Shown here: positions 1 through 64,000 of the stretch, one piece after another | How the letters are laid out: each line of letters starts with the position of its first letter | Position numbering within the stretch: position 1 is the stretch's first letter | From: Botrimarina colliarenosi | GTDB taxonomy: Bacteria > Planctomycetota > Planctomycetia > Pirellulales > Lacipirellulaceae | Length of the DNA: 64,000 nucleotides | Assembly (NCBI RefSeq): GCF_007859955.1 | Contig: NZ_SJPR01000001.1 | Span: 935,590 to 999,589 of the forward strand | Direction: 5' to 3' | Notes under the pieces: generated by a model | Databases searched by the model: none | Seen by the model: the letters and a program-made list of their open reading frames with translations, nothing else | Told to the model about the DNA's origin: nothing | Made by a program: the position numbers and the translations under genes

Positions 1-2
1 GC

Positions 3-104
3 CTCTTGGTCCGCAACGAGAAGCACGCCGAGAACTACCTCGCCCTCTTCCAACTCGGCTGCCTCCTGCTCTGGTACCGAAGGTTACGACAACTGACCGG
101 ATAA
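3..104 (+). pseudogene. IS5-type transposase, C-terminal fragment
   Basis: Only the last 33 codons and the TAA lie in the window. They read HAENYLALFQLGCLLLWYRR near the end, which matches the conserved tail of IS5-family DDE transposases common in planctomycetes. The gene runs off the left edge, so an intact transposase may lie outside the window. It abuts an IS66-type remnant on the opposite strand, which fits a decaying insertion-sequence cluster. The family call rests on this tail alone. Confidence 0.6.
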
Positions 105-124
105 GGCACTTCTGGGATAGTTAC

Positions 125-584
125 TTAATGGGAGGCGGCCTGGCTGAGGGCGACCAGCGGGTTGTGGCCTCTGCGTTTGAGGGTGCGGAGGACGGTCATC
201 AACACGGCCCGCGTTTCCGCGCCGCGGGGCCGGCGTTCTGGTAGGAGTTCTTCCGCATCGACAAGGCCGGCCGGACCTTGCGTTCGGCGTGATTGTTGGT
301 CGGATCGACGTTCTCACGCCACAAGAACGTGAACAGCTCGCCGGCGTGCCTCGCGCAGCGGCCAGCGTCACGCCCGCGACGTAGTGCAGCCATGCGCTCT
401 AGCAGCGCGTGCATAAGCCGAGCTGGCACTTGGGCAACGCGTCGAGGACGTGGAGCTCGATATGCTTCTGGCGCTTGCCGCACCAGTCGCGGTGGATCAC
501 ATGCTCGATGGCGACGGGCTTCAGGTCGTCTGGCGCGTCCTCGGCATAAGTTGGGGCGGGGAGGGCTTCCCATTCCGGCGCCAA
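125..584 (-). pseudogene. IS66-type transposase remnant, deleted and frameshifted
   Basis: Three pieces of an IS66 transposase appear in different minus-strand frames. The C-terminal end (125-220) reads MTVLRTLKRRGHNPL and stops at 125-127. Just upstream, about 200-340, another frame gives the family motif VDPTNNHAERKVRPA followed by MRKNS. A third frame (399-584) gives HRDWCGKRQ and LDALPKCQLG, matching the zinc-finger region near the N-terminus of IS66 transposases. Most of the catalytic middle is missing, so N- and C-terminal remnants lie almost side by side. The element cannot encode an active enzyme. No terminal inverted repeats were recognised. Confidence 0.6.
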
Positions 585-770
585 CGCGGTCCCTACCGTA
601 GCAGTTACTCCACCCGCTTCTTGTCGAGGTTTTGGGTGGGGGTGTCAGGTTCTGAGGGTCTGTCGATTCCCTACCCAAAAGGCCGCCGCACGCACTTATT
701 TGGCGGCAAACGGGGGCTTTGCCTCGATTGCGAGCGCTTCGCCAGCTGCTGAGGCAGCACGCCATCATAA

Positions 771-1078
771 AGACTTACATCTCTCTGCAACTCCGAAATC
801 CCCATGAGGGGTGGTAGTTTCCAGCCGCCTTGCCATAGCGGATTCCACCAGTCTTCCGTCGGTATTACACAACGCGTTAGCAGGATCGCTCCAACTTGCG
901 CAGAGGCGCGGTAACTCGCATTCTAATCCCCCAGAAGACCAGTCACGGTTGATTGGCAAGGGCCGAAGTGCATTCACTAAGGGACGAATGGTTGGAGGGC
1001 TAGTCGCCGACGCGCCTCGATTCCCGATGCCGAAGTCGATCGTGAGTGCAAATAGTCTTCGTGGAGGATACGAACATC
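771..1078. other. Gap between IS66 remnant and PilZ gene
   Basis: No gene is supported here. Several open frames exist, but they are typical of GC-rich shadow frames and show no recognisable family. The only useful element is GGAGG at 1063-1067, the likely ribosome binding site of the PilZ gene starting at 1079. Confidence 0.5.
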
Positions 1079-1738
1079 ATGTCCGTCGAAAGAGACAAGC
1101 TGATCGCTCAGCCCAACAACGAGATCGACCAGCTGTGTGCTGTTGGCCGCATCCCAGTGGTCTTGAGCAAGGCGGATGCGGGTTACGAGATTGCGCACTG
1201 CGCGGGGTGCTTACGGACGCTATCTTGGCCTTCGCCGCGTCCCGACGCTTGGGCGGCGCCAGTCCCGTGCCCCGAATGCCAACGCATCTACTTTACGGCG
1301 GCGCGCAATCGATCGGGGATCGAGATCCCGAAGGACGAAGCCAGTCAGGTGAACGACGCGCAGCAGGCGTCGCGCACGGCCCCCGATTCTCCGCCGCTGC
1401 CGATCGCTATTCAGCTGCTCTCGAATTTCTTCGGTGCGGGGCTGGTCGTCGACGAACGCCGCCAGTCAGCCCGTTACGCCCTTTCGGCGCCGGTGGTTGT
1501 CGTGCCGTTAAGTAACGATGGAATGCCCGTCGCCGAGGCGTACAGCATGACCCTCTTGGACATATCGGCGTCCGGCATGGGACTGATGCGGACCGGTCAG
1601 GCGATCGGCAGCTATTTGCTCATCGACTTCGCTGCCGCGGGCGCGCCGGGCACTCAGTGCCTTATCAAGGTGTGCTGGCGGAACGAAGCCCATGGAATCA
1701 CTAAACTGGGCGGCGAATTCATTCCCTTCGTGCGGTGA
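1079..1738 (+). CDS. PilZ-domain protein with N-terminal Cys-rich segment
   Basis: The product has 219 residues. The second half carries a PilZ domain: ERRQSARYALSAP holds the RxxxR c-di-GMP contact and LLDISASGMGLM holds the D/NxSxxG contact. The first half has a possible zinc knuckle (CAGC about 35 residues in, then CPEC about 30 residues later), so it may bind a metal. The ATG at 1079 is chosen over the in-frame GTG at 1046 because GGAGG precedes it by 11 nt. It probably acts as a cytoplasmic c-di-GMP effector. No partner gene is adjacent, and the neighbours are transposon and sensor remnants. Confidence 0.75.
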   Translation: MSVERDKLIAQPNNEIDQLCAVGRIPVVLSKADAGYEIAHCAGCLRTLSWPSPRPDAWAAPVPCPECQRIYFTAARNRSGIEIPKDEASQVNDAQQASRTAPDSPPLPIAIQLLSNFFGAGLVVDERRQSARYALSAPVVVVPLSNDGMPVAEAYSMTLLDISASGMGLMRTGQAIGSYLLIDFAAAGAPGTQCLIKVCWRNEAHGITKLGGEFIPFVR

Positions 1739-2101
1739 ATCCTCCCCGGGCCGCACCGCGGCTGGCTGTGGGGCTGGAAGGTAGAGAGAGACGCGGGGGA
1801 ATCTCGCACGACCGGGGCGTTCGACGCCGCTAACCGCCGAAGGGGGGATGGGAAGGACTCGACCGGCCCCCCGGGTATGCGGTTCCTCTGCCGGGCCCGC
1901 CACGGAGTAGGCGAAGCCCCCGATCGAGCGTCTTTTGCGCGGTCGCCCGCGCCGTGGGCAAGTAAGCAAGCGCGCCGTGGGTCCTACGTCGCCCGGCGAC
2001 CGAACCACCGACAGGGAACAACGAAGAGACGTAACGGCCTTAATCACCCCGACAGCGACCAAGCGGCGCAGGAGTGAGACTCGAAGATAAGGCCACCACA
2101 G
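1739..2101. other. Gap between PilZ gene and PAS pseudogene
   Basis: No gene is supported. The minus-strand frame that continues from the broken PAS reading runs through this stretch but shows no methyl-accepting or kinase domain, so it looks like random open frame in GC-rich DNA. Confidence 0.5.
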
Positions 2102-2870
2102 CTCCCTCTGAGCGGTGATGTCGATCGCGTACTTGACGACCTTCTCAACTTCACCGGACATCCCGACCACGGGGTTGTAGGTCGCCTGGATCCAACGGTG
2201 GCTCCCACCCCTCGCGAGTCGCTCAAAGTCACCGGAATGGAAGTCACCCTTATTGGAGACTCGCCCAGAACGCGAGATAGCCCTCGTCGTCCAGAATCTC
2301 GCCGGGCACAAACATGCGGTGCTGGCGGCCGATCACCTCGTGCCGCGAGTACCCCATCATCCGAAGGTAATTGTCGTTGACGTCGATGATGACGCCATCG
2401 GGATTGAACTCGATTCGCCCTTGGGATCGATCAATCGCGGCGAGCTGTGCGTCGAGGGCGACCGCCGCTCGTTCGGCGATCTGCTCGGCTTGCTTCTGTC
2501 GAGTGATGTCGACGGCGTACTTGACGACCTTCCATACGCGCCCGGCTTCGTCAAGGATTGGGTTGTAGTTGGCTTGAATCCATCGCCTTGAACCGTCTTT
2601 TGCGATCCGCACGAACTCGTCGCAGTGGTGCTCCCCCGAGCGGAGCTTTTCCCAGAAGCGGGCGTAAGCCTGCGACTCTCGGTAGGTGGGCTCGACGAAG
2701 CACCGGTGGTGCCGGCCGAGCACCTCGTCCCGGTGGTAGCCCATCGCCTCAAGATAGTTCTTGTTGACATCGATGATGACGCCATCGGGTGTGAATTCGA
2801 TTCTCCCCTGCGATCGATCGATTGCTTCCAGTTGGGCGCCGAGGATCGTCGCGAGCGATTGCGTATCCAT
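2102..2870 (-). pseudogene. Double PAS-domain sensor, frameshifted and truncated
   Basis: Two tandem PAS domains of the type found in Aer-like chemoreceptors begin with nearly the same text, AIDRSQGRIEF then DGVIIDVN. The first domain is complete (FVRIAKDGSRRWIQANYNP ... VKYAVDITRQ). The second is cut by a stop right after FWASLQ at about 2250. Its remainder (GDFERLARGGSHRWIQ ... VKYAIDIT) continues in the next frame to about 2102, so a single-base frameshift at 2250-2262 is likely. No methyl-accepting or kinase output domain follows. ATG at 2870 is the probable old start. If the frameshift is a sequencing error, this is a PAS-PAS protein with no output domain. Confidence 0.7.
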
Positions 2871-3515
2871 AGCGGGAGCTCGGTTACTCTCGGGGGAAGT
2901 CGCGGTCAAGGTCGCCGAACTCATGGCCAGGATGACGAAACGGAGGGGTGCTAGGGTCGCCCGAACGCAATTCCAAACGGCCAAGCCGGCCGGTGTCTTA
3001 CGGAATGGAGCGGGGCGCCCGTGACGACCTCGCGTTGTACGGGTCGTACTGACTTGTCACGAACTGTGCGGCAGTACTGCGCGGCAGTGAAGTCTGGCAG
3101 GGAAAGCCGCGTCCTCGAGAGAGAAAAGGGAGTAGGGCGTTTCCCGTCCCCACTGTGCAATCCGTGGGAACGGACGCCTCAATCGCGCCCAGCGGGTGAA
3201 TCCGACGGGCTCGCAGCTCTCGGGCCGCGCATTCCCTACAACCGCTACGCCCGCGCCGGCGTACTTGCCTTACGATGTTGCTTCAACTCAACAAAGATTG
3301 ACCAAGTGCTGCTGGCATGGGGCCGCTCTTCTCGATGGTCGTTTCCGTCTAGACCGTCCTGGCTTTGTGCGATGAAGCAGCTCTCCCCCTGAGATTCGAC
3401 TGCCGCCAAGCCCGGATGGCGATTCACGGCAGCGGATGGAGATCCGATTGACGCTACAGCGGCGCCACAGCGAGGCGTCCGTTTCATCGCCCTCTTGCTC
3501 AGGCCGCATCGTCGC
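2871..3515. other. Gap of about 645 bases, no gene recognised
   Basis: Both strands hold short open frames without family features or plausible ribosome binding sites. No tRNA, known ncRNA or clear repeat was seen. It forms the boundary between the decayed sensor/IS zone and the large propeller-protein gene, and may be further gene decay. Confidence 0.45.
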
Positions 3516-6500
3516 TCAATCGAAGAGCCACAGCCCATACGCGTCGGGCGAGTCGGCCGCCGCCGCGGTGGCCGGCCAAGAGGTGGGCGTTTGGCCCGGG
3601 CGTTCGCGGCGGAGTGACACGGCCCACGCCGCCCGGGCGATGTGCTCGGGATCGGCCAACTCGGCCAGCGGAATCGCCGCTTCGGCGCGCCAAGACGATT
3701 CGTCGGCGTCGGCCGCCACCCACCAGGTTGGCCGCCAGTGGTCGTCGTTCCAGAGACCATCATGCGTCCAGCCGCGCGCGTCGATGGTGAGCTCGAACGC
3801 CGTCACATAGTCACGGTCGGTGTCGATCCGTAAGTGCAATCGGTCGTGTCCGGTAAGGTCCGCGTCGCGGGGACGGGTGGCGTTGGCGTCGATCGGCTCA
3901 ATCGAATCGGACGCCGCGTCGATGGCGAGAAAGAGGAACTCCTCATCGTGGGCAATGCGGACGGTGGCGGTCGATTTGGCGGCGCCGGGGAGGGAGAGCG
4001 TGATGGCGTCGGCGCCCGACCATGCCAGATCATCGAACCGGCCATCGAGCTTGGGGCGTCGCGCGGCGTAACGGCAGTTCGCGAGCGGCTTGTCGGGGGG
4101 GAGTCCCTCGGGCTTGGCGATCCAACGCTCGGCCTGGGCGGCCCGGCGCCAGTCGTCGGCGATCGATTGCTTGGAGAGCACCAGCGCCGTGCGATCGGCG
4201 TCGGCGCCGAAGCCACGGGCGCGTTGCGTCGCCGCCTCGGCGAAGCGGATCGCCGGCTGCGCGTAGAGGGAGGGCCGTGCCTGGCCGAGGAACTGGGCGA
4301 GCGCCGCGGCGCGCTCGAGCCGTTCTTCGGAAGTGAGGACGCCCGTCTTGTCGGGCGCCGCGAGCTGGGCCACGCCGCCGGGGTTGCTGGGGACGTTCGC
4401 GAGGGTGTCGGGTCGGGCGTCTTGGCCGGCGACGGCGCGTGAGTCGGCCCGGGCCCGTTCGCCACTGGCGTAATACTGCAGCAGCCACAGCAGCGACGCG
4501 TCGGCGAGCGGGGCGTCGGGGTAGCGGCGGGCGAGCAGGTAAAGCGTGTCCGACGCCAACTCAAGCCGGCCCGCTTGGCGGTAGCCCTCCGCGAGTTGGC
4601 GGAGCAGGTCGGCGCCCGATTCGGCGTCGAGACCGCCGGTGAGATTTACGACCTGGCCCGCCCAGGCCGGGTCACCGACCGACTGGTCGAGCAACCGCTC
4701 GAGGTTGCGTCGCTTGGAGGCGAGGCGGCGGAGCTGTTCAAGCTGGCTGGCGGGAGCGACCGCGGCGGGACGGCGCGCGTCTCCGCCACGCGGATGAGCA
4801 AAGCCCGCCATCAGGTCGGGCCGGTGCGTCGATGGCGCTGGCTTTCCGGCGAGCGTCCGCCAGCGGTAAGCAGCGGGCGCTGTGGTGTCTTCCTTATCGA
4901 GCAGCCCCCGCGCCGCATGACGCCACTGCGCGGACGTCGCGCCGAGCAGCGAAGAAAAGTCGCCGGTGCTCTGCCGTGATTCGCCGGCGGCGAGGGGCGC
5001 GCCGTCGTCGATGGCGTAGCCGACGACCCGCTCGGCCCGCCACGAGGCGAGCCCCGTCTCGACCGGCGGGGTTTGGGCGGCGAGTTCCATCGCCTCGGCG
5101 GCGGCGTCGGCGAGCAGCGAAGCGGCGCCGGACAAAGCCCGTTCGGGGTCGGCGGTGACGATAACATCGGGCCGGTAGGTCACCAAGAGCTTGCGAAACT
5201 CGGCGACGAGCAGTTCGCGGGCGCGCCCATCGGTCACGCGGTTGAGCCTCTCTAGCAGGGCGTCCGGCGGGAGCGCGGCGTCGGCCGCTTCGAGGGGCGT
5301 CGACCAGCCGAGCCGCACCGCGTCGGCGCCGACTAGCGTCGCGGCGTCGGCGAGTCGGTTCGCGGTTGGGGTGGCGTCGGCGGAGCGCTCCGCCAGTAGC
5401 GGCGAGGCGACGACGGTGCGGAAACCCTCACCGGCGGCGTTGATAGCGAGCAGCTCGGTTGGCAGCTTGTCAGGCTCGGCCATCACGAAAGCGGCGGCGC
5501 TCCGGCGTTCGCCAGCCCGCTGGTCGCGCCAGGTTCTCCCGCCGTCACGCGTGGTGAGGATGCGTCCGAACTCGCCAACGGCCCAGCCGCGGGCGTCGTC
5601 GACAAACGTGATGGCGGTGATCGGTGTGGCGACTCCCGTGCGAGCGAGGCGCCAGGTGCGTCCGGCGTCGGGCGAATGGAGCACTATCGAACCCGGCGAA
5701 CCGGCGATCCAGACATGCTCGCCGCGGCAGGCGACCGCCCGCCAGTCGAACCAGTCGGCGAGCGACGGCGGCAGGTCGCTTGGCGGCGGTCCCCAGGCTT
5801 GGCCGCCGTCGTCGGTGGTGCGGACCAAGGCGCCATCGCCGACTAGCCAGCCGCGAGATTCGTCGACAAGGGCGACCCCGTAACCGCCACGGCGATCACC
5901 TGCGCCGAGTGACGCCGTGACCTCACGCCCGGTGAGTCGCGCCGAGGCGCCACGGAGCCCCGCGACGACGCCGGCGAGCTCGCCAACGCGGTCGCGCGTG
6001 AAGGCGCCCGCTCGCCACTGCTGTTGAGCGGCGGCCGGGACGGGTCGCCAGTGGCGGCCGCCATCGTCGGTCGTGAAGAGGCCGGACGGCGCGAGCGCTG
6101 TTCCGTCTCCGGCGGCGACGCCGTGCTCATTGTCGAAGAACCGGACCGCCCGGAGCCGTGGCAGTTGGCCCTCGGCGATCGACTCCCAGGTGCGGCCGCC
6201 ATTGGCGGTGGCGAGGACGACACCGCGCGACTCGTGCGTGTATGGCCGCGCCGAACCGCCGACGGCCCAGCCGTGGTTGGCGTCGGCGAAGGTTACCGCG
6301 TCGAGGCCGTCGTCGGTCGGGGTCGAGAGACGGCGCCAGTGGTCGCCGGCGTCGGTCGTCTGGAGCACGACGCCCCGGTCGCCCACCGCCCAGCCGTGGT
6401 CCGCATCGACAAACGCCACGCCGCGTAGCGAGGCGTCATCGGCCAGCACGTCGGCGAGCGACGGCGGGCCGTCGGCGGCCGGGGCGTGGCTAGCGACGAT

Positions 6501-6527
6501 CGCGAACAGCAGTAGCAGGCGGCGCAT
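3516..6527 (-). CDS. Large secreted YCF48/HCF136-like propeller protein with CBM9-like C-terminus
   Basis: The product has 1003 residues with a signal peptide (MRRLLLLFAIVASHAPA). Residues about 30-340 contain at least five repeats of the YCF48/BNR type (GWAVGDRG then TTDAGDHW; GWAVGEFG then TTRDGGRTW), which form a beta-propeller. Residues about 350-500 look like a worn PIG-L/LmbE deacetylase fold: VGADAVRLGW and then LLVTYRPDVIVTADP, but the metal-binding AHPDD motif is absent. A helical, TPR-like stretch (about 620-720) follows. The last 190 residues (PKLDGRFDDLAW ... FLFLAIDA) resemble CBM9-like or DUF1083 sugar-binding domains. It is probably an exported scaffold or surface protein; no enzyme activity is claimed. 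Confidence 0.75.
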   Translation of the reverse strand: MRRLLLLFAIVASHAPAADGPPSLADVLADDASLRGVAFVDADHGWAVGDRGVVLQTTDAGDHWRRLSTPTDDGLDAVTFADANHGWAVGGSARPYTHESRGVVLATANGGRTWESIAEGQLPRLRAVRFFDNEHGVAAGDGTALAPSGLFTTDDGGRHWRPVPAAAQQQWRAGAFTRDRVGELAGVVAGLRGASARLTGREVTASLGAGDRRGGYGVALVDESRGWLVGDGALVRTTDDGGQAWGPPPSDLPPSLADWFDWRAVACRGEHVWIAGSPGSIVLHSPDAGRTWRLARTGVATPITAITFVDDARGWAVGEFGRILTTRDGGRTWRDQRAGERRSAAAFVMAEPDKLPTELLAINAAGEGFRTVVASPLLAERSADATPTANRLADAATLVGADAVRLGWSTPLEAADAALPPDALLERLNRVTDGRARELLVAEFRKLLVTYRPDVIVTADPERALSGAASLLADAAAEAMELAAQTPPVETGLASWRAERVVGYAIDDGAPLAAGESRQSTGDFSSLLGATSAQWRHAARGLLDKEDTTAPAAYRWRTLAGKPAPSTHRPDLMAGFAHPRGGDARRPAAVAPASQLEQLRRLASKRRNLERLLDQSVGDPAWAGQVVNLTGGLDAESGADLLRQLAEGYRQAGRLELASDTLYLLARRYPDAPLADASLLWLLQYYASGERARADSRAVAGQDARPDTLANVPSNPGGVAQLAAPDKTGVLTSEERLERAAALAQFLGQARPSLYAQPAIRFAEAATQRARGFGADADRTALVLSKQSIADDWRRAAQAERWIAKPEGLPPDKPLANCRYAARRPKLDGRFDDLAWSGADAITLSLPGAAKSTATVRIAHDEEFLFLAIDAASDSIEPIDANATRPRDADLTGHDRLHLRIDTDRDYVTAFELTIDARGWTHDGLWNDDHWRPTWWVAADADESSWRAEAAIPLAELADPEHIARAAWAVSLRRERPGQTPTSWPATAAAADSPDAYGLWLFD

Positions 6528-6733
6528 CCGTGCGGCCTCAAGTCGGGGTTCAGAGCGGGGCGAGAGCAGCAGAGTCTATCCGGCCTGGGCGTGAAGACCC
6601 ACATGGAATGCCCCGCTTCGGGCGCCTTGGTTGGCATTGTAGGGCCTGTGCTGGCGGCGCCGGCGCCGCACGAACCGAGGCGTGAGCTAGGTTTCAATGC
6701 CTCCAATTGCCCCCCGACTTGCCGCGGCCGCCG

Positions 6734-8344
6734 ATGCCTCCTGCCGAGACCCCGACGCTCGCCGCGATCGCCGACCGCGCCGGGAAGTTGCACTCCCCAC
6801 CCGCCGTGGCGATGGAGGTGCTCCGTCTGACCGACGAGCCGCAGATCGACGCCCGCGCCTTGTGCCGCTGCATCGAAGGGGACCCTGCCCTAGCGAGCAA
6901 GCTGCTGCGGGTTGTTAACAGCTCGCTGTACGGGCTCCCCCAAGAGGTGGCGAGCTTGTCGCAGGCGATCGCCCTGCTCGGCGTCAAACCGCTCAAGTTA
7001 CTGGTGCTCGGCTTCTCGCTGCCCGAGGGGATCGCTGAGGGGCTAACCGGCGGCGCGCTGCAGCGCTACTGGACCGAGACTCTGACGACAGCGGCCGCCG
7101 CCCGCCGTTTCGCTGTAGCGGGCTGGGGGCGCCTGGGGGACGAGGCGCTTGCCGCGGGCCTGATGCAGGGGGTCGGCCAACTGGTGTTGCTGAGCCAACT
7201 CGGTGACGAGTACGCCTCGCTCATCGACGCGGTCGCGTCGAGCAAGCCTCGCGGCGGCCAACGCCCTACGCTCGCGGCGATCGAGACACAATCGCTCGGA
7301 TTCGAGCATCGCGAGCTGTCGGCGGAGATGTTGCGTCGATGGAACCTGCCGTTGTCGATCGCCGAAGCGATCAACCAGCAGGCCGGCGACAACAACCTCG
7401 ACCATTTGACCGGCGACACGGCTTGCTTGGCGCAGTCTTTGCGTCTGGCGAATTTGCTGACGCAGATCTTGCTACGTCGAGATCTCTCAATGCTTTCGAC
7501 GCTGCTCACTTGCGGTCAGAACTACGGCGACCTCACGCTAAAGCAGATCAACACCATCGTCGGGACGCTCCAGGGCGAAGCGGCGCAACTCGGCGAGGCG
7601 ATGGCGGCGCCGCTCAGCGACGGGGGCGACTATCAGCAGACGCTCATCGACGCGCACGCCCGGCTATCACTGCTCTCCGAGGAGAGCGCCGTTCGGATGA
7701 TCGGCGACCCGCGGGATGGCGCCGAGATCGACGAGGACGAACAGCTTTGCCGCGACCTGTTGCTTGAGACACGACGCCTCGCCGCCGCCATGCGGGTGAT
7801 GCTCGCAGGCGGGCTTGAACCACGATCGGACGAGCCGCATGCCGAGCCGCACCAGCCCGCGTCGGTCCGGCAGCCCCTATCGACCTCCGCCGACCCACTC
7901 CTGCGACCCCGGTCGTGGCTTCTCGAGCGGATCGACGCGGCGATCCTCCGAGCCCGTGAGAGCCGATCGGGGCTCACGCTTTCGATCCTCAAGGTCTCGC
8001 CGAGCAAGCCCCACGCCGAAGCGAGCGTCCTGGCGTTCCGAGACTGGGTCGCTGCATCGCCGTGGGCGAGCGACCTAACGCACGCGACTTGGGCGCCAAC
8101 CACGCGGGATCAAGCCACGGTCTGGCTGCCGGGCATTGATCGCCTTGAAGCCAACCGACTCTGGTCAGCCGTGGCGATCGAACTAACGAGGACCACGCCG
8201 GTACGACTCGACGTAGGGATCGCCGGGGTCGCTCACCCGACGCCAAGCTTCGACAGTGAACCGCTGCTGGCGGCGGCGGAGCGATGTCTCGCCGGCGCCG
8301 TGAGCGCCGCTGGGCCGACGGTTAAAAGCATCGAGGTGTTTTGA
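6734..8344 (+). CDS. HDOD-domain protein with degenerate GGDEF tail
   Basis: The product has 536 residues. Residues about 10-210 form an HDOD domain (LHSPPAVAMEVLRL, IEGDPALASKLLRVVNSS, LSQAIALLGVKPL), which is used in signalling. A long linker follows. The last 145 residues align in outline with a GGDEF cyclase: DPLLRPRSWLLERI at its start and a closing LLAAAERCL ... AGPTVKS helix. The catalytic GG(D/E)EF loop is replaced by TTRDQATVWLPG, so it should not make c-di-GMP. The ATG at 6734 is preferred to an in-frame TTG at 6707; neither has a good ribosome binding site. A promoter may be shared divergently with the gene on the left. Confidence 0.75.
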   Translation: MPPAETPTLAAIADRAGKLHSPPAVAMEVLRLTDEPQIDARALCRCIEGDPALASKLLRVVNSSLYGLPQEVASLSQAIALLGVKPLKLLVLGFSLPEGIAEGLTGGALQRYWTETLTTAAAARRFAVAGWGRLGDEALAAGLMQGVGQLVLLSQLGDEYASLIDAVASSKPRGGQRPTLAAIETQSLGFEHRELSAEMLRRWNLPLSIAEAINQQAGDNNLDHLTGDTACLAQSLRLANLLTQILLRRDLSMLSTLLTCGQNYGDLTLKQINTIVGTLQGEAAQLGEAMAAPLSDGGDYQQTLIDAHARLSLLSEESAVRMIGDPRDGAEIDEDEQLCRDLLLETRRLAAAMRVMLAGGLEPRSDEPHAEPHQPASVRQPLSTSADPLLRPRSWLLERIDAAILRARESRSGLTLSILKVSPSKPHAEASVLAFRDWVAASPWASDLTHATWAPTTRDQATVWLPGIDRLEANRLWSAVAIELTRTTPVRLDVGIAGVAHPTPSFDSEPLLAAAERCLAGAVSAAGPTVKSIEVF

Positions 8345-8399
8345 CCCCGACGTCACGACACAGCCGTCTTGCGGTGCGTTCGCCCAGCGAGCTCGTTGT

Positions 8400-8873
8400 C
8401 TAGCGGCGCCAGCCGCCGTAGTAGTGACCCGTCTCTCCATAGCGGGCGCCACCGGCCACGCTTGTGGCGGGACTGAGGTAAGTCGCCTGCTGGACCTGTC
8501 GTTGAAGCGTCTGCATCTGCGCCTGTTGAAGGCGGTTTGCCTCGTACTGGTCCTGCATCGGGCGGACGAACGTGTAGTAGTTCGGCGCCGCGGAGCTTGA
8601 GTCGGTACGGAACAGGTTCAGGTAGGGGCTGATTGTCGGCCCCGTCGAAGCCGCCGCAAACGGCTTGCCGCCCATCGCCGCCGGTCGGCCGGTGGCGGAG
8701 CCGACGCCATTACGGGCGGCGGTGCGATAGCCCGATCCGGCGCGGTGGCTGAGCACGTTCGTCTGCCCCAGTGCTGACATCGCTGTTTGAGGTCGGGAAC
8801 CGATGCCGGTTTGCGCTTCGGCAATGGCGACCATTCCGAGCGAGCAGGCGAGAGCGATGAAAGTGCGGTGCAT
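8400..8873 (-). CDS. Small secreted planctomycete protein of unknown function
   Basis: The product has 157 residues with a signal peptide ending near AIAEA. The mature part contains ISPYLNLFR and NYYTFVRP followed by a Gln-rich helix (NRLQQAQMQTLQRQVQQ), a layout seen in small exported planctomycete proteins of unknown role. It ends Gly/Tyr-rich (HYYGGWRR). The stop lies only 55 bases from the convergent HDOD gene. No function can be assigned; a cell-envelope location is inferred from the signal peptide. Confidence 0.65.
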   Translation of the reverse strand: MHRTFIALACSLGMVAIAEAQTGIGSRPQTAMSALGQTNVLSHRAGSGYRTAARNGVGSATGRPAAMGGKPFAAASTGPTISPYLNLFRTDSSSAAPNYYTFVRPMQDQYEANRLQQAQMQTLQRQVQQATYLSPATSVAGGARYGETGHYYGGWRR

Positions 8874-8969
8874 GAAGAGCCTCGAAAGCCAGAGGAGTCG
8901 GCCTCACCGGAGCGAGGGCGTACGACTCTCTTCATCGACCGCAGGGGGGCGGCATCTTCGGCGTAATCG

Positions 8970-10109
8970 CTAAAGTAGCTCCGGGGCTAGCAACGCCGGC
9001 GCCGCAGCGGCAGCGGTGGCGATCTCTCCGTCCAACAAGTGACGACGGATCGAGCGGAGCCGCTCGTAGCGCCACCGTCCGACGATCACCGCGACGCCGT
9101 GCGGTGGGTCGCCGACGCCGATTGCCCGTTCGATCGTCGCCAGCAACCGATCGACGCCTATGCCGTTCGGGGCGTCGGTCGCAATGACCTCGGACGGAAT
9201 CGAATCGCTTCGGGGGTTGAGGTCGGCTTTGCTGGCTACTTCGATGACGGCGGCGTTGACAGTCGCCTCGGCGAGCAGTGAATCACGGAGTTCAAGAGCC
9301 TCCGGCGAAGCGAACGCCGCCGCCTCGCGGACAACCACGACGATATCGGCCGAGCGGAGTGTCGCGCGGGCGAGTTCGACGCCGGCCGCCTCGATCACAT
9401 TGTCGGTTGCTCTCACACCGGCGGTGTCGGCGAGCGTCACCGGCCAGCCAGAGACGGCAGTCGTCGCCGTCACGACATCTCGGGTGGTGCCCGGCAGGTC
9501 GTAGACGATCGCCCGGTCGAAGCCGACCAACGCGTTGACAAGGCTGCTCTTGCCGACATTCGGCGCGCCGGCGATCACGATACGCCACGGCTGCGTAAGA
9601 CGCCGCCCGAGCCGCTCGCGGCTGAGCAGGTCGTCGATCAGGGCGCCAGCCTGTGTGGCGTCGCCGGCGTCGAGCAAGGAAATCAGAGACCGTAACGCCG
9701 CGTCGAGTGAGCCATTCACCTGATCGAGGAGCACCCCAGCGACCCGCTCGGTGGGCGCGTTCGCCAAAGCGTCTTGCAACTCGTCGGCTAGCGAGGCGGG
9801 GCTTGGCTTGGTTTCGACGGCGCCGTCGCTCACCAGAGATGCGACAATCGCCGCCGCGGCCGCGACTCCGCCGTGGCAGTGGACCTCGACGCGGTCGGTT
9901 GCGGTGCGCACGGCGACGAGCTCTTCGCCCGGCGTGTCGGCGTGAGGGCGTCGCCAGCTGCCGAAGCGGATGGCGTTGATTGGCGCCGTTGTGAGGGGGT
10001 GTGCGCCGCCGAACCAACTATCGACCAGTCGCACCGCGTCGGCGCCGGTGACTTCGACCACGGCGATAGCGCCCCGTCCGGCGGGCGTCAGCCGACAGAC
10101 CCGCGTCAT
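8970..10109 (-). CDS. MnmE-like GTPase lacking the C-terminal catalytic end
   Basis: The product has 379 residues, about 70 fewer than usual MnmE. The N-terminus resembles the MnmE folate-binding domain ([26 protein letters not shown]). The G domain is intact: GAPNVGKSS (G1), LPGTTRDVV (G2), DTAG (G3) and SKADL (G4). The protein ends in LLAPELL and lacks the C-terminal CxGK motif whose cysteine is needed for tRNA wobble-uridine modification. It therefore probably does not do MnmE chemistry and is a divergent paralogue. Its start overlaps the coaX stop by 4 bases (ATGA), so the two are translationally coupled. Confidence 0.75.
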
Positions 10110-10957
10110 CGGTCAACGCCCGCTGCGAGGGCGACGCCGGCGAGCGTCAGGTGCGGCACGCAGCGGACCGACAGGTCAGGGCCGCCAATCAGTCGGGCGA
10201 CCGACGGCGCCGCCCCGCCGGTGAGGAACACCTGGGGCGCATCGGTCAGGCGGTCGCGCTGGCGGGCGATCAGCTCCCGGATCGCCCCGACTGCGCCCCA
10301 GAAAACGCCTGCAAGGATTGCCGGTTCGGTCGAACGGCCCACCGCGTCGGGCGCGTCGCCGAGGTCGCCGAACTGGATGTCGGGAAGGCGGTCGGTCTTC
10401 TCCGCCAGCGCCCGAGCGGCGAGCGTCGGGCCGGGTAGGATGGCGCCCCCTTCGAGAGCGCCGTCCGTTGCGATCAGGTCGACCGTAATCGCTGTGCCGA
10501 CGTCGACGACAATTGCCGGCCGGCCATCGTGGCGCAATCGATTGGCGGCGACGGCGGCCATGACTCGGTCAACGCCGATGCGGGTCGGCTCGTCAACGCG
10601 GAGCGTGATTGGCGCCGTCTCGCTCGCCATCCTTTGAACATCGTAATGGCTGAGCAACGCGGCAAGCGCCTCTTCGGCCGGACGAGAAACGCTCGCCAGG
10701 GCGATGCGGGGACGGACATCGCCGATCGCCTGGAGCCAGTCGTGCAGGGCGCCGGCGATCAACTCGTCGAGCGTGCTCGCGAGCGTCTCCGCCGGTTCGG
10801 GGAGTCGCGGCGCGGCGATCGGCAGATCGCCCGATAGGGCCGTTGTGACGCAACCACCGTCAACCGATGTGAAGAGACCCAGCTTGACGCGGGTATTGCC
10901 AACGTCGATGGCGAGAAGGTCGGTCGTCGAGGAAGACGTGTTGCTCACGTGACTCAC
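10106..10957 (-). CDS. coaX: Type III pantothenate kinase
   Basis: The product has 283 residues, a little longer than most Coa[17 protein letters not shown] is the N-terminal phosphate motif, [10 protein letters not shown] and [12 protein letters not shown] are the central motifs, and [15 protein letters not shown] is the pantothenate-side motif. It phosphorylates pantothenate in coenzyme A synthesis in the cytoplasm and belongs to the ASKHA fold, needing a monovalent cation. It is followed by the MnmE-like gene with a 4-base overlap. Upstream, nadD is on the same strand 25 bases away, so a nadD-coaX-GTPase operon is likely. Confidence 0.93.
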
Positions 10958-10982
10958 AATAACACAGGGGGCGGGCGGGCCG

Positions 10983-11549
10983 TTAGCGATACAGGCCGTG
11001 GCGGGCGATGTACTCGGCGACGGTGTCGGGAACGAGCCCTACGATCGATTCGCCGGCAGCGATCCGTCGCCGCAAATCGCTGCTGCTGACCGCCATCGGC
11101 GGCATATCGATCCGCAGGTGGGGGACTTCGGTCGCGACACCCCCCTCGCCGGGGCGCTGCACGACCATTGGCCTGGCGAGCCGCAGGACCTCGGCAGGCT
11201 CGCGCCAGCTTGAGAAATCGCGGAGCGTGTCGGCCCCCATCAGAAAGAACAGCTCCGCATCGGGCAGTTGGCCCCGCATCTGCCGGAGCGTGTCGACCGT
11301 GTAGCTGACGCCGCCGCGGTCAATCTCGATGGTCGAAACCTCCCGGCCCGCTTGGCCCTCGGTCGCGAGCCGCAGCATCGCGACCCGGTCGGCGTCGGCG
11401 GCGACGGGGCCATCGGGCTTCAGCGGCTGTACCGCGGCGGGAATCAGCCAGACCGCGTCGAGTTGGCCCTGCTCGGCGCAGCACGCGGCGAGGGCCAGAT
11501 GGCCGTTGTGCACCGGGTCAAAGCTGCCGCCGAAGAGGCCGAGACGCAT
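10983..11549 (-). CDS. nadD: Nicotinate-nucleotide adenylyltransferase
   Basis: The product has 188 residues. GLFGGSFDPVHNGHL carries the nucleotidyltransferase HxGH-type motif, and SSSDLRRRIAAGESI is the C-terminal ISSTxIR-like motif. It adenylates nicotinate mononucleotide in NAD synthesis. It is the first gene of a compact minus-strand run (nadD, coaX, MnmE-like GTPase) and is divergent from priA, with about 90 bases between the two starts. Confidence 0.93.
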   Translation of the reverse strand: MRLGLFGGSFDPVHNGHLALAACCAEQGQLDAVWLIPAAVQPLKPDGPVAADADRVAMLRLATEGQAGREVSTIEIDRGGVSYTVDTLRQMRGQLPDAELFFLMGADTLRDFSSWREPAEVLRLARPMVVQRPGEGGVATEVPHLRIDMPPMAVSSSDLRRRIAAGESIVGLVPDTVAEYIARHGLYR

Positions 11550-11637
11550 GGGGGGAGATCAGCGGGGGCAGATGGGGGATGATAGGGGGCCGGGCCTATC
11601 ATCCCTCATCCGACATCGAACCTCTATCCTCACCCCT

Positions 11638-13944
11638 GTGTCCCAACGCTCTCTCTTCGACGCCGAGCCGCCCGCCTGGGAGATCGATGCGCAATCGATG
11701 GTCCTGGCGGCGACGGTCGTGCTGCCCAGCGGGCCGCCGGGGGAATTCGACTACGCGATCCCCGACACGATGGCCGACCCCCGTAAGCCCGATGTCTATG
11801 TCGAGCCGGGCCGGCGGGTGCGGGCGCCGCTCGGACGGGGCAACCGGCCGGTGGTGGGGTACTGCGTCGCGGTCGGCCCGAAGCCCTCGTCGCCATCGCG
11901 GCCGCTGAAGCCGCTGCGCGGCGTGCTCGATCCGGTGAGCCTCGTCTCGCCGTCGATGCTGAGGCTCACTCGCTGGATGGCCGACCATTACCTGACGCCG
12001 TGGGGCCAAGTCCTGGAGGGGGTGGTGCCGTCGGGCGTCCGCGGCCGGGCGGGCACACGCGACGTCACCCTATTGAGTGTTCCGACAAAAGTCGCCGCCC
12101 GGCTGACCGGCCTCGAGCTGCCGCCCAAACAGGCCGACGTGCTCCAGGCGCTCGCCGCCAGCAGCAAGCCGCTGTCGCTGAAGCAGCTCGCGATGCGTGT
12201 CGGCTGTACGACAGCGCCGATTAACGCCCTGCGAAAACGTGGCCTCATCGAGTCACGCGTCGAGCGACTCGCGACCGACGGCCTGCTCGCCGAAGACGTC
12301 GCCGTCGAACGCCAACCGGCGAAGCGACTCAACCCCGACCAGGCGAGGACGCTCGACACGATCCTCGCCGCGGTCGATGCGGGCGAGCACGAAACCATCC
12401 TCGTGCACGGCGTCACCGGCAGCGGCAAGACCGAGGTTTACCTGCAGGCGATCGAACGCGTCGTCTCATTCGGACGGCAGGCGATCGTGCTCGTGCCCGA
12501 GATCAGTCTAACGCCCCAGACCGTCGGCCGGTTCCGTGAGCGTTTCGACCGCATCGCCGTGCTGCACAGTCACCAGTCGGATGTCGAGCGTCACCGCCAA
12601 TGGCGCCGCATCGCGGCCGGAGATGTCGAGGTTGTGGTCGGCGCCCGCAGCGCGGTCTTCGCGCCGACGCCGCACCTAGGGCTCGTCGTCATCGACGAAG
12701 AGCACGAGACCACCTTCAAGCAAGACACCGCGCCCCGCTACCACGCCCGCGACGTCGCCCTTGAGCGGACCCGCGCCGAGGGGGTGCCGCTCGTCTTGGC
12801 GAGCGCGACGCCGTCGCTCGAGGCGTGGCGTTGTTCACAGCCGGGGGCGCCCGAGAGGTTCCGGCTAGCGAGCATGCCGCGGCGGATCGGCGACCTGCCG
12901 ATGCCGGCGGTGCGGGTCGTCGACCTGCGGGTCGACGGCGAGTCTCGTGGCGCCATTAGCCGGCCGCTCTATCAGGCGATGGACCAGGCGCTTCGCGACG
13001 ACGGGCAGATTATTTTGTTGCTCAATCGCCGCGGCTACTCCACGCACGTGCAATGCCCGGCTTGTGGCTATGCGCTAAAGTGCGATCACTGCGACGTGGC
13101 GATGACGTTCCACCGGCAAGACAACGCCGTCGTTTGCCACTGGTGCGACTACCGCTCGGCGCCGCCGACGGTCTGCCCCGACTGCCGCAGCCCGCGGATC
13201 CGTTACGGCGGCATGGGGACGCAGAAACTCGAAGCGGAAGTCAACGCGCGGTTCCGCGGCGTGTCCGTCACGCGGATGGACGCCGACACGATGCGGCGAC
13301 CGGGCAGCCACGAGACGGCGCTCGACGCGTTCCGCCACGGCGAGACGCGGATCCTGCTCGGCACCCAGATGATCGCCAAGGGCCTCGACTTCCCCAATGT
13401 GACCCTTGTCGGAGTGATCTCCGCCGACTCGGCGCTCAACTTGCCCGACTTCCGTGCTGCGGAACGGACCTTCCAACTCGTGACGCAAGTCGCCGGTCGC
13501 ACCGGCCGTGGCGAGCGGGGTGGCCGCGTCATCGTCCAGACGTTCGACCCCGACCACCCGGCGATTCTGGCCGCGGTGCGGCACGACTACGAACGGTTTG
13601 CAAGCGAGGAGCTACCGGCCCGCCGGGCGCTGGGCTACCCCCCCTTCGGCGTCATGGCGCGCATCATTGCCCGCGGCGCTAGCGAGCCGCTGCTGACGGC
13701 TTACCTCGATCAGGTAGCGGAGACTTTGAAACGCGCCGTCCAGGAGGCGGGCGCCAAGGTCCGCCTCGTGGGCCCGGCGCCGGCGCCGATCACCAGGCTG
13801 CGGGGCGAATTCCGCCGGCACCTACAGATGCACTCCCCAAGCGGCGACGCGGTGCGGGCCGCCCTACGGGCCGGTTGGCTGCCAATCAAGCCGCCCGAGG
13901 GGGTGCGTTCGGTCGTTGATATCGACCCGACCGATATGTTGTGA
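11638..13944 (+). CDS. priA: Primosomal replication-restart helicase PriA
   Basis: The product has 768 residues from GTG 11638. The open frame extends upstream to 11329, but that part is antisense to nadD and has no PriA similarity. The N-terminal DNA-binding domain (EFDYAIPD, GRRVRAPLGRG) is followed by a helicase core with Walker A GVTGSGKTEVY, DEEH box, VLASATPSLEAW and helicase motif VAGRTGRG. Zinc-binding cysteine pairs are present (CPACGYALKCDHC, CHWC, CPDC). It restarts stalled forks by loading DnaB. No Shine-Dalgarno site is visible before the GTG. Confidence 0.93.
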   Translation: MSQRSLFDAEPPAWEIDAQSMVLAATVVLPSGPPGEFDYAIPDTMADPRKPDVYVEPGRRVRAPLGRGNRPVVGYCVAVGPKPSSPSRPLKPLRGVLDPVSLVSPSMLRLTRWMADHYLTPWGQVLEGVVPSGVRGRAGTRDVTLLSVPTKVAARLTGLELPPKQADVLQALAASSKPLSLKQLAMRVGCTTAPINALRKRGLIESRVERLATDGLLAEDVAVERQPAKRLNPDQARTLDTILAAVDAGEHETILVHGVTGSGKTEVYLQAIERVVSFGRQAIVLVPEISLTPQTVGRFRERFDRIAVLHSHQSDVERHRQWRRIAAGDVEVVVGARSAVFAPTPHLGLVVIDEEHETTFKQDTAPRYHARDVALERTRAEGVPLVLASATPSLEAWRCSQPGAPERFRLASMPRRIGDLPMPAVRVVDLRVDGESRGAISRPLYQAMDQALRDDGQIILLLNRRGYSTHVQCPACGYALKCDHCDVAMTFHRQDNAVVCHWCDYRSAPPTVCPDCRSPRIRYGGMGTQKLEAEVNARFRGVSVTRMDADTMRRPGSHETALDAFRHGETRILLGTQMIAKGLDFPNVTLVGVISADSALNLPDFRAAERTFQLVTQVAGRTGRGERGGRVIVQTFDPDHPAILAAVRHDYERFASEELPARRALGYPPFGVMARIIARGASEPLLTAYLDQVAETLKRAVQEAGAKVRLVGPAPAPITRLRGEFRRHLQMHSPSGDAVRAALRAGWLPIKPPEGVRSVVDIDPTDML

Positions 13945-13975
13945 GAGGGGGGTTAGGGACGAGAGATGTGTAGCC

Positions 13976-14047
13976 GAGCCGCGACCGTGAGGGAGCCGTC
14001 CTGACGACTCCGCTATGGTTTGGACGAATCCCTCACGGTCGCGGCTC
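13976..14047. repeat. Perfect 19-bp inverted repeat with 34-bp spacer
   Basis: The arm gagccgcgaccgtgaggga (13976-13994) is repeated exactly in reverse complement at 14029-14047. It lies between the priA stop (13944) and the histidine kinase start (14133). There is no T-run, so it is not a classic intrinsic terminator; a REP-like genomic repeat or a structured mRNA 3' end fits better. Confidence 0.8.
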
Positions 14048-14132
14048 AGAGTGATCTCCCCGCGTCCCTGCCCCCCCGTCCCCCCCACTTTCTGCCGTCT
14101 GCCGGGCGTCGGTGGCCTGCTACAATCGAAGC

Positions 14133-15926
14133 ATGACTCCACGCGGCCTCAAACGCGTTCTCGTCGGTGAGACAAGCCTCGAGCGGAAGTGCCGCTGGTG
14201 GTTCGGCATCGCGCTGGGCGTCCTGCTGGTGCTGAGCTTCTATTGGTCGGGGCAGCAGCTACGCGACTTCCTCCGCCAGAGCGACCGCAAGCTGGGGCGC
14301 GAGCTGGTCCGCGCCGCCAACATCGAGCGGCACTTCGAGGAGTTGATGCAGCCCTCTGCCGAGGAGGAGGCGGGGCTTCGACCCGAGGAGGTCGATACCT
14401 GGAAAGAGATCATCGCCAACCTCGTCCAGGCGAGCCAAGCGAGCGGCGTGAAGTACCAGTCGTACTCGGTTAAGCCCCAAGACGCCGGCAACCCGAACGC
14501 CTACGGCCGCCCCGAGCATCCCCACGAGTGGGAGCTGCTGCGGCGGTATCTCGACGCCGAGCCCGACACAAAGGAGGCTGAGCCCGCTTCCCGCTACGAC
14601 GATGACGGCACCATCTGGCGGTTCTACCAGCCCCTTTATGCCGAAAAGACCTGCGTCACCTGCCACAGCATCTGGGGCAAACCGGTCCGCGCTGGGATCG
14701 TTGAGGGCGACCTAATCGCGGTCATGCGGATCGAGGTCGATCGCAAGAGCGGCCGCAGCGACATCGCCGCCTACGACGCCACGATGTGGGGCGTCGCGGT
14801 GGTGATCTTCTTCCTGTCGATGTTCCTGCTCTGGTTCATTGTCAAGCTGCTGATTGTCAAACCAGTGACCCACCTCCGTGAGGTCGCGAACGCCGTCCGC
14901 GAGGGGGACACCAGCCAGCGCGCCGACATCCAGACGGGCGACGAGTTCGAGGAACTGGCCGCCTCGTTCAACCGGATGCTCCGCCAGCTCCTCAGCCAGC
15001 AGAACTCGCTCGAGGGGATCAACAACGAACTCGACAGCAAGGTCGACGAGCTCGCGCAGATGAACCTGCGGCTGTTCGAGATGAACCGCCTGAAGAGCGA
15101 CTTCCTCGCGACCATGAGCCACGAGCTCCGCACGCCGCTCAACAGCATCCTCGGCTTTAGCGAGGTGCTCGCGACGGTCGACACGCTCGACCCCAAGCAG
15201 CAACGCTACGTCGGCAACATCCAGCGGTCAGGCAAGATGCTGCTCGAGATGATCAACGACATCCTCGACCTGGCTAAACTGGAATCAGGGCGGATGGACG
15301 CCTCGCCGGTCGAGCTGCCGCTGGCCGCGATCGTCACGGCCCAATGCGATATGGCCCGCCCGCTGGCGGAGCGCAAGAACATCGATCTCGAGGCCGAGTG
15401 CGAGGCGGGCGTGCCGCCGCTCCGCCAGGACCAAGCGAAACTGCAGCAGATCCTCAACAACCTGCTCTCGAATGCGATCAAGTTCACGCCCGAAGGGGGC
15501 CGCATCTTGGTCCGTGCGCGGCGTGAGGAGGACCACGCGCACGGCTCGCCCCATCGGCTGAGTTCCGTCGCGACGTTGGTCCTCGAGGTCGAAGACACCG
15601 GCATCGGCATCAGCGACGCCGACCAAGCGATCATCTTCGAGAAGTTCCGCCAAGGCGCGTCGGCCGTCCCCGGCGGCGACGCGATGACGCGCGAGCAGGG
15701 AGGCACCGGCCTCGGCTTATCGATCGTCCGCGAGCTGTGCCGCCTCCTCGGCGGCGACGTCACGGTCCGCAGCGTCAGCGGCAAGGGGAGCACCTTCACG
15801 GTCCGCCTGCCGTGGCGGCTGCCCGACCGGTCGGACCTCGAGGCCGAAATGAATCGCGGTGTCGCCGAGCTCACTCGCCCCGCGACCCAGGCGTTGCCAA
15901 GCCCCGCCGCTGTCTCTTCGCACTGA
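14133..15926 (+). CDS. Membrane histidine kinase with CxxCH-containing periplasmic sensor
   Basis: The product has 597 residues. Transmembrane segment 1 is at about 22-40. A periplasmic domain of the Tll0287/DUF3365 type contains CVTCH at about 174-178, a possible c-type haem site. Transmembrane segment 2 is at about 218-242, then HAMP and a coiled coil. HisKA (FLATMSHELRTPLNS, phospho-acceptor His near 330) is followed by HATPase with NNLLSNAIKFTPEGG, DTGIGI and GTGLGLSIV. TACAAT at 14121-14126 sits directly before the ATG, which would give a very short or absent leader. An in-frame GTG at 14112 is the alternative start. No response regulator is adjacent, so this is an orphan kinase, possibly sensing redox or a gas. 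Confidence 0.85.
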   Translation: MTPRGLKRVLVGETSLERKCRWWFGIALGVLLVLSFYWSGQQLRDFLRQSDRKLGRELVRAANIERHFEELMQPSAEEEAGLRPEEVDTWKEIIANLVQASQASGVKYQSYSVKPQDAGNPNAYGRPEHPHEWELLRRYLDAEPDTKEAEPASRYDDDGTIWRFYQPLYAEKTCVTCHSIWGKPVRAGIVEGDLIAVMRIEVDRKSGRSDIAAYDATMWGVAVVIFFLSMFLLWFIVKLLIVKPVTHLREVANAVREGDTSQRADIQTGDEFEELAASFNRMLRQLLSQQNSLEGINNELDSKVDELAQMNLRLFEMNRLKSDFLATMSHELRTPLNSILGFSEVLATVDTLDPKQQRYVGNIQRSGKMLLEMINDILDLAKLESGRMDASPVELPLAAIVTAQCDMARPLAERKNIDLEAECEAGVPPLRQDQAKLQQILNNLLSNAIKFTPEGGRILVRARREEDHAHGSPHRLSSVATLVLEVEDTGIGISDADQAIIFEKFRQGASAVPGGDAMTREQGGTGLGLSIVRELCRLLGGDVTVRSVSGKGSTFTVRLPWRLPDRSDLEAEMNRGVAELTRPATQALPSPAAVSSH

Positions 15927-16126
15927 GCCGACAGCGGCGGCACAACAGAGTGATTTCGTCACCGCCAACGAGGCCAACGGCGTCGCCAAGAAGGCTCTCA
16001 ACCCCACGTCGGCGCCGCTCTCCTCCGTCAGTTTCGAATTCTCGACAGCACTGGCGGATCCGTCATTCGACGCGGTTTGTACCGCGAGCAAACCGGCACG
16101 CAAAACGGGCCATCTCATAACACGCC

Positions 16127-19100
16127 TCACCGCGGCGGCAGGCTCGGCCGCGTTGCGTTTGGCGTCGGTTGGTACTCGGCGCCGCGGAGGTCGTCGATCG
16201 TTGTGCGGCCGAGTCCGACGTAGTGCGTTAGTCGCTGAGCCGACGCGGGGGCGTAGGCCTGCTGGCCGTTGGAACGGGCCCAGAGGCGGGCGAGCTGCTG
16301 GGCGTCCCCTTCGAGGATGAAGCGGTCGGCCGACTGCGAGTAACTCGCGCGGCCCGCCTCAGCGACGAGACCACCTCCGTCGGCGCCGATCGCCGCGTCG
16401 ATCCGCACGCTGCGGAGCGCGACCAACTCGATCGGACCGATTGGCGCGCCGGTGGTGCTGCCACGCCGCACCGAAGCCGCCGGATCCTCGTGGACGCGGA
16501 GCTCTTCGCAACGCAGTTCGACCGAGTCGGGCGGCACGCCTTCGGGCGAGTGGAGCGGCAACTGGTGATCCCACGCCAGCACGGGGCCGTACACGGTCTG
16601 CACGCCGCCGAGGAACTGCACGCGGCGTTCGAGGTAGTTGCCGCCGATCCCTTCGCGGAAGTCGACGCGGAGGAACTTCAGGCCGTCGCCTTGCTTGCCG
16701 GCGTTCGGTTTGTCAGCGCCCGGAGCGCCGCCGAAAGGGTTGGCGCTCGCGCCGGAGAGCCGCACCGAGCGGATGGATCCCGGCCCCCGGCCGGAGATGG
16801 CGCCGCTGAGGCGATTGATGGCGAGCGAATCGGTCTTCGCGCGTTCGTGCGAGACCTGCCCCGCGGCGTCCGTGCCTCGGTAGTCGACCGTGACGCCGCC
16901 CGAGCACTCGACCTGGGCGACTTCCACCGCGCCGGCGCCGCCGAACGAGCCGTTGCGCAGGTCGATCGGGTGCGAAAGCGTGGCGGTCATCTGAGCGCAG
17001 TTGAGCCAGCCGCCGGCGCTCTCAGCGAAGACCTCGTCGGAGAGGGAGAGTCGAGCGCCGTCGAATTGCATGCCGCCGCGCCAGCGGAGGGTCCCTTCGC
17101 CAGCGAGGGGGTTCGCGCCGTCGCTAGAAGGGAGTTGCAGTCGCGCGTCGCCACGGCCTTCGGTCCACGCACGGCCGGCGGCTTGATCGACATGCAGGTC
17201 GCGGACCCAGACCCGCATCCCTTGCGAGCGGATCTCGGCGAGACCGTGGTGCTCGGCGCCCGCGACCGGGGGGGCGTCGCCGGCGCCGGAGAGCGTTAGC
17301 CGGGCGGCGCCACGGCGTTCGAGCCGGTCGATCCGCAGTTGTTGACCGATAATCTGCATCGGCTCGCCGCCATCGGGGCGGGGGTCTTCGTCGACACGGA
17401 CGCCGCCGTTGCAGACGAGCGCTAGCGGCGCCGCTTGGCGGCCGGCGAGACCGATGTCGAGTTGGATCGATTGGGTCTTCAGGCGGTAGTGTCGATCCGC
17501 GGGTGAAGCGCTCGCCCCCGGGCTCGATCCGAGCGAGGCGCCCAACGCCGGTCCGCCGCCATCGACGACCGCGTCGGCCGGCAAGGGGCGCACCAGGGCG
17601 ACGAGGTTGTCGGCCTGGCCCTCGAGTTGCCGGCCGACGAACTCGACGGCGCCGATCGCGTCGATGCGGTTGATCTGGACAGCGCCCTGCTGGCCATCGC
17701 CGGCGGTGAGCTCGATCGCGGGGCCGTCCTTGCCGTCGGCGGCGACCTCGCTCAGTTGGGTAACAACGCGGTCCGCCCGGAGCTTGCCAATGCCCCCGGC
17801 CGCGAATTCGGGACGACCAACGATCGACAGCACCGGCTGGCCGCGGTCGTCACGCCGCAGCGTGACGGCGGGCTCGCCGCCGGGGATCTCTTTCCAGCGC
17901 GCTTCAAAGTTGCGCTCGGGCTCGTCGGGCGATGGCGTGATCCTCAGCCAACCGGGGCCCGCAGCGAGCAGTTCGCCAACCACCTGCGGCGATCCCGCGG
18001 GGGGCGACGTGTACTCGAGCACCGGGGCCGACGCCTCGCTGAGCCCGTGGGCCAGCTGAGCGGGCGAACCCTCGATCCGCAATCGTCGGTCCGTGATCCA
18101 TGCCCGCAGTCGTCGCCCCCGCACCGCGGCGCTGCGGCTAGGTGAGTCGAGCCGGACCGGCGCGCCAACCGCTTCGATCAGCCGTGGCGTGAGGTTCGAA
18201 ATGAGCCGGCTTTGGCGGCGGGCCAGGTCGGGCTCGTCGACCGGATTGATCTCGGCGGCGGCGCCTTGGGCGTCGCCGAAGTGGAGTCGCAGCTCACGGC
18301 AAAAGAGTTGGTCGTCGGCGACGCCCGGATTGCGGAGCGTCGCGCGGACGTCGTCCTGTAGCGAAGCGATGAAGCGGGTGAAGTCGAAACGGAACGGCCC
18401 GGCGCAGGTGAGTTCTAGCGGCCCCGCGGTTTGGATCGGCCCCTCCGCCGAGACAAGTTGGACGTTCCGATTTGCCGTCGAATCGGACGTCACACGGCGC
18501 GACGTTTCCGCCAAGGCGCCGGTGCTGATCAGCGCCTGCACCTGTTCGCGGATCTCTAGCGATTCGACGCCGGTGATCGGCAAGGACGAGCCGCTGGCGC
18601 CGGCGTGGGGCTCGCTGAGCAGCCGGATCTCCAGCACCTTGCCGTGCGCGCGGTGCGGCCCGATCCGTAGGTCGACCGCCGCGCTGGTGGTGATCATCGC
18701 TTGGTTGAAGCGGAGGTCGCGCGTCACGAGCCGCAGGTCGTCGGCGGGGCCCGGGTCCTTCATGTCGCTGCGGACGATGACCTCGCCCATGAACTCCCCG
18801 GCGACCGGCTTGCCGACGCTGCCGCTGGTGAAGTCGATCCCGCCCCCGCCGTCCGGATTGTCGAACTGGATCACCGAGCGATTGGGGACTTCGGCGATGA
18901 TCGCGTCGCGCGGCGGCGGGGCGCCATGAACGAGGGGCGTCGGGAACGCAACGAGAACGCTGCGGGCGATCTCGACCCGGCCCCCTTCAATCGGCCGAAA
19001 GTCCTCGAGCACAAGCACGAGGGGGCCGTACTCGTACACTTGCGGTGTGCCGAGGAGGGCCCAGTGGTCTGGCGGCAGGTAGCTGGCCAGCATCTTCTGG

Positions 19101-19267
19101 TAGCGGGCAACAGCGATACCGCCGCGCTGCCAATCGTCTTCGCTCGCCGCGTCGTACGCCCGCGTCGGCAGGGCCGGCTCAACGATTGGCACAATCGCCA
19201 AGACGTACGCCTGGTACGCTACCAGGGTGACGGCCAGGGTGACGGCGGCGTTGATGAGGCGTTGCAC
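16127..19267 (-). CDS. Very large periplasmic OstA/LptC-like protein
   Basis: The product has 1046 residues with one N-terminal membrane anchor (about 5-25) and no further hydrophobic segment. The rest is repetitive beta-rich sequence with recurring short units such as VVTQLSEVAADG, LRLVTRDLRFNQAM and VELRCEELRVHEDP, as in OstA/LptA- and LptC-type lipopolysaccharide transport proteins. Position supports this: kdsD and kdsC lie upstream on the same strand, as kdsD-kdsC-lptC-lptA do in enterobacteria. It is several times longer than LptC plus LptA (about 380 residues together). Role in moving lipid A-like molecules across the periplasm is inferred; an AsmA-like function is the alternative. Confidence 0.55.
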   Translation of the reverse strand: MQRLINAAVTLAVTLVAYQAYVLAIVPIVEPALPTRAYDAASEDDWQRGGIAVARYQKMLASYLPPDHWALLGTPQVYEYGPLVLVLEDFRPIEGGRVEIARSVLVAFPTPLVHGAPPPRDAIIAEVPNRSVIQFDNPDGGGGIDFTSGSVGKPVAGEFMGEVIVRSDMKDPGPADDLRLVTRDLRFNQAMITTSAAVDLRIGPHRAHGKVLEIRLLSEPHAGASGSSLPITGVESLEIREQVQALISTGALAETSRRVTSDSTANRNVQLVSAEGPIQTAGPLELTCAGPFRFDFTRFIASLQDDVRATLRNPGVADDQLFCRELRLHFGDAQGAAAEINPVDEPDLARRQSRLISNLTPRLIEAVGAPVRLDSPSRSAAVRGRRLRAWITDRRLRIEGSPAQLAHGLSEASAPVLEYTSPPAGSPQVVGELLAAGPGWLRITPSPDEPERNFEARWKEIPGGEPAVTLRRDDRGQPVLSIVGRPEFAAGGIGKLRADRVVTQLSEVAADGKDGPAIELTAGDGQQGAVQINRIDAIGAVEFVGRQLEGQADNLVALVRPLPADAVVDGGGPALGASLGSSPGASASPADRHYRLKTQSIQLDIGLAGRQAAPLALVCNGGVRVDEDPRPDGGEPMQIIGQQLRIDRLERRGAARLTLSGAGDAPPVAGAEHHGLAEIRSQGMRVWVRDLHVDQAAGRAWTEGRGDARLQLPSSDGANPLAGEGTLRWRGGMQFDGARLSLSDEVFAESAGGWLNCAQMTATLSHPIDLRNGSFGGAGAVEVAQVECSGGVTVDYRGTDAAGQVSHERAKTDSLAINRLSGAISGRGPGSIRSVRLSGASANPFGGAPGADKPNAGKQGDGLKFLRVDFREGIGGNYLERRVQFLGGVQTVYGPVLAWDHQLPLHSPEGVPPDSVELRCEELRVHEDPAASVRRGSTTGAPIGPIELVALRSVRIDAAIGADGGGLVAEAGRASYSQSADRFILEGDAQQLARLWARSNGQQAYAPASAQRLTHYVGLGRTTIDDLRGAEYQPTPNATRPSLPPR

Positions 19268-19275
19268 GGGGATGA

Positions 19276-19662
19276 TTTACCGCGGAGCTCGCAGAGGACG
19301 CGGAGAATTTAGCCGTAGAAGGTCGAGGAGCCGCCGCGGGGCGGGGCGTCGAAGTAGACCTTGGAGTTCTTGAGAAGCGGCCGAAAGTCATCCGGCGGAG
19401 TCGGCGTTTCCCGCCTCGGAGCGACTCTCCTCCAATCAAAAATAAAGTCCTCTGAGATCAATGCGGGCTTCAGCAATTCGCGAGTGAGGGGAAATGCCTC
19501 GTCGAGAAATCCTTCTCGGAACGACGCCTGCGTCTCATCCGGTTTGTGTGGCCCAATCTCATGGGCCGATCCCAACGAAGCAGCTCCGACCATTATCGAG
19601 ATGAGTAGCAACCTGAGCATTTCACCCTCCCTAGAAAGTTAAGTCCGCGTCTCCGCGGTGAA
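19276..19662. repeat. Diverged inverted repeats bracketing a small gene
   Basis: The left copy (19276-19307) contains accgcggag and gacgcggaga; the right copy (19644-19662) is tccgcgtctccgcggtgaa, its reverse complement with about 9 bases missing. They sit immediately outside the stop and just upstream of the start of the 103-residue gene between them. Similar CCGCGTCTCCGCGGTGA-like repeats are familiar as scattered intergenic elements in planctomycetes and cyanobacteria. Confidence 0.6.
19309..19620 (-). CDS. Small secreted protein of unknown function, inverted-repeat bounded
   Basis: The product has 103 residues with a signal peptide (MLRLLLISIMVGAASLGSAH). The mature part is charged and proline-rich (KPDETQASFREGF, FDWRRVAP). 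GGGAGG about 7 bases before the ATG is one of the better ribosome binding sites in the window, which supports a real gene. Its base composition is visibly lower in GC than the flanking kdsC and OstA-like genes, and inverted repeats bracket it, so it may be a late insertion into an LPS operon. No family was recognised. Confidence 0.6.
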   Translation of the reverse strand: MLRLLLISIMVGAASLGSAHEIGPHKPDETQASFREGFLDEAFPLTRELLKPALISEDFIFDWRRVAPRRETPTPPDDFRPLLKNSKVYFDAPPRGGSSTFYG

Positions 19663-19664
19663 GC

Positions 19665-20168
19665 TCATCCGTGTAACGAGCCGGTCGCGGCGTCCCATCG
19701 CCCTGATTCTTTCAATAACTTGTCAACGATCTCCCGCAGCGCCCCGCGACCGCCGGGCGCCAAAGTGACGTAGTCCGCGGCTGCCTTCAGGTCGGCCGCT
19801 GCGTCGGCCACGGCGGCGCCGAAGCCGACCGCTTCGACGGTCGCCAGGTCGGGCAGGTCGTCGCCGATGTAAGCGATTTGGTCGAGGGCGAGCCCTTCCT
19901 CATCGGCGATCTGGCGGACGATGGCGAGTTTCTCGGCGACGCCCTGGTGGACGATCGTGATCGCCAGCTCCGTCGCCCGCTTCTCAACGACGCGCGACGT
20001 CCGGCCGGTGACGATGCCGACCTTGCCGCCGGCGCGCTGCCACAGCTTGACGCCGAGGCCGTCGTGGACGTTGAAGGTCTTGGTCTCGCGGCCTTCTTCG
20101 TCGAACGTCATGCCGCCATCGGTCAGCACGCCATCGACGTCGGTCAGCAGCAGCTGGATTTCGGGCAT
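19665..20168 (-). CDS. kdsC: 3-deoxy-D-manno-octulosonate 8-phosphate phosphatase
   Basis: The product has 167 residues, the usual KdsC length. LLTDVDGVLTDG holds the HAD nucleophile Asp, IVTGRTS is motif II, and GDDLPDL is motif IV. It removes phosphate from KDO-8-P in the pathway to lipid A core. It lies 61 bases downstream of kdsD on the same strand. The presence of both genes argues for a KDO-containing outer membrane in this organism. Confidence 0.9.
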   Translation of the reverse strand: MPEIQLLLTDVDGVLTDGGMTFDEEGRETKTFNVHDGLGVKLWQRAGGKVGIVTGRTSRVVEKRATELAITIVHQGVAEKLAIVRQIADEEGLALDQIAYIGDDLPDLATVEAVGFGAAVADAAADLKAAADYVTLAPGGRGALREIVDKLLKESGRWDAATGSLHG

Positions 20169-20229
20169 GCGTTAAGTAACTAGAGCGTAGATTCAGTTGG
20201 CGAGCCGGCGACGCAAGTCGTCGGAGGAA

Positions 20230-21330
20230 TTACCCCGCCGCGTAAACATCCTCGCCCGGGAAGATCCGCACAGCCGGCTTCGGGGGCGCCTTCGGGACAA
20301 CCGTGGGGGCGTCACCCGCTTCGCGGGCGACGACGTCGGTCACGTCGACGAGGCCAATCGCCTTGCCGGCCGCGTCGATCACCGGCAGTTCGCTGAACTT
20401 GCGGTCTGCGAGGAGGGCGACCGCCTCGCTCATCCGCGCCCCGGATTGAATCGTCGTCGGTCGGCGGACCATGAACTCGCTGACGGGCCGGTCGAGCGAC
20501 TCCAGGTCGCGCTTCTCCAAGAGCCGGGCCAAATCGCTGTCGGTGAAGAGGCCTTCCAGCGAGCCGTCGTCGGCAATCAGCATGACGGCGCCGGTGCGCC
20601 GGCCCGGTTTGCCGGTGCCGACGAGCACCTCACGCACGGTTTGGGTCGCCTTGGCGACGCGGCACTCGGTGAGCGGGCGCATCTCGTCTTCAACGAGCGC
20701 CAACTTGCGGCCGAGCGAACCGCCGGGATGAAAGCGGGCGAAGTCCTCGGCGCGGAAGCCGCGGATCGAGCTCAGCACCAAAGCGATCGCGTCGCCGACG
20801 GCAAGCATCGCGGTGGTGCTGGTCGACGGCGCCAGGCCGAGCGAACACGCCTCGTCGAGTTGCCCGAGCGGCAGCACGACTCGGGCGGCGCGGCCGACGG
20901 TGCTTTGGGTGCTGGCGGTAATCGCGAGGATCGGCGCCCCGAACTCACGCAGGCTCGGCAAGAGCTGGGTGACCTCGGCGGTTTCGCCTGATTGCGAGAG
21001 CATCAACACGATGTCGCCGCGGCCGACACGGCCCAGGTCGCCGTGGAACGCCTCGGCAGGGTGGAGGAAGTGGCTTGGCTGGCCGGTCGAAGCGAGCGTC
21101 GCGGCGATCTTCTGGCCGATCAGCCCGGCCTTGCCCATGCCGGTGACGATCACCGACCCGTGGCACGACTCGAGCAGTTCGATCGCGGCGGCGAACTCGT
21201 CGCCCAGTTGCTGCGAGAGCTTCCAGAGGGCGATCGCCTCGAGACGCATGACCTCGCGCGCAGCGGCGATCCGTTGGGGTTTGGGGAGCGACGTGTCGTC
21301 GCTCGTTGGGTAACGCATCGTAGCGTTCAT
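20230..21330 (-). CDS. kdsD: Arabinose-5-phosphate isomerase (SIS plus two CBS domains)
   Basis: The product has 366 residues. The SIS domain (about 45-200) carries VTGMGKAGLIGQKIAATLASTG, LHPAEAFHGDLG and LSQSGETAEV. Two CBS domains follow (about 215-345). It makes D-arabinose 5-phosphate, the precursor of KDO. The C-terminal tail (PKAPPKPAVRIFPGED) is longer than in E. coli KdsD. ATG 21330 or the in-frame ATG 21318 could be the start. Position just before kdsC supports KdsD over GutQ. Confidence 0.9.
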   Translation of the reverse strand: MNATMRYPTSDDTSLPKPQRIAAAREVMRLEAIALWKLSQQLGDEFAAAIELLESCHGSVIVTGMGKAGLIGQKIAATLASTGQPSHFLHPAEAFHGDLGRVGRGDIVLMLSQSGETAEVTQLLPSLREFGAPILAITASTQSTVGRAARVVLPLGQLDEACSLGLAPSTSTTAMLAVGDAIALVLSSIRGFRAEDFARFHPGGSLGRKLALVEDEMRPLTECRVAKATQTVREVLVGTGKPGRRTGAVMLIADDGSLEGLFTDSDLARLLEKRDLESLDRPVSEFMVRRPTTIQSGARMSEAVALLADRKFSELPVIDAAGKAIGLVDVTDVVAREAGDAPTVVPKAPPKPAVRIFPGEDVYAAG

Positions 21331-21522
21331 GGCTTCGTCGTCCGTGACGGCGCCGGGGTGGGACGGCTAGGGGGAGGGGCGGGAGTGTAGAGGGCGCACC
21401 CCAAACCAACAACGCCGACCCCGAGGTCTGCTAGCAGCGAGCGAAGGCGAGCCGGCCACGTCAGTGGTCGGTGGGGGCGCTATAACACCGACGACAGACG
21501 TCGCCAGCTCGCCGGTCGTGCG

Positions 21523-22320
21523 TCAGGCGGCGACCCGTGCGGGTTCCGAGCCGTCCGAGATTGCTAGCAACGACGTTCTACGGCGCGAGTTGTCCCGCCA
21601 TACCAGGATGACGCCGATCAGGACTGGCGTCAGAAGCTGACTTGCGGCAACGGGGCTCGCCAACTGGCGAAGGCTTGCCGCGTCCATTGGGTCACAGAAG
21701 GGAACCGAGATGAGGTTCATCGCCAGCTCTGGCTTCGCCGGGTCGATGCGATAGCTATGACGAGGTAGCGAGTTTAGCAGGCCGATTCCCAGGCATGCCG
21801 TGAGGACGAGCATCCGGCTTTGGGTCGTCTGTAGCACGACACGACCATAGAACCATGCAACAACGGCGGGAACTAAGAACGAGAACACTCCTAGTGCGAG
21901 ACCCCAAGATAGACGTGTGTACTCGACAGGGCTCCAGATCTCTCCGGGGGCTCCGCCGGACCAAGTCCAGATTTTGCCAACGCCGAAAAGCACGAGCACC
22001 ACACCCGTCCATGCCGTTGCAAGGACGAGAGGCGGCAGAACGACGAAGCTCACTAGCGGCCAGCGGCCGAACCAGCTGCGCCGATGGTAGTCGCGGGCGA
22101 TCCGCTTGGCCAGCACACGTGTCTTGCCAAGCCGCTCGTCGGCCACCGCTTCCGGGTTGGCGGCGCCCGCTGCGCGGAGGTTTGCTAGCAGGTCGACGCG
22201 GTGGTCGTCGAGTTCTTCCGCCGTCCGTTTGGCGTAGTCGGCCGGCAGGCCACGGCGGATCAGTTCGGCGTAGAGCGTCGTTTCAACCGGCTTTTCTTTC
22301 ATGAACAGGAACGAGGGCAT
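21523..22320 (-). CDS. Membrane protein translationally coupled to a PadR regulator
   Basis: The product has 265 residues. An N-terminal soluble part (about 1-80) rich in Arg and Glu (YAELIRRGLPADYAKRTAEELDDH) is followed by about five hydrophobic segments. This layout is shared with membrane proteins that travel with PadR regulators (HAAS/DUF1700-like). AAGGAGG stands 7 bases before ATG 22320, inside the end of the PadR gene, giving a 38-base overlap and translational coupling. It probably responds to envelope stress or drugs as part of a two-gene module, but the substrate is unknown. Confidence 0.7.
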   Translation of the reverse strand: MPSFLFMKEKPVETTLYAELIRRGLPADYAKRTAEELDDHRVDLLANLRAAGAANPEAVADERLGKTRVLAKRIARDYHRRSWFGRWPLVSFVVLPPLVLATAWTGVVLVLFGVGKIWTWSGGAPGEIWSPVEYTRLSWGLALGVFSFLVPAVVAWFYGRVVLQTTQSRMLVLTACLGIGLLNSLPRHSYRIDPAKPELAMNLISVPFCDPMDAASLRQLASPVAASQLLTPVLIGVILVWRDNSRRRTSLLAISDGSEPARVAA

Positions 22321-22657
22321 GATCGCCTCCTTGCAGGATGCCTTGAATCGAAGCGGCGATCCGTCGCCACTCCGTCGCTGTTTCCGCCAGGCGCGACTTG
22401 CCCGGCGTCGTTACGCGATAAACCACGCGGCTACGGCCGCCGAAAGCGACCCGCTGCGATGCAAGCTGGCCCCGCTCCTCAAGCTTGTGCAGCAAGGGAT
22501 AGACGCACCCCTCGCCAAATCCGAGGACGCCCCCCGACTGCTCCTGGATCGCTTGTACGATCTCGTAGCCGTACATGGCGCGGCGGCTCAGTAGTTCGAG
22601 CACCACCAGCTCGGGGACGCCATTGAGGAAATCGGGATTGGTGCGTCGAGTGCTCAT
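22283..22657 (-). CDS. PadR-family transcriptional regulator
   Basis: The product has 124 residues from ATG 22657; the open frame reaches 22699 but that part lies in the putative operator. It carries the PadR winged helix: ELVVLELLSRRAMYGYEIVQ, then GCVYPLLHKLEERGQL and SRVVYRVTTPGKSRL. PadR proteins usually repress themselves and a neighbouring transport or membrane gene. The next gene overlaps it by 38 bases and encodes such a membrane protein. A 17-bp direct repeat lies 14 bases upstream of the start. Confidence 0.85.
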   Translation of the reverse strand: MSTRRTNPDFLNGVPELVVLELLSRRAMYGYEIVQAIQEQSGGVLGFGEGCVYPLLHKLEERGQLASQRVAFGGRSRVVYRVTTPGKSRLAETATEWRRIAASIQGILQGGDHALVPVHERKAG

Positions 22658-22670
22658 GCGGCGGACGCTA

Positions 22671-22718
22671 CCTATTGGTTCGAGGTAGGCCAATACCAAT
22701 ACCTATCGGTTTGATGTA
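22671..22718. promoter_or_regulatory. Direct repeat upstream of padR, probable operator
   Basis: cctattggttcgaggta (22671-22687) and cctatcggtttgatgta (22702-22718) match at 14 of 17 positions with a 31-bp period, close to three helical turns. An interrupted cc-aatac run lies between them. This is a plausible site for PadR autoregulation; binding is inferred, not seen. Confidence 0.45.
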
Positions 22719-22886
22719 TTTGGGCGCGAGAGCTGAAATCAGGATCAAGGAAGGAGAAAGGGCGGACATCGGCGGGCGCCGTGAGCAAACTGCCCACGGG
22801 TCAACTGCTGGCGTGCGGTTGGCTCACCTTCGACCTGCCATGCGGCGTGACGAATCACTGCGCGGTCGGAATTTCGGAGCGCGCAT

Positions 22887-22950
22887 AAAAAAAGCTCCCA
22901 GAAAAGCACACGTCCCAGGGGGGCAAAGGACGGGTAACTCTTCCGGGAGC
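22887..22950 (-). terminator. Strong intrinsic terminator, minus strand
   Basis: Read on the minus strand, GCTCCCGGAAGAG pairs with CTTTTCTGGGAGC over 13 positions (two G-U), with an inner CGTCC/GGACG stem, and is followed at once by seven T residues (22893-22887). It lies 325 bases past the aminopeptidase stop, so it ends either a long 3' tail of that mRNA or a separate small RNA. Confidence 0.75.
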
Positions 22951-23274
22951 GATTGGACGCGTTGGTCGGTCGGGCGAAGGGGGGAGAATCGCGTCGACCG
23001 ACGCGGCGTCAAGGGTTTGTACGCGAGCGGCGGCAGGCTTCCGTGCCTCGTCCGGCGCTGACGCGAGCACGCCTTTCTAGGGCGGGCCCTCCACGTGACT
23101 TGGTTGGGTTGGGTTTGCTAGCGGGTTGGCCGGCTGGTTCCTGACGGCCGGTGGGCGAACTCGCGTTCTCCCTCAGCCGTGTGGCGGGGAAGTTAGGCGG
23201 CTCGCCAAATCGCAGCAAGGCCGGTTTACGAGAAGTCGAAGATTTCTCGCGAAGTGCAGGCGCCGTCGCTCCGG

Positions 23275-24384
23275 TCAAAGCCCCTCGTTGAGTCCCTGCA
23301 GATCGTCCGGCACAAAGAAACCATCCTTCCGCACCAGCTCGCCGTCGAAGTACATCTCGCCGCCGCCGTAGTCGGCTCGCTGGATCAAGACGAGGTCCCA
23401 GTGGATGCGGCTGCGGTTGCCGTTGTCGGCCTCGTCGTAGGCGTTGCCGGGTGTGAGGTGGAACGAGCCCCCGATCTTCTCGTCGAACAGCGTGTCGAGC
23501 ATCGGGTGTCGCACGCGGTTGTTGGTTCCGATGGCCCACTCGCCGCAGTAGCGGGCGCCCTCGTCTGAATCGAGCAGCTGGTTGATCCGTTCGGTGTCGC
23601 TGCTGGTCGCCTCGACGATCTTCCCATCCTTGAACGTGAAGGTGATGTCGGTGAAGACAATCCCTTGGTAACGGCTCGGCGTGTTGAAGCGGATCACGCC
23701 GTTGATGCTGTCGCGAACCGGGGCGGTGAAGACCTCGCCGTCGGGGATGTTCCGCTCGCCGCTGCACGGGATGACCGGGATGTCCTTAATCGAGAACTCG
23801 AGGTCGGTCCCGGGCGCCGTGATCTTGATGCGGTCGGCGGCCTGCATCCGCGCCACGAGCGGTTTCTGGGCCTCGCCCATCGCGGCGTAGTCGGCGGTGC
23901 AGACGTCAAAGAAGAAGTCGGTGAACTCGTGCGTCGGCATGTCGGCCGCTTGGGCGAACGAGTCGGTCGGGTAGCGGAGGACGACCCACTTGGTCTTCGG
24001 CACGCGGTAGTCGTTGACGTGGCGGAGCCAGTGCTCTTGGTAGAGGTCCATCCGCTCGGCGGGGATCCCCTTCAGCGCGCTGGCGTTCGCCGCGCCCCGG
24101 ACGCCGATGTAGGCCTGCACTTTCTCCATCCGGGCGCGCTCGAGGCCGCCGGCGAGCTTCATCCCCTCCTCGGTAGCGTTGGCGTAGACGGCCCGCTGGA
24201 TGCGTTGGTTCTTGAGCTCCACCAGCGGCGTCGCGCCGCGCTTGGCGGCGCCCTCGACCAGCGCGACAACCAGGTCGGGCTCGGGTAGATCGATCGCCTC
24301 GATGAGGATCGTCTCCCCCTTCTTGAGCTCGCAGCTGTGATCGAGCAGGACGTTAGCGAGCGTATCGATACGGGGGTCGTGCAT
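23275..24384 (-). CDS. M29-family (thermophilic-type) metalloaminopeptidase
   Basis: The product has 369 residues, normal for family M29 (AmpS/AmpT). The C-terminal half holds the metal site pattern of the family: a Glu in CSGERNIPDGEVF, a Glu in GEWAIGTN, then His and Tyr in GGSFHLTPGNAYDEADNG and HxD in RIHWDLV. It is a cytoplasmic dimeric enzyme removing N-terminal residues from peptides. No signal peptide is present. Its start faces the acyl-CoA dehydrogenase gene divergently, 207 bases apart. Confidence 0.88.
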   Translation of the reverse strand: MHDPRIDTLANVLLDHSCELKKGETILIEAIDLPEPDLVVALVEGAAKRGATPLVELKNQRIQRAVYANATEEGMKLAGGLERARMEKVQAYIGVRGAANASALKGIPAERMDLYQEHWLRHVNDYRVPKTKWVVLRYPTDSFAQAADMPTHEFTDFFFDVCTADYAAMGEAQKPLVARMQAADRIKITAPGTDLEFSIKDIPVIPCSGERNIPDGEVFTAPVRDSINGVIRFNTPSRYQGIVFTDITFTFKDGKIVEATSSDTERINQLLDSDEGARYCGEWAIGTNNRVRHPMLDTLFDEKIGGSFHLTPGNAYDEADNGNRSRIHWDLVLIQRADYGGGEMYFDGELVRKDGFFVPDDLQGLNEGL

Positions 24385-24539
24385 GGTGGGGGACGCTAGG
24401 CTAAAGACCGAAGGGGGCCGGGTCGTGCTTGACCGTGGCGTCCGACGGACGGTGAATTGGCGAGTCGAATCCTAGTTATCGGACGCCCCCGGGGGTCTGA
24501 GAAGGGGCGGATCGCAGAACCTGGCCCCCCTCCGTGACG

Positions 24540-24552
24540 TACACTAGGTGTA
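24540..24552. promoter_or_regulatory. Short palindrome upstream of acyl-CoA dehydrogenase
   Basis: TACAC-TAG-GTGTA is a perfect 5-bp-arm palindrome 40 bases before the ATG of the acyl-CoA dehydrogenase gene. It could be an operator for a dimeric regulator (for instance a TetR-type fatty-acid regulator). It is short, so chance is possible. Confidence 0.25.
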
Positions 24553-24591
24553 TCGTCGCAGTCTCTTTTCATTTGTCGCGAGGAGGCGTTC

Positions 24592-26553
24592 ATGGCCGTC
24601 CCGGCCGAAACCCCGACGCTCGACGGTCCGCGGACCGAAGGGCCCGATGTCGATGAAACGTCCTTCGCCGAAACCGCCCTCAAGCTCGGCGGCAAAAGCG
24701 ACGACGAGGCCCGCCGCACCGGCGCGATCGACCGGGCCGACGACCAGGTCGAGGCGCTTTTCGCCCCCCGGTACCAGACGGTCAACAGCCCGGCTCACCG
24801 GGCGGTGTGGGAACGCCGCGTCCCGGCGGCGGAGTTTGTCGGCGCGCCCGCCGATGTCCCCGTCGACGTCCGGCGCGTGATGGACGCCTCGCTCGACGTG
24901 GTGCGACGCCACAAGCGGGCGGGCGACGTCTACGGCGACGATGGCCGTGTCCGCGAAGAGGTGCTCGACGAGCTCGGCGAGGCGGGCTATTGGGGCTTGC
25001 TCGTCGCGAAAGAGTTCGGCGGCGTCGGCGCCCCGTTCACCGCGGTCGCAAGGTTCCTTACCGAGATGGCGACGCTCGACGGCACCATCGCCGGCCTCGC
25101 GTCGATCCACGGCTGTATCGGCGCGGTCGATCCGGTAAAGACCTTTGGGACCGAAGAACAGAAACAGAATTGGTTGCCGCGTTTGGCGTCGGGCGAACGC
25201 CTCAGCGCATTCGCGCTCACCGAGCCGGCGGCCGGCAGCGACCTCACCGCGCTAAAAACGACAGCGGTGCTCGACGGTGACGAGTATGTCATCAACGGCG
25301 AGAAACTTTTCATCTCGAACGTGCGGCCCGGAAGGACGATCGGCCTGGTGTGCCTCGTCGAGGGAAAGCCGGCGGTGATGATCGTCGATCTGCCCGACGA
25401 AGAGAGCGAGCAGTTCCAGCTCAAGAAGTACGAGATCTACGCCCTGCGGCATCTCTATAACCGCGGCATTGTCTTCAAGGACTTCCGCGTCCCCAAGGGG
25501 AATCTCTTGAGGCCGCCTAAAGGGGACGGCCTCACCATCGCTTACCACGGCCTCAACTTGGGCCGCGTCTCGCTGTGCGCCAACGCGGCGGGGACGATGC
25601 GGCTGATGCTGGGATCGATGCTCCCGTGGGCCGACTACCGTGTCACCTACAGCGAGCCGATCGTCCGCCGCGAGCTGGTGCAGCGCCGCCTCGGCGAGAC
25701 GGCGGCCCTGATCGTCGGCGCCGACGCCCTGGTGACTTGGTGCGCGAATCTGCTCGACGCGGGCTACCGCGGCGAGATGGAATGCATCATCGCCAAGATC
25801 TTTGGCTCTGAGGCGCAGAAGCACGCGGCGATCGAGCTTTTCATGAAGACCCACGGCGGGCGCTCGTTCCTGGCCGGCCATCCGTTCGGCGACAACGTGC
25901 ACGACTACCTGGCCCCCTGTATCTATGAGGGCGAGGGTGAGATGCTCGGCATGGCGTTCTTCAAGTCGCTTGTGAAGGACCACGGCAAACGCTATTTCGA
26001 GCCCGTCGGCAAAGCGATGGCCGCCGCCGGCATCAAGAAGCCCAACCCGTTCAATCCGCGACACGCCCTGGTGCTCGCCGGCGTCGCGGGCCCTTATGTC
26101 CGCTGGCTGCTCGGGCGGAAGCTCGGTGGCCAAGGGATGGCGGAACTGCCACTCAACCTGCCGGCGCCGCTGCACTACCACGCCAAGTACGCCTGCTACC
26201 AGCTGCCGAAGATGGCGCTCGAGATCGACGCGGCGATGCAGAAGTTCCAGCTCAAGCTGGCCGACCGGCAGTGCAAGATGGCCGAGCTCAGCCAGCGGAC
26301 GCAGGACTTGATCACGATGCTGGTGACCTCGCTCTACGCGGGGCGACAGAAGGACCCGATCGTCCGCGAGGCGGCCGACATCCTCTGCCAACAGCTGCAC
26401 CGCAAACTGAACGGCCACCGCACGCCCGACCGTTACTACAAGCAAGTCACTGAACTAGGCCGCCGGATCGCGGCGGGCGAAGCGAACGGACCCGAGTCGC
26501 TCGGCCTGGCGGCGATCGAGCCGCCCCCGATTCTGGAGCGTTACGACGTCTGA
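24592..26553 (+). CDS. Acyl-CoA dehydrogenase family protein
   Basis: The product has 653 residues. GAGGAGG lies 5 bases before the ATG. The first 100 residues are an extra charged segment; the acyl-CoA dehydrogenase core starts about residue 105 ([20 protein letters not shown]), with [12 protein letters not shown] as the FAD/substrate signature, [17 protein letters not shown] and the C-terminal helical domain ([25 protein letters not shown]). About 150 extra C-terminal residues make it resemble VLCAD or FadE-like long-chain enzymes. It oxidises acyl-CoA in beta-oxidation. A perfect 32-bp palindrome follows the stop. Confidence 0.85.
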
Positions 26554-26574
26554 GGTTGAGGAGACCTATTCGAA

Positions 26575-26606
26575 TTGTTGGAGGGGTCTCGAGACCCCTC
26601 CAACAA
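26575..26606. terminator. Perfect 32-bp palindrome after acyl-CoA dehydrogenase
   Basis: Bases 26575-26590 are exactly reverse-complementary to 26591-26606 with a CTCGAG centre. In RNA this forms a long hairpin 22 bases past the stop. There is no T-run on the coding strand, so it may act as a processing or bidirectional stop signal, or be a protein-binding site. Confidence 0.6.
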
Positions 26607-26704
26607 CATCGACCCACTTCGCTCCAACACGGAACGTCTGCGCACAAGTCGCGTCTCCGCCATGTTAAAGTCGGCGTCGGTATGCCTCCCTCTTGGAACC
26701 GACA

Positions 26705-28366
26705 ATGCGTCGCCTTATTTCCGCGGTTGTTTGTCTCGGTCTGTTGTTTGCCGGCGCGGCTGAACTGCTTGCCGAGCCATCAGCCCTACTGATCACCGGC
26801 GGCCGCGTCTGGACCGCCGACGCCGATCGTCCCTGGGCCGAGGCGGTGCTGTGTGTCGACGGCGAGATTGTCGCCGTTGGCGACCGGGCGGACATCGAGG
26901 CCAAGGCGCCCGAGGACGCTGTTATCGTTGACGCCGCGGGGGGGCTCGTTACGCCGGGGTGGTTCGATTCGCACATCCACTTGTTCGTCGGCGGACGCAA
27001 CCTCACCGGCGTGCGGCTCCGCGGCGCCAAGACTCCCGAGGAGTTCACCCGACGCATCGCCGAGTTCGCCAAGCAGCTCAAGCCGGGCGAGTGGGTCCGC
27101 GGCGGCGAATGGGACCACACGATCTGGGGCGGCGAGTTGCCGTCACGTGATTGGATCGACGCGGTGACGCCGGACAACCCGGTCTGGGTCAATCGCCTCG
27201 ACGGCCACATGGCGCTAGCGAACACCGCGGCCCTCCGCGCGGCGAAGGTCGACGACTCGGCTGTTGCGCCCGAGGGAGGAGCGATCGAACGCGACGCCTC
27301 AGGACGCATGACCGGGCTGCTGCGGGACAACGCCATGGACCTTGTGGGAGGGGTTGCGCCAAGCCCCTCGGCGGCCGACCTGATGAAGTCGCTCGACGCT
27401 GCGAACGATTACTTGCTTGAGCGCGGCGTCACGAGCGTCGTGCAAATGGGCTCGCTGGAAGAGCTGGCGGCGATGCGGGCGGCGCGGTCGAGTGGGCGCC
27501 TCCGCGTGCGGGTCCGGATGGCGACGCCGCTCCACCAGTGGCGGCAGCTCTTGGAAGAGATCGAGCGCAACGGACCCGGCGACAACTGGCTGGCTGTCGG
27601 CATGCTCAAGGGCTTCGTTGATGGCTCGCTAGGCTCGCACACCGCGGCCTTCCTCGACCCCTACGACGATGTCCCTTCCGACCGCGGCCTGATGGTCAAC
27701 ACGGCCGACGACCTCGAAGTCTGGACCCGCGCCGCCGACGCCGCGGGTCTGCAGGTCGCCGTCCACGCGATCGGCGACCGGGCGATACGGACACAGCTCG
27801 ATGTGTTTAATCACGTCGCCAAAGCGAACGGCGCCCGCGACCGCCGGTTCCGCATCGAGCACGCCCAGCACATTGCTGCAGAAGACGTCGGCCGGTTCGC
27901 CTCGCAAGACGTCATCGCGAGCGTGCAGCCGTACCACTGCATCGACGACGGCCGCTGGACCGAGCCGCTGATCGGCGTTGAGCGCAGCAAGACAACGCAC
28001 GCTTACCGCTCGCTGCTCGACGCCGGCGCCCGCGTGGCGTTCGGCAGCGATTGGTACGTCGCGCCGGCGACACCCATCGAAGGAATTTACGGCGCCGTCA
28101 CGCGACGGACGCTCGACGACAAGAATCCGGGCGGCTGGTTCCCCGAGCAGAAGATTTCGGTCGAGGAATCGCTGCGGGCGTACACGGTCGATTCGGCCTA
28201 CGCCGCTTTTGCCGAAGAGCATCGCGGCGCCTTGCGGCCCGGCATGGCGGCCGATTTGGTGGTGGTTGACGACGACTTGTTCAAGATGGCGCCCGAGTCG
28301 ATCAACACCGCGACGGTGCGTTACACGATTGTCGACGGAAAGGTCGCGTACGACGCCACCGAGTGA
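26705..28366 (+). CDS. Secreted YtcJ-type amidohydrolase
   Basis: The product has 553 residues with a signal peptide (MRRLISAVVCLGLLFAGAAELLA). The amidohydrolase-3 fold is clear: FDSHIHLFVGG (metal-binding HxH), later VAVHAIGDRA and FRIEHAQHI, and the closing PGMAADLVVVDDDLF. Members hydrolyse N-acyl or cyclic amides; substrate here is unknown. Export to the periplasm is inferred from the signal peptide. ATG 26705 is taken because the signal peptide begins there; the frame opens at 26693. Confidence 0.88.
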   Translation: MRRLISAVVCLGLLFAGAAELLAEPSALLITGGRVWTADADRPWAEAVLCVDGEIVAVGDRADIEAKAPEDAVIVDAAGGLVTPGWFDSHIHLFVGGRNLTGVRLRGAKTPEEFTRRIAEFAKQLKPGEWVRGGEWDHTIWGGELPSRDWIDAVTPDNPVWVNRLDGHMALANTAALRAAKVDDSAVAPEGGAIERDASGRMTGLLRDNAMDLVGGVAPSPSAADLMKSLDAANDYLLERGVTSVVQMGSLEELAAMRAARSSGRLRVRVRMATPLHQWRQLLEEIERNGPGDNWLAVGMLKGFVDGSLGSHTAAFLDPYDDVPSDRGLMVNTADDLEVWTRAADAAGLQVAVHAIGDRAIRTQLDVFNHVAKANGARDRRFRIEHAQHIAAEDVGRFASQDVIASVQPYHCIDDGRWTEPLIGVERSKTTHAYRSLLDAGARVAFGSDWYVAPATPIEGIYGAVTRRTLDDKNPGGWFPEQKISVEESLRAYTVDSAYAAFAEEHRGALRPGMAADLVVVDDDLFKMAPESINTATVRYTIVDGKVAYDATE

Positions 28367-28399
28367 GCCGTTTTACCCAGATGGGATGATTCGGCTCTT

Positions 28400-28447
28400 G
28401 GTCGCCGGTTAAGTTGGTCGCCGGTTAAGTTGGTCTCCGGTTAAGAT
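28400..28447. repeat. Three tandem 16-bp repeats
   Basis: ggtcgccggttaagtt is repeated exactly at 28400-28415 and 28416-28431 and with two changes at 28432-28447. It lies between the amidohydrolase stop and the esterase start. It could be a polymerase-slippage product or a regulatory array. Confidence 0.85.
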
Positions 28448-28493
28448 AGTCGGGTCTTTTCAAACCGGCCGTTCGCTCCGAGAAACCCCACTC

Positions 28494-29315
28494 ATGACCC
28501 GTCTTGTGACAGCCCTGTCGCTGCTATTCGTCACGGCGACCTCCTTTGCCGAGGAGCCGGCCGGCTCCCCGGCCACGCCAGAGCCGCTCCAGGTCTTCGA
28601 CGCCGCAACCTTTGACGACGACGGCTTCGAGTTGCCCTACCGGCTGATGGCGCCGAAGCCGACCGACGACGATGAGAAGCGGCCGCTATTGGTCTTCCTG
28701 CATGGGTTTGGCGAGCGGGGCGACGACAACCGGCGGCAGCTTGACCACGGCGGTTCGTTGTTTGCTTCGGCTGATTTTCGCGATCGCCACCGGGCCTTTG
28801 TCCTCATGCCGCAGTGTCCCGCTGGCAACAAGCCCGATTCGGATGAGCCAGTTGTCTGGTCGATGAAACTGCGCCCGACCAGTGTGACGGTTCCGCTGGG
28901 AATCGACCAACCGCCGAGCAAGCCGATGCACGCCGTGCGTGCTTTGGTTGATCGATTGATCGAAACCCTGCCGATCGACACCGACCGTCTCTACGTGGCG
29001 GGCCTCTCGATGGGGGGCTACGGCACGTGGGAGATGGCGGCGCGCGAACCGGAGTTCTGGGCCGCCGCGGCGCCGATCTGCGGCGGCGGCAACCCAGAAT
29101 GGGGCGAACGGCTCAAGGACCTCCCGCTCTGGGCGTTCCACGGCGACGCCGACAACGCGGTCCCCGTCGAGCGGTCGCGAGAGATGATCGCCGCGATCAA
29201 CGCCGCCGGCGGCCGGGCGATCTACACCGAGTACCCCGGCGAAGGACACGGCAGCTGGAACCCCACGTTCGCCAGCCGACAGGTCTGGGACTGGATGTTC
29301 GCGCAGCACCGTTAA
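28494..29315 (+). CDS. Secreted alpha/beta hydrolase (carboxylesterase/PHB depolymerase-like)
   Basis: The product has 273 residues with a signal peptide (MTRLVTALSLLFVTATSFA). LVFLHGFGERGDD forms the oxyanion loop, GLSMGGYGTWEMA the nucleophile elbow, FHGDADNAVP the Asp and YPGEGHGSW the His. This order matches the phospholipase/carboxylesterase family that includes planctomycete feruloyl-esterase-like enzymes. It probably hydrolyses ester bonds in the periplasm or outside; the substrate is unknown. It follows the amidohydrolase on the same strand. Confidence 0.88.
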   Translation: MTRLVTALSLLFVTATSFAEEPAGSPATPEPLQVFDAATFDDDGFELPYRLMAPKPTDDDEKRPLLVFLHGFGERGDDNRRQLDHGGSLFASADFRDRHRAFVLMPQCPAGNKPDSDEPVVWSMKLRPTSVTVPLGIDQPPSKPMHAVRALVDRLIETLPIDTDRLYVAGLSMGGYGTWEMAAREPEFWAAAAPICGGGNPEWGERLKDLPLWAFHGDADNAVPVERSREMIAAINAAGGRAIYTEYPGEGHGSWNPTFASRQVWDWMFAQHR

Positions 29316-29471
29316 CGCCGTGGAAAGTCGGCGCGCCATGGCGAGATCCGGCCCCACCCGCGCCGATGACCGATACATCGACCCGGTTGGGGAAGTAATC
29401 GATCTCCCACTCAAGGCCGGTCGGCAACTTAGCGCCGGCGACGTCGACCACGTCGAAGTCGCCCGGTCGAC

Positions 29472-30608
29472 TCACGCCTCGGCGCTCACCGGCTTCCTAT
29501 CGCGCCAACCGCGATACGCCGTGCCGGCCCAGCGCTCGAGGGCGCCGGCCGTGTCGCGCGGGCGGACATGCAGCGTCGTGGCGGGGCGGTGCGTGGCGCC
29601 CCAGCTCAGCTTGTACGGCTCGTCGCCGCGGAGCAGGTCGAGCCGCGTACGGCCCGACTCCAGCGCGCGACGCGCGGTGGCCGTCTGCAGCAAATGGCCG
29701 GAATCGAGTTCGAGACCGGCCCGTGAGATGCCGCCCTGGTAGACGTAAAGGGCGTTGCCGCCTTCTCCCGGGCGATCTTGCAGGGCGTAATCGATTGCGG
29801 TGGCGACGCCGTCGATCTCTAGGAGGGCCAAGCAAAGTTGCCCCTCGGCAAGCAGCCGCTCACTAGCGAGTTGGTGAAAGCGCTCGAAGCGGGGTTCGTC
29901 AAAGACGCCCGAGTGGCCCATCACCTCACGGCGTTCGCGGTGCAGGTTCACCAGCTGTGGCCACAGCTCACGCCGGTCGGCCTCCGTTTGCGCGACGCGG
30001 ACCACGGCGCGGCCGGTATCAAACCATTCACGTTCCCAGCGCCGCACCCGTTTGCGACGATTTTTCGAGAGGGTCGCGAGGTAGTTGTCCCAGGTAGGAT
30101 CGGCGCCGTTTTGGGTCAGTTCCGCGGGGAAGCTGCCGCAATCGGCGACCCGCTCGGTGTCGAGGCCCGCCTCGCTGAGCAGCCGCTCAAGGTGATTCAT
30201 CGCCCGGTCGTCGGCGTCGATCGACTCGAGGCGGATGCGCCGCCACGCCTCGCCGGCGCTATCGACGAGCCAACGAGCGACCGCCGCAACGACCGTCGGC
30301 TCGTCCCGAGGCGAGCGGCACAGCAGCGTAGGGTGGTCGGTCGCCGCTCTGCCATCGCCGAGGAAACGCACCGTCGGGCCGACGACCGATCGATGTCTCA
30401 AGTACCAAGGCGCCAAGCCGATCAGCGCGCCTTGGTCGTCGCGTACGGCGAGCGTTGCGAGCTCGCACGCGGGGTCGTCCTCGCCGAATGCCTCCCACCA
30501 GCTTGCTAGCCAAGCTGGCGACTGCATCGGTGTCGGTACGGCGAGCGCCCGCCACTCTTCGTCGAGGCGACGCAACGAGCCGAGCGTGGTAAGGGTTTCA
30601 ATCGACAT
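29472..30608 (-). CDS. CelD/BcsL- and FemAB-like GNAT acyltransferase
   Basis: The product has 378 residues. Sequence such as PMQSPAWLASWWEAFG near the N-terminus, a central NYLATLSKNRRKRVRRWER and the later LCLALLEIDGVATAIDYALQ ... GLELDSGHLLQ follow the PF13480 acetyltransferase fold, often found in exopolysaccharide or cell-surface gene groups. It lies 59 bases downstream of the JmjC-like gene on the same strand, so the two probably form an operon. The donor and acceptor are unknown. Confidence 0.75.
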   Translation of the reverse strand: MSIETLTTLGSLRRLDEEWRALAVPTPMQSPAWLASWWEAFGEDDPACELATLAVRDDQGALIGLAPWYLRHRSVVGPTVRFLGDGRAATDHPTLLCRSPRDEPTVVAAVARWLVDSAGEAWRRIRLESIDADDRAMNHLERLLSEAGLDTERVADCGSFPAELTQNGADPTWDNYLATLSKNRRKRVRRWEREWFDTGRAVVRVAQTEADRRELWPQLVNLHRERREVMGHSGVFDEPRFERFHQLASERLLAEGQLCLALLEIDGVATAIDYALQDRPGEGGNALYVYQGGISRAGLELDSGHLLQTATARRALESGRTRLDLLRGDEPYKLSWGATHRPATTLHVRPRDTAGALERWAGTAYRGWRDRKPVSAEA

Positions 30609-30667
30609 GCGAGGAAAGCGTGAGGTGAATCCTCCTCCGTTTCGGGAAGGGGGAAGCGGTAGTCTCC

Positions 30668-31654
30668 TTACGACTCAACGGCCTCCTCAACTCCATGCGC
30701 GGTGAGCTCGGTCTCGTTTTCCGTCTTGAGCAACCGAAATCCGTCCGGTGCGGTGCGGTCGAGCTCGAACGTGATCGGATAGACCCACTGCTCCTTCTCC
30801 TTGCCCACGAGCTTGCCGATACGGCGGTCGAGCCGCGCCAATAATTGTTTGGCGTGCGCAGAGAAGCCGTCGACCTCAATGCTCTTGCAGGGGAAGCCGA
30901 AACGTTGCCGCAGGATCCCATTGGCGGTGTGGACGTTGAGGCGCCGCCGCGCGCGGGCGTTCTTATGCTCCGTCGAGAGCGATACGTTGAGCCCCTCGAG
31001 GTTCTCTACGCGGTGGGGCGCCAATTGCGGCCACGTGATGAGTTGGCCCGGCTCGGCGTCGAACACCAAAGCGTACTTGTCCCACTCGGAGTCGTAAGGA
31101 ACCTCTTCCGACCACTCGCCCGAGCAGACTTTCTCCAGGACGAACGCCGACGCAAACCGCTTATCGAAGTGCGGGTAGACCCACGCCCGTTTGCGCCCAC
31201 GGATATGCCACAGCATGTTGACGGGCATGTCGACGTGGTAGGGCACCCAAGCGTGGGGCGAGCTGATCAGCAGGTTGGCGGTGCGGTTCTCGGCGCGAAA
31301 GTGCGACGCATTGCTCTGCAGCGCATCGAACAGAGAATGGATCACCTCGGCGTGGGTCGGTTGGTGTTGGAGCAGCTGCCGGCAGTTGATCCAGAGGTGT
31401 CCCTCCCGGACCATCTGCACGAGCTCGTCGCCGGGGACGCCGTTGCGGGTTCCCTCGCGCCAATCGAACCGGTCCTTCCTTTTGCCCATCGTGTTGATGG
31501 AGAGGTGCTCGGCCGGGTGCGAATCGAGGATCGTCGCAAGGGCGTCGTCGGTGAAAAGGCCGGTCTCGGCGAGCCGATGGTTCGCAACGAGGACGCCGCG
31601 TTCGAGCGTTTCGAAGTCTTCAGGTTGCCAATCGGAGAGGAGCGAATCGGGCAT
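30668..31654 (-). CDS. JmjC/cupin-like putative Fe(II) oxygenase
   Basis: The product has 328 residues. SSPHAWVPYHVDMPVN gives an HxD pair, then MLWHIRGRKRAWVYP, and PGQLITWPQLAPHRVENL the distal His, as in JmjC-type 2-oxoglutarate oxygenases. The C-terminal 80 residues contain a second globular piece. A hydroxylase acting on a small molecule or protein is inferred. The following FemAB-like gene may act on the same product. Confidence 0.6.
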   Translation of the reverse strand: MPDSLLSDWQPEDFETLERGVLVANHRLAETGLFTDDALATILDSHPAEHLSINTMGKRKDRFDWREGTRNGVPGDELVQMVREGHLWINCRQLLQHQPTHAEVIHSLFDALQSNASHFRAENRTANLLISSPHAWVPYHVDMPVNMLWHIRGRKRAWVYPHFDKRFASAFVLEKVCSGEWSEEVPYDSEWDKYALVFDAEPGQLITWPQLAPHRVENLEGLNVSLSTEHKNARARRRLNVHTANGILRQRFGFPCKSIEVDGFSAHAKQLLARLDRRIGKLVGKEKEQWVYPITFELDRTAPDGFRLLKTENETELTAHGVEEAVES

Positions 31655-31906
31655 TGCAGTCGAGGATCGGAGGTCGTCGGTCAGGCGCGATCCCGCACGC
31701 GTTGTGGGGCCACTAAAAACCTAGTCCGCGCCCACGAAAGTGCGGCCTTCCGAAGCCAAGGAGTCGCAACCCCGGAGCCGTCACAATCCCTGCAACCACG
31801 GCGCAGGGTGCGTAATCACCGCAGGCGCCGGCCGGCCGAGAGCCTCGAAGCCTCCGACGATCACTCGGTCCGGCTCGCGGCCGATCGGCTCGTTAGGCGA
31901 TTTCAC

Positions 31907-33919
31907 CTAAGCCAGCCAGTTCGCCACCTGATAAGTGACCAGCGCCGCCCCGTAAGCCAAGACGCTCATGTACCCGAGCTGTAGCAGGGCCCAATTCCAA
32001 GAGCCCGTTTCGCGCCGCGTCACCACCTGCGTCGGCAGGCACTGCATCGCCAGGACGTAGAACACCAGCAGACTCAGGCAGGTCGCTGTCGTGAAGACCG
32101 GCGTGCCGTCGGCCCGCTGGGACGACTGCATCGCTCCCAGGAGCTTTTCCTGGTCGCCGTCCTCCCCTAGGCCGTAGAGGATCGACAGTGTCGACACCAC
32201 GACCTCGCGCGCCGCGAACGACGACACGACCCCGACCGAAGTCTTCCAGTCGAATCCCAGCGGGGCGAACACCGGCTGGATCGTCCTCCCGATCCGTCCG
32301 GCGAAGGAGTTTTCGAGCTGGGTCTGGGCGGCCAGCGCGTCATCGGTCGGCAGGTCGGCGGGGTCGGTTTTAGGGTACGTCGCCAACGCCCAGAGCACGA
32401 TCGAGATAACCAGGATCGTTGTCCCGGCGTTCTGTACGAACTGCCACGCCTGATCGACCGTCCGCAGCAAGGCGTCGCGGATCGACGGCGCCCGGTAGTT
32501 GGGGAGCTCGATCACCAGCGGCCGGCTCTCGCCCTTCAAGAGCGTCCGCTTGAAGACAAACGCCGCCCCCAGAGCCGCGACAATCCCCAGGGCATAGGCG
32601 CCCGCGAATGTCGCCGCCGCCGCTCCCGGCCGGTCGGGGAACAGCATCGCTACAACCATCACATAGACTGGCACCCGCGCCGAACACGACAGCAGCGGGG
32701 CTACGAGAATCGTCACCAGTCGGTCGCGGCGGTCGTCGATCACGCGTGTCGACATGATCGCCGGGATCGCACAGGCATGCGCCGACAGCATCGGCACGAA
32801 CGCCTTGCCGGGCAGGCCGACGCGCTGCATCAGCCGGTCCATCACCAGCGCCGCTCGCGCCAGGTAGCCCGAGTCCTCTAGCAGCGCCAGCAAGAAGAAC
32901 AGCAGACAAATCTGTGGCAGAAAGACGAGCATCCCGCCGACGCCGCCGATGACGCCATCGACGAGCAGGCTCTTGAGATCGCCGTCCGGCAGCCAACCGC
33001 CAACGGTGTCGCCCGCCCAGCCGAACAGGGCGTCGATCAGGTCCATTGGCACGGTGGCGACGGAGAAGATCGTCATGAACAGGGCGAACATCACCACCGC
33101 GAACGCCACGAGGCCGCCGAAACGGTGTGTCAGCACCGTATCAAGCGAGTCGGTCAGGCGGCTCGGCGCGCCGAGGTCGCCGGTCAGCGAGTCGGCTCGC
33201 ACCGATTCGGCCCAGTCGAAGCGCGACGCATAGCCACAACCGTTACAGCTGGTGCAGGCGCAAGCCGCCGCGTCGAGTTGCGGCAACGGCTTCTGGTCGG
33301 CCAGCGCGTGGACCGCCGCCACGAGTGAATCGATTCCCTCGCCCGTCCGGGCCGATACCCGCACCACCGGGCAGCCGACCCGCGAACTGAGCCTCGCCAA
33401 GTCGAGCTTCAATCCGAGCCGGTCGGCCAAGTCGCTCATGTTCAGCGCGACAATCGTCGGCTTGCCGAGCCCGAGCGCCTCGCGCGCCAGCGGTAGATTG
33501 CGTTCGAGGTTCGTGGCGTCGACGACGATCACGACCGCGTCGGGCGCGGGCTCACCGGCATGGCAGCCGCGGAGCACGGAGCAGGCGACTTCCTCCTCGG
33601 GCGACGTCGCCTCGAGGCTGTACATGCCCGGCAGATCGACCAGCGTGATCGGCTCGGTCCGCAGCGGCGCGGCGGGGGCTGGCTTGAGGACGCCACGACG
33701 GTGCTCGATCGTCGTGCCAGAGAAGTTGGCGGTGTGCGCCCGCTGCCCCGTCAAGCGGTTGAATAGCGACGTCTTGCCGGCGTTGGGATTGCCAACGAGG
33801 GCGACCGTCGCGGCGCCGCCCGGGAGGGGACGTTCGATGACAGGCAGATCGACCGAAGACTTGTCGGCTTCCACGGGGACGCCATTACTTGCAGAAGAGG
33901 CCGACTCGGCGGGGCTCAC
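31907..33919 (-). CDS. feoB: Ferrous iron transporter FeoB
   Basis: The product has 670 residues from GTG 33919, whose GTGA overlaps the feoA stop. The G domain has VGNPNAGKTSLFN, DLPGMYSLE and NMSD. A Cys-rich linker (CACTSCNGCGY) follows, then the membrane domain with ILVAPLLSCSARVPVYV and the mirrored core ending near VVSTLSILYGLGEDGD. It imports Fe2+ with GTP. The open frame extends to 33994, but that overlaps feoA. A probable Fur box lies upstream of feoA. Confidence 0.93.
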   Translation of the reverse strand: MSPAESASSASNGVPVEADKSSVDLPVIERPLPGGAATVALVGNPNAGKTSLFNRLTGQRAHTANFSGTTIEHRRGVLKPAPAAPLRTEPITLVDLPGMYSLEATSPEEEVACSVLRGCHAGEPAPDAVVIVVDATNLERNLPLAREALGLGKPTIVALNMSDLADRLGLKLDLARLSSRVGCPVVRVSARTGEGIDSLVAAVHALADQKPLPQLDAAACACTSCNGCGYASRFDWAESVRADSLTGDLGAPSRLTDSLDTVLTHRFGGLVAFAVVMFALFMTIFSVATVPMDLIDALFGWAGDTVGGWLPDGDLKSLLVDGVIGGVGGMLVFLPQICLLFFLLALLEDSGYLARAALVMDRLMQRVGLPGKAFVPMLSAHACAIPAIMSTRVIDDRRDRLVTILVAPLLSCSARVPVYVMVVAMLFPDRPGAAAATFAGAYALGIVAALGAAFVFKRTLLKGESRPLVIELPNYRAPSIRDALLRTVDQAWQFVQNAGTTILVISIVLWALATYPKTDPADLPTDDALAAQTQLENSFAGRIGRTIQPVFAPLGFDWKTSVGVVSSFAAREVVVSTLSILYGLGEDGDQEKLLGAMQSSQRADGTPVFTTATCLSLLVFYVLAMQCLPTQVVTRRETGSWNWALLQLGYMSVLAYGAALVTYQVANWLA

Positions 33920-34197
33920 GCGGCGGTCAGCAGGACGCTCGCGGCGAGCTCGCGAGAAATCCCGATCCGCGACCCGAGTACCCGCAGGACCCAAGCGTCG
34001 CCGGTCCGAAGGACCTCGACGAGCCGCCCTTCGCAGACGCCCAACGCCCGCAGGCGGGCCGATTCGGCCGTCTCGCCCAGAACGCGCACGACGCGGCCAC
34101 GGGCCCCCCGACGGAGGGCTGACATAGCGAATTCACCGGCTAAAGCCGCTTCGACGGCCGGTTGAACGACGGGAGCTAGGGGGTTTCGGGCGACCAT
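33916..34197 (-). CDS. feoA: FeoA-type iron transport accessory protein
   Basis: The product has 93 residues from ATG 34197. The SH3-like FeoA core is SALRRGARGRVVRVLGETAESARLRALGVCEGRLVEVLRTG, ending ISRELAASVLL. In-frame ATGs at 34224 and 34125 are alternatives; 34224 would lie inside the Fur-like site, and 34125 gives a shorter 69-residue protein starting right at the domain. None has a clear ribosome binding site. The stop overlaps the feoB GTG, so the two genes are translationally coupled. Confidence 0.8.
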   Translation of the reverse strand: MVARNPLAPVVQPAVEAALAGEFAMSALRRGARGRVVRVLGETAESARLRALGVCEGRLVEVLRTGDAWVLRVLGSRIGISRELAASVLLTAA

Positions 34198-34208
34198 TTC
34201 GTTTGTCT

Positions 34209-34223
34209 TGAGAATGAATCTCA
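34209..34223. promoter_or_regulatory. Fur-like site upstream of feoAB
   Basis: On the minus strand TGAGATTCATTCTCA fits the 7-1-7 Fur pattern TGATAATnATTATCA at 11 of 14 positions and is nearly self-complementary. It lies 12 bases before the chosen feoA ATG. Its core GAATGAATC recurs before the chelatase operon at 42226. Confidence 0.55.
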
Positions 34224-34454
34224 TAACCGCTAGATGAAGACTATCTGTGTTTCGGCCTCGGGACAACCCGGCAAGAAGCCTGCTTGAGCGCTTTTTGCCA
34301 AGATTCCGACATCGACCCCTGCGTAAAAGGGCCCCGCTCCCCTCCCGTCCCACTTCCCTCGTCCAAAGCCCCTGCCTAGCGGGTTGCGGCGCGCCCACGC
34401 CGCGGAGAGACTTGGCGGCTCTCAATCCGCTTACTGTCAGCGCCCCACGCCACC

Positions 34455-34976
34455 GTGTCCGACGCCGCCGCTACGCCGATCGCCTCGCCCCCCGGCCCGC
34501 CGCTGGTCGGCGTCGTCATGGGGTCCGACAGCGACTGGCCCACCATGCGGCTCGCGGCCGAGGCGCTCGCGTCGATGGGCATCGCGTTCGAAGCGAAGGT
34601 TGTCTCCGCCCACCGCACCCCCGAAGCGATGGTCGCCTACGCCAATGAGGCCGAAGGCCGGGGCCTGGAAGTGATCATCGCCGGCGCCGGCGGCGCGGCC
34701 CACCTGCCGGGGATGATCGCGTCGATGACCGTGCTGCCAGTGCTCGGCGTGCCGGTTCAATCGAAAGCGCTTAGCGGGCTCGATTCGCTGCTGTCGATCG
34801 TCCAGATGCCGGGCGGCGTCCCGGTCGGCACGCTCGCGATCGGCGCGGCGGGCGCCAAGAACGCCGGCCTGCTTGCCGTGCGGATCCTCGGCGCCTCGCG
34901 GCCCGAACTCCGCGAGCGGCTTCACGCCTACCGCCAGAGCGAAGCGGACCGCGTCCGCGCTCAGGAGCTGACGTGA
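34455..34976 (+). CDS. purE: 5-(carboxyamino)imidazole ribonucleotide mutase
   Basis: The product has 173 residues from a [41 protein letters not shown] and [22 protein letters not shown] are the class I PurE motifs. It converts N5-CAIR to CAIR in purine synthesis. The stop overlaps the purK start by 4 bases (GTGA), so the pair is coupled. It is divergent from feoAB. Confidence 0.94.
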
Positions 34977-36139
34977 GCGCCGCCGACCCGAGGGCCCCCC
35001 TCCGACCGGGCGCGACGCTGGGCGTCTTCGGTGGCGGCCAGCTCGGCCGAATGTTTACGCACGCCGCTCAACGGATGGGCTACCGGGTCCACGTCTTTAC
35101 GCCGCACCGCGGGTCGCCGGCGGGCCTCGTCGCCGAGCACGAACACGTCGGCCTGCTCTCCGATCTGCGGAGCGTCGCTAGCTTCGCGCTCTCGGTCGAC
35201 GCCGCGACGCTCGAGTTCGAGAACGTCCCGACCGAGTCGATCGCCGTCGCCGAACGCCACACGCCGGTCCGTCCCGGCAGCCACGTGCTGCACACCACCC
35301 AGCACCGCGTCCGTGAAAAGACGTTCTTGAAGGAGGCGGGCGTCCCGGTCGGCCCGTTCGCGGCGGTTGCTTCGCTCGCCGAACTGAAGAACGCCGCTGA
35401 GTTGGTGGGCCTCCCCGCTGTGCTGAAGACGGCCCAGATGGGCTACGACGGCAAAGGCCAGCGAGTCGTCCGCGACGCGTCGGAGCTCGAAGCGGCTTGG
35501 ACAGCGATTGGCCCCGGCGAGTGCATCCTTGAGGCGTTCATCGACTTCACGCGCGAGGTGTCGATGCTCGTCGCCCGCGGCGTCGATGGCGAGACGGTCC
35601 TCTACGGCCCGATCGAGAACGAGCATGCCGACCACATCCTCGACGTGTCGGTGTTACCGGCCCCTGGCACGACGCCGACCGTCGCCGCCGAAGCGGCCCG
35701 GATCGCGACGCGCGTCGCCGAGGGTCTCGACGCGGTTGGCCTCATCTGCGTCGAGCTCTTCGAGAAGTCGGACGGGACGCTACTGGTCAACGAGATCGCC
35801 CCCCGCCCCCACAACTCGGGCCACCTGACGATCGAGGGCTGCCGCACCAGCCAGTTCGAGCAACAGGTCCGCGCCGTGGCGGGCCTGCCGCTCGGCTCGC
35901 CCGAGTCGCTCCGCCCCGCCGCAATGGCGAACCTGCTGGGCGACTTGTGGTACGGGAGCGACGGCGCTCCGTGCGAGCCCGACTGGCCCGCCGCGTTAGC
36001 CGCCGGCGCGAGCCTCCACCTCTACGGCAAAGAGTCCCCCCGCCCGGGCCGCAAGATGGGCCACCTCACGTTGCTCGGCGACACGTCGGAAGCGGCTCGC
36101 GAGCAGGTGCGTGCGGCGCGGGGATGCCTCAATCGATAG
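34973..36139 (+). CDS. purK: N5-carboxyaminoimidazole ribonucleotide synthase
   Basis: The product has 388 residues, GTG start inside the purE stop. [20 protein letters not shown] is the N-terminal motif; the ATP-grasp core has [17 protein letters not shown] and [17 protein letters not shown]. It makes N5-CAIR from AIR, ATP and bicarbonate for PurE. It ends 33 bases from the convergent DUF2149 gene. Confidence 0.94.
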
Positions 36140-36172
36140 GGTTGCGCTTCGGAGCGAAACAAGACGCCCCGT

Positions 36173-36517
36173 TTACGGTTCATCCAACCGTCCGTCTTCA
36201 GCGCGGCTAGGCACGTACACCACTTCGCCGTTCGCCAAGCGATAAGCGACGCCGAGGCGTTCGCCTTCGCCGCTGAGTTGGCTCTCGCTGACGCGGTAGT
36301 GCTCGAGGGGCTCTCCGTCGGGGAGGATTGCTTCACTGCCGGGCTTGCCGCCGCTCGACGCGATCGCCTCGAGCGGCGCGATCCGGGTGATAAGCGACAG
36401 CAGGATGGCGACGGCAAAGACCATCGCCACGTCGAACAGGTTGGCGACGCCGCTGAGCGGGTCGTCGTCATGGCTTGCGAGCAAACGGCGGTGGGGGCTT
36501 GAGCCGCGATCAGCCAT
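36173..36517 (-). CDS. DUF2149 membrane protein of the chelatase operon
   Basis: The product has 114 residues. DDDPLSGVANLFDVAMVFAVAILLSL is the DUF2149 signature and forms the single membrane segment (about 20-45). The rest is a periplasmic or cytoplasmic tail (GEVVYVPSRAEDGR). Its ATG overlaps the channel gene by 8 bases. It is the last gene of the operon. DUF2149 proteins accompany CobN-type chelatases and TolQ/ExbB channels in Bacteroidetes and methanogens; its place suggests an ExbD-like partner of the channel. Confidence 0.8.
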   Translation of the reverse strand: MADRGSSPHRRLLASHDDDPLSGVANLFDVAMVFAVAILLSLITRIAPLEAIASSGGKPGSEAILPDGEPLEHYRVSESQLSGEGERLGVAYRLANGEVVYVPSRAEDGRLDEP

Positions 36518-37118
36518 GCGAGTTCTCCCAGGCGCGCTGAGCGGTAACGGCCTCGGCGCGGCTCGCTCCCTCTTGCCAGGCGGCGACGGCGAGTTCGACG
36601 TCGGCCAGGTCGCTGGCGTACCACTGCCGGCGGATCAGCAGCAACGTGTAGCAGAGGCCGCCGATGAAGACGCCGATCACGGTCGTGCTGAAGACGATTA
36701 CCAGATTGCCCGCCAGCGCCTCGATGTCACCCGCCGACAGCCCCACGAGCGCCGGGCCCATCGGGATGAGCGTTCCCATCAGGCCGAGCAGCGGCCCGGT
36801 GCGGACGCCGAAGCTCATCCACGCCAGGCGGCCCGACGCGGCGAGCTCGAGGTCGGTGAGCGCCTTGGCTTCGGTGACGCCGCTGCGGAGGGAGGCGGCC
36901 GCCTCGCCACGGAGGCCCCGCTGCGGCCGGTCCGGCGTTTTATTTCCTGGGGGCGCTAGCGACGCCGTCCAGTCGGCGCCGCGGCAGCGCCAACGCCATT
37001 CGCTCAGGAAGGCGCCGAACGCGAACAACGCCCAACCGAACATCGCCACCAGCGCGACGAGCACCGGCGCGAGCATCGCGGTGGCGAGTTCGTAGACGAG
37101 TTGGGCGAGGGGGTCCAT
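36510..37118 (-). CDS. MotA/TolQ/ExbB-type proton channel protein
   Basis: The product has 202 residues with three hydrophobic segments: about 13-38, a long one after GRLAWMSFGVRTGPLLGLMGTLIPMGPAL (about 105-125), and about 135-162. GPLLGLMGTLIPMGPAL is the conserved ExbB/TolQ channel motif. It starts 4 bases after the chelatase stop. With the DUF2149 protein it probably uses the proton gradient to drive a periplasmic or outer-membrane step of the chelatase system. The usual ExbD and TonB are not adjacent. Confidence 0.85.
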   Translation of the reverse strand: MDPLAQLVYELATAMLAPVLVALVAMFGWALFAFGAFLSEWRWRCRGADWTASLAPPGNKTPDRPQRGLRGEAAASLRSGVTEAKALTDLELAASGRLAWMSFGVRTGPLLGLMGTLIPMGPALVGLSAGDIEALAGNLVIVFSTTVIGVFIGGLCYTLLLIRRQWYASDLADVELAVAAWQEGASRAEAVTAQRAWENSHG

Positions 37119-37122
37119 CGTG

Positions 37123-40100
37123 TCAGCCCGTCTTGCGGTCTTGCGTGAGATAGCCTGCGCCGATCAGGGTCGCGGCAATGACAAGGCCTAGCAACCAGAG
37201 GTAACGGAAGGGGGTCTCTACTGCCGGCGTCGTTTCGGCCGCCGCTTCGACCAGCTGCTGGCCGGTGACCCGTCCGGTTGTCTGCGTTGCGGTCGTTTCC
37301 TCGGGCGCCGCGTCGGGCGGCGAGTCGTTAGCGGACGAAGTGGATGTGCTCGCGGAAGTGGCCGCGGCGCCGAAGCCGGCTGATTCTTCGAGCCGAGCCT
37401 CATACGCCGCGACCAACTCGCCCGTCGCCGCGTCGCTCGGGGCGGATAGGGCGTTGCGGACGAACTCCTCAAGCTTGGTGTTGCCGCCACCGCGCAGGCC
37501 GCCCCCTTCACCGTGACGGGCGACCGACTCGGCGTAGGCGACCGCGATCTCGCGGACCACTTCGTCGCTCGGACGCCAGTAGCCTTTGCGGATGCTTTCC
37601 AGAAGCACCTCGGTCAGGTCCTGGAACGCATAGGGGTTCTCGGCCTCGAACCACTCGCGGATCGCCAAGCTCTTGCTGTCACGCACATAGATCTCAACGA
37701 TCTCTTCCCAGATGTCGTCGCTGACACTGTCGGGCCGCATGATCTTCCAGCCCATCGTGTTGGAGACATGCACCCCGATCTGGTCGGCGCCGGCGTACCC
37801 TTCGCGCATCATCCCCTCGATCCACTTGCGGTTTAACAGCCGCACGCGGTACTCGCGGCGTAGCGCCTCCTCGGCGGAGACCATGCCGGCCGAGTCGGGG
37901 TCGCGGACGTCCGACAAGAAGTACTCGGGCTCGACCCCGGTAAGGTGCTTGACCGCCATGCAGAGGCTGCCGCCGTGGTACCAGTCGTACTTGTTCGAGA
38001 GCGGGCTGCGGGTGCGGTCGGACCAACTCCGCAGGACAATTTCGGTTCCCTGGATCGATCGGTCGTACGCCTCGGGGGCGTTGTCGCCCCAGAGCCCGTC
38101 GGTGTAGACGTAGCGGGACTGGCTGAGGTAGACCTCCATCAGGTCTTCGCGGGTGTCCCACTCGCCACTCTTCTCGACGAGGTAGTAGTAGCCCGCGCTG
38201 CCGTACTGTCCCAAGGGGTGGCCGAAGATCCGCGCCTGCGACAGCTTCTCGGCGCGCGCGGCGTCGACGCCCGCTTCCTCGAGGTCTTGCCGGGTCTGCT
38301 GGCTGTTGCGCCACACCCAGTTGTCGAGCTCCTCGGTCTGGGCGACCAGCCGAATCGCTTTGTCGAGAAGCCGCATCCGGGTTGGGAGCATGTCGCGGTA
38401 ATAGCTCTGCCCCGCAATGAAGACATCGATCCGCGGCCGGCCGAGTTCTTCGGCGGGGATGAGCTCGACATCGACGACCAGGTTCTGTTCGTCCCACACG
38501 GGTCGCACCCCGACAAGGCGGAGGATCTGCGACTCCATGACGCCGTAGTCCTGGAATGTGGCGAACGAGTTGAGTGTGAAGCCGATTTTCTCGGGGTAGC
38601 GCCCGGTCTCTTGGAGCTTTTGGGCCAAGAGCTGATCGACCAACTCGCCGCCGAGTTCCCATGACGGCTTGGTCGGCACTTCTTCGGGGTTCATGACATA
38701 GAGGTTCCGACCGGTCGGCAGCGCTGCAGCGTTGCGGTCGGGCCCGCCGCCGGGGCCGGGTGGGATGAACTTGCCGTCGAGCGCAGCGAGCAGGTTGTCG
38801 ACCTCCTCGCCGGTCCGCGCGAAACCCTCCGCCAGCCGCCCCGCTAGGGAGAGCGACTTGGCGAGCGGCGCGGGGACGGCCGCGGCGGGGTCGGCGCCGG
38901 TCGTTGCGGCGAGCGCCTCGGCGGGCGACATCCCCTTCCGCACTACGAGCGAGACGATCTCCTCGCCGGCGCGCCGCAGGTACTTCAGGCTGTCTCCCGG
39001 CGTGAGGGCTTCGCCGGCCGGGACGTCGATTACTACGTCGAGGGCCGTCAGGTACGCCTTGCCGAGGCAGGTCGTGAGGTACGGGATCAGCAGGTCGTCG
39101 CGTGGCGGCTCGCCGAAGACGTGCAGGCTGACGGGCGTCGTCTCGTTGTGGACGTCGTGCAGGTAGGAGAGCACCTGTTCGATCTCGGCGGGCGTTAGCA
39201 TCCGCCCACCCGGCAGATCGAGGCCGACATCCTTGTCGAGGTTTTCGTTGCGGACCTGCTCGCTGATCGTGCGGCGGAACTTTTCTTTGAGCGCGCCGTC
39301 GTCGAGCACGATCCAGTGGTCGATGTCGTTGTGGAGATTTTCGAGCTCGTCCCAGAGCTCGGCGTTGACGCTCGGCGGCACGAGGTGGTCGATCAGCACG
39401 GCGTACGCCCTCCGCCGGGTGGGAGACGACTCGCCGAGGTTGTTGAGAATCCACGGATTGATGTTCGGCATCGTGCCGAGCACGATGTCGGGCCAGTCCT
39501 CGTCGGAGAGGCCCACCGCCTTGCCGGGCAGCATGAACTCGGTGCCATGCGTGCCGAAGTGGACCAGGGCGTTGGCGCCGAACGACGCTTCAAGCCAGAA
39601 GTAAGTGGCGAGGTAGTTGTGTGGCGGCGGCACCAGCTTGTCGTGCACGAGCGACGTGTCTTGGGCCTCGCCCCGTAGCGGCTGAGGGAGCAGCGTCACG
39701 CCTCCCAGGTCGATCCGCGGGATGACCAGGAACGGTTCACCGGCGTCGTTCTTCCAGACGAGAAAGTCACCGGGCGGCTCGCCCCAACGCGCGATCACCT
39801 GTTGGCGGAGCGGCTCCGGGACGCGGGCCTCGAACCACGCTCGATACTGGTCGAGCGGCACGAGCACCGCGTCGCCCGACCGCGCCAACTGATCGAGCAC
39901 GCCCGGCGCCCAGACGCCGATCTGCCGGCCGCGTTCCTGCATCCAGCCGATCAACTCGTCTTCGTCGGCCGGCACGTCGCTCAGGGCATAGCCACGGTCG
40001 CGCATCCGCTGCAGCACATTCACCAGACTCCGCGGTCCGTTCATAAACATGCCGGTGGCGCTGCCGCGCATCAGCTCGGCTTTGCCCATCTCGCGGTCGT

Positions 40101-41220
40101 AGTAGACGAACGCGATTTTCTTCTCGGCGTTGGGGAGGGTGGCGAGCCGCATCCAAGCGACGGCGCGGTCGGTGAGGTGGTCGATCCGTTCGGCGATCGG
40201 CGAGAACGCCTCGCTGCTGCCTCCGCCCTGCTCGGTGCCGGCGCCGATCTGCGGCTCGATGGCCCCGAGGAGCTCTTGGCCGATAACTTGGAATGCCATC
40301 TCGTTCGAGGCGAGCCCCTCGACGCCGGTCCGCCAGTCGTCGATCGATTGTTTGCGGAAGAAGATCGAGTGGAGGTGGGGGATCCCTAGTTCGGTCCGCA
40401 GCTCGACACTCTCGCGGCTGTGGCACGTGTGGATGACGCACTGCGGTCCGAACTCGCGCAGCGCCGCTTCGTACGCTGGTCCGCCATCGATCGCTCCAAC
40501 GGCCAGCACGCCCCGCGATTCGAAGGCCCGGATCAAGGCGTCGACGACCTTCGGCTGTTGGAACACGAGGTGCGTCGTGTGGACAGCGATCAACACCCGG
40601 TGGGGGGAGTCGATCGGTCTGTCAGCGCCTCGGGCCCACTGCAGAAAGGAAGCGGCGTCGGCAAACATCCCGTCGTTGTTGGGGTGGTAGAGCCCCTGCA
40701 CGGCGCCGACCTCCTCGGGCGGCGGCACAGCGCCGCCGTGGCCCAACAGTTCCGACCAGATGTAACGCAGCATCCGCCGGAGGTTCTCGGTCGAAGAACC
40801 GTAGTAGGCGGACAAGCGCTCGTCCTGCTCAATGACGCCGCTGCGGGCCAACTCGGGAAGATCGCCTTCAACGAGGCCGGAGATCGAAAAGATTCGCAAC
40901 TGTGGATTGGCGGCGCGACCCGCCTCGATCATCCGCCGGTACTGTTCGCGGTCTTCCTCACGCGTGTGCTGGAAGAAGACAATCCGATACGGGGCGAGAT
41001 CCGCCTTGCCGGCGGCGATGTCGTCGTCACGCAGGTAGTCGAGCTCCATGCCGGTCTCGCTCTGAAGCACCTCAAGCTGTTCGAAGACTCCGCCGTGCAG
41101 GCCGACAAAGGCGAGACGCGGCGCGGGGGCGACTTGGGCAGCGGCAGAGTCGGCGCAGCAGACGGCGCACGCCACGACCAGGGCTTGGAATCGGGAAACC
41201 AATCGAGGCTCGCTTCTCAT
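37123..41220 (-). CDS. CobN-type chelatase, membrane-anchored and exported (HmuS-like)
   Basis: The product has 1365 residues from ATG 41220; the frame is open to 41463, but that part is antisense-like within the DUF1559 gene. A signal peptide (ALVVACAVCCADSAAAQ) starts the protein and a membrane anchor (YLWLLGLVIAATLIGAGYL) ends it, unlike cytoplasmic CobN of aerobic B12 synthesis. The CobN/ChlH/BchH core shows HFGTHGTEFMLPGKAVGLS at about 552-570, RRRAYAVLIDHLVPPS and the C-terminal YDWYHGGSLCMAVKHLTG. CobS and CobT are absent. With a TolQ-like channel and DUF2149 next door it resembles HmuS, for which haem dechelation has been proposed. Start and upstream stop overlap as TGATG. Confidence 0.8.
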   Translation of the reverse strand: MRSEPRLVSRFQALVVACAVCCADSAAAQVAPAPRLAFVGLHGGVFEQLEVLQSETGMELDYLRDDDIAAGKADLAPYRIVFFQHTREEDREQYRRMIEAGRAANPQLRIFSISGLVEGDLPELARSGVIEQDERLSAYYGSSTENLRRMLRYIWSELLGHGGAVPPPEEVGAVQGLYHPNNDGMFADAASFLQWARGADRPIDSPHRVLIAVHTTHLVFQQPKVVDALIRAFESRGVLAVGAIDGGPAYEAALREFGPQCVIHTCHSRESVELRTELGIPHLHSIFFRKQSIDDWRTGVEGLASNEMAFQVIGQELLGAIEPQIGAGTEQGGGSSEAFSPIAERIDHLTDRAVAWMRLATLPNAEKKIAFVYYDREMGKAELMRGSATGMFMNGPRSLVNVLQRMRDRGYALSDVPADEDELIGWMQERGRQIGVWAPGVLDQLARSGDAVLVPLDQYRAWFEARVPEPLRQQVIARWGEPPGDFLVWKNDAGEPFLVIPRIDLGGVTLLPQPLRGEAQDTSLVHDKLVPPPHNYLATYFWLEASFGANALVHFGTHGTEFMLPGKAVGLSDEDWPDIVLGTMPNINPWILNNLGESSPTRRRAYAVLIDHLVPPSVNAELWDELENLHNDIDHWIVLDDGALKEKFRRTISEQVRNENLDKDVGLDLPGGRMLTPAEIEQVLSYLHDVHNETTPVSLHVFGEPPRDDLLIPYLTTCLGKAYLTALDVVIDVPAGEALTPGDSLKYLRRAGEEIVSLVVRKGMSPAEALAATTGADPAAAVPAPLAKSLSLAGRLAEGFARTGEEVDNLLAALDGKFIPPGPGGGPDRNAAALPTGRNLYVMNPEEVPTKPSWELGGELVDQLLAQKLQETGRYPEKIGFTLNSFATFQDYGVMESQILRLVGVRPVWDEQNLVVDVELIPAEELGRPRIDVFIAGQSYYRDMLPTRMRLLDKAIRLVAQTEELDNWVWRNSQQTRQDLEEAGVDAARAEKLSQARIFGHPLGQYGSAGYYYLVEKSGEWDTREDLMEVYLSQSRYVYTDGLWGDNAPEAYDRSIQGTEIVLRSWSDRTRSPLSNKYDWYHGGSLCMAVKHLTGVEPEYFLSDVRDPDSAGMVSAEEALRREYRVRLLNRKWIEGMMREGYAGADQIGVHVSNTMGWKIMRPDSVSDDIWEEIVEIYVRDSKSLAIREWFEAENPYAFQDLTEVLLESIRKGYWRPSDEVVREIAVAYAESVARHGEGGGLRGGGNTKLEEFVRNALSAPSDAATGELVAAYEARLEESAGFGAAATSASTSTSSANDSPPDAAPEETTATQTTGRVTGQQLVEAAAETTPAVETPFRYLWLLGLVIAATLIGAGYLTQDRKTG

Positions 41221-42191
41221 CAATAGGAGCCCGGGATGTCTTCGGCGGCGCGGGTGCCGAGGGCTTGCATGGTGACTTCGTCGATCGAGTCGGACACGAT
41301 ATGCACCGAGCCATCGGCAAAGGCCAGGATCGCGACTCCCGGGTGGGCGCTGCGGGCGGCGAAGTTCGTGCAGCCGTTGCTCGGCGCCTTGCAGTCGGTG
41401 CGGGAGTCGTTCGGTGGCCGTGACGTGCTGAACATGTTGAGGTGGGGCTGCCCGCCAATCCACGCCGTAGCGCGGTCGGCCGTATTCGACTCGCCGCCGA
41501 CGCAGGTGCTGATGTCGTCGGCGTTGCCGGAGCCCCTGAGGTAGATGTAATTGTCTTCGAGCGTATTGGGGTCGAGGTCGCCCTTGAGCGACTCACCGAC
41601 CGCGATTGTCTGCGAGGTCCCGTCGGTGATCTGCGACATCTTGAACTTGGTGTCGTGGCCGAACATGCCGCTACACACTTTCGTTCGGCACTCGCAAACG
41701 GTGCCCTGGTTGCCGAGGTAGTTGGTCGGCGCGAAGAAGAGCGTCTCGGCGTCGTCGCGAGGGATTGCTGCCACCTCATAGGCCGCGATCGGATCGCTGG
41801 GGCAAGTGAATGTCGGGATGACGTTTCGCCCGGCCGGGACGAGTAGCACGTTGTCGTGGGCGTTGAGTGCGGGATCGATCATCGACGGCTCGATCATGTC
41901 AGCGATTGCCCGCTCTTCGACGAACGGCAGGCAGAGCGTCAACCAGCTGAGTTGGTGCCGATACGAGGGGCCGTCGTCTCCGCTCTCTTCATGCCCCGGC
42001 GGAAAGTGCCCATGCGTGTCGTGATACATCTGCAGCGCCAACCCGAGTTGCTTGACGTTGTTCGAGCACTGTGACCTCCGCGCCGCTTCGCGCGCCGCCT
42101 GGACGGCGGGCAGCAGTAGCGCCACCAGGATGCCGATAATCGCGATCACCACCAATAACTCAACCAGGGTGAAACCCCGTCGATTCCGCAT
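41220..42191 (-). CDS. DUF1559 prepilin-like protein coupled to the chelatase
   Basis: The product has 323 residues from ATG 42191, with AGGAG 9 bases upstream; the longer frame (to 42236) is rejected. RRGFTLVELLVVIAIIGIL is a type IV prepilin leader, and PAVQAAREAARRSQCSNNVKQ is the DUF1559 signature. The head has many Cys and ends in a H-x-G-x-G region (FADGSVHIVSDSI). It is exported through the type II/IV pilin route. The stop TGA and the chelatase ATG share a base, so the two are co-translated. In Bacteroidetes a haem-binding HmuY sits in this position; whether this one binds anything is not known. Confidence 0.85.
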   Translation of the reverse strand: MRNRRGFTLVELLVVIAIIGILVALLLPAVQAAREAARRSQCSNNVKQLGLALQMYHDTHGHFPPGHEESGDDGPSYRHQLSWLTLCLPFVEERAIADMIEPSMIDPALNAHDNVLLVPAGRNVIPTFTCPSDPIAAYEVAAIPRDDAETLFFAPTNYLGNQGTVCECRTKVCSGMFGHDTKFKMSQITDGTSQTIAVGESLKGDLDPNTLEDNYIYLRGSGNADDISTCVGGESNTADRATAWIGGQPHLNMFSTSRPPNDSRTDCKAPSNGCTNFAARSAHPGVAILAFADGSVHIVSDSIDEVTMQALGTRAAEDIPGSY

Positions 42192-42225
42192 GCCTTTTCT
42201 CCTGGGTCGCCTCGTCCGCGGTTCC

Positions 42226-42234
42226 GAATGAATC
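42226..42234. promoter_or_regulatory. GAATGAATC motif upstream of chelatase operon
   Basis: The 9-base core found in the Fur-like site of feoAB recurs here, 35 bases before the DUF1559 ATG. On the minus strand the context is GATAGTGATTCATTC, which resembles the GATAATGATAAT half of a Fur box. No second copy elsewhere in the window was noticed by eye. Confidence 0.4.
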
Positions 42235-42244
42235 ACTATCCGCG

Positions 42245-42284
42245 CGGTTGCTAGCGCCGCTCTACGGTTGCTAGCGGTGCTCTA
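42245..42284. repeat. Two tandem 20-bp repeats
   Basis: cggttgctagcgccgctcta (42245-42264) is followed by a copy with two changes (42265-42284). Each contains GCTAGC. It lies 54 bases before the DUF1559 ATG, between the promoter region and the Fur-like motif, so it could affect expression. Confidence 0.8.
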
Positions 42285-42510
42285 CGGGGGGCCTTCGTTT
42301 CCGAGGACGAGGCGGGACGGACCTTTCCCGACGCACGCTGCCAGCGAAAGGGCCGTCAAGAAGCAGATGGCGTGCCAAGAGTGCGGCGCACCGCTTTGCC
42401 GGGGGAAACAACCAGCCCGCCGTTACGCGTCGCGCGGTGATGTCGAGTCGATCGACACGTGTGTCGACCAAGGCGACACGGGCGGGGCCGCTGCCAGTGC
42501 GTCCCGGCCC

Positions 42511-42561
42511 GCGCCGACTAGGGACCTGCGCCGACTAAAGACCCGCGCCGATTAGGGAGAG
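42511..42561. repeat. Three tandem 17-bp repeats
   Basis: gcgccgactagggacct and two diverged copies (42528, 42545) run into the last codons of the following minus-strand gene, whose stop is at 42552-42554. The third copy therefore overlaps the gene end. Confidence 0.75.
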
Positions 42562-42983
42562 GACGCGACCGGCGGGAAGACGCCTTTCTCCAGACGACGA
42601 AGTCCGTCTGTCGGGCCGCTGTACAAGTACACGTACGCGAGCATTGCCTCGGTCGGGTTGACGACGACCTCCGCCACGACGCGCCGATACTCGTGCGGCG
42701 TCGGGCTCACCGGGCCGCACCCCTCGTACAGGTCGAGGCGCGACAAGACCCGCTCGTCGTGCAGGCGATAGAGCTCACCGCGAACCGTGTCGCTGTCGTG
42801 GAGCGGCTCGGTGACGGCTGGGTAACGCATCGAACCGCGTGGCCCCTGCACCAGGTACATCCGCCCGCACAACACCGCCGGCCCGACGAGCGTCGCGGCG
42901 TGCCGGAGGGCGATGGCGTGCGCGTTGTCAAAACCGCTCTTCAGCGTGCCGTAAACGAAGAGGTGATCGCAGGCGTCGCTCAT
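42552..42983 (-). CDS. Gamma-glutamylcyclotransferase (AIG2/GGCT-like) family protein
   Basis: The product has 143 residues. FVYGTLKSGFDNA is the family YGTL motif, and RGELYRLHDERVLSRLDLYEGC carries the catalytic Glu region. Members release 5-oxoproline from gamma-glutamyl compounds or act on related amides. The stop falls in the tandem repeat. It faces the UDP-glucuronate decarboxylase gene on the same strand, with another tandem repeat between. Confidence 0.8.
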   Translation of the reverse strand: MSDACDHLFVYGTLKSGFDNAHAIALRHAATLVGPAVLCGRMYLVQGPRGSMRYPAVTEPLHDSDTVRGELYRLHDERVLSRLDLYEGCGPVSPTPHEYRRVVAEVVVNPTEAMLAYVYLYSGPTDGLRRLEKGVFPPVASSP

Positions 42984-43004
42984 CTCTGGCAGGCGTTGTA
43001 GCGG

Positions 43005-43052
43005 CCTAGCGTTGTGATGACCTAGCGTTGTGATGACCTAGCGTTGTGACAA
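43005..43052. repeat. Three tandem 16-bp repeats
   Basis: cctagcgttgtgatga is repeated at 43005 and 43021, and a third copy at 43037 ends diverged (cctagcgttgtgacaa). It lies in the 70-base gap between the UDP-glucuronate decarboxylase stop (43054) and the gamma-glutamylcyclotransferase start (42983). Confidence 0.85.
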
Positions 43053-43053
43053 C

Positions 43054-44028
<975 letters not shown>

Positions 44029-44213
44029 GCGGGCCGTTGCGAGGGACGTGCGGGGGGGCGGAAGAGTCGTTGGCGGGGTCCGGCGTCGCCGGCGGAGGGG
44101 GTAGCGTAGCATTTTGATTGACGCGACGCCGGAGGGCAAACAAGCGGTTATCCGCTACACTCTCGGCCTGAGCTGCCTCCTCCGCTCATCTGCCGCTTAT
44201 CCGCTCGGTCCCC

Positions 44214-45629
44214 TTGGCGCCCAAGTCCCCCTCGCCGTCGATCGCCACGCCGCCGCGGGGGGCCGCCCTGCTGTTGGCCCTTGGACCCGCCGTTGTCTGG
44301 TGCGCCGAGTACATCGGCTCTGGAGAGGTGATCCTCGCCACCCGCACGGGCGCGATCCTCGGAACCGGCGTCCTCTGGGCGGTGGTCGTCGGCGTTTACC
44401 TGAAGTACCTGATCGGCATGGCGGGCGGATGGTACACGGTCGCCACGGGCGAAAGCATGATCGACCTGTTCGGTCGACTGCCGGGACCTCGGAACGCCTT
44501 CGTCTGGCTCGTGCTGGTGGTGCAAGTGGTCGCGTCGGTCCTGGCGATCAGCTCGATCGCCGCCACGGCCGGAGTTTTCGTCGCCGAATTGACGCCGCTG
44601 CCGGCGCGCTACGCGGGATGGGCCGTGACGCTCTTCGCCGTCGGGATCGCCTGGGTCGGCGAGTTCCGCGCGCTCAAACTGGTCATGGCGACGCTCATTT
44701 CGATGACGCTGGTCGGAGTGGTTGTCATTGCGACACGAGCGGCGCCACCACTCGGTGATCTGTTCGCGGGACTCACGCCGCACGTGCCGGTGGTCCCTGG
44801 CTGGGCGATCGGCCAGGGCGTGGCGACCAACGCCTGGGCCGAGATGCTGCCACTGTTGGGCTGGGGGGCGGGCGGTTTCGCCAGCCAGGTTTGGTACACC
44901 TACTGGGTGATGGGCGCCGGCTACGGCGCGGCGGCCGGCGGGAGGCAAGGCCAGCCTGCCGACGTCGACGCGTTGCGCAACCTTTCGGACGACGCCGCCG
45001 AGCGGCTCGTTGGCTGGCGCCGTGTCGTCACCTTCGATGCGACCGCCGCGATGCTCGTCGGCGTGGCCGTCACGGCGGGCTTTCTGATCGCCGGCGCCGG
45101 GGTGCTAGGGGCGAACCAGTTGGCGCCCGACGGCGCCCAGGTCGCGCTGACGCTCGCGACAATCTTTGGCGACCAGTGGGGCGCGGCCGGCGCGACCCTC
45201 TTCCTTGTCGGCGGGGCGGCCGCCCTCGTGTCGACGCAACTGGCGCAAGTGGCCGGTTGGCCCTACCTGATGGACGACTGTGTGCGGCTCTGTTTGCCAC
45301 GCGCGGTCGCGGGGTGGACGCCGCTTGCCCGCCGCCGCGGCTGGCTCGTCTTTTACGTCCTGTTCAGCATGACGATCGTCTACACACTCGGCTATCAGCC
45401 CGTGGCGCTGGTCAAGTTCGCCGCGATCGCCGAGGGCCTGCTGCTGACGCCGCTGCAAGCGCTCGCGATGCTGGTCGGCCTCTACTGGGTGCTGCCCCGG
45501 ATGTTCCGGCCCGAGGTTGCTCGTCAGCTGCGTCCCAGCCCGGCGATCGGCGTGGGCCTGGCCGTGGCGTTTCTTGTGTTCAGCTACTTCTGCGTGGTGC
45601 AGTTGCCCCGCGTGCTGCTAGGCTCGTAA
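44214..45629 (+). CDS. Nramp-family transporter with atypical metal-site motifs
   Basis: The product has 471 residues and about eleven membrane segments. Its opening helix reads GPAVVWCAEYIGSGEVILATRTGA, where canonical Nramp has DPGN; GSGE replaces it. The later helix has the sequence WAEMLPLLGWGAGGFASQV and not the canonical MPH of helix 6. Metal selectivity may differ from manganese or iron, or the substrate may not be a metal. The start is TTG 44214; no better start exists. It converges with the next gene, whose 3' end overlaps by 50 bases. Confidence 0.7.
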   Translation: MAPKSPSPSIATPPRGAALLLALGPAVVWCAEYIGSGEVILATRTGAILGTGVLWAVVVGVYLKYLIGMAGGWYTVATGESMIDLFGRLPGPRNAFVWLVLVVQVVASVLAISSIAATAGVFVAELTPLPARYAGWAVTLFAVGIAWVGEFRALKLVMATLISMTLVGVVVIATRAAPPLGDLFAGLTPHVPVVPGWAIGQGVATNAWAEMLPLLGWGAGGFASQVWYTYWVMGAGYGAAAGGRQGQPADVDALRNLSDDAAERLVGWRRVVTFDATAAMLVGVAVTAGFLIAGAGVLGANQLAPDGAQVALTLATIFGDQWGAAGATLFLVGGAAALVSTQLAQVAGWPYLMDDCVRLCLPRAVAGWTPLARRRGWLVFYVLFSMTIVYTLGYQPVALVKFAAIAEGLLLTPLQALAMLVGLYWVLPRMFRPEVARQLRPSPAIGVGLAVAFLVFSYFCVVQLPRVLLGS

Positions 45630-47229
45630 GCCCAAGAAAGACGAGCAGGATGGCGCCGGGTTCGGGCGTCGCTGTGGCAAGGCCAACGGGCGGGAGCACC
45701 GCTCCGTAGTTGGCTTGCCAGCTCGCATACGCGGCGCTGTCGAGCCCCTGGTCGCGCCAGACGGTGTAGTCGGCCGCATTGACGGCGCCGTCGAAGTTGA
45801 AATCGCCCGCCAACTCCAGCATCTCCGGGTCGACGACCTCGGCCAAGGTTGGCGCCACGAACAGCGGCCCCGCGGTTTCTGAATCGACAACCAGCGATGT
45901 GGTCAGCAGGTTGAATCCGGTCGCCGCTTCCCAGACGCCGTCGTTGGCGAAGCGGACCGCGTAGCGGGGGTCGTCGTGCAGCGACGCCTCGATGTCGGGC
46001 ATCCAGAGGGCGACCGTGTACTCCCCTTCGGCGAGGCTCTCGGGGAGCAGCAGGCCGGTCTCGACCGTCGCGGTCGTCCCGCCCGACCACCAGCGCGGAT
46101 CGACGGCAATCGCGACCGTTGAGGTTTCGCCCGTCGTGTTGTGCCGCAGGACAACCTCGACGTTCCGCGGGTTGAACAGCTCGCCAAAGCCGACGTTGTC
46201 GATCGTCAACGAGATCGGCATCAGGCCGGCGGGCTTCACCGCCACCGGCAGCGTCGCCTCGTCGAGTTCGAAGCGGTAGCCCAGACGCCGCTGGATTTCG
46301 TCGAAAGAGCCCTCGTCGCGCCAACGCTGAATCACGTCGGGGTGATAGTCCAGGTTCAGGTAGTCGGTGTGCAAGGTCGTCATCTCGCCGATGGCGTTGC
46401 CGGACTCACAGAAGCTGCTGTTGTTGCAGGTCTCGCCGCCGTGCGGGACGAATCGGCTCTCGCCGCCGATGTACGCCAACTCGCGGCCGCGCGACCAGCC
46501 GGGCGTCACGTAGGTGCCGAAGTCGCTGCTCGAAGCAAGGAAACAGTCGTTCAGATGGCCGACGCGTGACAGGTCGCTGCCATCGAAGGCGTTCGCCGCC
46601 GTGATGACGGCCGTCTCACTGGTCGTCGAGCCGCTAAAGATCTCGCGCTTGAAGTGTGGCGTCCGGATGCCGACGGTCCGATCGACCGGGAGGGCGTCGA
46701 GGATCGCGGCGAGGATCTCCGCGCGGTCGGTCGGATTGTCGAGGCCGTTGGTCGAGCTATGCCACTCGCCCCAACCGCCGATGAAGCCGGCGTCGATGTT
46801 AAAGATCACGTCCTTGTTGGCTTCCCACAGCGGCTGGAGCTGCTGGATATGCCCGAGGATGACGCTCTTGGGGGCGTCGGCGCCGCCGTCGTTGTTGTAG
46901 TTAAACCGGAACTTGACCTTCAGCCCGCTCTCGCGGGCGGCGTCGAAGCCGGCCTGGATCTGGTTCAGAAAGCCGGTGCTGAGGGCCTGGTTGCGGAACG
47001 CGCTCGCGGTGACCCCGCCGTAGACGATCGTCGCCCCCTGAGCGCGGATGTTAGCGTAGTTCCACGGGTCCAGCAGGTTCGAGAACCGCATGAACCCCCG
47101 TTCGGGGTTCAAGAACTCCGCGGTGTTGGCCTGGTAGGCGATCGTCTGCGCGGGCCCCTGCGCCCCCGCCGGGGGCGCGGCGAGGCAGCCAATGGCCGCC
47201 ACCAACAGTACCGTGGAGGAAATTCGCAT
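45580..47229 (-). CDS. DUF4832-type secreted protein with dockerin-like repeat and PEP-CTERM tail
   Basis: The product has 549 residues with a signal peptide (MRISSTVLLVAAIGCLAAPPAGA). A TIM-barrel-like body (DUF4874/DUF4832; NPERGFMRFSNL, FIGGWGEWHSS) is followed by a beta domain. GDFNFDGAVNAADYTVWRD is a single dockerin-like calcium loop. The tail is TPEPGAILLVFLGLTSLAARG, a PEP-CTERM sorting signal. It should be exported and anchored or released by an exosortase. It probably acts on polysaccharide; no catalytic residue is certain. Its 3' end overlaps the Nramp-like gene by 50 bases. Confidence 0.85.
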   Translation of the reverse strand: MRISSTVLLVAAIGCLAAPPAGAQGPAQTIAYQANTAEFLNPERGFMRFSNLLDPWNYANIRAQGATIVYGGVTASAFRNQALSTGFLNQIQAGFDAARESGLKVKFRFNYNNDGGADAPKSVILGHIQQLQPLWEANKDVIFNIDAGFIGGWGEWHSSTNGLDNPTDRAEILAAILDALPVDRTVGIRTPHFKREIFSGSTTSETAVITAANAFDGSDLSRVGHLNDCFLASSSDFGTYVTPGWSRGRELAYIGGESRFVPHGGETCNNSSFCESGNAIGEMTTLHTDYLNLDYHPDVIQRWRDEGSFDEIQRRLGYRFELDEATLPVAVKPAGLMPISLTIDNVGFGELFNPRNVEVVLRHNTTGETSTVAIAVDPRWWSGGTTATVETGLLLPESLAEGEYTVALWMPDIEASLHDDPRYAVRFANDGVWEAATGFNLLTTSLVVDSETAGPLFVAPTLAEVVDPEMLELAGDFNFDGAVNAADYTVWRDQGLDSAAYASWQANYGAVLPPVGLATATPEPGAILLVFLGLTSLAARGATAPRRSS

Positions 47230-47359
47230 CGGGGGGGCTCACCTCGCGGAGTATCAACAGCGGTCCGAGAGCTACGTCACGAGCCCGCCGGAAGCTACAC
47301 CAGAAATGAGCGGATCGACCCCGTCGCCCTGCCGGCCCGCCGAAACCCCGGACCGCCAG

Positions 47360-47971
47360 TTATTGCAGTTCGGCGATCCGCACGTGGCGGAACTGCATGG
47401 TCATCGTATTGCCCGGGTGGAGTTGCAGCCCGATCGGACCACTCTCGATGGCGGTTTCCGACTGGTAGTGGGTGACATGCTCGCCGTTGAGCCAGACGTC
47501 GTAGTCGTCGCCGACCACAACGATCACCATCTTGTTCCAGTCGTCCTGCTTCAGCACCTCGGCGACGCCCTGCGCCTCGATCGGGTAGCCCTTGCCGCCG
47601 ATGTACGGCGACGCGGTCAGGTCGCGCTTCAGCGAGCCGGAGATCCCGAGCTGGATCTGGTCGTTCTCTTGCCGCAAAAAGACGCCCGAGTCGACGACCC
47701 CCTCGCCAAACTTGAATTCCAGTTCGACGACAAAGTCTTTGTAGGACTTTTCGGTCCAAAGCGTCGAGGCTTGCTTGCTGGGGTCGTTCTCAACGGTCAG
47801 CACACCGTCGTCGAGCGTCCAGCAGTGGGCCAGCGCCGAGGCTTTCCAGCCATCGAGCGAATCAACGAGCGTCGGGGGCAAGCCCTCGGCCACGGCGGAC
47901 CGCGGCGCCATGGACTGGCCGGCGGCCGCGAGGACGAAGGCGAAGAGTGGGCGGCAGAGCGGGTGCGTCAT
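47360..47971 (-). CDS. DUF1080 (3-keto-disaccharide hydrolase-like) protein
   Basis: The product has 203 residues with a signal peptide. The lectin-like DUF1080 jelly roll shows LDGWKASALAHCWTLDDGVLTV, FVVELEFKFGEGVVDSGVFLR and the closing GPIGLQLHPGNTMTMQFRHVRI. Members include sugar hydrolases and binding proteins in planctomycetes. It is on the same strand as, and just upstream of, the DUF4832 protein, so they may share a polysaccharide-related role. Confidence 0.85.
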   Translation of the reverse strand: MTHPLCRPLFAFVLAAAGQSMAPRSAVAEGLPPTLVDSLDGWKASALAHCWTLDDGVLTVENDPSKQASTLWTEKSYKDFVVELEFKFGEGVVDSGVFLRQENDQIQLGISGSLKRDLTASPYIGGKGYPIEAQGVAEVLKQDDWNKMVIVVVGDDYDVWLNGEHVTHYQSETAIESGPIGLQLHPGNTMTMQFRHVRIAELQ

Positions 47972-48154
47972 CGGGGTATTTTTCCAGGGCGAGACAAGCG
48001 GACCAGATCGCCATGATACACCAGCCGCACCGCGAAGCGGTGGGGTGGCCGCCGGCCCGACTCCTCGGGTTTTCAGCGAGGCTCTACCAGCATTTCGGGT
48101 CCGGCGAGAGTCTGGGCTACGGAGCCGCCGTCATACACGTCGGGGGCTCGCCGA

Positions 48155-48700
48155 TCACGCCGACGCTTCGACGCGTGCAATGGCCCATACCTCGCAGCTG
48201 CCCAAGTGAGGGTCGTTGGGTTGCAGCCGGCGCATCTTGTCACGGATTTCGTTCGCTAGTGTGAGCTCGGGGAGGAGCCCGTACGGATTCACAATCGACG
48301 GTGAGAACATCTCCGGCATCGGACCGCAATTGGTCAACGGGCTGTTGTCGAAGCACTCATCCATCAGGTCATAGCCGCACAGCATATACGAGGCTGGGAG
48401 TTTTTCAGTACCGTTCGGACGCTCGCACACCGCGAGGACTTGCTGGTGGAGCGGATCAATTGGTTGCCGGTTCTCTAGGTACTCGCCATGGTAGAATAGT
48501 GTGGTCCGGTAGTCTTCTTGAACGTTCTGCTCCCAGTCGTCGGGCGATAGTGATTCGATGAGGTCGGGGCACATCATCGAATCGAGCGTGATCAACTCGG
48601 TAAGGTGGTCGAATCGGGAGAAGGCGAGGTACCTGGACCATGCCTTGCTGTCATCGGAAGTGAATCGCTCTCGGAGCGTATAGAGCCAGTCCCCCTTCAT
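48155..48700 (-). CDS. Unknown protein coupled to CstA
   Basis: The product has 181 residues, mostly soluble. Its ATG (48700) overlaps the cstA stop by 4 bases (ATGA), so the two are made together. It does not resemble YbdD, the small protein that follows cstA in E. coli. Visible features are RERFTSDDSKAWSRYLAF at the start, then acidic stretches (DDWEQNVQEDYR) and four Cys-containing motifs (MMCPDL, LCGYDL, NCGPMPE, LGSCEVW). A CstA partner or assembly factor is a guess from position. Confidence 0.7.
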   Translation of the reverse strand: MKGDWLYTLRERFTSDDSKAWSRYLAFSRFDHLTELITLDSMMCPDLIESLSPDDWEQNVQEDYRTTLFYHGEYLENRQPIDPLHQQVLAVCERPNGTEKLPASYMLCGYDLMDECFDNSPLTNCGPMPEMFSPSIVNPYGLLPELTLANEIRDKMRRLQPNDPHLGSCEVWAIARVEASA

Positions 48701-50511
48701 ACTGCCACCTCGGCGCCCGCTTCGAGCACGCCGCGCGCCTTCGGCCAGACGAACACCGCCTCGATCGCCATCCAGATTTGCAACACCAGGATCGCGACGC
48801 CAAACGCCACCAGCGGCCAGTTCCGGGCCGGCAGGAAGTCGTTGATCACCTGCTCCGCCATCGCCCAGCCCGGGATCGCCAGCAGGGCGAGCCCCGGGAT
48901 CATCGCGAAGGCGACCGGCAGGCCGCGACGCCACAGGTAGACAACGATCACGATAAACGCCAAGCCGGCGAGCAGCTGATTGGTCGCCCCAAACAGGGGC
49001 CACAGCATGAGACCCCCCGAGCCGGGGCCGGCAGGCCCCGGGATCATCGCCATCGCCCCGCCACCAACGACGCTCAGCGTGGTCGCCGTGTAGCGATTCG
49101 TGAGCGGTTGGAAGTGCAGCGTGCCGGCCAGTTCTTGGATCACGTAGCGATGGAGCCGCGTGGCGGTGTCGAGCGTCGTCGCGGCGAAGCAAGCGACCAG
49201 CACGGCGATCACCGCCACCGCCAACGGCCGCGGCAGGCCGAGCGCGCCGACGAAGTTCGCGCCCCCTTCGACGAAGGCGCCCACCTGCTGGCGGAGCCGC
49301 ATCGCCTTCCAGCCGCCCGACTTGCTGACGGCGCCATCGGCGGCGGTCGTTTCGATAATCACCGCTTGGTACTTGGATCGCCACGCGTCGGCGCCGGTGA
49401 GTGGCTCGCCATCGGCGCCCGGCACGCCCATGCCGAGGCCGGCGCAACAGGCGAGGATCACCACCACGGCGAGCGCCCCTTCGAGGAGCATGCCGCCGTA
49501 GCCGACGACGCGGGCGTCCCCCTCGTTCTCGAGTTGCTTGCTCGTCGTTCCGCTGGCGACGAGGCAGTGAAAGCCGCTGCACGCGCCGCACGCCACGGTG
49601 ATGAACAAGAACGGCAGGATGGCGGGGGCGTCGGCGGGCGGATCGGTGGCGACGACCGGCGCCGCGTTGAGGTCGGCCGCCCCGGTCAGACCCGCGACGA
49701 CGAGACCCCCCACCAACAGGCCCATCGCCACCAGCAGCTGCAGCGCGTTCACATAGTCCCGCGGCTGCAGCAGCAGCCACACCGGCATCACCGACGCCGC
49801 GAAACAGTAGGCCAACAAGATCGCCGTCCAGACGACCACCGGCGTTCCGTAATCGCCCAGCGCTGTGATGGCGGGCAGCACGATTGGATGCTGCGTGCCG
49901 TACCAGACGCCGACGTACAGCAGCACGAGCGACACGAGCGACATTGCCGTCAGTCCCGCCCCGCCGGTGCGGCGCGTCGCTAGGCCGATCATCACCGCCA
50001 GCGGCAGCGACAGCCAGACGCTCAGCACCGACTCGGGGTACTGGTCGAAGATCGACGCGATCACCAGCCCGAAGACGGCGATCACCAGCATCAGCGCGAA
50101 AAAGAGCACGATCAAGAACAGCACCCGCGCGCGGGGCGAAATGATCTGCCCGGCCGCCTCGCCGATGGTCTGACCCCGGTGCCGCAGGCTCACCACCAGC
50201 GAGCCGAAGTCATGAACCGCCCCGACGAAGATCGACCCCAGCACGACCCACAACAACGCCGGCAGCCAGCCCCAGAAGACGGCGATCGCCGGCCCGACAA
50301 TTGGCCCCGTCCCGGCGATGCTGGTGAAATGGTGCCCGAAGACGACCGAGCGCCGCGTGGGGACGAAGTCGAGGTCGTCACGCTCGGTGTAAGCGGGGGT
50401 CCGTCGCGTTGGGTCGAGCTTAAAAACCCGCCGGCTCAACCAGCCGCCGTAGACGACGTACGCCAGCCATAGTGCGGCGAACGAACCAAGAGCGACGGCG
50501 ATCGTAAGCAT
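48697..50511 (-). CDS. cstA: Carbon starvation protein CstA (pyruvate/peptide transporter family)
   Basis: The product has 604 residues from ATG 50511; the frame opens at 50586, but a hairpin lies there. About 16 membrane segments. The conserved region is SVVFGHHFTSIAGTGPIVGPAIAV, with HDFGSLVVSLRHRGQTIG after it and ACGACSGFHCLVASGTTSKQ. CstA proteins take up pyruvate or peptides and respond to carbon starvation. It is followed by the unknown coupled gene. A 12-bp inverted repeat lies upstream. Confidence 0.9.
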   Translation of the reverse strand: MLTIAVALGSFAALWLAYVVYGGWLSRRVFKLDPTRRTPAYTERDDLDFVPTRRSVVFGHHFTSIAGTGPIVGPAIAVFWGWLPALLWVVLGSIFVGAVHDFGSLVVSLRHRGQTIGEAAGQIISPRARVLFLIVLFFALMLVIAVFGLVIASIFDQYPESVLSVWLSLPLAVMIGLATRRTGGAGLTAMSLVSLVLLYVGVWYGTQHPIVLPAITALGDYGTPVVVWTAILLAYCFAASVMPVWLLLQPRDYVNALQLLVAMGLLVGGLVVAGLTGAADLNAAPVVATDPPADAPAILPFLFITVACGACSGFHCLVASGTTSKQLENEGDARVVGYGGMLLEGALAVVVILACCAGLGMGVPGADGEPLTGADAWRSKYQAVIIETTAADGAVSKSGGWKAMRLRQQVGAFVEGGANFVGALGLPRPLAVAVIAVLVACFAATTLDTATRLHRYVIQELAGTLHFQPLTNRYTATTLSVVGGGAMAMIPGPAGPGSGGLMLWPLFGATNQLLAGLAFIVIVVYLWRRGLPVAFAMIPGLALLAIPGWAMAEQVINDFLPARNWPLVAFGVAILVLQIWMAIEAVFVWPKARGVLEAGAEVAV

Positions 50512-50549
50512 GAGGTAGCCGCAGAGGAGTCGTTGGTGGGAGGGGTCGG

Positions 50550-50607
50550 CTGACCCCGATTCCGCGCCGCCAGCCGCTAGACGCAATGAGACCGCAATCG
50601 GGGTCAG
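50550..50607. repeat. Perfect 12-bp inverted repeat with 34-bp spacer upstream of cstA
   Basis: ctgaccccgatt (50550-50561) and aatcggggtcag (50596-50607) are exact reverse complements. The repeat lies between the cstA start and the divergent trxB. Its 34-bp spacer equals that of the 13976-14047 repeat. It could be an operator or a structured leader. Confidence 0.7.
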
Positions 50608-50670
50608 GAGACCCGATCATCCCAGCGATGGACGGATCAGCCCTGTGACGCCCCCGCAGCGACTAACGAA

Positions 50671-50707
50671 CCCCGCTCTGACGCGGGGCTTGTCACGCCA
50701 CTATAAT
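50671..50707 (+). promoter_or_regulatory. trxB promoter with hairpin over the -35 region
   Basis: CTGACG (50678-50683) and TATAAT (50702-50707) are separated by 18 bases and would start transcription near 50714, 42 bases before the trxB GTG. The -35 box lies in the loop of ccccgc/gcggggg-like arms (50671-50676 and 50683-50688). A repressor or supercoil-sensitive site is possible. Confidence 0.45.
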
Positions 50708-50755
50708 CCCGCCGGTGGCTGGGCCTAAGCCCGCCGTCGCCCCCCTCCGCCCACC

Positions 50756-51889
50756 GTGAACCGCTTCACAGGACGCCCCCCCGTGCCCGAACAAGTCGTC
50801 ATCATCGGCAGCGGCCCCGCCGGCTGGACCGCCGCGATCTACGCCGCCCGCGCCAATCTGAAGCCCCTGGTCTTCGAGGGCGCGATTAGCGAAGAGAACC
50901 GCCAGTCGGGCACGCTCCCGCTTGGGCAGCTCGCCCTGACCACCGAAGTCGAGAACTTCCCCGGCTGGCCCGCCGGCGACGTCTCGGCGTATCTCAAGGA
51001 CTCCCTCGACGAGGAGCACGCATGGCTAGCCGACATGCACCAGAAGGAGGGGATCAGCGGCCCCGAGCTGATGCACCTGATGCGGCAGCAGGCCAAGAAC
51101 TTTGAGACGCGGATCGTCACCGACGACATCGCCGAGGTCGATTTCAGCCAGCGCCCCTTCAAACTGAAGAGCGCCGGCGCCTCGGGAGACGTCCAAGAGA
51201 TCGAGGCCCACTCGGTCATCATCGCCACCGGCGCCAGCGCGAACTACCTCGGCCTCGAGTCGGAAGACCGCTTCAAGAACCGCGGCGTCAGCGCCTGTGC
51301 GGTCTGCGACGGCGCGCTGCCGCGGTTCCGCAACAAGCCGCTGGTGGTGGTTGGCGGCGGTGACTCGGCCGTCGAGGAGGCGGACTATCTCACCAAGCAC
51401 GCGGAGAAGGTCTTCTTGGTCCACCGCCGCGACGCGCTCCGCGCCTCGCCGATCATGGCCGACCGGGCGAAGAACAATCCGAAGATCGAGATGGTCTGGA
51501 ACAGCGAGGTCACCGAGGTTTACGGCGACGACGAGAAGGGAATGACCGGCGTCAAGCTGTCATCGACGACGGGCGAAGGCGACCGCGACATGGACGCCGC
51601 CGGCATGTTCGTCGCCATCGGCCACACGCCCAACACGAAGTTCCTCAAGGGCCAGCTTGAGATGAACGAGAAGGGCTACCTGAAGTGGACCGTCCCGTTC
51701 CGCACCAACACGAGTGTCGAGGGCGTCTTCGCCGCGGGCGACGTGTCGGACGACTACTACCGCCAAGCCTGCACCGCCGCCGGCACCGGCTGCATGGCGG
51801 CGCTCGACGCGGAGCGGTGGTTGGCCGGCCAAGGCATTGTCGAGGAAGCGACCGCCGGCGCCTGGAGTACGGACGCGGCGAAGAAGTAA
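50756..51889 (+). CDS. trxB: Thioredoxin reductase with extra insert
   Basis: The product has 377 residues (GTG 50756; in-frame GTG 50783 is an alternative), longer than the usual 315. [21 protein letters not shown] is the FAD site, CAVCDGA the redox pair, [16 protein letters not shown] the NADPH site and GVFAAGDV the C-terminal FAD motif. An extra segment of about 25 residues (after GWPAG, before ISGPELM) is absent from E. coli TrxB. It reduces thioredoxin with NADPH. The promoter at 50671-50707 fits well. Confidence 0.92.
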
Positions 51890-51975
51890 GTCGTGCCGCG
51901 ACGCCCCTCGTCTCCCTCGCTCGGATGGGAGATGAGGGACGCGGTGTCCGCTCCTACCAGACTCAGACGACTCCC

Positions 51976-53382
51976 ATGAAGAAACTGTCGGTCAAGGAAG
52001 CCCGGCTCGAAGGCGCCATCGGCGCCGCCGCCAAGATCGAAGGTTGGGTCCGGACGCGTCGCGACTCGAAGGCGGGCTTCTCGTTCATCGAAGTGAACGA
52101 CGGCTCGTGCCTCGGCAACCTACAGGTGATCGCACCGGTTGAGCTGGCGGACTACGAGAGCGAGATCAAGCACCTCACCGCCGGATGCAGCCTGACAGTC
52201 ACCGGCGAGATCGTCGCCTCGGCCGGCGGCGGGCAAGCGACCGAACTCAAGGCCGATTCGGTGCTGGTGCATGGCTGGGCCGAGCCGACGACCTACCCGC
52301 TACAGAAGAAACGACACTCGCTCGAGAAGCTGCGCGAGTGGGCCCACCTGCGGCCACGGACCAACGCCATCGGCGCCGTGATGCGCGTTCGGCACCGCGT
52401 CTCGAAGTCGATCCACGACTTTTTCCACGAGGACGGCTTCCTCTATACCCACACACCGATCATCACCGCCAGCGACTGCGAAGGCGCCGGCGAGATGTTC
52501 CGCGTCACCACGCTCGACGCCGACAAGCCGCCGCGCGACGACAAGGGCGCCGTCGACCACACGCAAGACTTTTTTGGCCGCCCGGCCTACTTAACGGTTT
52601 CGGGCCAGCTCGAAGGTGAGCTTTACGCCAGCGCCCTCGGCAAGGTCTACACGTTTGGCCCGACGTTCCGCGCAGAGAACTCGAACACCTCGCGCCATCT
52701 GGCCGAGTTCTGGATGGTCGAGCCGGAGGTGGCGTTCTTCGAACTCACCGACAACATCGACCTCGCCGAGCGCTTTCTAAAACGGATCGTCGCCGACGTG
52801 TTGCGTGACTGCCAAGAAGACCTGGCGCTGTTCCAACAACACATCGACAAGACGGTGATGGAGCGGCTGGAAGGCCTGCATAACGGCTCGTTCACACGGC
52901 TGCCGTATACCGAAGCGGTCGAACTGTTGGAGGGCTCAGGCGAGCCGTTCGAGTACCCCGTCCAGTGGGGAACCGATCTGCAAGCCGAGCACGAGCGCTG
53001 GCTAACCGAGAAGCACTTTGCGGGGCCGGTGGTGCTGACCGACTACCCAGCGAGCATCAAGCCGTTCTACATGTTCGTCAACGAGCCCGACGACCAGGGC
53101 CGCCGGACGGTCCGCGCGATGGACGTGCTGGTGCCGGGCGTCGGCGAGATCATCGGCGGCAGCCAACGCGAGCACCGCCTCGACATCCTGGAAGCACGCA
53201 TGGCCGAGCAGGGGCTCAACCCGGCCGACTACTGGTGGTACGCCGACCTGAGGCGTTACGGCACGGTGCCGCACGCCGGCTTCGGGCTCGGCCTCGAGCG
53301 GATGGTGCAGTACGTCACCGGCATGGCGAACATCCGCGACGTGATTCCTTTCCCGCGAACGCCCGGCTCGGCCGAGTTCTGA
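51976..53382 (+). CDS. asnS: Asparaginyl-tRNA synthetase
   Basis: The product has 468 residues from ATG 51976; the open frame to 51685 overlaps trxB and is not real. The OB-fold domain ([24 protein letters not shown]) precedes the class II core: motif 2 [22 protein letters not shown] and motif 3 [10 protein letters not shown]. It charges tRNA(Asn). The repeat sequences after the stop may serve as 3' end. Confidence 0.94.
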
Positions 53383-53396
53383 GCCGAAGAATCTCG

Positions 53397-53562
53397 TCCC
53401 CCTCCCTTTCAGGGAGGGGTTAGGGGAGGGTTGGCGTGCTCTGTTACAAAAGGCTAGAGGGGTACAACGGCAAGCTCGCTGCCTTAAGCACATCCCGAGC
53501 GACATCGGTGGGGTGCCGTCGAGACCCCTCCCCTAGCCCCTCCCCTTGAAAGGGGAGGGGGA
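53397..53562. repeat. Two inverted GC-rich hairpin repeats after asnS
   Basis: CCCCTCCCT-TTC-AGGGAGGGG (53399-53419) continues as TTAGGGGAGGG, and an inverse copy (53525-53562) has AGCCCCTCCCCTT-GA-AAGGGGAGGGG. Each half forms its own hairpin, and the two copies are inverted to each other over about 165 bases. Both resemble common scattered planctomycete repeats. Confidence 0.75.
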
Positions 53563-53928
53563 CTATTTGTTGCTCCGCTTGGCTTCGTCCAAGAGCGCCT
53601 CGAGCCGTTGGATCTGGCGGTCGCTCTGGGCGACGAGCTCTTGCAGCAGGATTAGCTTGCTGTCGATCTGTCCGTTGATTTCGCGGGCCAGCTCGTGCAT
53701 CTCGACTTGCTGACGGTTGAATCGGGCGGTCGCGTCTTCGCGGGCGCCGTCCCACTGGCTGGTTGGGCGGTGCTGCTTCAACAGGGCCGGTCCCGAGCCG
53801 CCACGCGTCAATTTGCCGAAGTTGCGGAAACTCCGCCGCAGCAAGATCATCGCCAACAGCGCGCACCCGAACGCGAACAGGAGGGGGGCGTACCAAGGCG
53901 TTTCGGCGAGTAGCGGGATTGGATTCAC
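53563..53928 (-). CDS. Small membrane protein with C-terminal coiled coil
   Basis: The product has 121 residues from GTG 53928, two bases after the larC stop; an in-frame GTG at 53949 would overlap larC. One hydrophobic segment (WYAPLLFAFGCALLAMILL) is followed by basic residues and a helix of heptads (VEMHELAREINGQIDSKLILLQELVAQSDRQIQRLEALL). It is a probable inner-membrane protein; the family is unknown, and it may be part of a larC operon. Confidence 0.6.
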   Translation of the reverse strand: MNPIPLLAETPWYAPLLFAFGCALLAMILLRRSFRNFGKLTRGGSGPALLKQHRPTSQWDGAREDATARFNRQQVEMHELAREINGQIDSKLILLQELVAQSDRQIQRLEALLDEAKRSNK

Positions 53929-53930
53929 TG

Positions 53931-55151
53931 TTACTGCTGTCGGCGCCACGCGGCGGCTAGGGCGACCGAAACCTCCCCGACGGTGACGCCGGCGGCGTCG
54001 GCCAAGGCCTTACAATCCTCGTACTCGGGGGTGACCCGCTCGCTGCCGTCTGGGAGCGTAGCGACGACGACCGAGCCGGCGCCCCACTCGGTCTCCAGCG
54101 AAACCTTCCGCCGCGGCAGGACGATTCGCTTCACCGTCTGGCGCCGCATGCCGAGCGCCGTCGTGTGTCGGAAGACGATCGCCGCCAGCCGATCGGCGTC
54201 GGCCGGCGCCGCTTGGAGGCTCAGCAAGACGCCCGGGCGGTGCTTCTTCATCTGCAGCGGCGACAACGCCACGTCGAGCGCCCCGGCCGCCCACAGGCGT
54301 TCGACACAGTCGCCGATCGCCTCGCCCGGCGTGTCGTCGAGGTTGGTTTCCAAGAGCACGATCGTTTGTGGCGCCCCTCCGGCCACTTGCGTGGCCGGCT
54401 CGCCTGGCACAGCGATTCGCTCGCCGACGACGAGCCGCAGCACGTTGGGATGATCGAAGTCTTTCTGGCCCGAACCCAAGCCGATGCGTTCGATCGTCAT
54501 CGCCGGGAGCGGGCCGAACGACTTGACGAGCTCTTTGACGATCGCGGCGCCGGTGGGCGTTGTCAGCTCCCCGACGATCGGCCCGGCCGGTGGGTGTTCG
54601 GCGAGCGGCACGCCCGCCAGCAGCTCGGCCGTGGCCGGCGCCGGGATCGCGCAACGGCCGTGGGCGATCTGCACAAAGCCGCTCCCCGTCGGGACGGGCG
54701 AGCAGTAGACCTCCTCGACGCCCAGCAGGTCCCAACCGATCGCGGCGCCGACGATGTCGGCGATTGAGTCGATCGCGCCGACCTCGTGGAAGTGGACCTT
54801 CTCGAGCGTCGAGCCGTGGACCTTCGCCTCGGCTTCGGCGATGCGGCGGAAGATCGCGGTCGCCAGCTCGTGGGCCCGCGGCGTCAGGGCGCCGCCGTCG
54901 ATCATCTTCTGGATGTGGTGCAGGTGCCGGTGGGCGTGCTCCGGTTCGTGCTGGACGACGACCTGGGTCGCCCGAAAGCCGCACTTCTTCACTTGGCTGG
55001 CAACGAGCCGGCAGTTGGGCGTCCCGTCGGGCCAAGCAAGCGAGTCGAGTCCCGCCTGGATGGCGGCGAGGTCAACGCCCGCGTCCACCAGGGCGCCGAG
55101 CGTCATGTCGCCGCTAACGCCGCTAGCACAGTCGAGGTAAGCAATCCGCAT
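53931..55151 (-). CDS. larC: Nickel-pincer cofactor synthesis protein LarC
   Basis: The product has 406 residues from ATG 55151; the frame to 55307 is not needed. It begins RIAYLDCASGVSGDMTLGALVDAG and has EHAHRHLHHI, KVHFHEVGAIDSIADI, TTPTGAAIVKEL and, in the C-terminal half, ETNLDDTPGEAIGD and PLQMKKHRPGVLLSL. LarC inserts nickel into the pyridinium cofactor with CTP. It is one frame here, whereas Lactobacillus plantarum splits LarC. LarB and LarE are not in the window, so the recipient enzyme is not known. Confidence 0.92.
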   Translation of the reverse strand: MRIAYLDCASGVSGDMTLGALVDAGVDLAAIQAGLDSLAWPDGTPNCRLVASQVKKCGFRATQVVVQHEPEHAHRHLHHIQKMIDGGALTPRAHELATAIFRRIAEAEAKVHGSTLEKVHFHEVGAIDSIADIVGAAIGWDLLGVEEVYCSPVPTGSGFVQIAHGRCAIPAPATAELLAGVPLAEHPPAGPIVGELTTPTGAAIVKELVKSFGPLPAMTIERIGLGSGQKDFDHPNVLRLVVGERIAVPGEPATQVAGGAPQTIVLLETNLDDTPGEAIGDCVERLWAAGALDVALSPLQMKKHRPGVLLSLQAAPADADRLAAIVFRHTTALGMRRQTVKRIVLPRRKVSLETEWGAGSVVVATLPDGSERVTPEYEDCKALADAAGVTVGEVSVALAAAWRRQQ

Positions 55152-55421
55152 GGGGGGTTCTTCGGCCGGTTGAGTGTTCGCAGGAAGTGCCAGCAGGTTA
55201 CCAAATGGCGACCCAGCCCGCTGCCATCCCCGCCGCGCCTTTAGAGTTCCGCCGATTCTCAAGTTCCGCCCTCTTAGAGCCCCGCACGAAGTAAGGGGAG
55301 CTAGCAATAGAGAGTGATACCGCTCCGCTTGCTGCGTGCGCGGATCAGTTTGCTTGCGTGACTCCGTGACTGCTCATTTTCCGTTGACCTGCGGGGGGCG
55401 ATTCCGTAGCGTCCCCGTGGA

Positions 55422-56291
55422 ATGTCTCTGCCCGTCAGCCAACCGCCGCTCCGTCTCGTCGCCGTCGCCGCCGATGTGGCCCGTGCGAGGTCGCTTGCGG
55501 CGAGCGTTGCGTCGGCTTTCGACGCGGCCGAGCCGGTGCTGGTGGCGACGGTCGCCGAGGCGTTGGCCGCACTCCGCCGCGAGCCATTTGACGCCGCCGT
55601 CGCGCTGCACGAGCCGCCGCTGGTGGATGCGCTGATGCTCGCCCGGGCGCTGCGCGGCGCGGGGGACGAAACGCCCCTCGCTATCCTTGGCGCCGAACGG
55701 GCGATCGACCTCGAAGCGGCCGCTTGGGACGCCGGAGCCGACGAGTACGCCTGTCTGGCGGAGACAACCGCCGACCAACTTGCCGGGCGGATGCGACGTG
55801 CGATCGACGCCCGCCAGCGCCTCCGCGAAACCCGCCGGGCCCTCCTGGCCGAACAGCAGCAGCTGGCCCGCGAACAAGAACAAACCCAGCGGTTGGTGCA
55901 GACGCAGCACCGGCTTCTCGCCGAACTGCGGCGCCTGCCTGACGAACCCGAGCGGGCCCCGACGCTGCGGCTCACGCACGGCGCGGCCGAGGCGTACTCC
56001 GAGCTAGCGCGGCGGGCGTTGCTGGCCGACGGGCCGCGTGGCGACGAGCTTGGCCGGTTGGCCGACGAGCTCGCCGCCGAAGGAATCACCGGTCCGCGGC
56101 TGTTGGAATTGCACCTCACGGCGGTGAACGAAACCGTCGCGGGCTTAGAGCCGCGGGCCGCCCAAGCGGTCCGCGAAGGGGCCGATCGGCTCCTCTTCGA
56201 AGCGGTCGTTCACTTGGCCGAGGCTTACCGGCGCCGTTATCTTCGGACAGCCCCTGCTGCCCAAGAAACGCCCGCCGCCCGAGCCGCTTAA
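55422..56291 (+). CDS. Pseudo-receiver domain protein, helical C-terminus
   Basis: The product has 289 residues. Residues about 10-120 have the response-regulator alternation (RLVAVAADVARARSLAASVASAF ... PLAILGA ... DAGADEYACL), but the residue at the phosphorylation Asp position is not Asp (FDAAVALHEPPLVD). A coiled coil (ARRAIDARQRLRETRRALLAEQQQ) follows, then a helical domain. Its TAA overlaps the next ATG as TAATG. It cannot be phosphorylated in the usual way, so a scaffold or pseudo-response role is likely. Confidence 0.65.
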   Translation: MSLPVSQPPLRLVAVAADVARARSLAASVASAFDAAEPVLVATVAEALAALRREPFDAAVALHEPPLVDALMLARALRGAGDETPLAILGAERAIDLEAAAWDAGADEYACLAETTADQLAGRMRRAIDARQRLRETRRALLAEQQQLAREQEQTQRLVQTQHRLLAELRRLPDEPERAPTLRLTHGAAEAYSELARRALLADGPRGDELGRLADELAAEGITGPRLLELHLTAVNETVAGLEPRAAQAVREGADRLLFEAVVHLAEAYRRRYLRTAPAAQETPAARAA

Positions 56292-56716
56292 TGCCTGCCG
56301 ACCCTTCCGACCGCGGCGACGATCCCCGTGACGATCCCGGCGACCAAGCCACGACGGTCGCCGAACTCCGCCAGTTGGTCGAGGACTTTGTCGCCGAGCG
56401 CGACTGGTCCCGTTACCACTCGCCGAAGAACCTCGCGATGTCGATCGCCATCGAGGCGGCCGAGCTGATGGAGCACTTCCAGTGGCTCGAACCGGCCGAG
56501 GCGCAGCGCGCGATGGACGACCCCGTGAAACGCGCCGCTGCCGCCGAAGAGCTCGCCGACGTCGTGGGCTACTGCTTCGCGATGGCCGGTGCGATGGGGG
56601 TCGACCTGTCGCAGGCGGTGCGTGCGAAGATGCTCCGCAACCATGAGAAGTACCCGGCGGCGGTCTTCCGCGGCAAGCCGAGCTACGAGCGGCCAGCGGA
56701 TGAGAACCTCGGATGA
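56291..56716 (+). CDS. MazG-type nucleotide pyrophosphohydrolase
   Basis: The product has 141 residues. SPKNLAMSIAIEAAELMEHFQW gives the ExxE metal pair, and EELADVVGYCFAMA gives ExxD; this is the short MazG/dCTPase-like form. The first 20 residues are acidic and disordered. It removes pyrophosphate from non-canonical or excess nucleotides. The start overlaps the stop of the pseudo-receiver gene (TAATG), and the ATP-grasp gene follows closely. Confidence 0.8.
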   Translation: MPADPSDRGDDPRDDPGDQATTVAELRQLVEDFVAERDWSRYHSPKNLAMSIAIEAAELMEHFQWLEPAEAQRAMDDPVKRAAAAEELADVVGYCFAMAGAMGVDLSQAVRAKMLRNHEKYPAAVFRGKPSYERPADENLG

Positions 56717-56726
56717 CACCAGATTC

Positions 56727-56748
56727 CCCCTCCCCCAAGGGGGAGGGG
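56727..56748. repeat. GC-rich hairpin of the same repeat family
   Basis: CCCCTCCCCC-AA-GGGGGAGGGG is a near-perfect 10-bp-arm hairpin between the MazG stop (56716) and the chosen ATP-grasp start (56769). It matches the hairpins downstream of asnS in style. Its presence is a reason to reject the earlier in-frame ATG at 56700. Confidence 0.7.
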
Positions 56749-56768
56749 AGCCAGCTCTCCTGAGACCT

Positions 56769-57881
56769 GTGGTTAGAGACCAACCTACGACCCGTCTCGC
56801 GATCGTAGGCGCAAGCGTCCGCGCCGCGGCCCAATCGGCGTTGCGGGCCGGTTTCGAGGTAGTCGGCGCCGACCTCTTCGCCGACTCCGATCTCGATGGC
56901 GTTTGTCCGGTCACTAAGATCGACCGCTACCCGGACGGCCTCTCCGACTGGCTCGCCGCGCAGGACGTCGACGCTTGGATGTACACGGGGGCGTTAGAGA
57001 ACTACCCAGACCTCGTCGAAAAGATGACGACGATTGCGCCGCTGTGGGGCGTCCACGGCGAGACATTACGGCGTTGCCGCGACCCGCTGGTTTTGCAGGA
57101 TGTCTTTGCCGCGGAGGGGATCGCGTTTCCTGAAACGCTGCCTCGTAACACGCCGCCGACCGACGACACGCTCTGGCTTGCGAAGACCTACCGCCACAGC
57201 GCGGGCGCCGGCGTGTGGCGGTACGGTGAACAGCCAACCGGCGCCGATGTTTACGCGCAGCGATTTGCCGAAGGGACGCCGGAGTCCGTTTTGTTCACGG
57301 TGTCGTCCGCCGGTGTGACCTTGCTGGGGAAGAGTGAACAACAACTGCGAAGTGGCTTTGGATACGCCGGGTCGATTGTTTCGACCGAACACCAGGGAGT
57401 GGACGCCGAAAGGTTCGCGGCGTTGGGGCGTGTTCTCTCGGAACGGCTAGCGCTCAGAGGATTGGTCGGCGTTGACTACGTCGCTCAAGGCCAGCGATTT
57501 TGCGTAATCGAGATCAATCCCCGCTACACCGCGTCGGTGGAAGTCCTTGAGCGAGCGACAGGCGTCTCGGCAGTCGCCGCCCACGCGGGTTGCTTTGCTC
57601 GGGCATGCCAATCGAAGCCGTCGGGAGAACGCGTTCCGGTTGTTGGCAAGCGAGTGCTCTACGCCCCGAGGCGGATCGATATCGATCAAGAGCTTGCGAT
57701 GAAGCTGCTCGATCTAAGCAAGGCGGGACGCGTCGCCGATGTCCCGCGGGTGGGGGCGACGATCGGCGCGGGCGAGCCTTTCTGTACGATACTTGAAGAC
57801 GCGGCGTCGCTTTCCGAGGTGAGGGCGAAGCTCGACCTCTCGATGGAATCCTTGCTCAGTCTGGGCGCCGCCCCGGGCTAA
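56769..57881 (+). CDS. ATP-grasp protein of unknown substrate
   Basis: The product has 370 residues from GTG 56769; the in-frame ATG at 56700 lies upstream of a GC-rich hairpin. RLAIVGASVRAAAQSALRAGF is a Rossmann-like start, LAKTYRHSAGAGVW is the ATP loop, and VEQKARRVEINPRYTASVEVL-like text here reads IEINPRYTASVEVLERATG, the metal-binding end of ATP-grasp enzymes. Similar genes accompany methanopterin-dependent C1 loci in planctomycetes, but no such genes are in this window. A carboxylate-amine or carboxylate-thiol ligase is probable. Confidence 0.65.
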   Translation: MVRDQPTTRLAIVGASVRAAAQSALRAGFEVVGADLFADSDLDGVCPVTKIDRYPDGLSDWLAAQDVDAWMYTGALENYPDLVEKMTTIAPLWGVHGETLRRCRDPLVLQDVFAAEGIAFPETLPRNTPPTDDTLWLAKTYRHSAGAGVWRYGEQPTGADVYAQRFAEGTPESVLFTVSSAGVTLLGKSEQQLRSGFGYAGSIVSTEHQGVDAERFAALGRVLSERLALRGLVGVDYVAQGQRFCVIEINPRYTASVEVLERATGVSAVAAHAGCFARACQSKPSGERVPVVGKRVLYAPRRIDIDQELAMKLLDLSKAGRVADVPRVGATIGAGEPFCTILEDAASLSEVRAKLDLSMESLLSLGAAPG

Positions 57882-57907
57882 TAATCATGGCTTAACGGGT
57901 CTGCATC

Positions 57908-58390
57908 ATGCGTATCGGCGTCGTTAGCGACACCCACGGTTCGATCGATCACACGCGTCCCGCGATCCGGATGCTCGAGTCGCTCGAAGTCGAGGCCGTG
58001 CTGCATTGCGGCGACATCGGCTCGGCGGCCGTGGTGGAATTGTTTGCCGCGTGGCCGACGCACTTCGTCTTCGGCAACTGCGACTACGACCACGCCGACT
58101 TGCGGGAGGCGATCGAGGGGGCCGGGCAGACGTGCCACGGCCTGTTCGGCGAAATCGAGCTCGCGGGCGTGCCGATCGCCCTGCTGCACAGTCACGACCG
58201 GCGACGCTTTCAAGAAGTCATCACGGGTGGCGCGTATCGCCTCGTCTGCTACGGCCATACGCACGTCGCGGCCGAAGACCGGCACGGCGAGACGCTGGTG
58301 CTCAACCCGGGGGCGCTGTACCGCGCCGACCGGCACACGATCGCGGTCGTGGAGCTGCCGACGGTGGAGAGCACGCTTGTCAGCGTGTGA
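57908..58390 (+). CDS. YfcE/MJ0936-like metallophosphoesterase
   Basis: The product has 160 residues. GVVSDTHGSIDHT gives D-x-H, HCGDIGS gives GD, VFGNCDYDH gives GN-x-D, LHSH and YGHTHVA give the remaining His residues. YfcE-type enzymes hydrolyse phosphodiesters in the cytoplasm with two metal ions. It ends just before a nested inverted repeat and converges with the RimI-like gene. Confidence 0.88.
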   Translation: MRIGVVSDTHGSIDHTRPAIRMLESLEVEAVLHCGDIGSAAVVELFAAWPTHFVFGNCDYDHADLREAIEGAGQTCHGLFGEIELAGVPIALLHSHDRRRFQEVITGGAYRLVCYGHTHVAAEDRHGETLVLNPGALYRADRHTIAVVELPTVESTLVSV

Positions 58391-58469
58391 GGCTTGAGAC
58401 GTGAGGGTTGCGCTGCGGACAGTGAGGGATAGGCATAGCAACCCTCAAGTCGGCGGCCTCAAGCCTCAC
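58387..58469. terminator. Nested inverted repeats between convergent genes
   Basis: gtgaggcttgag (58387-58398) pairs with ctcaagcctcac (58458-58469), and inside it tgagggttgc (58402-58411) pairs with gcaaccctca (58438-58447). It overlaps the phosphoesterase stop and lies just before the RimI-like stop. It probably ends transcription from both directions. Confidence 0.7.
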
Positions 58470-58471
58470 CG

Positions 58472-58996
<525 letters not shown>

Positions 58997-59434
58997 CGGG
59001 GGCTCTCCTTGCTCGCTTAACCGGCGCGGGTCGTAAGAGACGCGGCCGGTGGTGGTTTCATCCTTGATTAGCGCCCCGCATCCTGGCGGTGGCAACCCGT
59101 CTGTGGGGGCCCTCGCCGTCTGAGGCAGGGGGAAACTATCAGAACCTCCCGGCGCGTGCCAAGGCGAATGAAGGACTTCGGTGTGATTGCCCCAAAGTGT
59201 TGTGCGGGTTGGACTTGACGCCGGTTGTTTCCAGGCTTCGCGGGACGAAGTGGGACTGTGCAGGCGGCGCCGCGTTGGGGGTTTGGGGCGTTGGCGCCGG
59301 CGCCGGAGTGGCGGGATTTGTCGGCTGCGGCCGCTTTGCCGGCTGAGAGCGTCGTACGCTTGTGCGCCGCGTTGTGCCCCGCCTGCAGAAGGGCGGCTTG
59401 CGCCGCGGCGTACGCTCTCCTTCAGGCCCCCGTG
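58997..59434. other. 438-base gap between RimI-like and GT-C-like genes
   Basis: No gene is supported. Open frames are present, but all lack sites or family features. An inverted repeat (GCGTACGCTC at 59408-59417, with a partner near 59347-59359) lies in front of the GT-C-like gene. Divergent promoters for both genes are expected here, but no good -10 box was seen. Confidence 0.45.
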
Positions 59435-61240
59435 ATGAACCCGTCGGACGCCGCCGCGTCGCCGAACCTGCTCAGCCCCGCCCGCCGCGACTACCAGGTC
59501 TTTCGGCGGCTGGTGATTGCGCTGTTGGTGGTCGCTTGCGCGGGGCCGTTGTCGCTGAACGTCGTCGATCCCGACCTGTGGGGGCATGTCCGCTACGCCG
59601 AAGAGTGGATCGCCCAGGGAGAACTCCCCCGGACAGCAACCCACACCTTCACCGCCCAGGGCCATCCTTGGGTGAACCACGAGAATCTTGCTGAGCTGGC
59701 GCTCGCTTACGGCTTCCGTACGCTGGGCGTCCAGGGGATGCTCGCGGCGAAGGTGCTGCTGGGGATGTCGATCTTGCTGCTTATGTCGCTGGCCGCGCGG
59801 CGGCAAGGCGTGCGGCCGATCGCCGCCTGGGCGACATTCTTGCTGGTGGCGCACAACCTGCAAGCCTTCTTCCCGCTGCGGCCTCAGCTGCTGAGCTTTC
59901 TGTGGTGTGCGGTGATGCTGCTGGCGCTCGACCGGGCCTTCGCCGGGTGGGGGAACCGTCGCAGCGACTTTCAAAACAACCGCCGGAAGGCGGACCTGAC
60001 GGCGATCGATTGGCGATGGCTGGCGGGGATGCCGCTGCTTTTCGTCGTGTGGGCCAACTCGCACGCGGGTTTCGCCGCGGGGCTGGGGATCTTCACGGTG
60101 GTCCTCGTCGGACGGGCGGTCGAATTGTTGATCCGGACGGGGCGCGAGGCCTGGCGGCCTGTCGTCGGTCTCGCCGTCGTGGCGGCCGCATGTGGGCTGG
60201 CGACGCTGGCGACGCCTTACGGCTATAGCCTCCACCTGTGGCTCATCGAATCGCTAGGCTCCCCGCGCCCCGAGATCACCGAGTGGGCCGCTCCGACGTC
60301 CGACAACCCGGTCTTCTGGCCCTTGGTGTTGCTGATCGCGGTCGCCCTAGCGGCTTACGCGTTCACCGACCGCCGACGCGACCTCGTGAAGATGCTGGTG
60401 CTCGCGCTGGTCGGCTGGCAGGCCGTGTCGCACTTGCGGCATATCGCTTTCTTCGCGTTGCTGTGCGGCTTCTGGTTGCCGCCGCACTTGCAATCGATCG
60501 CCAGCCGCCTGCGGTCAAAGGCGGCGCAAGGCTTGCCGACGGCGTCGCTTTCGCCCTGGATGCGAACGGGGATCGCCGCGGCGCTCGCCGGCGCGATTGC
60601 TCTGCAGGCGACGTTCCTCGGCCAGCGGCTGGCGAGCTTGCCGGTCTACCGCTCGCGCTATCCGGTCGACGCCCTCCAGTGGATGGCGGAGCAGCATGTC
60701 CGGGGCGACTTGGTGGTCTGCTTCAATTGGGCCCAGTACGCCTTGGCGGCGTTGGCGCCCGACGTGAAGGTGTCGTTCGATGGCCGTTTTCGCACCTGCT
60801 ATCCACAGCAAGTTATCGACCGGCACTTCGACTTTCTCGTTGGCGGCCGCATCGCCCGCCATCGGAGCGGCGATTCGGGTCCGATCGACGGCTTGCGGAC
60901 GCTCGAGGTCGATCGGCCCGACTGGGTGCTGGTTGATCGCAAGTACGCGAATGCGGTTGAAGTGATGGCCGACGCGGGCCGTGCGAACGGCGGCGCCTGG
61001 ACGCTTGTGTATCAAGACGCCGTCGCCCAGCTGTGGGGGCCGACCGCCGTGGTCGACGACGTGTCCTCGCCCAACTTCGTACCGGCCGAACGGCGTTTCG
61101 TGTCGGATCATTTCTCGCTGACCGCCTTCGAGTGGCCCGCGTTGCCGCGTCGCAGAGTGTTGGCGCCCGTTGAGAATTCCTCCCGCGAGGTGGCGAAGCG
61201 TGACGCTAGCGCCCCCGCTGTTCCCTATAATGAAGGCTGA
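59435..61240 (+). CDS. GT-C-like multi-pass membrane protein
   Basis: The product has 601 residues from ATG 59435. About eleven membrane segments are seen. LNVVDPDLWGHVRYAEEWI and HPWVNHENLAELALAYGF, an early acidic loop, resemble GT-C glycosyltransferases of the PMT/ArnT type. The last 170 residues are soluble (YPVDALQWMAEQHVRGDLVVCFN) and likely periplasmic. It probably transfers a sugar from a lipid carrier. It precedes a GT2 gene on the same strand, 17 bases apart. Confidence 0.7.
   Translation: MNPSDAAASPNLLSPARRDYQVFRRLVIALLVVACAGPLSLNVVDPDLWGHVRYAEEWIAQGELPRTATHTFTAQGHPWVNHENLAELALAYGFRTLGVQGMLAAKVLLGMSILLLMSLAARRQGVRPIAAWATFLLVAHNLQAFFPLRPQLLSFLWCAVMLLALDRAFAGWGNRRSDFQNNRRKADLTAIDWRWLAGMPLLFVVWANSHAGFAAGLGIFTVVLVGRAVELLIRTGREAWRPVVGLAVVAAACGLATLATPYGYSLHLWLIESLGSPRPEITEWAAPTSDNPVFWPLVLLIAVALAAYAFTDRRRDLVKMLVLALVGWQAVSHLRHIAFFALLCGFWLPPHLQSIASRLRSKAAQGLPTASLSPWMRTGIAAALAGAIALQATFLGQRLASLPVYRSRYPVDALQWMAEQHVRGDLVVCFNWAQYALAALAPDVKVSFDGRFRTCYPQQVIDRHFDFLVGGRIARHRSGDSGPIDGLRTLEVDRPDWVLVDRKYANAVEVMADAGRANGGAWTLVYQDAVAQLWGPTAVVDDVSSPNFVPAERRFVSDHFSLTAFEWPALPRRRVLAPVENSSREVAKRDASAPAVPYNEG
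61226..61231 (+). promoter_or_regulatory. TATAAT -10 box before the GT2 gene
   Basis: A perfect TATAAT lies 25 bases before ATG 61257, inside the end of the GT-C-like gene. The -35 is poor (GTGACG at 61200-61205, 20 bases away), so promoter strength is uncertain. It could give the GT2 gene its own start. Confidence 0.35.
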
Positions 61241-61256
61241 CACGGATCCCCCTCCT

Positions 61257-62147
61257 ATGAGCACGATCGACCAACTCGAGACCGAAGATCGCATGACCGT
61301 TGCGTCGCCCAAGGCGCCGTTGCGGGACGGCGCAATCCACGGCCGCATCGAGAAAACGCTCGCCGAGGCCGAGGCGGCCCTGGAAGAGGCCCGGCTCTAC
61401 GGCGACCTCGCTAGCGCGGCGCCCGCTGGGCCGGCCGCCGGCAGCGCGACGCCGGTGCGACTCAAAGTGTCGATCTTGATGCCGGTCTTCAATGAGATCG
61501 CCACGATCCGCGAGATCGTCGCCCGCGTCCGCGCCCAAGCTCAGCATGACGAGTTGCTGATCGTCGACGACTGCAGCACGGATGGCACACGCGACCTGCT
61601 CATCGAGATCGACCGCGACTGCCCCGACGTGCGGGTCGTCTTACACGGCTACAACAAGGGCAAGGGCGCCGCGCTGCGGACCGCCCTATCGCACGCCCGC
61701 GGCGACATCGTCCTGGTGCAGGACGCCGACCTTGAGTACGACCCGGCCGACTACGCCAAGTTGCTCGAGCCGATCCAGCGCCGCGAAGCCGATGTCGTGT
61801 ACGGTTCGCGGTTCCTCGAGAACGCCGAGCAAGACCCGTCGCGGCTCCACCGCTTGGGCAACCGCCTGCTGACCGCCGCGTCGAACCTGACGACCGGCCT
61901 GCGGCTCACCGATATGGAGACCTGCTACAAGGCGTTCCGCCGCGACGCGTTGCGTGGCGTGTGGTTGCGGGAGAATCGCTTCGGCTTCGAGCCCGAGCTA
62001 ACGGCCAAGTTGGCCCGCCGCGGCTGCCGTTTCCTTGAAGTGCCAGTCGCCTACAACAGCCGCGGCTGGGAAGAAGGCAAGAAGATCGGCCCCCGCGACG
62101 CGGTGCGGGCGCTATGGTGCATCGCCCGCTACGCGTTCTGGGACTGA
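61257..62147 (+). CDS. GT2-family glycosyltransferase
   Basis: The product has 296 residues from ATG 61257; ATG 61230 is also in frame. VSILMPVFNEIATIREIVARV opens the GT-A fold, IVDDCSTDGTRDLL is the nucleotide region, VQDADLEYDPADYAKLLEPI the DxD-like motif and ENRFGFEPELTAKLARRG the acceptor side, as in DPMS/undecaprenyl-phosphate mannose or glucose transferases. It lacks C-terminal membrane segments. It may make the lipid-linked sugar donor for the GT-C-like gene upstream. Confidence 0.85.
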   Translation: MSTIDQLETEDRMTVASPKAPLRDGAIHGRIEKTLAEAEAALEEARLYGDLASAAPAGPAAGSATPVRLKVSILMPVFNEIATIREIVARVRAQAQHDELLIVDDCSTDGTRDLLIEIDRDCPDVRVVLHGYNKGKGAALRTALSHARGDIVLVQDADLEYDPADYAKLLEPIQRREADVVYGSRFLENAEQDPSRLHRLGNRLLTAASNLTTGLRLTDMETCYKAFRRDALRGVWLRENRFGFEPELTAKLARRGCRFLEVPVAYNSRGWEEGKKIGPRDAVRALWCIARYAFWD

Positions 62148-62200
62148 GCTTTAATTCCTCCGCAGCTAACTCTCTCCCCCTTCGGGCGAGGGGATTCACG

Positions 62201-63985
62201 CTACCACGCGCCGGTCGCTTCGCTCAGCTCGAGCCACTCAGCCTCGAGCGTCTCGCATTCGTCAACGATCTCGGCAAGCTGGGTCTGGAGCTTCTTGATC
62301 TTGTCGACGTCGGTCGCGGCCTTCGTTAGCTCTTCGTTGAGTTGCTTCTTTTCATCGTCGAGCTTGGCGATCCGCCGCTCGACCGCCTTGAGGCGTTTCT
62401 GTGCGTCGCGGTCGGCCTTGCCGCCCGGCTTGGGGCTGTTGGAGCTGTCGTCAGCGGCGGCGTCCTTCGCTTTGACGCCGGGGGCGACCCGGAGTCCGGC
62501 GTCGATCTCCTTCCCGATGCGATAGACATAGTCGTCGTAGCTCGACGGGTAGGCGACGACGCGGCCGCCACCCACCTCGATGACGGACGTTGCCACCTCG
62601 TGCATAAAGTGGCGGTCGTGGCTGGTGAAGATCACCGTACCGACATAGCGCTTTAGCGCCTCGGCGAGCGCTTCGACCGTTTCGACATCGAGGTGGTTGC
62701 CCGGTTCGTCGAGGACTAGCACGTTGTGCTTCTCGAGCAGCAAGCCGGCGAGCACGAGGCGGGCCCGCTCGCCGCCGCTGAGGACCTTGATCTTCTTCTC
62801 AGCGGTCTCGCCCGAGAAGAGAAAGCTGCCGGCGATGGTCTTGATCTGCTGGGTCGTGGTGCCCGGCGTGGCCTGATACTCCAAGTATTCCAGCACCGAC
62901 TGGTCGGGCCGCAACGTTGTGTAGACGTGCTGGGCGTAGACGCCCAATTGGCAACCGAAGCCCCACTTCATCTGCCCTTCCTTCACCGGAAGCGATTCGC
63001 AGATCGTCCGCAGGAAGGTGGTCTTGCCCTGGCCGTTGTCGCCGACGATGCCGACGCGCTCGCCATGCTCGATCTCTAACTGGATGTCGGAGGCGATGTC
63101 ACGGTCTTCGTAGCCGATTGTCAGGTTCTCGGCCCGCATCGCGGGTCCCTTACGGGCCTCGACCGCCGGGAACGAGAAGTGGACCCGGGCCTCCTCGCCG
63201 GCGACCTCGATCATCTCGAGCTTCTCGAGCTGCTTCGCCTTGCTACGGGCTTGGCTGGCCGTATTGGCGTTCGCCCGGTTGCTGGCGATGAACTGCTCAA
63301 GCTGTTTCCGTTTGGTGGCGGTCGCCGTGTTGAGCCGTCGGTCGTGCTCGCGGCGTTCTTCGAGGTTCGTGAGGTAGCTCTCGACGTCGCCCGGGAACAT
63401 GGTGAGCGAGCCGCGCGTCAGCTCAAGGGTGTGGTTGCAGGTTGCGCCGAGGAACGACCGGTCGTGCGAAACCACCAGGACGCCCGCCTTGAAGTCCTTG
63501 AGGAAGTGTTCCAGGAGGATCTGGGTCCGCAGGTCGAGAAAGTTGGTCGGCTCGTCGAGGATCAGCAGGTTGGGGTCGTGGAGCAAGAGCGCCGCCAGCT
63601 TGACGCGGGTCTGCCAGCCGCCCGACAGCTCGCGGACGGGGCGCAGCAGCATGTCATCGCCGAGGGCGAAGCGCCACGCCACTTGGCCGCACTTCCAGTC
63701 GGGCTGGCCCGAGTCCCGTTGGAGGAACTCCATGCCGGTCTCGCCGTCGCGGAACGGGTCGTGCTGCCGCAGGTAGCCGAGGCGGAGCTTTTTGCTGCGG
63801 ACGACGTCGCCCGCGTCGAGGTCCTCGTCCCCCAGCAGGATGCGGCAGAGCGTGCTCTTGCCGGCCCCGTTGCGGCCGATCAGGCCGACTTTCTGATCGT
63901 CCGTCAGGGCGCAGGCGGCGCCGTCTAGCAGGACTTGGTGGCCGTAACGCTTGTGGGCGTCTTGGAGACTGAGAACGACGGGCAC
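62201..63985 (-). CDS. ABC-F family ATPase
   Basis: The product has 594 residues from GTG 63985; the window ends 15 bases upstream, so a longer start is possible. Domain 1: GLIGRNGAGKSTL, LSGGWQTRVKLA, LLILDEPTNFLD. Domain 2: GIVGDNGQGKTTF, LSGGERARLVLA, LVLDEPGNHLD, where Gly replaces the usual Thr. A coiled-coil C-terminus follows (KRLKAVERRIAKLDDEKKQ). It acts on ribosomes as translation factor or resistance protein; the subfamily is not clear. Confidence 0.88.
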   Translation of the reverse strand: MPVVLSLQDAHKRYGHQVLLDGAACALTDDQKVGLIGRNGAGKSTLCRILLGDEDLDAGDVVRSKKLRLGYLRQHDPFRDGETGMEFLQRDSGQPDWKCGQVAWRFALGDDMLLRPVRELSGGWQTRVKLAALLLHDPNLLILDEPTNFLDLRTQILLEHFLKDFKAGVLVVSHDRSFLGATCNHTLELTRGSLTMFPGDVESYLTNLEERREHDRRLNTATATKRKQLEQFIASNRANANTASQARSKAKQLEKLEMIEVAGEEARVHFSFPAVEARKGPAMRAENLTIGYEDRDIASDIQLEIEHGERVGIVGDNGQGKTTFLRTICESLPVKEGQMKWGFGCQLGVYAQHVYTTLRPDQSVLEYLEYQATPGTTTQQIKTIAGSFLFSGETAEKKIKVLSGGERARLVLAGLLLEKHNVLVLDEPGNHLDVETVEALAEALKRYVGTVIFTSHDRHFMHEVATSVIEVGGGRVVAYPSSYDDYVYRIGKEIDAGLRVAPGVKAKDAAADDSSNSPKPGGKADRDAQKRLKAVERRIAKLDDEKKQLNEELTKAATDVDKIKKLQTQLAEIVDECETLEAEWLELSEATGAW

Positions 63986-64000
63986 GGCGGGCGGCAGGCT

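Follow-up and report, generated by a model that had tools for sequence, protein, structure and literature searches.

A probable site of a dispersed, array-ended cassette family between kdsC and an lptC-like gene in Botrimarina colliarenosi

A small gene located between kdsC and an lptC-like gene in Botrimarina colliarenosi is bounded by two inverted arrays of a 7-bp word. The window analysed here is the whole stretch of 64,000 nucleotides that surrounds it (NZ_SJPR01000001.1, positions 935,590 to 999,589), and the source genome (G000) has 5.27 Mb. We read the kdsC-lptC feature as an occupied site of array-ended cassettes that form a dispersed family and are exchanged as units (probability about 0.6), with the GxxExxY protein as the candidate mobiliser. 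This reading rests on the arm family shared across the genome, the exchange of contents at common junctions and the link between GxxExxY genes and arrays. Comparison of genomes shows pairs of arms, varied cargo, exchanged and empty junctions, the association of GxxExxY genes with arrays, and covariation of protein with array.

The element and its junction in relatives

The genes on the minus strand at this locus are a SIS/CBS gene, a kdsC-like gene, the 103-aa ORF and an LptC/OstA-like gene. The features of the element and its two neighbours are as follows.

16127..19267, minus strand: downstream gene, LptC/OstA-like, with a weak LptD_N match
19274..19278, plus strand: GATTT, the outer part of the lptC-side arm; GATT[CTA] precedes ACC in many arms
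19279..19305, plus strand: lptC-side arm, three CGCGGAG-type heptamers with a 9-bp period, ACCGCGGAG outward (G000, C1:954868); sequence ACCGCGGAGCTCGCAGAGGACGCGGAG
19309..19620, minus strand: cargo ORF of 103 aa with a signal-peptide-like N-terminus and the motif SF..hh...FPLTRE
19621..19643, minus strand: leader from the kdsC-side arm to the ATG, containing GGGAGG, a ribosome-binding-like site
19644..19659, minus strand: kdsC-side arm, two heptamers with an 8-bp period, ACCGCGGAG outward (G000, C1:955233-955248); minus-strand sequence ACCGCGGAGACGCGGA
19665..20168, minus strand: upstream gene, KdsC-like HAD phosphatase, with its stop codon at 19665-19667

The inverted arrays of the CGCGGAG heptamer lie at both ends of the 103-residue gene (19279-19305 and 19644-19659), at distances of 3 and 23 nt from the ORF. 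Only 5 nt (GCTTC) separate the kdsC stop codon from the kdsC-side arm, and 11 nt separate the lptC-side arm from the lptC-like start. Each arm is a short tandem array of the word with spacers of 1-2 nt and with ACCGCGGAG outermost. The element measures 381 bp and is gene-bearing, hence unlike the short non-coding hairpin form described below. Its GC content is 0.580, compared to 0.679 in the flanks. The sequence-only reading, which had placed inverted repeats at both ends of a gene of lower GC content than its neighbours, was thus borne out in both respects. Its assignment of the locus to an LPS operon agrees with the HAD-type kdsC-like and the SIS+CBS neighbours, and the LptA/LptD_N-like match of the third is weak (E 0.065).

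A three-unit arm pattern allowing up to three mismatches matches once in the window (shuffled sequences gave a mean of 0.01, with a match in 1 of 100), and no other array types were found when they were looked for across the window. The 103-aa protein has zero matches among Pfam and NCBIfam models, and a scan of 19000-20300 returned zero Rfam families. Its N-terminus, as read from the sequence, is a putative signal peptide. A structure model of the protein was poor (pLDDT 57.6) and was set aside.

The kdsC gene is present in 39 of 39 relatives. Thirty loci were examined and 28 were readable past the gene; L072, which lacks the motif used, and L066, which ends too soon, were left out. Four of the genomes (G000, G001, G002 and G003) belong to one genus. 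The gene with arms on both sides is present at the kdsC-lptC junction in G000, G001 and G003, and the arms are visibly decayed in G003. In G002, kdsC and lptC are separated by 27 nt that hold neither gene nor arms, which provides the empty-site relative that the sequence-only reading had proposed to look for. Another genus is represented by two genomes, G018 and G005, and each has a homologous small gene at the junction. A model was built from the mature portions of the three genus proteins, and with it each of the two small genes ranks first among 301 sequences (itself and 300 shuffles). The small ORFs of G008, G009, G013 and G020 were rejected as homologues (ranks 58, 8, 25 and 177 of 301). 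G018 retains one decayed arm (p 0.005) and its partner is absent, while G005 has the gene without arms. Conservation of the gene in relatives that lack the repeats had been named in advance as the outcome that would speak against a mobile element, and these two genomes come close to it.

When 43 genomes of the family were searched with a profile, the gene turned up at no place but kdsC-lptC and in no genomes but the five that supplied the profile sequences, and therefore it is not a dispersed cargo in those 43 genomes. In G042, a member of another family, the same junction holds an arm-bounded element with no gene of at least 60 aa on the kdsC strand. From these sequence comparisons, the 103-aa gene is a long-term resident of the junction and no recent arrival. 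The earlier suggestion of a small mobile or passenger element therefore stands in part: the ends belong to a dispersed family, but a recent passenger is disfavoured by the presence of the gene in three of four genus genomes and of homologues at the junction in another genus. As a separate observation, the kdsC gene at L072 (G048) lies between long inverted repeats of another kind, with a score of 82.

Dispersed arms and exchanged contents

The two-unit pattern ACCGCGGAGN{0,12}CGCGGA has 53 matches in G000, and the reversed control pattern has none. When merged by position, the matches correspond to about 44 arms. One merged match (C1:598309) is probably not an arm; the same sequence occurs once each in G001, G002 and G003. 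Sixteen neighbouring arms lie less than 2 kb apart, compared to 0.73 expected at random, and 15 of the 16 face each other (binomial p 7e-9). Together, the reversed pattern (0 vs 53) and the orientation test rule out an origin of the arms by chance or low complexity. The suggestion to search for further copies of the repeats, with or without cargo genes, has thus led to a dispersed family in which both forms are present.

Examination of 20 regions of G000 gave 18 pairs, 15 from the pattern and three whose partner was recognised by a looser rule; L034 and L045 have a single arm only in G000. Ten pairs span 67-158 bp and eight span 381-1512 bp. The spacer class (1 or 2 nt) is common to both arms in 16 of the 18 pairs (p 0.002). 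All six short pairs that were folded form a long, stable terminal stem (z -3.1 to -8.7). For 30 of the 44 arms, a stop triplet (all frames counted) lies within 14 nt, and the fraction for random stretches of the same loci is 0.22. The eight long elements have a mean GC content of 0.556 (flanks 0.667), and their cargo is varied and of low GC, including a GxxExxY/PDDEXK_3 protein, a HicA toxin with a GIY-YIG/DUF4357 protein, a 255-aa ORF that appears membrane-bound, and orphan ORFs. No transposase was found among nine ORFs scanned from the 18 pairs, and no Pfam match to a transposase family was found among 34 different ORFs scanned from between arms. Boundary direct repeats of at least 6 nt, as expected of target-site duplications, were found in none of 22 elements (18 from G000 and four from G001); the mean boundary repeat was 2.91, compared to 2.67 for mismatched flanks.

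Two further repeats were noted in these regions. At L029:1360-1517, an arm pair surrounds a second inverted repeat with TTAGACAGGATT. Close to the GxxExxY site, a different dispersed repeat (L036:2155-2457) matches dozens of places in G001.

Three cassettes of G000 were used as queries against genomes of the same genus, with the outcome not known beforehand. For all three, G001 carries an arm-bounded element with other contents at the same junction. Cross-comparison of the 20 G000 regions with loci of G001 and G003 added six more shared sites, which makes nine between G000 and G001 (L036, L038, L039, L043, L045, L046, L047, L048 and L050), a count of the shared sites found and not a rate. At these nine sites the flanks are 78-91% identical and no ORF is common to the interiors of G000 and G001. 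Stretches shared beyond the arms are limited to 113 and 48 bp at L048 and 28 bp at L047. Both arms are recognised in both genomes at six of the nine sites, and one arm is unrecognisable in one genome at each of L045, L048 and L050.

The contents range from bare hairpins to genes. At L046, the 72-bp bare hairpin of G000 corresponds to a SUKH-domain cassette of G001. L045 has lengths of about 1 kb (G000), 0.43 kb (G001) and 71 bp (G003), the last being a bare hairpin. L039 holds different ORFs in three species, except for one 20-residue match between G001 and G003 (E 0.001), and is empty in G002. GxxExxY occupies L036 in G000 and G003, where G001 has a non-coding element and G002 is empty. Neither G000 nor G001 has an ORF at L050. 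In G003, about 5.4 kb of other DNA separates the two flanks of L047 (L123, L127), and G002 is rearranged there. G002 is empty at all three junctions that are readable in it (kdsC-lptC, L036 and L039). The kdsC-lptC junction is the exception to this turnover in that its cargo has been kept. A long palindrome with arms of the TGTGGGAGGGGTCTCCAGACCCC type was noted separately in the G001 element at the L036 site (L116, about 1281-1500).

The similarity of arms is no higher within a site (0.674) than between sites (0.681; 15 arms, p 0.62), and therefore the arms are replaced together with the cargo. Identical sequence was seen at just one of the 15 compared arm pairs, the right arm of L045. A homing-type exchange, in which conversion takes place inside the arms and the recipient keeps its own, was rejected for the reason that orthologous arms are not retained.

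GxxExxY genes and parallel arrays

The GxxExxY family (TIGR04256) is present in 70 of the 149 genomes of a phylum sample. G000 has seven GxxExxY genes, each between inverted repeats; six have a clear and distinct array word, and the repeat of the seventh (L201) is a G-rich pair. Among the matches listed, 73 GxxExxY loci, mostly high-scoring, were collected, and 71 were testable. An inverted repeat above threshold, mostly an array, was found between the 300-bp flanks at 63 of the 71, compared to 1 of 29 kdsC control loci. The cut-off of 28 points was chosen after the kdsC scores (15-26, one 82) were known. Of 29 loci, 28 pass when the test starts at the GxxExxY match and 23 when it is extended to the whole ORF, since some arms then fall inside the extended ORF. 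Among these first 29 loci, controls of reversed sequence pass in 6 cases and direct repeats in 11, because the arrays are simple in composition and often nested. A further 27 loci, several of which are orthologues of the first set, gave 24 with an inverted repeat.

On plasmids, five of eight matches were examined. Flanked GxxExxY genes were found in Gemmatirosa, Bacteroides finegoldii, Sphingomonas (in the fab operon) and Bernardetia, and no inverted repeat above threshold was found for the Persicobacter plasmid gene. The Sphingomonas cassette lies inside the fab operon as fabD-[cassette]-fabG (L269), and the Bacteroides cassette lies behind radA (L268). A search of plasmid records for empty sites beside Sphingomonas fabD-fabG and Bacteroides radA found only the source records to hold most of the stretch. 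Three genomes of the same genus have kept two GxxExxY cassettes in tandem, each with an array word of its own (L198, L272, L277).

Similarity of the protein is correlated with similarity of its array, both between genomes (rho 0.36; 63 loci, 1902 pairs; 0 of 2000 permutations) and within genomes (rho 0.58, 51 pairs). These sequence correlations show that array and GxxExxY gene travel together, and covariation by itself is no proof of recognition. A GxxExxY match is present in 48 of 59 relatives, and G002 has none. The CGCGGAG pattern matches in 27 of the 48 relatives with GxxExxY and in 4 of the 11 without; the two matches of G002 are not arrays. G001 has many CGCGGAG cassettes, and none of its six GxxExxY genes has that array type.

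GxxExxY proteins carry the motifs D...ExK and QxxxY, and these residues are kept in nearly all of 63 sequences (D 62, E 61, K 62, Q 63, Y 61). The Pfam match is to PDDEXK_3 (E 1.1e-41). The model of the 128-residue protein is confident (pLDDT 94.9), and its best PDB fold matches by Foldseek are 4ic1 (SSO0001, a Cas4), followed by LHK exonuclease. Lower matches include splicing endonucleases, a Cas4-family protein and lambda exonuclease. Residues and fold place the protein in the PD-(D/E)XK family as a predicted nuclease, with fold matches that are weak (best E 1.3e-3). A PDB sequence search gave no match. No work on GxxExxY function was found in the open literature; in one paper, a GxxExxY call stands in place of a cas4 gene (PMC8934634).

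Arms of these types extend beyond the genus. Among the matches listed, the three-unit GC-rich arm occurs in Chloroflexi, Planctomycetota, Latescibacteria, Gemmatimonadetes, Spirochaetaceae, Acidobacteria, Betaproteobacteria and others. The listed matches provided 80 loci, of which 58 are non-actinobacterial with 600 bp of room. The next arm is a facing partner at 28 of these 58, mostly as short hairpins, and is not at the other 30. Two of the interiors among the listed loci are GxxExxY genes. Only 1 of 12 listed actinobacterial loci has a facing partner, and the actinobacterial matches may be coding sequence. An AT-rich arm was found in at least 120 stretches of viral contigs. One viral contig has a pair of facing arms around a Cas2-like ORF (Pfam E 2.5e-6; L461:5366-5716). 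The phage contigs L442, L449, L467, L474, L484 and L511 have single arms at gene ends with differing adjacent small genes, and the flanks of these related contigs are up to about 98% identical. They were rejected as evidence of strain-level insertion; the left arm by a 123-aa gene is a coding false match, and therefore those pairs are not counted as cassettes. Inverted repeats were also found around TIGR02436 four-helix-bundle genes of the 149-genome sample (L168-L197, 30 loci), at 25 of 29 testable loci. Many are arrays of words of about 7 bp such as AGTGGTT and AGGGGTT, and reversed controls pass at 5 of 29.

Interpretation and comparison with known systems

A cassette would be the unit between two inverted arrays of 7-bp words with a period of 8-9 bp. 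It would sit in a tight gap between genes, often just past a stop codon, and its arms and cargo would be gained, lost or replaced whole at a limited set of junctions. The bare hairpins of 67-158 bp would be the cargo-free form and the GxxExxY-carrying cassettes the likely autonomous members, by which passengers such as the window's gene, the HicA/GIY-YIG pair, the SUKH protein and the orphan ORFs would be moved in trans. The window cassette would have been mobile at its arrival. Its cargo would be a fast-evolving, probably exported small protein that has been kept since before the genus diverged.

That GxxExxY itself cuts the arrays and drives movement is inferred and is put forward tentatively, at below even odds. 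A broader proposal is more speculative still. It would define a new class of mobile cassettes, in which a GxxExxY protein of the Cas4/exonuclease fold recognises its own tandem arrays and moves or exchanges any DNA they bound, with no target duplications, with fixed docking sites between genes, and with a separate array word for each nuclease lineage. A parallel system of about 7 bp would surround the four-helix-bundle proteins, and the window gene would be a domesticated passenger. Several observations count against these proposals. The evidence for cassettes comes from genome comparison, with no movement observed, and the covariation is also expected if cassettes simply travel as units. The four-helix-bundle genes carry similar inverted arrays, yet they are no known nucleases. 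The weak Foldseek matches, the absence of target duplications, the GxxExxY genes of G001 without a CGCGGAG array, the control sequences that pass the repeat test and the CGCGGAG matches in relatives lacking GxxExxY count on the same side. The gene of the window's own site is conserved even in genomes that lack the arms.

Other explanations account for parts of these data. The arms could terminate MITE-like elements whose movement depends on an ordinary transposase gene at another place, of the RAYT/TIRYT tyrosine type or from an IS, with GxxExxY as a mere passenger. The short hairpins have a MITE-like look and fold stably in six of six cases, tyrosine transposase genes flanked by long TIRs, with dispersed TIR families, have been published (PMC3733652), and G001 has its CGCGGAG cassettes without a GxxExxY gene of that array. 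This explanation is nevertheless unlikely, given that the 34 between-arm ORFs scanned contain no transposase family in Pfam, that no GTAG/CGTC tag was seen on the arms, and that arrays track the GxxExxY protein and are found at most of its tested loci, both in the phylum sample and in named organisms from other phyla. A dedicated mobiliser may also be dispensable if the arms are short linkers shared between genes and the cargo is swapped through homologous recombination of host or phage origin, or when a whole locus is acquired from other strains. Replacement of whole cassettes without duplications fits such an allele exchange, as do the phage contigs with different small genes by a single arm between nearly identical flanks. 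Orthologous arms are not retained when the cargo changes, however, and therefore the crossovers would fall outside the arms; new sites, bare hairpins and the GxxExxY link would be left unexplained, and we find this account rather improbable.

The two remaining alternatives concern the arms and the gene themselves. If the inverted arms were cis-acting elements such as transcript-processing stems, terminators or insulators, and not the ends of an element, then their frequent position just outside stop codons, the long hairpins of the short pairs and the retention of the resident gene at kdsC-lptC would be accounted for. This is very improbable: at a given junction the arms share the fate of the cargo, be it presence, absence or difference, pairs stand up to 1.5 kb apart around unrelated low-GC cargo that is hard to fit to regulators, and 19000-20300 has no Rfam match. 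It is also improbable, though less so, that the 103-aa gene is an ordinary operon resident around which two arms were inserted by coincidence. Coincidence is favoured by the homologue that a second genus has at this junction, where G005 lacks arms and G018 has one decayed arm, but the arms face each other as at other sites, flank the gene on both sides in three genomes of the genus, and are missing together with the gene in G002.

If the link to arrays holds, the cassette reading would provide a function for the orphan GxxExxY family in its 70 phylum genomes. It would explain the turnover of small toxin, immunity-type and orphan genes between operon genes while operons stay unbroken, and work on DNA insertion would gain compact pairs of array and nuclease. 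The proposal raises the direct question whether a given GxxExxY protein cleaves its own array word and no other.

In the open literature (subscription papers and preprints were outside its scope), no description of such array-ended cassettes was found, and several known systems resemble them in part. In mobile insertion cassettes (MICs), inverted ends flank passenger genes without a transposase, and the elements are presumed to be moved in trans. The 18 pairs, eight of them long, likewise have inverted terminal repeats around non-transposase cargo. They differ from MICs in that no IS with these ends was identified among the between-arm ORFs scanned, target duplications are lacking (0 of 22), the ends are tandem arrays with units of 8-9 bp, and different whole cassettes occupy the same junctions. 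Integron gene cassettes also exchange small, low-GC cargo (toxin, immunity-type and orphan genes) as units, and each has one attC and is held in an array beside the integrase. The cassettes described here share the kind of cargo and its exchange as units but have two inverted ends each and are dispersed and single.

MITEs such as Chunjie of Geobacter uraniireducens are described as short hairpin-forming intergenic elements with many copies per genome (PMC10969869). Ten of the 18 pairs are similarly short, hairpin-forming, intergenic and present in many copies; the other eight are long and mostly gene-bearing, direct repeats were not found, and no parental IS is known. REP/RAYT and TIRYT systems consist of dispersed inverted repeats near the 3' ends of genes and of an enzyme gene bracketed by the same repeats (PMC3733652). 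Both features recur here, but the arms start with ACCGCGGAG, no GTAG/CGTC tag is seen by eye, and the bracketed protein belongs to the PD-(D/E)XK family and not to the HUH tyrosine transposases. GxxExxY differs from the Cas4 and lambda-exonuclease-type PD-(D/E)XK nucleases in having 128 residues and a gene bracketed by inverted arrays, and it is known here from sequence and model. It resembles them in its D...ExK and QxxxY motifs and in a predicted fold that matches 4ic1 and LHK-Exo.
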